Shown: one piece after another, positions 1-34,779 of the stretch
Position numbering within the stretch: the stretch's first letter is position 1
Layout: each line of letters begins with the position of its first letter
Origin: Bodo saltans
Taxonomy: Eukaryota > Euglenozoa > Kinetoplastea > Eubodonida > Bodonidae
Assembly: GCA_001460835.1 (NCBI GenBank)
Contig: CYKH01000141.1
Span: 2,518 to 37,296, forward strand
Direction: 5' to 3'
DNA length: 34,779 bases
Made by a program: the position numbers and the translations under genes
The notes under the pieces: model-generated
What the model was told of the DNA's origin: nothing
The model's input: the letters and a program-made list of their open reading frames with translations, nothing else
Database searches by the model: none

Positions 1-653
1 GCTTCTACCAAGCATGAACTACATAACAGCACAGGAGGGGTACCGAAAAAGGAGGAAGAGAAATTTTGGGACCAATTTTGCGACGAATTTTTTTCTCCCT
101 CTAATTTTGGCTTCTACTCCTGCATTCCAGCTTTTCATTCCGTGTCTTGAATTTTTTTTTTGACCCGGGGTCGACGCCAAAACACCGGCGGCAAGAATCG
201 TGACTAGGAGTTTATGCCTTGTAAACGCAATTCCAAGAGAGCGCGTGTTTTTGTTTTTCTTTCTTTGTGAATTTGTGTGTCTGCGTGCGATGGAGCATCA
301 AAAAGTCAGAGTGCTCTGTCTGTTTAAAAAAAGAAAAAGAAAAAGAATGAGTGGGCTTCTTGCAAAGGGCTATCGCATTTGTTTTTCTTCCTTTGCTGTG
401 TTTTTATATTCTGTTCTTGGTGATCTGATAGGCTGGCAGTGAGGAGGCAAGTTGAACAGATTTGATCTGTGATTTTTGCGCCCACGCATCTTCTTTCATT
501 CCGTTGTATCCTCCCGTGCACCGCATTCATTTTTTCCGACGCATTCATCAAAAAGGATAAATTGGCCGAAGGAGAACACAAAAAACAACAATTGGTGCTA
601 ACACACACGCGATAGATATCATGAGACTTCTTTGTTTTTTGCGAAACGCGTTT
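1..653. other. Intergenic or UTR sequence, no gene seen
   Basis: This stretch has T-rich and A-rich runs (for example a run of ten T near 150-160) and short open frames without recognisable domains, which read like low-complexity translation of pyrimidine and purine tracts. It probably holds the 3' UTR of a gene lying upstream of the window and the spacer to the next gene. No RNA gene or repeat family was recognised. Confidence 0.6.
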
Positions 654-708
654 GATTTTTTTCTTTCCTGCTTCACACTAACTCACTTTTCGCGTCTCAA
701 TCAACAAG
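654..708 (+). promoter_or_regulatory. Candidate trans-splice acceptor for the LRR remnant
   Basis: A pyrimidine-rich tract (T7, then CTTTCC and TTTTCGCGTCTC) is followed by the first clear AG at 707-708, 16 nt before an ATG at 724. This is the arrangement expected of a kinetoplastid spliced-leader acceptor. It suggests the downstream LRR remnant was once an expressed gene. The site is inferred from base composition only. Confidence 0.4.
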
Positions 709-723
709 CGCAACACAATTTAT

Positions 724-1607
724 ATGATTACACATGGACGTAGGCCCTCACACCGTTCGAGGTGCGAACAGTGAGAAGAAGTGACGAAAACATCCACAAA
801 CCCTTTGCTACACTCGTTGCCACCATTCGACCTTTGCTGCTCATCTCTCACAAAGCTCAACATCAGTCACTTTCCCTCTGTCACCGACGATGGGGTTCGT
901 CTTCACCTCACAGCAATACTTTTGCGCAGCCGCTCCCTGCAGAGGCTTACCATTCAAAACTGTTGGAGGGTGACAAGCATTGGTCTTGCCGCTCTGGTCC
1001 CACTGCCGATGCTGCTAACCGATGGTGTGGCTCACTCGCATCAGTCACACTCACTTCAACGTTGCCACCATTCGACCCTTGTGGCGTTGGATATCACTGA
1101 CTGTTTGAACACAGAGGACGCCACCGTTATGGCACTGATTCATTATTTCAATGACCTCCAATGTCTGAATCTCTCGAGGTGCTCCCTAATCACTGACGCA
1201 AGTCTGCGTCAAGTCGCATCGGTGCCACGTTAATCACTCTGGACTTAACTGGCTGCTACTGCATCACCGACAGTGGGATGTAATACATTCGGCAGCTTTC
1301 ATCTTTGCGAGAGCTTACTCTTAGCTACTGTGAAGGATTATCAGACGATGGACTACAAGCGTTAGTGGGCCGCCGGAGCGATGACTGCAACAACAACAAC
1401 AATGGTGTGGAGCCACTTCCGTTATTACACGTTGTTGGGGTGGAAGCGACGCTCGTTGTGGTAAACATTTCCTATTGCGTGACGACAACGAATCGTGGTG
1501 TGTACGTACTCGTTGCCGCTTGTGCAAATCTGAGACAGCTGATCTGTGTTGGATGCCCAAAGATCAAAGTAAAGAGAGGAAATAATGCATCGCCGCGGCA
1601 TGTGTAA
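724..1607 (+). pseudogene. Degenerate cysteine-type (AMN1-like) leucine-rich repeat gene
   Basis: Two adjoining reading frames encode LRRs of the cysteine-containing type, with motifs such as LNLSRCSLITDASL, LDLTGCYCITDSGM and LTLSYCEGLSDDGL. The first frame, starting at an ATG at 724, meets a TGA at 772 and ends at TAA 1231. The homologous reading then passes into the frame of 1230, meets an in-frame TAA at 1281 and continues to 1607. The middle (about 1000-1090) is also poorly conserved as LRR, and a CCACCATTCGACC motif recurs near 815 and 1065 in different contexts. In this family such repeats usually form a curved protein-binding solenoid. With two stops and at least one frame change this is best read as a pseudogene. 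The same repeat class ends the ADP-ribosyltransferase fusion at 27.3-29.8 kb, so it may be a relic of a related family. Confidence 0.7.
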
Positions 1608-1823
1608 TTTATTGATCACCTACAGCTCCCGGCAGTCGTAGATTTATGACAACGGCGTTTCTATTCCCGTTCTTCGTTTTGACTCTTCTTTGTTGTTCGT
1701 TCGTGTTTTTCGCGTGGCATGGAGCGCCATCTGACAGGGTCGCCGCCATGTGCCAATGGATTACGAAATCAAAGCTTCCAGATCGCTTCTCTTTTGTGAA
1801 AACGTACTTTGTAGAAAGAAAGG

Positions 1824-1833
<10 letters not shown>

Positions 1834-1855
<22 letters not shown>
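1834..1855. repeat. (CA)n microsatellite
   Basis: About eleven CA units lie directly upstream of the ATG at 1869, in what would be the 5' UTR of the next gene. A pyrimidine-rich segment at about 1655-1710 is the likelier place for trans-splicing. Length variation would be expected between strains. Confidence 0.85.
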
Positions 1856-1868
1856 TTGAGGGTTGCGC

Positions 1869-4064
1869 ATGTGGACGGATCTCATCAAGCAGCGCCTAGC
1901 TGTGCACTTAACCGTCAAACAGTCTAGTGCTTGCGTCGATCGACTCATTCAACGCCATTCCTTGAAGAACAAGGACTCGCCACTGTTCAACATCTTTCCG
2001 TTCGACGACAACAAGAGCAGCGGCAGTATCAACAGTGGAGAAGACCCAACATTCCTGCGCCACCGTATCGAGCAATTATCGTGGCAAGGCAGCACATTGC
2101 TGTGTGTTCTTTACTCCATCGAGGGCCTCCTGGATGAACGTGTGGGGGACAGCGCCATTTTCGTGCTCGATCGCACCACGCGCTCTGAGTTTCAGGGCCA
2201 TGTGGCACTTGCTCGTCCCATGACGATGATTCTGATCACCACAGCCATTGTCGTGCCAACATCTTCATCCTCATCCACTGAACACCATTCCACCGACATC
2301 TCTTCGCTTATTGACATGACCCGTTTTGATGTCTCCCCTTCGATGGCCACGATGGCGTCGTTTAAGGCGGGCATGAGTCTCCTGACTCGGATGTCGCATT
2401 CCCTCGAACGTGCCAAGGCAATCTTAGATGCACTGGATCGGGGCTCCAGCAGTCACGCAGCAGACGCAGAGGGCGGCTTGATGGACGCGTGTGCATGGAT
2501 TGTTGATACCGTTGCCTTAGTGCTTCAACAATTTGATGAACTCCTTGCGGCGAGTGAAGACCCACTGCATGTGGTAGAAGCCTTCATGAAGAGGTACACT
2601 GTGCTGAAGTTGCTACAAGGCACTGTGGTAGATCCCAGTGGTGTGTTTCTTCGGCTGGAGGCGTACGTGCGTGGGGCGGGCGACAGCTCCCCAGCGTTTT
2701 TATCCTTTCGACAACGGATGACAGAGTTAACCGTTTTGGCTGCCGAGTTCCGAGTAGAGGCGTTATGGGCGTCCGTCTTAGCGAAGACATCACTGCGGTT
2801 GAAGCTATCAGCCTCGCCGAAGATTTCTCAAACTCTTGACGGGCTCACACAAATCGTCACGCCGCTGATTCAAACACTAATTCTTGTATTCGCCGCGTCT
2901 ACCGTCTCATCAGGGAGAGACAGTTCTGCATGGGACACCGCCGTGAATCTCACAACCGCTAATGGTGAACGACGAGGTAGTTCCAACGCGCCGCTTGCTC
3001 ATACCCTTCGCCAACTGTTTGTTCCACTGTTGGCTCGAAGTTTGCTGGTGAAGTGCTCCGAGTACGTGGCGCTCAATACGATGTTCTCCGTAGACAGCGT
3101 TCCTGACAGCGATGAGCAGCAGGGGTACATCATGCCCTTGTGCACTCGCCCTGCCATCGCCGCGAAACTTCCCGCCACTGCTGCGTTTGTGTCAAGCGTC
3201 GCGTTGCAACTTCAACAGCACGGTGTTGCGTATGAAAGCCTCTTCCCAGCGCCAACTTACCTCCCATTCCGTCAACAACAGCCGATGATGCAGGTTGCGC
3301 CTTCGTTGGAGCTGCCTATATCCCTTGGTGCGGAGGCAACCGTATTCGACGAAGACGGTGTCCCTATCCGCCCTGGTGACGTTGCGCACCGCGCACTGTT
3401 TGAGGCAGCGAAACGCGACGTGGTGGGCGCGTCTCTTATTTACGCCGCGGATCGATGCTCGGACCTTGTTGGCTTTATTCGTGACATCGATAACGTTGGC
3501 AATGGGATGATGACCAAGGAGGTGAGATGTCTATGCGACACCCTTCACCTCGCTGCCACCACATTTCCGTTAATGGACGGAGCTCACGTGAAGAATTGGC
3601 AAAGACTTGCGGATGTCTTCCGCAAGACAATGATCCTCAAGTATGTGATCGTTGAGCCTATGAATTATGAGTCCATCTCAATCCCTCCTCGTGTTGCAGC
3701 GGCGGCACAGCCGTCGTCGACATCAGCACGATCATCGGCAGATGTGACCGTGGTAGGAGGTAGCGATGCAGTATCGTCAGAGGAATTGAATATTCTGCGT
3801 AGTCGGGTCACGATCCTCAGCGCCGAGTTAAAGGAGTCTCGGGAGTTACTCTCTCGAGCCACCACGCAGTTGGAGCAGACTCAAACCGGCCTCCAGCAAG
3901 CTCAAGATACCAATGTGGTCCTCATGCAGGAACTACGCCGCCTGATGTCAGTGATCAGTCAACTGACGAGCCAAGCCGATGGAACCTCCGGTGGTGCTAC
4001 ACAATACGGCTCGTATGATAAGATGATTGAGTCGTTGGCTGTCTCCGAACTGAGCAGTGAGTGA
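1869..4064 (+). CDS. Hypothetical protein with C-terminal coiled coil (731 aa)
   Basis: This intact frame encodes 731 residues. The ATG at 1869 (MWTDLIKQRL) is the first possible start, because a TGA at 1857 closes the frame upstream. I do not recognise the family. The first 600 residues are mostly predicted helical, with hydrophobic stretches such as VTPLIQTLILVFAAS that look like buried helices rather than a clear membrane anchor, and no signal peptide is evident. A Ser/Thr/Ala-rich linker at about 610-635 leads to a strong heptad-like coiled coil at about 637-703, rich in Leu, Glu and Gln. The tail is short and Ser-rich. The layout (helical body, linker, terminal coiled coil) suits a scaffold or cytoskeleton-linked protein, but no function can be assigned from sequence alone. 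Confidence 0.8.
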   Translation: MWTDLIKQRLAVHLTVKQSSACVDRLIQRHSLKNKDSPLFNIFPFDDNKSSGSINSGEDPTFLRHRIEQLSWQGSTLLCVLYSIEGLLDERVGDSAIFVLDRTTRSEFQGHVALARPMTMILITTAIVVPTSSSSSTEHHSTDISSLIDMTRFDVSPSMATMASFKAGMSLLTRMSHSLERAKAILDALDRGSSSHAADAEGGLMDACAWIVDTVALVLQQFDELLAASEDPLHVVEAFMKRYTVLKLLQGTVVDPSGVFLRLEAYVRGAGDSSPAFLSFRQRMTELTVLAAEFRVEALWASVLAKTSLRLKLSASPKISQTLDGLTQIVTPLIQTLILVFAASTVSSGRDSSAWDTAVNLTTANGERRGSSNAPLAHTLRQLFVPLLARSLLVKCSEYVALNTMFSVDSVPDSDEQQGYIMPLCTRPAIAAKLPATAAFVSSVALQLQQHGVAYESLFPAPTYLPFRQQQPMMQVAPSLELPISLGAEATVFDEDGVPIRPGDVAHRALFEAAKRDVVGASLIYAADRCSDLVGFIRDIDNVGNGMMTKEVRCLCDTLHLAATTFPLMDGAHVKNWQRLADVFRKTMILKYVIVEPMNYESISIPPRVAAAAQPSSTSARSSADVTVVGGSDAVSSEELNILRSRVTILSAELKESRELLSRATTQLEQTQTGLQQAQDTNVVLMQELRRLMSVISQLTSQADGTSGGATQYGSYDKMIESLAVSELSSE

Positions 4065-4413
4065 GTGAAAGGGAAAGCCCGGGGGACGTGCAACAGACCA
4101 CCTCAATACAAAAAAAAAGGACGTAGATTAAGAGAAGGCAAGAGTGGTGTGGGGAGCGAGAAGGAGGCAAAAAATTCTTCCAACCACACGATTGCTTCTT
4201 TGTACAATTCACACACACAACGAAATATGATGACACATTGAGAGAGGACACACACCGCGAAGAAAGCTTTGAGATCAAGTGATTTTCTTGTTCTCGTTAT
4301 TTCCCCCCTTCCAACTTCGCAAAAATAGATAAGAAGTTAGTGCGACCAACAATTGGTGCACACTTGTGCGAAAGAACCAACGAGAGGCCTCCTCGAACCG
4401 AAATCACACATAA

Positions 4414-4432
4414 TATTCACATTTCTCTCTAG
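4414..4432 (+). promoter_or_regulatory. Candidate trans-splice acceptor upstream of the DnaJ gene
   Basis: The segment ATTCACATTTCTCTCTAG ends with AG at 4431-4432, 23 nt before the DnaJ ATG. A second, stronger pyrimidine tract at 4284-4313 (TTTTCTTGTTCTCG, then T and C runs) is followed by AG at 4328-4329. Either could receive the spliced leader. The 391 nt between the genes otherwise holds no gene. Confidence 0.45.
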
Positions 4433-4455
4433 ATTGTTGCGGAAAGGTTTTTGAA

Positions 4456-5835
4456 ATGCGTTCAGTACGTCACTGCGGTATGATGCTCGGCGCATGTGCC
4501 AGCGGTGCCTGTGTCAACGCTTCACCGTCCGTTGGGAGTTCATCGTCCTCCTCAAACTCTTATGCTTCTGCGCAGGCGATGGCTGCACGCTTTCAATCTT
4601 CGGGAGGCAAGAAGGATTTGTACCAAGTGTTAGGCATTCAACGCAACGCGCCTCCGGAGGAGATCAAAGCGGCATACAAACGCAAAGCCAAGACACTCCA
4701 CCCCGATGTCAATCCAAGCCCCAAAGCAGCGGAAGACTTCGCAGAGGCAAAGCAAGCCTTTGACACACTATCCGATCCCCAAAAGCGAAGCATGTACGAT
4801 ATGACTGGCAACAGCAACGCAGCCGGTGGCTTTGGGGGTGGCCCTGGCGGCGGTATGGGCTTCAACCCATTTGCTGGAATGAATAACGGCGGCGGTGGTG
4901 ACGGTGCAAATCCCTTTGGTGGTGCAGGAGGCAATCCATTCGGAATGGGCGGCCCAGGCGGCAACATCAATTACAAAGAGTTCGAGGAGATGTTCTCGAA
5001 AATGTCAGGTGGCGGAGGCGGCAAAGACAAGACAAAGAAACCGCAAGGCCCCGAGCCTGGTGCCGATATTCATTTCAAGCTGAAGTTGAGCTTCACGGAG
5101 GCAGTCAACGGATGCAAGAAGGAGATCTCCTACAACACGTTTAGACGGTGCGGCACCTGCAGCGGCAGCGGCAATGAAGACAGTGGATCAAGAGCAAAAT
5201 GTGTTCACTGTGGTGGCCGAGGTAAGAAAGTCATGAGCACCGGCTTTTTTCATATGCAGCAAGATTGCACCCACTGCGGTGGCACCGGAGAAACTGGCCG
5301 CAGCACCTGCACCACGTGCAGTGGTAAGGGTATCGTCAAGGACCGCAGCGTACAAACTCTGCCGGTGCCCAAGGGTGTCAACAGCAAAGAGCGCCTGAAG
5401 ATCACCGGAAAAGGCGAGGCAGGCGTTCGGAACGGCCCCCCTGGCAACTTGTACGTGGAGGTGACCGTGGAGGACCATTCTGTGTTCCACCGAGATGGGT
5501 GCGACATTCACGTGATCTCCCCTATTCCCCTGTCCACCGCTGTCCTTGGTGGGACGGTTCAAGTGGCCACCCTCACCGGAGAAGTTGAGGCCCGAGTCCC
5601 CACGGGAACACAACAAGGCGATAAGCTTGTGCTCAGAGGCCGCGGTGTCCAGCGACCATCGCAGAACATGACCGGCGATATGTACATCCACTTTGCGATC
5701 CTTCTCCCGAAGGAGCTCACCGAGGCGCAGAAACAAGCCGTGATGGAATTCGCCAAGGATGAAAAGCCGCTGAGCCTCACCGATCCACAACTTCAAGAAC
5801 TGAAGGCGCGATATAGCAGCTGGTTTACGGCCTAA
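4456..5835 (+). CDS. Mitochondrial type I (class A) DnaJ/Hsp40 chaperone
   Basis: The protein (459 aa) is a complete class A J-protein that would stimulate the ATPase of mitochondrial Hsp70 and help fold imported proteins. The J domain spans about residues 53-117 with the catalytic HPD at 82-84. A Gly/Phe-rich region with repeated NPFGG-like units follows at about 120-170. Four zinc-binding CxxCxGxG units are visible at 232-239 (CGTCSGSG), 249-256, 271-278 and 285-292 (CTTCSGKG), followed by the C-terminal substrate-binding domains. The first 50 residues have Arg, many Ser and Ala and almost no acid, like a mitochondrial presequence, so it resembles Mdj1/TID1. Length and domain order are normal for the family and no residue is missing. 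Location is inferred from the N-terminus only. Confidence 0.93.
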   Translation: MRSVRHCGMMLGACASGACVNASPSVGSSSSSSNSYASAQAMAARFQSSGGKKDLYQVLGIQRNAPPEEIKAAYKRKAKTLHPDVNPSPKAAEDFAEAKQAFDTLSDPQKRSMYDMTGNSNAAGGFGGGPGGGMGFNPFAGMNNGGGGDGANPFGGAGGNPFGMGGPGGNINYKEFEEMFSKMSGGGGGKDKTKKPQGPEPGADIHFKLKLSFTEAVNGCKKEISYNTFRRCGTCSGSGNEDSGSRAKCVHCGGRGKKVMSTGFFHMQQDCTHCGGTGETGRSTCTTCSGKGIVKDRSVQTLPVPKGVNSKERLKITGKGEAGVRNGPPGNLYVEVTVEDHSVFHRDGCDIHVISPIPLSTAVLGGTVQVATLTGEVEARVPTGTQQGDKLVLRGRGVQRPSQNMTGDMYIHFAILLPKELTEAQKQAVMEFAKDEKPLSLTDPQLQELKARYSSWFTA

Positions 5836-6087
5836 AAGCTGCGATGAGTTCACTGACACATTTGTTTTCCCCCTCGGGAGGAACAAAGTAGAAGCCATTC
5901 CAATTTTGAGCGAACATATATTCCAGAATTTGTTTCGATCTCATGTCTCACACACACAAACATTTAACCACTTCACAGATTCAGTGCAACAAAGTGCACA
6001 CACGGGGGAGGGAGGTTGTTAACGAAAAGTAAACAAACAAGAAAGCAAACAAAAAGAAGAATGTGGCGTAAAGCATGTTGTGTTGAC

Positions 6088-6100
6088 GGGGGGGGGGGGG
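6088..6100. repeat. G13 homopolymer
   Basis: Thirteen consecutive G on the + strand lie between TTGAC and AAAAC. The tract is long for a coding-dense genome, could form intermolecular quadruplex structure, and is a likely place for length error in sequencing. Confidence 0.9.
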
Positions 6101-6204
6101 AAAACATGAGGAAATAGTTACAACGACAGGATTATGTCTGCGTTCAACTTTTTCCCTGTTATTTTCTGGCATCCATTCCACGCGTGCATATCGTCAGTCC
6201 GCTA

Positions 6205-6220
6205 AGAGAGAGAGAGAGAG
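6205..6220. repeat. (AG)8 microsatellite
   Basis: Eight AG units lie in the spacer upstream of the membrane-protein gene. A similar purine dinucleotide run recurs at 10979-10990, again in a spacer. Confidence 0.85.
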
Positions 6221-6566
6221 TAGGTGAGTAGGAATTTGACCAGAGCATTCAGTCAGCATCACACAACAACAAAAACAACATCATCATTATCTTTGACAAA
6301 GCAAATGCTTGAAACTGCTGCGACATAAAGCTGTTCTCGTATATATTTTTTTCAAAAAAAACTTTTGAGGGATTTCTTTGCGTTGCTCCCATAGTGCGAA
6401 AAAAGACGAAAACGCGCGGCACGTCTTATTTGTGCTCATTTATTGGCCCCACAGCAACAAACGCTGGTGTGGGCTGCCATTATTATTTAGAAATTCTTTG
6501 CACAGCAAATAGAAAAAGTGCAAAAAAGACGACCTCTTACACCAGCGCAACACCTCGAGCACATCG

Positions 6567-9500
6567 ATGACGCTTCTCTTCGTTCTCATCTTTCTTCTAG
6601 CAGCTACTTCTGTATGCAATGCACAGCTAGCAGCGACTCCTATTTCTTCCAATGTCACCGTCGACAGCAGCAGTGATATATCGCCTTTGTTTCTCGACAC
6701 GAACCCGTTTTCAAACTCAAGATCTGCGTCACTCATCGCAACATTTCTATCCGGCCTGAGTGGGGCACCGTACACAGCATGTCATGTCTGGAGAAGCGTT
6801 ACACTCCTCACTATTTGTCGGCAGCCGGAGCAAGGAGAGCTGTCGGTCTCCCAGATGCCAATCTCCCTTACCATTACTGATGACCCAACGACAAAGTACT
6901 ATGCAGGGTCAGCGCTTCTCGCACCGGTGTTCTTCTTAGGCACTGCTGCAGTCACGGCAGTTGCATCGCTGATGTTCACAAAAACTCGTGGTGCCTCGTG
7001 GAGGCGCATGTTAATCCACGGCCGATACCCGCAGCATTTATTATTTGTGTTCTTTTTCCTGTACCAAACAGGAGTCTCCAGCGCAACGACAGTGATTGCG
7101 CTGAACCCGGACCTCACCAGCCGTATTTTATACGCCATCCCGTTGGCAGCGTGGATTGCGGCATGGGTGGTGCCTTGCGTGTACTTATGGAAAGCGATTC
7201 CACAGCGAGCAGTCTTTATTCGACGATTCCGCGACGTGTCCGATGAAGCTGAGATCGAAAAAGAGCTCCATCGTCGACTGATTCAGCTAGAAAAAGAAAA
7301 TGAATCGGCAGAGGCGGAGGCAACACGGTTACGTCTTGAAGCAGCTCAGGAAGAAGAGCGCCTCAAACGCATCGAAGATCATGGTGCCGATGCAGGGAGC
7401 GTGAAGGCGGAATTCGGCGATGCCACGTTTGTATCCGAAAGCGACGCGTTGGCAATGAAAAACAATCCATCTCTAGCACTACCTCCTCCCTCTCCGCAGC
7501 ATTCTGGCATTTTGATGCCGGATGGTATTGTGCGGTACCCTGGAGAGCTTGGCGCCTCGGTAAACTCTGCTGGCGGTGTCGGAAGTTCGTTGAGCAGCCT
7601 TCGATTTGGCCAGAACCTCTTCAAGTCACTCCGTGACCTCATTCCTGAGGGGGAAGAGGAGATGCTCATGCGACACACGGAGAAATACGTTGCGGCATCC
7701 CTCCGAGCCGACGACGCTGAAAAGGAGCGCCTTCGGCGAGCAACGAATCTTGTGTACTCGAAGATGCTGGCATCACAGATTCAAGCGATGGCCTTTGACG
7801 ACTCTGCGGTGCAGCTTACTATGACTGGTCGAGATCGATGGGAGGATCAAAAACCTCTCTCCACAGATCCAGAAGCGATTCGAATGCAAACTGAGGCCGA
7901 AGAAGCTGATGATGAAGAAGTCATTGCGTTGGCAAAGCAAGCAGCGCTTGCTGCGTACGTCCCGGCACCGATCGCAGACTACCTCAAAGCGAAAAACTCT
8001 GTGAAGTCTCGCACCGGATTTCTACTCATGTGGGGAGGCTTCTTTCGGCATTTCAAAGAGTCTACCTATTGGTTTGCCATCGTGGAATTTTCCTTGTCCC
8101 TCATCGCCGGCGTGTTGGAGGGGTGGAAGCCGTCGGATGCGTCAGGAAGTAGCTGCTACGTGCAGTCCAGTATATTCTTAGTCGCCAACGGGACGTACTT
8201 TGCCATGTTAGTGGTCCTGAGGCCATATGTCATCCCCCTAGAGATGGGTCTCGTCATGCTCAGCTCCTTCCTGCAGATCATCGCCTCGTGCTTCACGGTT
8301 GTCGCGGTGGTGTCTGGAAATAGTTGGGGGAACGTTGGCGCAAATGTCATGGCGGTGGCGTGTATTTACCTCTTTGTGCTCAAATCGCTGTTAGACTTCT
8401 TCTTGGTCATTGCGCCATTACTGTATTCACTGGAAGCGCCTTGGCCGACGGCGAAGTTGACGACGTACTACTTCGACACGGCGCGAGAGACTTCAGACGT
8501 GGCGTACTACGAACGACGCTCGCGGATGTTTCAAAACCGCCGCAGCAGCGCAAAAGGAGAGAAATCATCTGGAACTGCAATGCGCCGCCTTGCGATAGGA
8601 GCAGCAAAAGGTGATGGGGATAGCACCGGGTCTGTGTCGAGGTCACCTCGCCGAAGCCGCGCTGGCAGTTTCTCGAGTGTTCAAGGTGGGGGGAGCCCTG
8701 CAGATGGGCAGTCAGTGTCGGGTGTCGCTCCGACGTCGCCGACAAGCCCTAACAGTCGCCGTCCCCTCGCAGCAAGTTCTAGTGCAATGTTTCAAAGCGG
8801 CGGCGCTGCAGCAGCGGATGCTAACAACAATGATTCCGATGGACCTCCCCCACAGCAGCTCTCTACAAGAACTGGAGAACTTCAAGTGCGCAGCGTCGAT
8901 GACTTGGAAAATGAAGCATTGCGCTACCGCGTGATTGGTGGGCGGCGCAACGCGTACGTCGGTAGTCGAGGTGTGCCAGAGGCACTGCATCCGTTCTCAA
9001 TGGTGCCATTGCCTGGTATTCTTCCACTACCACCTCGTGACCCAGAAAACAGTAACATTCGCCTCAGGAATGCACATTTAGCGAGTTTGCGCGTCAACAA
9101 ACAGGATGCCGTGACGGCAAAATTCGCAGAGTTGTTTCAAGGCGACTTTGCCTCTGAGGTGTCCAGCAACGCAAACGGAGGAGGATCGGCGAGCAACAAC
9201 GTCGACAGAGTATCCTCACCAACAACGCGCGGCTTGGCAGGCCCGGGACTCGCAGGGCTGGCGTTCCTGAAAGAGGAGCACGACAAGGAGCGTGCCAAGG
9301 AGCAAAGAATGAGTCAGACCCGTCTGAACGTTGGCCAGCTGAATACTCTTGGCAACAACAAAGACCGTGGGTCGGCTGGATCCCTGAAAGGCAGCAGCAG
9401 TAGCAAGCTGTACACGTCGTCGCAGTCGGATGCCAACTCAGGCAACAACAAACGAGGCTCCAACAACGTCGCGGACGATCGCCGTAGCGGGACTTCGTGG

Positions 9501-10118
9501 GGCGGAACAGAGCGTCATTCTTCCGCCAGCAGATACCAGCAGCACCAGGACGAGGACGCAGCAGCACACGACCCATTGCTACATGAGGACGATCCTGACG
9601 CGATTATGGACGTGCTGCTTTTCTCGCGAGGCGCGTTCCATGCAAATCGCAAAGCATTAACGTCGTCGTCCACTGCTGCTTCAGAGGCAACACCAACGAT
9701 AGGGCAGCGTAGCACGGACTTCAGCAACAGTAGCTTTGGAAGCAGCCCTTCCTCGCCATTGCCACCTGCAGCAGCAGTACTCCCTGACAACCTTCACCAC
9801 TCAGCACCGCACATGAGCGGCGATCAGAAACGAGACCTCGTGTCTCAGCGGCTGTTAAGAATGCTTCAATCCTCAGCGTCATTGAGGCCTCCTCCTACTG
9901 TTGCTGCGCCTCAGCATTTTCAGCGGGAGGCTAGCACGACGCCCCCTCGCTCCTTCCGTGGGGCCGGCGTGTATGCAGGCACTCTTCCTGTCACTACTGG
10001 TGGTGAGGCGAATGGAAACTATTCGTTCTCCCCTCAACAACGTGCAGCCAGTGGCGGCCGTAGCAGCCCTCGCCGAGTTCGGTTCTTGGGTCTTCAAGAA
10101 GATTTTGTTGAATTGTGA
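6567..10118 (+). CDS. Multi-pass membrane protein with long Ser-rich tail (1183 aa)
   Basis: A signal peptide is visible at residues 1-19 (MTLLFVLIFLLAATSVCNA), then a short ectodomain of about 90 residues with NVT as a possible glycosylation site. Hydrophobic helices lie at about 112-137, 155-178 and 187-211. A charged coiled coil of Glu, Arg and Leu at about 226-273 and a long cytosolic linker follow. More helices at about 501-520 (YWFAIVEFSLSLIAGVLEGW), 531-552, 555-580 and 590-615 make seven in all. From about 640 to the end the chain is low complexity, rich in Ser, Gly, Asn and Pro with many basic-SP sites, like a phosphorylated tail. Helix order and local motifs resemble the C-terminal membrane part of the LRR gene at 17.0-21.6 kb. 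I do not recognise a named family. A role as a receptor or sensor is inference. Confidence 0.85.
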   Translation: MTLLFVLIFLLAATSVCNAQLAATPISSNVTVDSSSDISPLFLDTNPFSNSRSASLIATFLSGLSGAPYTACHVWRSVTLLTICRQPEQGELSVSQMPISLTITDDPTTKYYAGSALLAPVFFLGTAAVTAVASLMFTKTRGASWRRMLIHGRYPQHLLFVFFFLYQTGVSSATTVIALNPDLTSRILYAIPLAAWIAAWVVPCVYLWKAIPQRAVFIRRFRDVSDEAEIEKELHRRLIQLEKENESAEAEATRLRLEAAQEEERLKRIEDHGADAGSVKAEFGDATFVSESDALAMKNNPSLALPPPSPQHSGILMPDGIVRYPGELGASVNSAGGVGSSLSSLRFGQNLFKSLRDLIPEGEEEMLMRHTEKYVAASLRADDAEKERLRRATNLVYSKMLASQIQAMAFDDSAVQLTMTGRDRWEDQKPLSTDPEAIRMQTEAEEADDEEVIALAKQAALAAYVPAPIADYLKAKNSVKSRTGFLLMWGGFFRHFKESTYWFAIVEFSLSLIAGVLEGWKPSDASGSSCYVQSSIFLVANGTYFAMLVVLRPYVIPLEMGLVMLSSFLQIIASCFTVVAVVSGNSWGNVGANVMAVACIYLFVLKSLLDFFLVIAPLLYSLEAPWPTAKLTTYYFDTARETSDVAYYERRSRMFQNRRSSAKGEKSSGTAMRRLAIGAAKGDGDSTGSVSRSPRRSRAGSFSSVQGGGSPADGQSVSGVAPTSPTSPNSRRPLAASSSAMFQSGGAAAADANNNDSDGPPPQQLSTRTGELQVRSVDDLENEALRYRVIGGRRNAYVGSRGVPEALHPFSMVPLPGILPLPPRDPENSNIRLRNAHLASLRVNKQDAVTAKFAELFQGDFASEVSSNANGGGSASNNVDRVSSPTTRGLAGPGLAGLAFLKEEHDKERAKEQRMSQTRLNVGQLNTLGNNKDRGSAGSLKGSSSSKLYTSSQSDANSGNNKRGSNNVADDRRSGTSWGGTERHSSASRYQQHQDEDAAAHDPLLHEDDPDAIMDVLLFSRGAFHANRKALTSSSTAASEATPTIGQRSTDFSNSSFGSSPSSPLPPAAAVLPDNLHHSAPHMSGDQKRDLVSQRLLRMLQSSASLRPPPTVAAPQHFQREASTTPPRSFRGAGVYAGTLPVTTGGEANGNYSFSPQQRAASGGRSSPRRVRFLGLQEDFVEL

Positions 10119-10331
10119 GTGAAGAGGTTAAAACTCACTGCCCTCGTAGTATTACAGTAACCCTTCGGTAAAAACAGTGCATGAGGATGACGTTAGCTAC
10201 TTCTGCTTTGTACAATCTGCGATTCGATCTTGTTTTGCGACGATATTTATTTGCTACCACTGCCGAAACTTGCATTTATCACAATCGTGATTTTGTTTAT
10301 TCCACGCTTTGCTCCGACTGGCAGGGTTAGC

Positions 10332-10360
10332 TCTACTTCTTTCCCCCGCACAAACTTTAG
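10332..10360 (+). promoter_or_regulatory. Candidate trans-splice acceptor of the CX9C gene
   Basis: The tract TCTACTTCTTTCCCCCGCAC is followed by AAACTTTAG with AG at 10359-10360, only 4 nt before the ATG at 10365. If used, it gives a very short 5' UTR and fixes the start, excluding any upstream in-frame extension. An alternative AG lies at 10323-10324 (GGCAG). Confidence 0.5.
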
Positions 10361-10364
10361 CAAA

Positions 10365-10784
10365 ATGTCGCTTTTCGGTGGCCGCGAAGGTTCCGAGGAA
10401 GCCTACATCACTGATATCACGAACTTGTCCCCCAATTACACCAATGAGAGCAACTGCCAACGATTCTGGTCACGACTCATGATGTGCCTGCGTGAGAGCC
10501 AGGAGCTCGATGTGCTCTACGACTGCCGCAGCCGAGTCATTGATCTGAGAGAATGCGGTCAGCGACACAAGCAAAGCTTGTGGGTGTTCCGTGAGTCCAT
10601 TGCGTCCATGAAACACGAGAAAGAGTTCAAGAAATGGCTCCATGATTACGATGAAAACTTTGGCCACCCTCCGCTGCTTGAGGCAGTGCGTAAGGTGAAG
10701 GCTAAGGTGGATGCAGAGGGCGGCGTTAGCATTTTACATCCGACTGTCTTCAAGGACCCTGATGTCTACATCCCCAAGCACTAA
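10365..10784 (+). CDS. Twin CX9C (CHCH-type) mitochondrial protein
   Basis: The 139-residue product contains C31-x9-C41 and C54-x9-C64, a textbook twin CX9C pair that folds as a helical hairpin held by two disulfides in the mitochondrial intermembrane space. In the family this import is driven by the Erv1 oxidation pathway (kinetoplastids lack a typical Mia40). There is no presequence, as usual for such proteins. After the hairpin come a charged helix and a conserved-looking Pro-rich end (HPTVFKDPDVYIPKH). Known members include respiratory-complex subunits and assembly factors, and I cannot tell which this is. The ATG at 10365 is chosen over upstream non-ATG extensions because the AG acceptor lies 4 nt before it. 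Confidence 0.8.
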   Translation: MSLFGGREGSEEAYITDITNLSPNYTNESNCQRFWSRLMMCLRESQELDVLYDCRSRVIDLRECGQRHKQSLWVFRESIASMKHEKEFKKWLHDYDENFGHPPLLEAVRKVKAKVDAEGGVSILHPTVFKDPDVYIPKH

Positions 10785-11112
10785 AAAGGTTCCGATTCAC
10801 GAGATTTTTTGGTGTATGAAGATGAAATGATGGAGGAAGAGTGGCCATATGTTTCACAGTTTGTTGTACTCCCACTACGTTATCAGTGGTGAGCGCATTT
10901 TGCGTTGCGTGTTGTTGTTGTTGCGGGTGGAGGAGATGAACGTCTTTTGACGGCCCGTAAAATGAACGTAGTGGTGCTGAGAGAGAGAGAGGGAAATAAG
11001 CGTTTGCTTTTTGATCGATTTTTTGGGGTTGTTTCTGTCTTGGGAGTTAGATTTTTGTTTCATGCCCTCTTTTTCCTGTGCCGCCACTTTATGCATTCCT
11101 TCGGGATTTGCA

Positions 11113-11136
11113 CTCTCTCTCTCTCTCTCTCTCTCT
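11113..11136. repeat. (CT)12 microsatellite
   Basis: Twelve CT units on the + strand in the spacer upstream of the elongin C homologue. A pure pyrimidine tract like this could guide trans-splicing and polyadenylation in kinetoplastids, but the nearer tract at 11303-11329 is better placed for the next gene. Confidence 0.85.
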
Positions 11137-11302
11137 GTAAGCTCACCCTACTACTGCTCAAGTTGACGGCCCTCACTTGATTCCTTCACTCTCTGCCTGC
11201 AAAGTGTGTGTGTGAGAAAGTGAGTGATTCGACATTCAACTCGCAACCCTGAAGAGATGAAGATACCATGATTCGTTATGTTCATCATTCTCCATTGTGT
11301 TG

Positions 11303-11329
11303 ATCTATTCCTTTTCCCAAGAAAAATAG
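11303..11329 (+). promoter_or_regulatory. Candidate trans-splice acceptor of the elongin C gene
   Basis: A pyrimidine-rich segment (CTATTCCTTTTCCC) is followed by AGAAAAATAG with AG at 11328-11329, 41 nt before the ATG at 11370. A further AG lies at 11339-11340. Confidence 0.4.
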
Positions 11330-11369
11330 TTACGTGACAGTGAAAAGAGAAACGAACATCAAGAGCACG

Positions 11370-11804
11370 ATGACATCACGGCGCCAAAGATTCGTGATGC
11401 TCAAGAGTTGCGACGAACATGAATTCGTTCTTCCCATCGAAGCTGCCATGCAGTCCAGAATGATCGCCGATATGATTCAAGGAATCGACCAACTTAACTC
11501 AGCAACAGCAGACTTAGCCGCCTCCGGCGAAGCCGACGACGCTGAGGGAGGAGCGGCTGCCGTTGGCGGTGGTGCAGATTCCCAACTCGTTTCTGGATAT
11601 TCTCTGGACAATATGCTGGAGATCCCTTTGGATAGCATCAGTGGGCCTGTGTTACAACTAGTCGTGCATTACTTAGTCGAGAAGGAGAGCGGTCGGAATA
11701 CTATGTCGGAATTCCGTGCCTTGCACTCGATGGATCCCACTAGCGAAAGCGATAAGCAGCTTGTTTTGGAACTGTTGCTCGCGGCCGACTTTCTGGATTG
11801 CTGA
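11370..11804 (+). CDS. ELOC: Elongin C homologue (Skp1-fold)
   Basis: The 144-residue protein opens with a Skp1/BTB-type strand-helix start (FVMLKSCDEHEFVLPIEAAM, like the elongin C sequence VKLISSDGHEF) and ends exactly as elongin C does, with a LELLLAADFLDC terminus. In animals and fungi elongin C pairs with elongin B and binds BC-box proteins in cullin ubiquitin ligases, and takes part in transcription elongation complexes. The usual length is about 112 residues. The excess is an Ala/Gly/Asp/Glu-rich insertion at about residues 41-78, in the surface loop that precedes the EIPLDSISGPVLQLVVHYL segment. The ATG at 11370 gives a start immediately before the first strand. No elongin B partner is seen in the window. 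Confidence 0.85.
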   Translation: MTSRRQRFVMLKSCDEHEFVLPIEAAMQSRMIADMIQGIDQLNSATADLAASGEADDAEGGAAAVGGGADSQLVSGYSLDNMLEIPLDSISGPVLQLVVHYLVEKESGRNTMSEFRALHSMDPTSESDKQLVLELLLAADFLDC

Positions 11805-12241
11805 AAGGGGCAGCAAAAAGTGATGGAGAAAGAAAACTCATTTTTATCACTTCAAACCGAGTTTAGGTTCGTCACAGCATCTCTCGGTGGTGTGGGGCAG
11901 AACCACTCTCCTTTCAATTATCGTGGAAATGCCGTGTCTTTTGTTATTTCGTTTTTGATGCGCCAATGACAACCGTTGGCAGTAACCAAATCATTCCAAA
12001 ATGCAATTTTTACGATCGCATTCGATTGTTTTATCTCTCGTTTTGTGACCACAACAGGATTCCCAACTGTACCGAAAAGTAGTTTTCTCATTAAATCCAC
12101 CACACCAAAGCCTCACCGTTCGACCAACGCATTACACATTCTTTGAGGACGTAACGGTTTTTAACGAAGGAAACCAAACCATTTAAGTAGCTAGATAGTT
12201 TCGTCGAAGGCCCAGCAACAAACACACACACAAAAGCAACA
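11805..12241. other. Intergenic spacer, no gene seen
   Basis: These 437 nt contain no supportable frame. Pyrimidine-rich patches occur at about 11900-11915 and 12025-12045, and the region just before the next ATG is A-rich with a short CACACA run. A single clear splice acceptor could not be chosen. Confidence 0.5.
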
Positions 12242-15200
12242 ATGCATTCGCCAAGACTTCAAATGAAGAAGAAGGGTGAACTATCTCCCCGCACGCTTCA
12301 ACCTGTTGTGAGTTCCACAACCTCTGCGAAGCCCCCACCACAAAAAGGAGGAGCGTTAGGGAGCGTCCCCCTCGGCTCCGGAGGTGGAGGAAGTAGCAGC
12401 GGCGGCGAGGTGGTAGGCAGCATGACGAGCGACGCGATCGCCGGGTTGTTAGGCAAATACCGCACCACAATCGACAACGATGTGTTGATCACCGCGGCAG
12501 AGCTCTCCGGTGTTGGCGGTCCCAATCGCACTGCGCAGGAGATTGCCCGAGTGGCGCAAGCACTTTCCCCTCGCAAGCCTGACGAGCCCCCTCCGCCGGA
12601 TCCGTACCAAGATGTTGGTTCTCGTGTATTTGATTTCATGAAGAAATCTCCTACACAGCAACCTGTGGTGGTGGTTGGTGGGAGTAGCTCCTCCTCTACC
12701 ACATCCCCGCGGCAACCTAGCTTTAGCAACCTCAAGCCCGTAGGGAATTTGCTCCCATTGACGCACCACAACGCACCGCTCATGGTGGATGCCCCCGCAA
12801 TGTACACGATGAACACAACGCAACAACAACAGCAGCAGCAGCAGCGAAGGAACTTGGCACCCCTTCCACAGAGGGATGGAACCATCAGCTACGTCCCACA
12901 ACCACCACATCAACATCACCAGCAACAAGGATTAGGCACTCAAATAGGTAATAGCAGCAGTCGAATCCCTGCTGCACCACAGACAGGAGGAACAGGCCGA
13001 GGTGGCAATGGGGCTAGCAGTAGTGCTGCTGCCTTCACCTCCCGGTATGTTGCCCCAGATGAACGCGCATTAGCACTGCTGCCTGCAACGTCCACCACCA
13101 CAAGTGGAGGAGGCGCGTTAACCATCGTCCAATCGCCACGCGACGCCCTTCCTCAACCGTATTCTCCTACCAATGGCACGAAGAAGGAGGGAAGCTTGTC
13201 GGACCTGTTACGAGAGATTGAGACGACGACGAAGGATGAGCAGCTGTCGGGTGGTGAGGGAGGTGCGCTACTTGCCAACTCTGCAAGTGGCGGTGGTGCT
13301 GGCGCAACATTTGTAGACCCGGAACTTCGGCGAGAGCGCCTTGTGCACGTCCTCAACAGCGACAACTTTTCGCGTGGCGGTGGTTCACAAGACGATGACA
13401 TCCACCAACCTGGCGTGAAGTCTCAAATAGAAATCTCAAAACTAACCCATCACATTGCGTTTCTCACGCAGCAGCTTCTGTACCATGGTGCTGCCTCCCC
13501 TGCAGCCCTGGATGCAGCCGTCGCCGTCGTGGCAGCGTCATCGCCGTCAGCTACCGATGCAGGTACGGATGCTGTTGTGCCGTCGTCAGCGGAAGGTGGT
13601 GAAGGTGATGGAGAAGTGCCGGTGGTGACGGACTGCTCGTCGCCATTCGAGGTCACCATCTCACGCAATGGCCGTGTCGTGTGGAGAGCAAGTACACAAG
13701 AAGTTGACCTCAGCCTCATTCCTGGGAACACCATCGAGTCGTCTTCTGCTGTTGTTGCGGGTACAACGACAACAACAACGTCGACTGTGGCGTCGATCCC
13801 AACAGCGAAAACAACAGCTGCTCCTTCGTCATCAACATCCAACTTGAAAGTGGAAGATGTAGAAGAGGCATGGTTGCTGAGTGACGCCAGTGGCGGTGAG
13901 GAGGTCGTGGATGAATCTGTCAACGCCGTCAAAACACGGGCACGGAAGGCGTACACAAAAGCTATTTCCGGCTACAAGCTCAAGCTCACGCAACAGCGGG
14001 ATGTGATTGCGAAGTTGAAGGCGCAGATTGAGACCACACAGGCTGGTGGTACTAAATTCAATCAGCTCGAGGAAGACCTTCAAATCGTGCGAGAGGAGTG
14101 CCGAAAACAGCTCGGCAAGATCAAAACACTGGTCAGTCTTCTTGACCGCGCAGGACAAACGATCCGGTATCACGAAGATCAACGTCATGCCGACGCTATG
14201 GGAAATGCAATCCGCAAGGAGGGTGCCGCGCAGTGGTCACAGGTGCGCCGCATCATGCCCGCCCTGGACGTCGAGCCGCCTCGTACTGACGCTCACATTT
14301 TAGTGGACGTGTTGAGGTTTATGGATCAACAAGAGGACAAGCTCGCAGAATACTCGTCACACACGGAACAACTCACGACACAACTGGAGGAGGCCCAGTC
14401 TGCGTTCGACGCGTTGCAGCGTACGACGAAGGCTCTTCAGCGTGATTTAGAGCAAACAAAGTTTGAACTCGAAGCCCTGCGGCAGCGTAGAAAATTCGAG
14501 CAAGATGAGCGATCCAGTACATTGGCGACTGCAGTCGCCACCCCGCAGCAACAGAATATTTCTTCCACAAACATCAAACCGATCCCTGGAGGTGGCCTTA
14601 CTCCCTCGGCGCAGCCTCTTACATTACCAAACACAGCAACCTCGAAGGCTGCCAACGATGAGCGGATGCGCCTCATGGAGAGAATCTCATCCCTCGAGTC
14701 TGCCCTCAAAGCAACGACAGAGTTGAAGAGCACCTTCTCTCCGTTTGGAGTAGTGGATGCCATTCCCCCATTCCTAAGGTATCCCAAGACAAGTCTTCTT
14801 CGCAATCTACAGCTGTCCAAGATGGAAGTTGAGAATATTATTTGCGGCATATGGCTGACCAGGTTCCTCTCGTCTGTGCAGAATAGCAAACCCATCACAG
14901 AGTCTGGGTGGGTGGTGCAGGAAAATGGTGCCGTGGGGCCTGATGGAAAGAAGGTTACGTCCAATTTTGCCAACGGGTCTGCTGTTGTGAAAAGCTTAGA
15001 GCGCATGTTTACCCTTGCGGTGCAGACTGTTTTCACCTCCGCTGCGGGGAGCAGCGCAGGGAGCTTTTATGGCCGCGGTGGTGCGTCGGAGATTGTCGCC
15101 TCGCCGTCAACATCAGCTGCGGCATCGACCACCACTGCCACCGCACCAAGCTCGACGTACGGTTCTCCCAACTCCATTGGTGGTGGTCCCCAGCTGTCAC

Positions 15201-16678
15201 CGGATCGACACCCAGCATGCGACTTCACCGATGAAAACAACATTTCCCTCTGGCAAGTGAAGAGGAGCGAAGCGAAACGTGTTGTGAACATGATGGACCA
15301 CGTCACGAGGTTCTTCTTAGAGTGCATCCAGCCAAGTGCGTGCAAGACGTGTTTGACTCTTTACACTCTTGGGTCTGGTATTGCCACGCCCCCGATTGCA
15401 ACGCTGCAGTGGCAGAAGAGAACAGACTTGTTCCTGCAGTGTCCCCAAGTGCCGACCCTATTCCGCGGCCAAGGCACCGCGGTTCCAGAAGCGGTAGCAG
15501 AAGTCACGTACAGCTTTGTGGACGGATGTGATAAGTACAACTTCGACGGGGATATTAACATGTTCCGCCGTATTCTGCAAGATGAGATCCCTGAGGCAGC
15601 GTATTTTGATATGATGCTGATGGTGGAGAAGCTTCGAGGTGCCCTCATCAACTCGCACACACTTTACGCAAGCCCGTATCGTTGGCCCACCCCAACAGTG
15701 GCGACAGTGTTGCACATGCTGAAACGATTCTTCCCAAAGAAAAGCCGCACATCGTTATTGCAACTCCAACGGAGTTTACTATTAGACATGAAGGAAACCG
15801 CAATGAGCATCGATGCTGCCGCCTTGGCCCGCATGATGCGATCTGCCAGCAATTTTTTTTTTATCAAAGATTTGCCACGCGTTGTGTTTGGCATCGATGG
15901 CGTGCAGGGAGGCGATGACCAAATGAGCGACCCCAACTCCCTTGCGAGTGAAGCTGCCGATGCTGCACTGCGCACCCCCGTCGACGTAGTCAAGCTGTTT
16001 GCTTCTTCCGAAAGCGGCAACCAGGGGTACTTCGTCGAAAGCCTCAAGAGCCAATACATGAATGAATTAGTTCGATATACGCAGGAAGTACGCGAGGCCG
16101 TGGTGGCGTGCAGTGAGGAACTCACACATCAACAAGCCGCCAAGGAGAGTGCAGGCGTAACGACAGGAATAGACATGATTGATGCCAAGCCCCTCACTAC
16201 GTTGGAGAAAAGCAAACGGCGTCGCTCCACCGTAGCGTCATATTTCCAGAAACAACTGGCTGCATTGACCAGCTCTGGAGACGATAGGGAAGGTGGCCCA
16301 TTTAGCGTAGATGGGGGAGCTGACGCGGTGATTCCCCTCAGAGCGTTGGTGGACAAATTACAGTCCATCGACCCCGCCAAGTCCACCACGGATGTGGAGA
16401 GTTACATCTATCATGTCCTTCAGTTGTACTTCCTGATAAAGTCAAAGAAGTCTAGAGAAGCTGGGGCATCGTCCACGACATCACCAACCGATCCGTCCAC
16501 CCCTCTCAATCCAGGACTGACGCCTGCGGAGTCGGAGCTGTTTAGTTTGTCTCGGGAGGAGCTCTGGAAGCGGCAGACAAGAGCAGCGTCGTATGGTGTG
16601 AGTGTGGCGGATTTCACCAAGTACTGCGGGAAGGTGCTGTACCGACGTAGCGCGGTAGATTTCTACGAAGAGCAATAG
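12242..16678 (+). CDS. Large low-complexity and coiled-coil protein of unknown function (1478 aa)
   Basis: This is an uninterrupted 1478-residue frame. The first 560 residues are low complexity: Gly/Ser runs, a Gln run near residues 192-200, Thr/Ser-rich and Ala/Val-rich stretches, with short conserved-looking helices (for example MTSDAIAGLLGKYRTTIDN). Coiled coils follow at about 562-650, 696-758 and 805-830. From about 833 to 1230 the sequence is globular and well ordered, with aromatic-rich segments such as IPPFLRYPKTSLLRNL, YSFVDGCDKYNFDGDINMF and SPYRWPTPTVATVLHMLKRF. A basic stretch (KSKRRRSTVASYF) and a final helical region close the chain. There is no signal peptide or membrane helix. 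I do not recognise the family. The plan suits a cytoskeletal or flagellar structural protein, but that is a guess. It ends 331 nt before the LRR receptor-like gene. Confidence 0.85.
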   Translation: MHSPRLQMKKKGELSPRTLQPVVSSTTSAKPPPQKGGALGSVPLGSGGGGSSSGGEVVGSMTSDAIAGLLGKYRTTIDNDVLITAAELSGVGGPNRTAQEIARVAQALSPRKPDEPPPPDPYQDVGSRVFDFMKKSPTQQPVVVVGGSSSSSTTSPRQPSFSNLKPVGNLLPLTHHNAPLMVDAPAMYTMNTTQQQQQQQQRRNLAPLPQRDGTISYVPQPPHQHHQQQGLGTQIGNSSSRIPAAPQTGGTGRGGNGASSSAAAFTSRYVAPDERALALLPATSTTTSGGGALTIVQSPRDALPQPYSPTNGTKKEGSLSDLLREIETTTKDEQLSGGEGGALLANSASGGGAGATFVDPELRRERLVHVLNSDNFSRGGGSQDDDIHQPGVKSQIEISKLTHHIAFLTQQLLYHGAASPAALDAAVAVVAASSPSATDAGTDAVVPSSAEGGEGDGEVPVVTDCSSPFEVTISRNGRVVWRASTQEVDLSLIPGNTIESSSAVVAGTTTTTTSTVASIPTAKTTAAPSSSTSNLKVEDVEEAWLLSDASGGEEVVDESVNAVKTRARKAYTKAISGYKLKLTQQRDVIAKLKAQIETTQAGGTKFNQLEEDLQIVREECRKQLGKIKTLVSLLDRAGQTIRYHEDQRHADAMGNAIRKEGAAQWSQVRRIMPALDVEPPRTDAHILVDVLRFMDQQEDKLAEYSSHTEQLTTQLEEAQSAFDALQRTTKALQRDLEQTKFELEALRQRRKFEQDERSSTLATAVATPQQQNISSTNIKPIPGGGLTPSAQPLTLPNTATSKAANDERMRLMERISSLESALKATTELKSTFSPFGVVDAIPPFLRYPKTSLLRNLQLSKMEVENIICGIWLTRFLSSVQNSKPITESGWVVQENGAVGPDGKKVTSNFANGSAVVKSLERMFTLAVQTVFTSAAGSSAGSFYGRGGASEIVASPSTSAAASTTTATAPSSTYGSPNSIGGGPQLSPDRHPACDFTDENNISLWQVKRSEAKRVVNMMDHVTRFFLECIQPSACKTCLTLYTLGSGIATPPIATLQWQKRTDLFLQCPQVPTLFRGQGTAVPEAVAEVTYSFVDGCDKYNFDGDINMFRRILQDEIPEAAYFDMMLMVEKLRGALINSHTLYASPYRWPTPTVATVLHMLKRFFPKKSRTSLLQLQRSLLLDMKETAMSIDAAALARMMRSASNFFFIKDLPRVVFGIDGVQGGDDQMSDPNSLASEAADAALRTPVDVVKLFASSESGNQGYFVESLKSQYMNELVRYTQEVREAVVACSEELTHQQAAKESAGVTTGIDMIDAKPLTTLEKSKRRRSTVASYFQKQLAALTSSGDDREGGPFSVDGGADAVIPLRALVDKLQSIDPAKSTTDVESYIYHVLQLYFLIKSKKSREAGASSTTSPTDPSTPLNPGLTPAESELFSLSREELWKRQTRAASYGVSVADFTKYCGKVLYRRSAVDFYEEQ

Positions 16679-17009
16679 TAGGAAGAATGGTGGTGATCGA
16701 ATACTCCTTTTTAAGCTGAATGATTCCATCCACAAGCTTTATTTTTTTTTGACTCAGTTGAAACACCGCCGCCGATACGAAAATGTACCAACAATGTGTA
16801 GTGTGCATTGCGCACTCCCCGTGTGAATATCTTACTTCATTTTGTTTTCCAATTGTACTATCGAGAAGCAAAATAGTGCTGCAAAGTCCATCCCCTCACA
16901 CTCTTTTCGTCATCTCAAAAGCTACTGATACTACGTTGCCCTTTGCCAAAACCCGTGTTGCGTGAGGATGTCAGTTAGAAATAAAAAATCGTAGCGCAGA
17001 GAATGTGTC
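16679..17009. other. Intergenic spacer before the LRR receptor-like gene
   Basis: The 331 nt hold no gene. A T-rich tract (16737-16757) and a second pyrimidine tract (about 16895-16920, CTCACACTCTTTTCGTCATC then AAAAG) could serve polyadenylation of the upstream gene and trans-splicing of the downstream one. Confidence 0.55.
16737..16757 (+). promoter_or_regulatory. Pyrimidine tract with AG, candidate trans-splice acceptor
   Basis: CTTT, A, nine T and GACTCAG end with AG at 16756-16757. This is the strongest polypyrimidine-AG unit upstream of the ATG at 17010, although it would leave a 5' UTR of about 250 nt. The nearer AG at about 16919-16920 is an alternative. Confidence 0.4.
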
Positions 17010-20000
17010 ATGTCCCTTGTCGTAAATTGTCTACTGCTATTCGCAGCGCTTACTCTGCACACTTCCCATGGCTCTTCAATGTGTGACTGTGCCAACCAAA
17101 TATCTGCTCTCATGAACTTTTACAACTCTGCCAACCCTACCGCGTGGACACGTAGCGACGGGTGGGTATCTAGTAACTGTAGTGTCTCTTGGTACGGCGT
17201 CAGTTGTGCTGGCGGGTCTTTAGCAGCGATCTCACTGCCATACAATAACATCACAGGCACATTGCCGGATTCCTGGTCAAGCTTGATCAACATCACTACG
17301 CTCGACCTCGGATCTAACAGTCTCTACTGGACGCTCCCCAGCTCATGGGCTGCGCTGAGTCAGCTGACCGCTCTGTACTTGTACGGCAACAATTTCAACG
17401 GCAGCCTTCCACCGGAGTGGTCAAGCATGTCCAAGTTGAGCACGCTGTGGATCTTCGGCACAAAGATCGCGGGTCAACTGCCCACTGCTTGGAGTATCAT
17501 GGCAAGCATGGTTGACTTGCAGATGTACTCTAACAGCATCACCGGAGCCCTTCCTTCGGAATGGTCAAGCATGACCAACATCGCCAAGATTCAGCTCGGA
17601 GGCAACAGCCTCTACGGGACGCTTCCCAGTGCCTGGGCTGCGCTACGTCAGCTGACCACTCTGTCTTTGTATGCTAACCACTTCTACGGCACCCTCCCGG
17701 CAGAGTGGTCGAGTATGACCAACATCACCACTCTTCACCTCGGAGCCAACAGCCTCTATGGGACTCTCCCCAGCTCTTGGGCTGCGCTTCGGCAGCTGAC
17801 TGCACTGGACTTGCACGACAACAACTTCAATGGTAGCCTCCCGCCGGAGTGGTCAAGCATGTCCAAGTTGAGCACGCTGTGGATCTTCGGCAACAGGATC
17901 GCGGGTCAATTGCCGACTGGTTGGGATAATATGAGGAGCGTGGTAGACTTGCAGATGCACTCAAACAGCATCACTGGACCCCTCCCACCGCAGTGGTCGA
18001 GTATGACCAACATCACCACACTTAACCTCGCAGACAACAGCCTCTACGGGACCCTCCCCAGCACTTGGGCTGCCCTCCAACAGCTGACCAATTTGTACTT
18101 GTACGACAACAACTTCAACGGCAGCCTTCCACCGGAGTGGTCGAGCCTCACCGGTCTTGTGAATGTGCGGCTGGAACGCAATCCGATTCTGGGTGGTGTC
18201 CTTCCGCCGGAGTGGTCGAGCATGATGAGCGTCACCACACTTCGCCTCGAAGCCAACAGTCTCTACGGGACTCTCCCCAGCTCTTGGGCTGCGCTTCGGC
18301 AGCTGACTGCACTGGACTTGCACGACAACAACTTCAATGGTAGCCTCCCGCCGGAGTGGTCAAGCATGTCCAAGTTGAGCACGCTGTGGATCTTCGGCAC
18401 AAAGATCGCGGGTCAATTGCCCACTGCCTGGAGTAACATGACGAGCATGGCTGATTTGCAGCTGTACTCTAATAGCCTCACTGGACCCCTTCCACCGGAG
18501 TGGTCGAGCATGACCAACATCACCACACTTCATCTCGGAGGTAACAGTCTCTACGGGATGCTTCCCAGGTCTTGGAATGCGCTACGTCAGCTGACCACTC
18601 TGTACTTGTACGGCAACAACTTTAACGGCACCCGCCCGCCGGAGTGGTCGAGCATGTCGCAGATTATGAACCTTTACATTTTTTCGACTGAAGTCTCGGG
18701 CACGCTCCCAGCCGCCTGGGGTAACATGACAAGTGTGAATTACCTACGGCTGCATGAAAACATGCTTGTTGGATCCCTTCCACCGAGTTGGTCTTCGATG
18801 ATATCGTTGCGAGAATTGCGACTTGATAGCAACACGCTAAATAGCAGTCTTCCAGACTCGTGGTCCGCCTTTAGAAATGTGACAACGCTTCGACTAGATT
18901 TCAACAGCATCAGTGGTACGCTTTGCTCATCATGGTCGACGATGACCAGTCTTCAACTTCTGACGCTTGCCTCGAATTCTATTGGGTAACCCTGACGAAT
19001 CTTGAACAACTGCAGCTGCAGCAGAATGCTATCAACGGCACCCTTCCACCAGAATGGAGCAACATGACGAACATTAAAAATTTGTATCTGTACAACAATT
19101 ATATTTCAGGGTCATTGCCGGCCTCATGGGCACTCTTGCCTTACTTGGTTGAAATCCAACTGTATCAAAACAGTCTTACAGGGACACTTCCAAAGTCGTG
19201 GAATGTGCTGCCCTTGCAATACTTGTTGCTAGGTGCGAATTATTTGACCGGAACCCTTCCCGCTGCATGGAGCAGCCTCACAGCACTTACCATATTAGGC
19301 CTCTCTTCGAATCACCTCATCGGCACTGTGCCGGCATCGTGGCTCACCGTGCCATTGCTGGAGCAGCTAGATTTACTGAGCAACTGTCTTACTGGTGTGA
19401 TGCCTTCTTTCATCCCGACGAGCCAACTCCTGCAGCAGCCGAATGCAATCAACGTTTGCAGCACTAAAATCCGTGGCGCTGGGCGGAACGTGACGACCTG
19501 CCCGGGGTACCAGTGGCCAGAGTATTGCTATGCGCTGTGGTCGCACACAAGCAGCGAATCCTTTCGTGAGTCTGTTAGTGCGGACAGCAGCGTTGCGATC
19601 ACCACAAGCCCCAGCAGTAGTATTAGCACTTCCCTCGTGAGGGGCACCCTCACACAAACAGCGGTGCATACCGCCACTGGACCCACTCTCACCCAGTGGA
19701 TGTGCAGCCTACCAGCAGCAGGCACTGTGGCAGTAGAATTGACTCCACCCTCATCAATGGTAGTGCCATTCGACGGTGGTGGCTTTAGTTTAGTTTGTTG
19801 TCTCTCAGGAGTCGGCGACGCTTGAACATCGAAGTGTCGTCTCCACTATCAGCGTTACTTCGAATAGTATCACTCGCGCCACTCTCATCGTTTTCGGACT
19901 ACAGATCGCCATGAACTTGTCGATTACTACACCTGGAGACGTATCTAACCGTTGGTTGGTTGGGAACGTCACGCTGCCAGGTGTGCCTGCGCTCAACTGG

Positions 20001-21585
20001 ACCACGCAGTCCACCAACACTGTGTCGTGGTCTGTCATTGTAGTGAGCTACCCCGCTGGTGGTTGGCTAGTGGTGGATGCGTCAACATCAATATTTGATG
20101 ATCGAACGTTGATGTTTGAAGTTGCATTGACGTGCGATGGTACCCGCGTGTTGACGGTGAACGTTTCCATACCGGCTCCTGTAGCTCCAAGGCTGTACGC
20201 TGAACAAATCGCAACGGTAGGTCGCTACTCGCAAATTGCCTCCACCATCGCTGGCGTCTCGAGTGGGTCTGCGCTTGGTCGCGTGATGGCTACACGTAGC
20301 ATGGTGTTGTGTGATGCAGACACTGCGGTTGGTGGTGGAGTGATCGACTTCACTTTTGATGTTTGTGGCACGACGACTGGAGCATCCAGTGTAGTTGCTC
20401 GAAGCGGCATCGTGGGGAATATCATTCTTGTGACTGGCCGTAGGGTCAATGTTGCTGCTAGCGGGGCTTTGGACAGTGCTATCCCAAACGAACTTTGTAC
20501 AAGCTACCGCGGTGCTGTGCATCCCGTCATCGCTTCTCCCTGCACTCGCTGCGGTGGTTCCATCGTCAGCTGCTTGTGCGACGCTGCTGCTTGCCCGTCT
20601 CGGCTCTAGTGAATGCGTAGCACTCGATGTTGTGCTTGGCGTTGTTGGGCTGGCCCTCTCCTCACTCCCTGGTGTCGTATTTCTACTGCTATGGGCATGC
20701 CATGTCAGCGATTGGTGCGATTCTCGATGGATAACGATTGCGCACAGCAGCAAACGTGCCAGCATCTCCGGTCACCCTCTCGCAGCGATGGTGAAGCGCA
20801 TGACAACACGTCGCTGGGAGTGGAATACAATCCATGGCGATGTTGTAGGAATGGTGTTCGCTTGGCCGGTGCTTCTGGAGTACCGTGAATTGCGCTACGG
20901 AGCCATTGACAGCGGCGTGCTCCTGATGGTATCAATTGCTTCTGTGATTAGTGGTCTGGACAGATCGAACGCGCAGTGCCGCGGCTGGGGCCTCGTCGCT
21001 CTGCTACTGTTGATTGCCCAGGTTGTAGTGGTTCTCGTTGTGCAACCATTTACAACACTCTTTTCACAAGTATGGGCTATCATAACGATCTCCTTGACAT
21101 GCCTTGGAGTTTTGGCGCAGTTGGTGTTTGTTTGGTCAAATTCGTCGTGGCTCATCGATGCCGCTGCTGTGTGCTCACTTGCCGTGTTGGGTGTAAGTAT
21201 GTTGCAATTGCTTCTGGATGGGGCCCGCACAGTGACCGCAATGCGACGAAGAACTGCGTTGTTGCTGCAGGCTACATTTCGAGAGGATTCGAGGTCCTCA
21301 GTCGAAGAGGTCGTTGATCGAGACGATCTTCACAAAATGTTTGTCACCAATGATGTGCCGCTCTTCCTCCAGCTTGAGGATTCGATCACGGAACTTGATG
21401 CAGTCATCGTGTCTGATAAGTGCAGCGATGACAAGGACGAGCACCGCTTGATCAGCGGCGATGACCTGTTTTGGGACAACAATGGTGCTGCCATGGGCAC
21501 TGGGTTAGTAGAGGGGCACTCCGACATCATTTTCACTGACCAAGTTACCGATGAGGATTCGGAGTTATTGAGTCTCGATGGATGA
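17010..21585 (+). pseudogene. PSA/GP46-like LRR ectodomain with seven-helix membrane region, frame-broken
   Basis: The ATG at 17010 opens a signal peptide (MSLVVNCLLLFAALTLHTSHG) and a Cys-containing cap, then about 31 plant-type LRRs of 24 residues with the LPPEWSSM signature of trypanosomatid PSA/GP46 surface antigens. Many NIT and NGS sequons suggest a glycosylated cell-surface ectodomain. Reading frame changes three times. Near 18985, LRR 25 lacks about 22 nt relative to its neighbours (stop TAA at 18987). Near 19797 and near 20435 one extra base would explain each shift. The final frame runs to 21585. Beyond the LRRs come a second, beta-rich extracellular part and about seven hydrophobic helices (20420-21240), then an acidic tail. 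A functional version would be an LRR receptor-like membrane protein. As it stands it is a pseudogene, unless some of the breaks are sequence errors. Confidence 0.75.
17760..17892 (+). repeat. 133-bp exact internal repeat, first copy (second copy 18267-18399)
   Basis: By eye, 133 bases are identical at 17760-17892 and 18267-18399, an offset of 507 bp, which is seven 24-residue LRRs plus one extra residue. The segment spans most of an NSLYGTLPSSW repeat, a full LTALDLHDNNFNGSLPPEW repeat and the start of the next. The flanks differ. This points to recent unequal crossing-over or gene conversion within the LRR array. Confidence 0.85.
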
Positions 21586-21832
21586 AAGACGATTGAGTGG
21601 ACTCTACAAGCATTTTTTATGATTTCGAACTTCCATCCTCATCGTTCCTTTTGCATAAAAAATATTGAATGTGCTCATTTTCTCAAAAACGACAACAATA
21701 ACTCTCGAAGGCAGGGTTTCGGAGGGGATGATTCAAGAGGGGTAACAACCCTATCTGATTGTCGGTAAAGTGGCTCACATCCCTCTCCTTCATCATTTAA
21801 AAACGAGAGAAGTTTACATTTTGGTCAGTGAG

Positions 21833-22822
21833 ATGTGGAAGGAAGCTCGATCGGTGCTCATCCAGAACTTTTTCACCGTGGACAAACGCATTCTTCCCAT
21901 TATCATCACAGTTCTCTTCAACCTCGTCGTGGCCATGATTGTCGGATTCCTTGTGTCCTTTTTCCCACTGTACTACCGTGCGATCCACGTTGCCGTGAAC
22001 TCCGCAGATGAGTATGCCTCCTCGGTGATCAGCAACGCGTTGGACCAAGTGGAGCGCGGCATGTCCATGTGCTCTCAAGGATTCGAAGGCCTCGACTCTG
22101 CTGGAATTCAGAGTTTGTACGTGTCCTCGACGCCTTCTGTGAGTAAATATTGGATGCTGCGAGCACGTCTGGCGGGGGATTTGACATTATGGCTGACGTT
22201 TGACGACGGGACGGGGTTGTACGTAGGTCGACAAGTACCGTGCGATCCGACGATTGACCGCACCTCCAACGATTCCGTCGTGTGGGTCACGGAGCAGCAT
22301 ACCAACGGCACCTTTCACGCCGAGAGGTGGTTTATGGAGGGCATTAACACGTCGCTGATCCCGAATTCTAGGATCGGGCCAATCAACACATCCTACCAGC
22401 CTCGACAAACACCTTGGTACCAAGACTATATCAACTCCATCTATGCGCACTGGAGACCGCCAGAGGTGGACACCTTCAAAGAGTTCACTGCGATGCGGAT
22501 TGGAGCCCAAGGTGGGCTGAACACAACTGCGAAGTATTGTGTGTACATGGCGGAGGTGGATTCAGATGCCATGACGCAACTGCTGAGTGCGATAAATATC
22601 TCTGATAGTGGACGAGTGATTCTCGTGCATACTGCCACAGGGGCACTATTAGGCGCCAACTTTCCTTTTGACAGTTTGGTGAACGACAGTGGCGTCCTGC
22701 GGCCACGACGTTTTACTGAAGTTGGCGATGCTGCGCCGCTCATGGCGGATGTTGTGCTGTCATTCCACAAAAGAGAAGTCGGAGTGAGCGTTTCCTTTCT
22801 CGCTTGTTCCACTTCTCTGTAA
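21833..22822 (+). CDS. Cache-type membrane protein, C-terminally truncated paralogue (329 aa)
   Basis: The first in-frame ATG is at 21833. A membrane helix lies at residues 20-45, followed by an ectodomain that matches the downstream gene through most of its length, including SKYWMLRARL, DLTLWLTFDDGT and the RQTPWYQDY motif typical of Cache sensor domains (D/PRxRPWY in the family). Such domains usually bind small ligands outside the cell and are flanked by two membrane helices. Here the match stops after PLMADV, and the last 20 residues (ending VSFLACSTSL) are unlike the paralogue, so the membrane-proximal part of the ectodomain and the second membrane helix are missing. No kinase, cyclase or other output domain exists. 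It could be a truncated pseudogene or a one-helix decoy, and I cannot decide. Confidence 0.7.
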   Translation: MWKEARSVLIQNFFTVDKRILPIIITVLFNLVVAMIVGFLVSFFPLYYRAIHVAVNSADEYASSVISNALDQVERGMSMCSQGFEGLDSAGIQSLYVSSTPSVSKYWMLRARLAGDLTLWLTFDDGTGLYVGRQVPCDPTIDRTSNDSVVWVTEQHTNGTFHAERWFMEGINTSLIPNSRIGPINTSYQPRQTPWYQDYINSIYAHWRPPEVDTFKEFTAMRIGAQGGLNTTAKYCVYMAEVDSDAMTQLLSAINISDSGRVILVHTATGALLGANFPFDSLVNDSGVLRPRRFTEVGDAAPLMADVVLSFHKREVGVSVSFLACSTSL

Positions 22823-22900
22823 ATTATGTTCAAACTTTGTTCAAAAAAAAAAAGAATTTTTTGGTCATTTGCAAACAATTAATTTGCAGACAATTCGCCG

Positions 22901-22934
22901 CTTTATTACTCTTCACTTTTTTTTTTGCCAACAG
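22901..22934 (+). promoter_or_regulatory. Strong candidate trans-splice acceptor of the second Cache gene
   Basis: CTTTATTACTCTTCAC runs into T10 and GCCAACAG, with AG at 22933-22934 and an in-frame ATG 31 nt downstream at 22965. Only about 140 nt separate the two Cache genes, and this tract explains how the second is matured. It also argues against an upstream non-ATG start for that gene. Confidence 0.6.
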
Positions 22935-22964
22935 CGACAGCAGCACAAGCTTCCTCAGCAGCAC

Positions 22965-24440
22965 ATGCCAGTCGTTCACTCTGCGCACGCAAATGACAAC
23001 AGCAATGAAGCCATCGGTGCCAGAAATGCGCCATCTGCACTGCATCAGCGGCCGCTCCCAGTGCCGTCATCCATCTCCACTCGAAGCACGACCCTCGACC
23101 CCATAGCCACCGCTGCCAACACCAACACGACTACCGTGAGCACCAACCACAGCAGTACGCATACAACGGCTCGCATCACATGGCCGATCTTTACCGCCGT
23201 CATTGTGAATCTCTTCGCTGCGGCAGTCATTGCGTTTAGTCTCACCTTCTTCCCTTTGTTAGATCGTCACGTGGATATCGCCTTGGCATCCGGTGAAGCG
23301 TTTGCCAACACATTGATCAACAATGCATTGGACCAGGTGGAGCGAGCCATGTCAACTTGTGCTCGTGGGTTTGAGTCGTTAGACTCTGCAGGCATTCAGA
23401 ACCTGTACATTGTGGACACGCCATCGGTGAGCAAGTACTGGATGCTACGTGCTCGTCTGGTGGGGGACCTGACGTTGTGGTTAACATTTGATGACGGAAC
23501 CGCGATCTTTGTTGGTCGCAACGTGCCGTGTGATAACACCATTCCTCGTACACGAAATGCAACGACAGTGTGGGTGACGGAGCTGTACAGCAACGGCACA
23601 TTTTACGCCGAGCAATGGCTCATGAGAAGCATTAACACATCGCTCATTCCAGATTCTCGTATCGGTCCTTTCCCAACACCCTATCGGCCTCGACAGACAC
23701 CTTGGTATCAGGACTACGTCAACTCTATCTATGCGCACTGGCGGTCGCCTGAGGTAGACACCCTCCAGCAGTTCACGGCGATGCGGATTGGAGCCCAAGG
23801 TGGGCTGAATACCACCGCGAAGTATTGTGTGTACATGGCGGAGGTGGATTCGGATGCACTGACGCAACTGCTGAGTGCCATTTACGTCTCACAGAGTGGG
23901 CAAATGGTGATTATCCACACGGCCACAGGCTCATTGCTTGGTGCCAATTTTCCATTCAATAGTTTGGTGAACAATAGCGCGTCAGGTGGTGTCCTGCGGC
24001 CGAGACGTTTTACAGAAGTGGGCAGTGCCGCCCCACTCATGGCGGATGTTCTGCATAGGTTTGAGAATACCATTCTCAATTGTTCGTCGCCCTGTGAGCT
24101 GGATGCAGGCGTCTCATTCGACAAATTATTTGTCCGTGTGCGGCATCTGGAGAGTCAAGATTTAGGCCTCGACGTGCGTGTCGTGATTGCCATGAGGGCC
24201 ATTGACTTTCTGCAAGATATCAAAGATACGGAATCGTGGAGCCTTTCAGTCACGCTTCCTGCGTTGCTTGTCGTGGTGGCGATGTTTGCTGTGGCGACGT
24301 GGTTGACGATTCATCGTGCTGGGATGTTTTTGAGATTTGAGGGGCGGCGTCGATCTCGTCAACGCGGAGATCACCGCTCGTCACTTGGCAGCAGTGTGGT
24401 GGGAGGAGATTTGTCGACGCACGGAAGTTCAACTTCTTGA
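22965..24440 (+). CDS. Cache-type membrane protein with two helices and no output domain (491 aa)
   Basis: The ATG at 22965 is chosen because it is the first after the strong acceptor. Residues 1-70 are a Ser/Thr/Asn/His-rich cytosolic stretch not shared with the upstream paralogue. A membrane helix lies at 71-97, a Cache-like ectodomain at about 98-425 (PRQTPWY at 242-248, several NxT/S sites, paired Cys near 370), and a second membrane helix at about 426-450. The cytosolic tail is only about 40 residues, Arg and Ser rich, without a catalytic domain. In Cache receptors the second helix normally leads to a cyclase, kinase or chemotaxis module, none of which is present here. It may act through a partner or as a ligand-binding surface protein. 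Identity with the upstream copy is high in the 22490-22563 equivalent region (23778-23851). Confidence 0.82.
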   Translation: MPVVHSAHANDNSNEAIGARNAPSALHQRPLPVPSSISTRSTTLDPIATAANTNTTTVSTNHSSTHTTARITWPIFTAVIVNLFAAAVIAFSLTFFPLLDRHVDIALASGEAFANTLINNALDQVERAMSTCARGFESLDSAGIQNLYIVDTPSVSKYWMLRARLVGDLTLWLTFDDGTAIFVGRNVPCDNTIPRTRNATTVWVTELYSNGTFYAEQWLMRSINTSLIPDSRIGPFPTPYRPRQTPWYQDYVNSIYAHWRSPEVDTLQQFTAMRIGAQGGLNTTAKYCVYMAEVDSDALTQLLSAIYVSQSGQMVIIHTATGSLLGANFPFNSLVNNSASGGVLRPRRFTEVGSAAPLMADVLHRFENTILNCSSPCELDAGVSFDKLFVRVRHLESQDLGLDVRVVIAMRAIDFLQDIKDTESWSLSVTLPALLVVVAMFAVATWLTIHRAGMFLRFEGRRRSRQRGDHRSSLGSSVVGGDLSTHGSSTS

Positions 24441-24600
24441 TTGGGGGAAGTTGTGTACAATACAGTGACACGACAAGGAAGACAGTGTTGTAAGAATCGC
24501 GAGACTTTTGAAACATATTTTCACGCTGTGGCGTTGCTTCTCTCTCGGGTAAAAAAGAAGAAGACGTTTCTGTAGAGATTGCGGCCACAAAAAACAACAC

Positions 24601-26541
24601 ATGGCGAGCGCAACAATAGTCTTGGTTGTATTCGTTCTTATTGCTTCCGCTGTTACCTACAGTGCGTCGGCACGGCATACCAACAACAACCATGACGATG
24701 GCGAGGGTAGCTCACGTGGTAGTCCTACGCAGCCGATCCTTCGAATAAGCAGTATCCCATCCTCACCATCCTCATCCTCATCCACATCTTCGGCATCATT
24801 TGTGAGATGTTGGGGCCGACACTGTAGCAGAAAGGGTCGTGGTGCTGCAACTGTCGCGGAGCAGCAAATTCCTTCATCCGTTGAAGGGAGGAGGCGGTGG
24901 CGTAAAGGTGGAGTATCAGCTGCTCGTCATGGCCATAGGGTTGCTGCGACGACAGTTGCACCATTAGCAGCCGAAGAGGAGGACCTATCAGCTCATTGGT
25001 GCGATCTTTGGGTATCGAGGGGTGCTGCTGAGGCGTCGTTGCTTAGACAAGTCAATCGAACGGATGCTATGTTCCTTGTTGCGGATGCGACGTGGGTTCC
25101 TGAGGCACCGCTGCCTGTAGAGTGGCAACGTCGCTACAACCGTCATCATCCTGATGATCAGCAGCGCCAATCTACGGACGAGAATTGCTTGTTATCATGG
25201 TCGCAGCTGCGCCATGATGCGCCCATCACAGAGAACGATATCCAAGGAGGAGGAGAGGCGGCTGATGAAAAGCGACATGCCACAACTGTTCCACCCCAGT
25301 GGTGGCAAGCTCGTCACAACCAACAACAGCAGCCAACTAGGAATCTGGGAACTGGCGCTCCGCAACAACGCAACATCGCACATTCTGCATCATCGGCACA
25401 AATGGAAGAGCATTACGTCGGCAGTGGGTGGTGGACTTGCTACTTGCCCTCGCTGCCTCCAGCGGTGCCCTTGGAGTTGTTTCCGCGCCACTTGGAGCTG
25501 CAATGCGGCTTTGGGATTCTACCGAATAGCGGTGGTGGTGGTGGTGGCGGTTTGCATATGGAGATCACGTCGTCGACATTTACGCACCTTCCTTGCCTCA
25601 ATAACACCTCCGTCATGGCACCACCGCCACCGGCACCATTGTTTTCGTGTGAAATCGTCTATGGCCTTACGAAACACGACCCGTCGCTGTACTTCCAGGA
25701 GGGTGGTGGGGAGGGTCATGACCCTACGCTACCGTTGCCGCCTCAGTCATGGGGCTCTTCGCCACTGGCGTTGCAATGGGCGATTGGATTCCTTGTCATC
25801 GTCGCCTTTAGTTTCTTCTTTTCCATGGCGTACCTTATCGCGAGTCCATCGTACCATCGCAAGTTAGTTTCGTACCGCCTTGCAAAGAAGTTCGATGAAC
25901 TTGAAGATTGGGTTGCGAAGAAAGAAGATGCGCTGCATCACGGTGCCGAGGGTGGTAGCCGCCAGCACGAAATTGCTTCTTCAGAAGCCTCGTCGCAAGG
26001 CCAGAGCAAAGGACATCGCCGTATGCAGCGGTTGGCTGCGCACGGCCTCTTGGATGTGCTTGAGAAAGTTGACCAGGATGCTGAACGTCGCAACCGCACC
26101 AACGAAGCACACGACTCGAGTTCGCCACTTCGTGGCTCGAAGCAGCAGCAAGCCGCGTTTAGCAGCTCTGCCGTGATGTATCAAAATCCAGCAAAGAGGA
26201 CCCTCGGAGAACTGCTGGAAGACAGCAGAAGAGAGACGCACCAGCCACCGATGCGCCATAATCGAAATCATGCTGCTGCTGCTCAGCATTCGTTTGAATC
26301 CGCTCCCAATTTTTCAGCCATCGGTGCAGTCCATTCCTCGTCGTCGTCTTCATCCATGTCGCAGCAAGATCGGCACTACTGGGATGACCACAGCAGCAGC
26401 AACAGCGGTCTACGGCAACGGCCTCCAGCGAGCAATCATCACGACCATCATCATCAGCGACATCATGTCAGCACAGTGTCGCCTGTAGTGAGCGCTGCTC
26501 AAGTAGACTCTTTTCCGATCGACGGTGCGTGGGTGGATTGA
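24601..26541 (+). CDS. Single-pass type I membrane protein of unknown function (646 aa)
   Basis: A signal peptide occupies residues 1-24 (MASATIVLVVFVLIASAVTYSASA). The ectodomain to about residue 390 is Ser-, His-, Gln- and Gly-rich with scattered Cys, a Gly7 run at about 311-317 and NRT, NNTS-like sites. One membrane helix lies at about 391-413 (LQWAIGFLVIVAFSFFFSMA). The cytosolic part starts with a charged helix (KFDELEDWVAKKEDALHHG), then Gln, His and Ser-rich low-complexity sequence to the end. I do not recognise the family, and the ectodomain has no LRR or Cache motif. A TGTAG at 24571-24575 gives a plausible splice acceptor 26 nt before the ATG. The frame is intact. Confidence 0.78.
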   Translation: MASATIVLVVFVLIASAVTYSASARHTNNNHDDGEGSSRGSPTQPILRISSIPSSPSSSSSTSSASFVRCWGRHCSRKGRGAATVAEQQIPSSVEGRRRWRKGGVSAARHGHRVAATTVAPLAAEEEDLSAHWCDLWVSRGAAEASLLRQVNRTDAMFLVADATWVPEAPLPVEWQRRYNRHHPDDQQRQSTDENCLLSWSQLRHDAPITENDIQGGGEAADEKRHATTVPPQWWQARHNQQQQPTRNLGTGAPQQRNIAHSASSAQMEEHYVGSGWWTCYLPSLPPAVPLELFPRHLELQCGFGILPNSGGGGGGGLHMEITSSTFTHLPCLNNTSVMAPPPPAPLFSCEIVYGLTKHDPSLYFQEGGGEGHDPTLPLPPQSWGSSPLALQWAIGFLVIVAFSFFFSMAYLIASPSYHRKLVSYRLAKKFDELEDWVAKKEDALHHGAEGGSRQHEIASSEASSQGQSKGHRRMQRLAAHGLLDVLEKVDQDAERRNRTNEAHDSSSPLRGSKQQQAAFSSSAVMYQNPAKRTLGELLEDSRRETHQPPMRHNRNHAAAAQHSFESAPNFSAIGAVHSSSSSSSMSQQDRHYWDDHSSSNSGLRQRPPASNHHDHHHQRHHVSTVSPVVSAAQVDSFPIDGAWVD

Positions 26542-26771
26542 TTGTTTGGGTCAAGTCCTCATACGAACACGCATCACGCAGAAAAAAAATGCTTCACACA
26601 AATGTTCACGGCATGGTTCAGAGAGAAGTCAATTTGTAAATTCCGAGACAAAGAAAACCTATCCTCCCAATGACACCAAGAAACATTCACTTTCGGCATA
26701 GGCCTTTTTTGGCTCATATTCGTGAGAAAGTTCAAACTCTTAAGAGGGTCGAGGTTTCGTCAAAATATCAA

Positions 26772-27152
26772 ATGTCAACTGCAGCATCATCGTCTTCTTC
26801 CTCGAGCACTCTCCTCGTTGCAGCTCGCGCATCGATCCTCCACAAGCAGGTTACTGTGGAGCTCATTAACGGCCTGCGGTTGACGGGTCGCATCGTTCAG
26901 TTTGACCCCGAAACCATGAACGTCAAGCTAGACTCCATCACCAGCACCGAGCTGATCTACAGGACACAGAATCATAACACCACCGCTGAGCTGTTGTTTC
27001 AACCTCCTCATCTGCCGCCGATGCACTCCGTCGCCCTCAGAGGGAACTCGATCAAGTGGTTGGATATTGCGCATGACGAACCGAGTGGTGCTGCTGCGTC
27101 AGTTGAGGCGGCTGTGCGCCTGGTGCGTGCTGGCGGCTTGATTGAGGGTTGA
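26772..27152 (+). CDS. Sm-fold protein, Sm D-type (core snRNP candidate)
   Basis: The product (126 aa from this ATG) carries a clear Sm fold: Sm1 at about 26-56 (VTVELINGLRLTGRIVQFD, then MNVKLDSI) and Sm2 at about 86-99 (VALRGNSIKWLDI, like the SmD1 RGNNI pattern). Sm proteins form the heptameric ring on spliceosomal snRNAs, which in kinetoplastids serve trans-splicing. Between Sm1 and Sm2 there is an unusually long loop (about 57-85), somewhat like SmD2 or LSm variants, and there is no Arg/Gly tail. An upstream in-frame ATG at 26670 would add 34 basic residues. I prefer 26772 because splice-acceptor-like AGs lie between the two. Which Sm or LSm subunit this is cannot be fixed by eye. Confidence 0.75.
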   Translation: MSTAASSSSSSSTLLVAARASILHKQVTVELINGLRLTGRIVQFDPETMNVKLDSITSTELIYRTQNHNTTAELLFQPPHLPPMHSVALRGNSIKWLDIAHDEPSGAAASVEAAVRLVRAGGLIEG

Positions 27153-27210
27153 TGAAAATGAGATGTTGACATGTGTTAATTTTTTCAACAAGTAACCTTG
27201 TGCAAGAATT

Positions 27211-27241
27211 TCATCTTGGCTGTTGTCGTTCTTCGAAATAG
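27211..27241 (+). promoter_or_regulatory. Candidate trans-splice acceptor of the pseudokinase-ART gene
   Basis: A pyrimidine-rich stretch (TCATCTTGGCTGTTGTCGTT then CTTCG) ends with AAATAG, AG at 27240-27241. The first in-frame ATG follows at 27333. The upstream part of the open frame (27198-27332) has no ATG and is probably 5' UTR. Confidence 0.4.
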
Positions 27242-27332
27242 TTTCTTTGAATCTTCTCTTGAAATCAAACCAACTTCGCCAAGAGCATCAATCCAAGTAA
27301 CGAAAAACTTCGCGTTACGTCATCAGAGTTTA

Positions 27333-29762
27333 ATGTCATCCCTTATCGAAACTGCTGCGGCAATCTCCCCGCAGTACGTCATCTCCTCCAACCGCGTGGT
27401 GCTTGGTGCTCCCCTGCATGCTGGTGGCAGTGATGGCCTCTACATGTACCATGGAGTGATGAAGACTGCTGGTCAGCCTGACCGCCCCGTTGCCATCAAA
27501 CGCCTCGTTGGGCTGAACGCTGCAGCCGTTGCTCGCCGCGAGGTGGCACTCATGTCCCTCCTTGAGCACAAGAACATTCTATCGATGATCGGGCTTGTCG
27601 ACATGAGCCCCTTCGAGTCGTATGTGCTGCTGGAACATCCGCAGCCGCAGCAGCCCAATGCTGGAGGAACCATGTTTCTGACCGCTTCAGTGCTCAGCAA
27701 CTTGCGCATTCGTCTTGGGTCTGCTCGCTACCTGTGCCAAGTTCTCCAGTGGGCACTCGAGGTGGTGGAGGGCTTACAACATTTACACGGAAAGGATGTG
27801 CTGCACTTGAACCTTCGATCATCGAGTGTCATCATCGTTGGTGGAGTGGCCAAGATCAATCCACTCGGTATCGCGCAACGGATGGTCGACATGTCGTACG
27901 CTGCGCCAGAAGTACTGCGAGCGTCCACAGTGTGCACCGATGTCTTCGGACTTGGGTGCTTGTTGTGTGAACTGCTGTGCGGACTGAGTCCGTGGGGAGA
28001 TAAAACTGGCAACGATGTGTTACGTGCTGCAAGCACTGCGAGCCCGGATTTCCTCACCTTGCTTTCGAATATGGCTGATGTCCCGGTAGAAGTTGCAGAT
28101 CTTGTGCAGAAGCTAGTGAACAGTGCTGCTCCACATCATCGTGGCTCACTGGAAAGCGTCCATCGTTGTCTACGGACTCTGCTTGCCACGGCCACCAGAG
28201 CTGCTGAACCACCGCAGCCTCTCCTGTCAGTGGGCCGTTGCTCATTACCGCCCGGTTGGCTGAACACCGTTGACGCAGCAAACTCACTGCATGACGCGTT
28301 GATGCGTCTCGTTGGGTGCCCCCTTCCTACTGGCCGCACTGACCTGCAGAGACACCACGCGAACCTCAATGCGAGGGAACTACAGTCACTGGAGACATAT
28401 GTCGGTTCCGCGATTGCTCACCTGTTTCCGGCCTTTGCCGCCAACTCTCAACAGTGGGACGATGCGTGCGCAATCATGCTGTACACTTGCGAGTCTCCTG
28501 TTTGCTACATGATCAACGGAATGCTGACGCAACGCGGCCGTATTGTTCAGGACCTGGGTCACGTGGCACCAATGGTTCGCCGCCTCTTCCGCGCATTCCG
28601 ACGCCTTGGCACTCCGTACAAAGGAAGGGCGTATCGAGTGATGTTTGCCGACACGCCGATGCTGACAGAACCGTATGCCAACTACAAAACGCATTTCGCG
28701 GAAGGAGCGCCCGTCAACTTCTACCAGTTTGCCAGCTTCACAACGTCAATAGAAGAGCTCTCGACCTTCACCGCTGCTCACAGACCAATGATCATCCTGA
28801 AATGCTCCGATGTGGAGGGCTTCGAAATCAACGCCTACAGTGACCAGCACTTCCAAGGTCGTTCAGAAGCTGAGGTGATCGTGTTGCCCGCATCATACTT
28901 CCGAGTGAAGTCTGCCCCTGATAAAATCAACGCCATAGTGATCGTTGAGCTCGAGTACATCGGGGATGCGTCAGTCGCCGCGTATTACGATGCTACTCTG
29001 CCCCGCCAACCAAATCAACATTTACCAAAGAAATGCTCGTGTGACAGTTCTCACCATTGGAAAGTTTCGTTCTCCGCCAACCCCCACGCTGTATTCGGCT
29101 TGTGTCACAACTGTATCGAGGACAAGTGGAAAATACTTGCAACGGCGTCGCAGCTTGCGTTAGATCACATCAGCCAGTCCGATGTCTACACCGTGTTTGA
29201 CGATCACGCAGCACGCAGTGGCTTCTCCCCAACACCGTGCACTCTGGCTCGTGGAGAGTCAATGGACCTTCTCGTGACCTCAGACGCACGTTCAGTGAAG
29301 CGCCTCCTTCTTCACGGCCCCTGCGCACCTTCCCACATCGCTAGCCTCGCCTCACTAACAGCACTCAAATTCCTCAGCATTCACGACGCAAGTCTCGCTG
29401 ACGCAGGCCTCGGTGCACTCTCAACACTGACGCAACTACAAAACTTGGACTTGTGGTGGTGCAGTGAAATCACTGACGCAGGCCTCAGTGCCATCGCAAC
29501 ACTGACGCAACTGCAACACTTGGACTTGAGGTGCTGCAGTAAAATCACTGACGCAGGCCTCAATACCATCGCAACACTGACGCAACTACAATACTTGTAC
29601 TCGAGTCACTGCAGTAAAATCACTGACGCAGGCCTCAATACCATCGCGACACTGACGCAACTGCAGCACTTGGACTTGAGCGGCTGCAGTAATGTCACTG
29701 ACGCAGGCCGCAAAACCATCTCCGCGCTCTTGCAACGCTCGAACTGCACTAGAGTAAACTGA
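27333..29762 (+). CDS. Pseudokinase / arginine-type ADP-ribosyltransferase / LRR fusion (809 aa)
   Basis: Three modules lie in one intact frame. Residues about 20-290 are a TKL-like kinase fold that keeps the VAIK lysine (K56), the alpha-C Glu, AAPE (190-193) and DVFGLG, but has HLN at 158-160 instead of HRD and no DFG, so it is a predicted pseudokinase. Residues about 375-560 match mono-ADP-ribosyltransferases of the R-S-ExE clade: R435 (RAYRV), S468 (SFTTS) and E512-x-E514. This clade transfers ADP-ribose from NAD to arginine. A Cys/His cluster (C568, C570, H574, H575, C591, C594) may bind zinc. Residues about 670-803 hold five cysteine-type LRRs of 25 residues. There is no signal peptide, so a cytosolic enzyme with scaffold and protein-binding ends is inferred. 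The substrate is unknown. Confidence 0.85.
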   Translation: MSSLIETAAAISPQYVISSNRVVLGAPLHAGGSDGLYMYHGVMKTAGQPDRPVAIKRLVGLNAAAVARREVALMSLLEHKNILSMIGLVDMSPFESYVLLEHPQPQQPNAGGTMFLTASVLSNLRIRLGSARYLCQVLQWALEVVEGLQHLHGKDVLHLNLRSSSVIIVGGVAKINPLGIAQRMVDMSYAAPEVLRASTVCTDVFGLGCLLCELLCGLSPWGDKTGNDVLRAASTASPDFLTLLSNMADVPVEVADLVQKLVNSAAPHHRGSLESVHRCLRTLLATATRAAEPPQPLLSVGRCSLPPGWLNTVDAANSLHDALMRLVGCPLPTGRTDLQRHHANLNARELQSLETYVGSAIAHLFPAFAANSQQWDDACAIMLYTCESPVCYMINGMLTQRGRIVQDLGHVAPMVRRLFRAFRRLGTPYKGRAYRVMFADTPMLTEPYANYKTHFAEGAPVNFYQFASFTTSIEELSTFTAAHRPMIILKCSDVEGFEINAYSDQHFQGRSEAEVIVLPASYFRVKSAPDKINAIVIVELEYIGDASVAAYYDATLPRQPNQHLPKKCSCDSSHHWKVSFSANPHAVFGLCHNCIEDKWKILATASQLALDHISQSDVYTVFDDHAARSGFSPTPCTLARGESMDLLVTSDARSVKRLLLHGPCAPSHIASLASLTALKFLSIHDASLADAGLGALSTLTQLQNLDLWWCSEITDAGLSAIATLTQLQHLDLRCCSKITDAGLNTIATLTQLQYLYSSHCSKITDAGLNTIATLTQLQHLDLSGCSNVTDAGRKTISALLQRSNCTRVN
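29397..29740 (+). repeat. Tandem 75-bp LRR-coding repeat
   Basis: The core CTGACGCAGGC starts one base after 29397, 29472, 29547, 29622 and 29697, an exact 75-bp period (25 residues), with much shared sequence between units such as ACACTGACGCAACT. Low divergence suggests recent expansion. The first unit is the most diverged. Confidence 0.9.
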
Positions 29763-29894
29763 TGCTGCGTCAGTAGAGGTTGTTTGCAAGTTGTTACCAA
29801 AGTGCAGTGGAGGTGCTGCTTTGCAGTGTTTGTCAACAAGATATTCTCGTACGTGGAGTTACTCGCTTTCCAATAACATTGGTTTTCAAACGAA

Positions 29895-31188
29895 ATGTGC
29901 AAGCAACAGTTTAAAAATAATAAATGTCGTCAGTCGCAACTCCAGTGTCGCAGCTGGACCCCAAACGAGATCAAGCAGGAGCTGAAGGTGACATACGACA
30001 TCACTGACGTTGCAGACGCCGACCTCGTTGCTCGCCTTGAAGAGAGCCGTGCAGCCCACGCTGAGGTCGTCAACGGACAACTTCGTTACGGCGCGGTCCT
30101 TCGTGTTGGCAACCGCTCCAACCCCACCGGTATTGTCACCATCGCACACGGCCTTGGAGATAGTGGCCGTGGTTGGGTAGATATTGCGCAAGACCTTGCT
30201 GCCCAACATCCTCATCTCCTTTTCCTCCTCCCCAGCTCCGGCACCATCCCGCTGACTGTCAACGGCGGGAACCCCATCAACGCGTGGTACGACGTGAAAG
30301 TGCGCGCCGCACTTGGCATCGGAGACCCAAACATTCTTGCCTCCGCAGCCTACGTGAGTTCAGTTGCGCGCCAAGCTGCCAACAAGTACCGCATTCCTCG
30401 GCATCACTGACGTTGCAGACGCCGATCTCGTTGCACGCCTTGAAGGGAGCCGTGCAGCCCACGCTGAGGTCGTCAACGGACCTCGTCGTTACGGCGAGGT
30501 CCTTCGTGTTGGCAACCGCTCCAACCCCATCGGTATTGTCATCATCGCACACGGCCTTGGAGATAGTGGCCGTGGTTGGGAAGACGTTTCGCAAGATCTT
30601 GCTGCCCAACACCCCCATCTCCTCTTCCCCAGCTCCGGCATCATCCCCCTGACTGTCAACGGCGGGAACCCCATCAACGCGTGGTACGACGTCAAAGTGC
30701 GCGCCGCTCTTGGCATCGGAGACCCAAACATTCTTGCCTCCGCAGCCTACGTGAGTTCACTTGCGCGACAAGCTGCCAACAAGTACCGCATTCCTACCAG
30801 CCGTATTTTGTTCTCCGGCTTCTCGCAGGGTGGAGCGCTGTCGGTGGCTGCCGGACTCACCGCGTCGTACCGTCCTGCTGCGATCCTTGTGCTGAGCAGC
30901 TACTTTGGTGTCTGGGACCACGTCATCCCCAAGATCACAAACCTCGATGTGCCCATTCTGTTTTGCCATGGCACGCAGGACAACATTCTGCCACTATCGC
31001 TTGCAGAGGCCAGCAAGGCGAAGCTCGGTGACCTTTGGGTTTAAAGACATTGGCCTGCGCACCTACCCAGTGGCCCCACTCAGTGCACCCTGAGGAGCTG
31101 AAAAGACGTGTCGGACTTCCTCGCAAAGCACTTACCAAAGGCATTGACCTCATCTCAATACCTCTCTTTACGAATAGGGAGGGAATGA
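29895..31188 (+). pseudogene. Acyl-protein thioesterase-like pseudogene with partial tandem duplication
   Basis: The sequence matches acyl-protein thioesterase / carboxylesterase serine hydrolases, which remove palmitate from proteins: IAHGLGDSGRGW, LTVNGGNPINAWYDV, nucleophile motif GFSQGG (near 30817-30831), HGTQD with the Asp, and a PHSVHPEE-like end with the likely His. The first copy (29895-30410) stops after KYRIP, where a second copy starts at 30402 with ITDVADADLV. Units 29999-30398 and 30402-30795 are near-identical, but unit 2 lacks 6 nt and its own ATG. After KLGDL the frame shifts about three times (near 31035, 31073 and 31102), each explained by one extra base in or beside a short homopolymer. 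The true start may be ATG 29924, with another shift near 29957. As it stands no full-length enzyme can be made. Confidence 0.8.
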
Positions 31189-31647
31189 CTCCTCTTCTTC
31201 TTCTTTGCTATCTCTTTCAATCTATTGATTTACTCCCTCCTTCACATATCAAACATTCTGGAAACATCCACACATGTGCAAAAGGCTCTGATCACTATCA
31301 ATAAAGTGTGGATCATCCACATCATCACAGTGATGGAGGGTACACGGGTGCAAGGCGGCAACTTTCGCTCACAGCAAAACGTGTTGAGCACGTCGTTCTT
31401 TGCATTTTGTAACCAAAGCCAAATTTCTCCCCGACGAATGACTGAAATGCTATTGTCAACCAACACAGCAAACTTCAGACATCAAAAAGAGCATCCTCCC
31501 AAACTGTTTGACAACGATGGAGTCGTCATGTATCAGTTGATAAAAACGAAGGGTTGGTACTTCTGATGACTTGTAACTAAGAAAGGAAAGGGGGAAAACA
31601 ACCAGATTTTTTTTTAAGGGAAAAAGACGAGATCGTTTGCCGCGTAA
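31189..31647. other. Intergenic spacer, no supported gene
   Basis: These 459 nt hold pyrimidine-rich sequence (31190-31245, CTCCTCTTCTTCTTCTTTGC) and a T9 run near 31607. One open frame (to 31566) is rich in Ser, Thr and Asn without a known motif, and I treat it as chance. Confidence 0.5.
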
Positions 31648-34600
31648 ATGCTCCCCCCTCAGGAGCGTAGAGATGCGCCATTCATACGCACACTAAACGT
31701 TGACACCACGAACAGACCCGGCACCTATCGCCACATCGCGGATGCCCTCGATGCAGTGGAGGACGGCATCCGCACACTCAAATCGTTGTCGCTGCGGGAA
31801 CGTACGAACTCCACCACACATCACCATTGGTGGTTCTCAGCAAGCAAAGACAAAGAAATCGCTCGATGTTGAGATCAGAGGCGCACCCAATGCCATTCCT
31901 GTCCTCACGTCAAAGCAGACTGCGTTGCACATTTCGTTACGTGCACCAGTCCCACCATCGTCATCTCTGCTGCACACGCCGGCAGCAGACAGTATTGGGG
32001 TCGCCTCTTCCTCGTCGTCGCCTCTACCTCCGCTTGTGGTGATCAGCGGTATTCGCATCAACGAATCAGTGCTGGTATCGGGTGGTGCCATTACACGCGG
32101 CATCTCAGCAGCAAGACAACATCACAGAGATTTCATCATCATCTCCAAAAGTGTGGAAACTAGGTGATCTAGATTCCCTTCCACGAGGCGACCCGTCTAC
32201 GAAGGTTCGTAAGAACGTCATCAGAGATAACGCCATGTATGGTGTACTTGTGCAGGGAGACACGGCGACCTTGTCCATCTCGAGGTGCGATGTGAACCGA
32301 AATGGCCAAGGTGGCTGTGTGGCTGAGGATGACGGGGAGTTGTTCGTGTACACGTCAACGCTCCAACTTCATACAGCCCAAACTGCATCCAACACTAGCA
32401 ACAGCAATTCAACAACCGACAACAACGTGTCGTCGCCACAGCAGCAACGAGCACCTGCCTGCTGGGCCAAGGAAGGCGTCAGAAGTCCCATCCGCCTGAA
32501 TGACTGTAAAGTACAACAAAATCAAATCGGTTGCCTTGTGGAGCACGGCGCACGTATCGTGCTCGAGTACTCTTGCCTTGTCGAAGATTGTGAGTGTGGG
32601 CTCCTCGTACGACATAGCGGCATCGTCGATGCTCAAGATACCAAGTTCATCAAGTGCTCCGTTGCTGTGCACGCAGAGACTTCAGGAGGTGGACTCATTC
32701 AGCGGTGCGTCGTCGAGTCCAATGGGCTGGGGTACACAAGCGCCAGTGGTGGCAACCCTACCTTCACCCACACGCCCTTCCGTCGGAACGGTACCGCGAT
32801 GGACATCGGCATCAAAGGGCGTGGTACGATTTCGAACTGCACCGTCAGCGACTCGACTGGCTCCGTGAGCCAAATCATTTTAGGAGAGCGAGCGAACCCA
32901 CATATCTCACACTGTGAAGTGAAATCTGCATCGTCGTCAGCCATTGTTTGCAAACCGATGTGTAAGGGAACCTTCTCCCACTGCACCTTCACCGGTCACA
33001 AAGGACTTGAAGTGGTGAAGTGTGAGCGCGCAAGTGAAGTCGTGATTGAGCACTGCCGCTTTATCGGTGCAGAGAGGAATACCATTGTGTTCCACGAGGG
33101 TGGTACGGTTCTTCACTCAGAAATTAGGAGCGCGATTCGGGCTGGTGTGGAAAGCGATGTCGGAACCGACCCTTCGAGGCAACAAAATTCACTTCAACTC
33201 TATTGGAGTGGAGCTGCTTCCCGCGTCTGTAGTGATGCTGGAGAAGAATATCCTTGCTGAAAACACTGTAGCGAATATTCAGACGTCTGGTGTTCTTCCT
33301 CCTCCGGCTTGTAATAATAGTAGTGGTAGCAGCGGTCCCGATCTCAGCATCCCTGTGAGAGCAGACTGGCAGCCATACATTAGCACAATCAGCAAGAACG
33401 AGATTATTGGAGGTCAAATTGGTGTGCAAGTCCTCACTGGTGCTCGCACCGTGATCTCCCGCAACGTCTTCTTGCGATGCTCGTTTGGCGTGTACGCTGG
33501 GAGCAACGGGCAGTCTGAGAAATCGAAAGTTGCCTGCACAGGGAATGAATTCCGTCGGAATACGTGCGCCATTGCACTTCTCGGCGGCGAGACCACCGCT
33601 GGTGTGTTCATTGGTAATGTAATCCGAGAGTCTCTTGCTGTCGGCATGTGGGTAGGAAAAGGCGCCGCACCGACGGTGGTGGACAACATCTTCATGGGCC
33701 ATTTCGCTGCGTCAACGCCCATCAGTGGAGCAGCAGTAGTAGCTCCTCCTCCACAATCATCATCATCGGTGCCAAAAGTTGTGTCTCGCTCCACATCACC
33801 GCAAGAGGCGGACGCCTCCAACATCCCACGCCTAACTTCCGTGCCGCTCCGGCTCGATGCATTCAGCTGCGGTAGCTTCGGGCGAAATCGTTTTCTGTTC
33901 AACTTAGTTTCTGTTGTAGCCCACCCATCTACCACAGCGGTGTTTATGCAGAACTACTACGCGCAGAACGAGTTAGGATTTGTGTATTGCGGCGACATGA
34001 AGAGGTTCGTCCGCTATCATCATCGAAGAGGTGGAAGTGTTGGGACTGCCGCTGTCGTCTCCCCCACGACACAATTCAAGCCCACACCTCCCGCAGCGTC
34101 CTTTACGAAGAAGCCGTCAGGTAACGCAGACGCAAATGATGTGGGCACGCCACCGGACCTGCCTACCACAGCGTCCTCCGCAAACTTCGGCAGCGGGGGT
34201 GGAGGGATTTCGCCGTCTACCACGTCGATGCAAGCTCAGCTGTCAAACTACATTGACACGACTGTGTTGGACATTCACGCGCAGCTCGATGGTTTGCTCG
34301 AGCTCGGGCCCTCTGCTGGGAACAAGAGAAGCACCAGAGGCGTGGCTCAGCAACACAACGCGTTGCCAGAAATTTTAAAGTGGGCAATCCCGTTGGACAA
34401 CGAGCCGCTCATTGATAACGAAGAGGAGGGTGAAGGTGTCGGCGTTGACGGCACGTCTTCCAATACCGCTGCTGCTGCTTCTCCCCCTCCTGCCTCAGGA
34501 CTTCAGTCGCCCAAGAGCGCCTCCTCGCCAACCAAGCAACAGCAACCCTCACAACATCATCCTCAAGAAGAGGGGGAGGAAGACATGGGCGGTCCAATTC

Positions 34601-34779
34601 TCCTTGGTGATCATTTTGTAGAAAATATCACATCTGTGGTGGCGGCTGCACGAGGTGGCACCGCCCCGTTGTGCCTCGATGGATGTGTGTTCCTCAACAC
34701 CAAAGCTGCATCGGTGGAGGTGGTCCATCGTGCGGTCAACATTCGAGTGACAAATTGCTTTTTCCATCACGCCCCACAA
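31648..34779 (+). pseudogene. Right-handed beta-helix repeat protein with several frame changes, cut by window end
   Basis: The ATG at 31648 begins a sequence typical of pectin-lyase-like beta-helix proteins (GTYRHIADALDAVEDG, then IVVAAGTYEL, VEIRGAPNAIPVL), followed by many short beta-helix turns with Cys, Gly and Asn ladders such as NVIRDNAMYGVLV, SRCDVNRNGQGG, GRGTISNCTVSDS and HCRFIGAERNTIVF. Homology has to pass from frame 1 to frame 0 near 31785, to frame 2 near 31845, back to frame 0 near 32060-32165, and to frame 2 near 33168-33180. The last frame then stays open for about 1.6 kb to the window edge, with Ser/Pro/Gln-rich linkers near 33725-33830 and 34430-34580. In eukaryotes such proteins bind carbohydrate or protein, and no catalytic site was seen. 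There is no signal peptide. Either a pseudogene or a gene with sequence errors. Confidence 0.65.

What the first reader, a model, noticed from the sequence alone, without database searches (positions are those of the whole stretch)
27333..29762. Pseudokinase, R-S-ExE ADP-ribosyltransferase and LRR joined in one intact protein
A kinase fold without HRD and DFG, an ART with all three R-S-ExE positions in place (R435, S468, E512/E514) and cysteine-type LRRs form one 809-residue chain. R-S-ExE ARTs are mostly known as vertebrate ecto-enzymes and bacterial effectors or toxins. A cytosolic kinase-like plus LRR arrangement in a kinetoplastid is unusual and suggests regulated ADP-ribosylation of an LRR-selected target.
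Basis: partly seen in the sequence, partly recalled or inferred. Interest (0 to 1): 0.8.

Follow-up and report, generated by a model that had tools for sequence, protein, structure and literature searches.

The report
Pseudokinase–ADP-ribosyltransferase–LRR protein family in Bodo
A free-living flagellate, Bodo saltans, carries a family of large proteins that join a dead kinase, an ADP-ribose-attaching enzyme whose active site looks intact in most readable copies, and swappable recognition repeats like those of immune receptors; whether they work as enzymes is untested.

Summary
The 809-residue frame 27333-29762 is intact and codes for a kinase fold without HRD or DFG, an R-S-ExE ADP-ribosyltransferase (ART), and cysteine-type LRRs. 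Pfam scores the ART below its cut-off (16.4 bits against 22.3), but the ART part alone folds at pLDDT 83.6 and pTM 0.83. Its first 37 Foldseek PDB matches (E up to 0.0046) are ARTs by title or recall; the next has E 1.1.

Near relatives are named Bodo saltans. In that genome the pseudokinase-ART core is joined to LRRs, ankyrin or ARM-like repeats. R, S and ExE are all present in 7 of 10 copies readable there; two of the seven (C178, C327) are broken genes. Three copies lack the full set. None of 8 copies with a readable kinase-like part has complete HRD or DFG. The window's LRRs are about as close to those of two NACHT-LRR proteins of the same genome as to those of its ART paralogue.

Best reading: a cytosolic, probably active arginine-type mono-ART, controlled by a pseudokinase and aimed by exchangeable repeats. 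Activity, target and expression are untested.

The parts
27333..29762 (+). Whole gene, 809 aa: pseudokinase - ART - Cys motif - LRR
   Evidence: start ATG agrees with relatives
27372..28208 (+). Kinase fold without HRD/DFG (residues 14-292): K56 kept, HLN at 158-160, PLG at 177-179, APE at 191-193
28245..28967 (+). R-S-ExE ART domain including its helical N-terminal part (residues about 305-545)
   Evidence: model pLDDT 83.6, pTM 0.83; Foldseek and VIA; Pfam below cut-off
28635..28637 (+). R435, the R of R-S-E
28734..28736 (+). S468, the S of R-S-E (S-F-T)
28866..28874 (+). E512-A-E514, the ExE of the ARTT loop
29034..29114 (+). C-x-C ... C-x2-C motif (C568, C570, C591, C594), possible zinc ribbon; P0002 has C-x2-C ... 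C-x2-C in this region
   Evidence: pLDDT under 50 here, so no fold is claimed
29250..29759 (+). Cysteine-type LRRs (residues about 640-809)
29398..29720 (+). DNA tandem array of the LRR unit, period 75, 4.3 copies, 87% matches

Best explanation
The gene encodes a cytosolic, probably active, arginine-type mono-ADP-ribosyltransferase. Shown by computation: three folds in one intact frame, the complete R-S-ExE set, a degenerate kinase in all 8 copies where it can be read, and different C-terminal repeat types on related cores. Inferred: the LRRs (ankyrin or ARM-like repeats in relatives) bind a ligand or substrate; the pseudokinase, which should not do ordinary phosphotransfer, holds or releases the neighbouring ART like an allosteric switch; once released, the ART moves ADP-ribose from NAD+ to an arginine of the captured or nearby protein (E512 choosing arginine, E514 catalytic). 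Copies that lost motif residues would be regulators, decoys or decaying genes.
For: Intact frame and motifs. ART fold and ART-only profile hits. Full R, S and ExE in 7 of 10 readable copies, the motif columns among the 44 best of 224 with no row dropped. Constraint on both parts: codon positions 1/2/3 differ 0.42/0.32/0.65 in the kinase part and 0.35/0.21/0.60 in the ART part against C657. HRD or DFG complete in 0 of 8 copies, the window included. Different repeats. One ADP-ribosylglycohydrolase match and three macrodomain matches in the genome, so erasers of ADP-ribose may be present.
Against: The ART scores below Pfam's curated cut-off, and its PDB matches are only 7-20% identical. Profile hits weaken to E 0.0035 and above when the C77 ART is left out. 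Three of 10 readable copies lack the full motif, and two of the seven with it (C178, C327) are broken genes, so activity is not kept everywhere. Nothing tests NAD+ binding, target, expression or contact between pseudokinase and ART; the full-length model has pTM 0.36 and says nothing about domain packing.
Confidence: 0.5

Rival explanations
1. NLR-like innate immune receptor with ADP-ribosylation (or NAD+ consumption) as output: the variable repeats detect a pathogen or prey signal, and the ART is the executioner. A more specific form of the best explanation.
For: Repeat type varies on a related core. The window's LRRs are 51-55% identical to LRRs of two NACHT-LRR proteins of the same genome; 4 of 9 NACHT matches lie in frames that also carry LRRs matching the window, paired by contig and frame length. 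A broken ART paralogue and a NACHT-LRR gene lie on one 14.4-kb contig, C178. The LRR array is internally duplicated.
Against: LRR, ANK and ARM repeats occur in all kinds of proteins; there is no NACHT in the window protein. The closest LRRs found are on C301 (60% protein identity), whose N-terminal part is beyond the contig start, not on a NACHT protein. The NACHT profile also rings in 11 of 14 control genomes, over the cut-off in 3. No infection, expression or diversity data.
Confidence: 0.25
2. Catalytically dead scaffold: both enzyme folds are pseudo-enzymes, and the protein works by binding only.
For: The kinase is degenerate in all 8 readable copies; three copies also lack the full ART motif.
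Against: The window copy and six others have R, S and both E, although the domain has diverged to about 49% mean identity to the window among rows without the two degenerate ones.
Confidence: 0.15
3. Decaying or assembly-affected gene family: the window copy is a by-product of repeat expansion without a function of its own.
For: Several relatives are broken or cut by contig ends and gaps: C327, C40, C251, C178, C657. The gene just downstream in the window is a partly duplicated, broken-looking esterase.
Against: Window frame fully open, motifs intact, codon-position pattern of constraint.
Confidence: 0.08
4. Not an ART: chance motif match in a different fold.
For: Pfam score below cut-off.
Against: Fold and profile searches return ARTs.
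Confidence: 0.02

Closest known systems
R-S-E (ARTC-like) mono-ADP-ribosyltransferases: ART2.2, HopU1, PAAR-protein ART (6drh), XopAI, Vis
   Different: 12-19% identity to these; they are secreted, injected or surface enzymes (recalled), here the domain sits inside a pseudokinase-LRR protein
LRRC9-ART family (LRR-ART-LRR), PMC7955679, passages seen
   Same: ART-like domain next to LRRs in one eukaryotic protein; the authors suggest a defence role
   Different: LRRC9-ART has a divergent active site and is thought most likely a pseudoenzyme; no kinase domain in the passages seen; here R-S-ExE is intact
NACHT-LRR (NLR-type) proteins, including those of the same genome
   Same: C-terminal LRRs of the same cysteine type, 51-55% identical
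   Different: No NACHT in the window protein; kinase-like and ART domains instead
SidJ-SidE pair of Legionella (pseudokinase-fold enzyme acting on an ART protein)
   Same: Pseudokinase fold and ART fold in one regulatory unit (recalled; SidE and SdeC appear as ART fold matches)
   Different: Separate injected proteins; here both folds are in one chain of a free-living flagellate
Bodo 'receptor-type protein kinase' genes with LRR listed in the 2008 survey (PMC2621209, passages seen)
   Same: Same annotation name as P0002; LRR plus kinase label in Bodo
   Different: No ART is mentioned in the passages seen; whether they belong to this family was not tested

Membership tests
R-S-E ADP-ribosyltransferase (PF01129 type) | ART fold | tested here: met
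   model; first 37 PDB matches (E up to 0.0046) ARTs by title or recall, next E 1.1
R-S-E ADP-ribosyltransferase (PF01129 type) | R, S and ExE at the motif positions | tested here: met
   R435, S468, E512/E514
R-S-E ADP-ribosyltransferase (PF01129 type) | Pfam PF01129 score over the curated cut-off | tested here: not met
   16.4 bits (whole protein) and 19.9 (ART part) against 22.3; relatives C756 (22.7) and C77 (27.7, 25.4) pass, C893 is at the edge (23.0, 21.8). Membership in the Pfam family is therefore not claimed; membership in the ART fold is
R-S-E ADP-ribosyltransferase (PF01129 type) | NAD+-dependent transfer to arginine | not testable with these tools
   needs purified protein
Protein kinase, active | HRD and DFG aspartates | tested here: not met
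   HLN and PLG
Protein kinase fold (pseudokinase) | Kinase fold and Pfam Pkinase | tested here: met
NLR (NACHT/NB-ARC plus LRR) | NACHT or NB-ARC NTPase domain | tested here: not met
   none in the Pfam scan of the 809-aa protein
LRRC9-ART family | LRR-ART-LRR order | tested here: not met
   order is pseudokinase-ART-LRR; no LRR found before the ART
Cysteine-type LRR | Repeats of about 25 residues with the C..ITDAGL pattern | tested here: met
   75-bp unit; LRR_6/LRR_4 hits; FBXL2 best PDB sequence match E 6.5e-20

The most novel reading that the evidence does not exclude
Bodo saltans has a lineage-specific, NLR-like immune receptor family in which interchangeable LRR, ankyrin or ARM-like sensors release, through a pseudokinase switch, an intracellular R-S-ExE ADP-ribosyltransferase that modifies invader or self proteins. 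It would be a further domain solution beside NACHT/NB-ARC and TIR for NAD+-based cell defence, in a protist.
Probability: 0.2. Interest if true: 0.88.

Novelty: new variant of a known kind. Interest (0 to 1): 0.6.

Why it matters
R-S-ExE transferases are best known as secreted toxins, injected effectors and vertebrate surface enzymes (recalled). Here one sits inside a eukaryotic multi-domain protein, next to a degenerate kinase and to recognition repeats that differ between family members. If active, it gives a tractable free-living relative of trypanosomes in which regulated arginine ADP-ribosylation, pseudokinase control of a second enzyme, and the origin of repeat-based recognition could all be tested.

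Tried and rejected
Relatives outside Bodo: three searches of 5.8 billion proteins. One search (whole protein; only the 7994 candidates sharing most words were scored) gave 5 hits: 2 Bodo, one Gemmataceae MAG kinase-LRR protein and two JGI proteins named for cyclase/TPR and kinase/caspase-like; none of the three has PF01129 among its listed domains. One search (ART region) gave 2 hits, both Bodo. One search (ART profile) gave 1 hit, Bodo. All three are word-seeded, so distant relatives can be missed. Bacterial and archaeal genomes (76 pattern matches, 0 relatives), viral contigs (10 matches, 0; 5 matches, 0) and phage records (none) also gave nothing. Metagenome contigs were not scanned.

A giant-virus origin was considered, because the best viral fold match is an Edafosvirus ankyrin-repeat protein (E 2.8e-8). 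No sequence relative was found in viral contigs, so it is not claimed.

Papers, all 10 searches: (8 papers; 0; 6; 2; 18, 12 listed; 11; 4; 8; 51, 10 listed), 95 (2). No listed title or abstract start describes this protein or architecture. Papers opened, passages only: PMC7955679 and PMC2621209, PMC11281641 and PMC3482391, PMC11631190 (there 'nacht' matched an author's name). No paper was read whole; subscription papers are mostly not held.

The full-length fold (pTM 0.36) was not used for domain packing. The 6e-5 chance figure was set aside as partly circular, because the two degenerate rows had been left out before the count; one search replaces it. PHROGs gave only a weak hit (E 0.62). NCBIfam gave only kinase, LRR and XopAI resemblances far below cut-off.

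Full report
What is there. The window lies in a 29.3-Mb genome held as G000. Near relatives of the protein are named Bodo saltans, so the host is taken to be Bodo saltans or something very near. The frame 27333-29762 is open for 809 codons. Pfam finds Pkinase at residues 51-274 (E 5.4e-17) and LRR families at about 665-800; ART PF01129 at 376-541 scores 16.4 bits against a cut-off of 22.3. The database names of the two close relatives are 'receptor-type protein kinase' and 'serine-threonine protein kinase'; neither names an ART.

The family. Searches with the whole protein (82 matches, most of them in the LRR range), the ART part (17 matches) and PF01129 (2 matches) give these copies. C657: pseudokinase-ART, then an assembly gap, then LRR. 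P0002: ART-LRR with no kinase, from a 4171-base contig not recognised in G000. C893: pseudokinase-ART with a separate ankyrin frame upstream. C178: kinase-like-ART in two frames with an ankyrin frame upstream. C756: ART at a contig start. C87, two copies: kinase remnant, degenerate ART, ankyrin. C40: pseudokinase, degenerate ART in another frame, ARM-like repeats. C327: ART in pieces, the same repeats. C251: pseudokinase pieces at a contig end. C77: an ART over the Pfam cut-off in a protein without a recognised kinase. 'ARM-like' is by eye; Pfam gives only Cnd1 at 21.2 bits, under its cut-off, and C40 and C327 match each other there. C104 gave one 48-residue match and C178 one further 36-residue match; neither was examined.

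The motif across copies. R, S and ExE are all present in 7 of the 10 copies readable over all of them: window, P0002, C893, C756 and C77 in open frames, C178 and C327 in broken ones. Three lack the full set: one C87 copy lost all four residues, the other C87 copy keeps only S, and C40 has lost R, S and the first Glu while a Glu may remain at the second place. C657 keeps R and S and its ExE falls in the gap; C251 and C104 were not readable or not read there (C327 and C40 by eye). With all 10 rows of A6 kept (C40 and C327 are not in A6), the most common residue holds R 6 of 8, S 8 of 9, E 6 of 8, E 6 of 8; 44 of 224 columns are as well conserved, so four named columns would all be among them with chance about 0.0013, relatedness ignored. 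In A6 the R of C77 is misaligned to a gap; A2 aligns it.

Selection. Window against C657: codon positions 1, 2 and 3 differ at 0.38, 0.27 and 0.62 of 467 aligned codons; kinase part 0.42, 0.32, 0.65 (258 codons); ART part 0.35, 0.21, 0.60 (185 codons). Both parts are constrained, the ART more.

The repeats. The LRR DNA is a 75-bp unit, 4.3 copies, 87% matches, so it probably expanded fairly recently. Among the relatives compared, the closest LRRs are on C301 (60% at best; 79-88% in DNA pieces of C301 and C200), a contig that starts inside the array, so its N-terminal part is unknown. Next come two very long proteins on C355 (51-55%) and C178 (52-53%), then C462 (47-48%) and the ART paralogue P0002 (46-53%). 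By Pfam the C355 and C178 proteins carry NACHT matches (C178 33.0 bits, over the 26.7 cut-off; C355 19.6, under it) and LRRs. The genome has 9 NACHT matches, 7 over the cut-off; the same profile rings in 11 of 14 control genomes, over the cut-off in 3. Four of the 9 (C331, C178, C620, C355) lie in frames that also carry LRRs matching the window, paired by contig and frame length. Repeats of one type resemble each other easily, so this shows a shared repeat type in NLR-like and ART proteins, not proven exchange. The C40 repeats give 75 matches in the genome.

Between ART and LRR. Residues 568-594 hold C-x-C and C-x2-C, and P0002 has C-x2-C pairs in the aligned region (37% identity over 89 residues). 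A zinc ribbon is possible; the model is below pLDDT 50 there.

Erasers. One ADP-ribosylglycohydrolase match (C77:8906-10291, E 5.0e-39; control genomes 5 of 14) and three macrodomain matches (control 8 of 14) are present. PF01129 rang in 0 of 14 control genomes. The hydrolase lies on the same 22.8-kb contig as the C77 ART. A reversible ADP-ribose system is possible, but nothing links it to the window protein.

Mechanism and limits. Shown: folds, motifs, family, different repeats on related cores, constraint. Inferred: activity, arginine target, pseudokinase control, recognition by the repeats, cytosolic place. Transcript data, relatives in other bodonids and biochemistry could not be tested. 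No protein outside Bodo with this combination was found, and none of the ten paper searches listed one describing it.

Noticed in passing
window 29895-31044: Two partly duplicated esterase frames (acyl-protein thioesterase-like, name by eye) follow the ART gene; both look broken. A 364-aa relative, also named by eye, follows the NACHT-LRR frame on C355 (L035 7461-8552).
   Followed up: partly
L035 250-6843 (C355), L036 2243-8434 (C178): NACHT-LRR proteins of 2198 and 2064 aa in a kinetoplastid; 9 NACHT matches in the genome, 7 over the cut-off. Of the 2 papers with 'Bodo saltans' and 'nacht', one matched an author's name and the other, titled on a malaria parasite protein, was not opened.
   Followed up: partly
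L024 1-1986 and L060 1063-3141 (C77): An ART over the Pfam cut-off (27.7 bits) and the genome's only ADP-ribosylglycohydrolase match lie about 12 kb apart on one 22.8-kb contig.
   Followed up: partly
L033 478-1281 (C893), L022 1-297 (C178): An ankyrin frame sits just upstream of the pseudokinase-ART gene at both loci (C178's called ankyrin by eye), a possible two-gene cassette.
   Followed up: no
L034 3024-4307 (C462), L038 1482-3352 (C499), L031 1350-1847 (C200): The family's pseudokinase N-lobe runs straight into LRRs with no C-lobe and no ART; in one frame on C462 and C200, in two frames on C499. May be shuffled genes or assembly joins.
   Followed up: no
L019 679-3606 (C87): A degenerate ART-ankyrin protein with a P-loop-like stretch (PPGAGKS) between ankyrin blocks, seen by eye and not found by Pfam.
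   Followed up: no
A0A3G4ZWG2: Best viral fold match of the ART model is a 1428-aa Edafosvirus ankyrin-repeat protein, recalling the ankyrin-linked ART copies of Bodo.
   Followed up: partly
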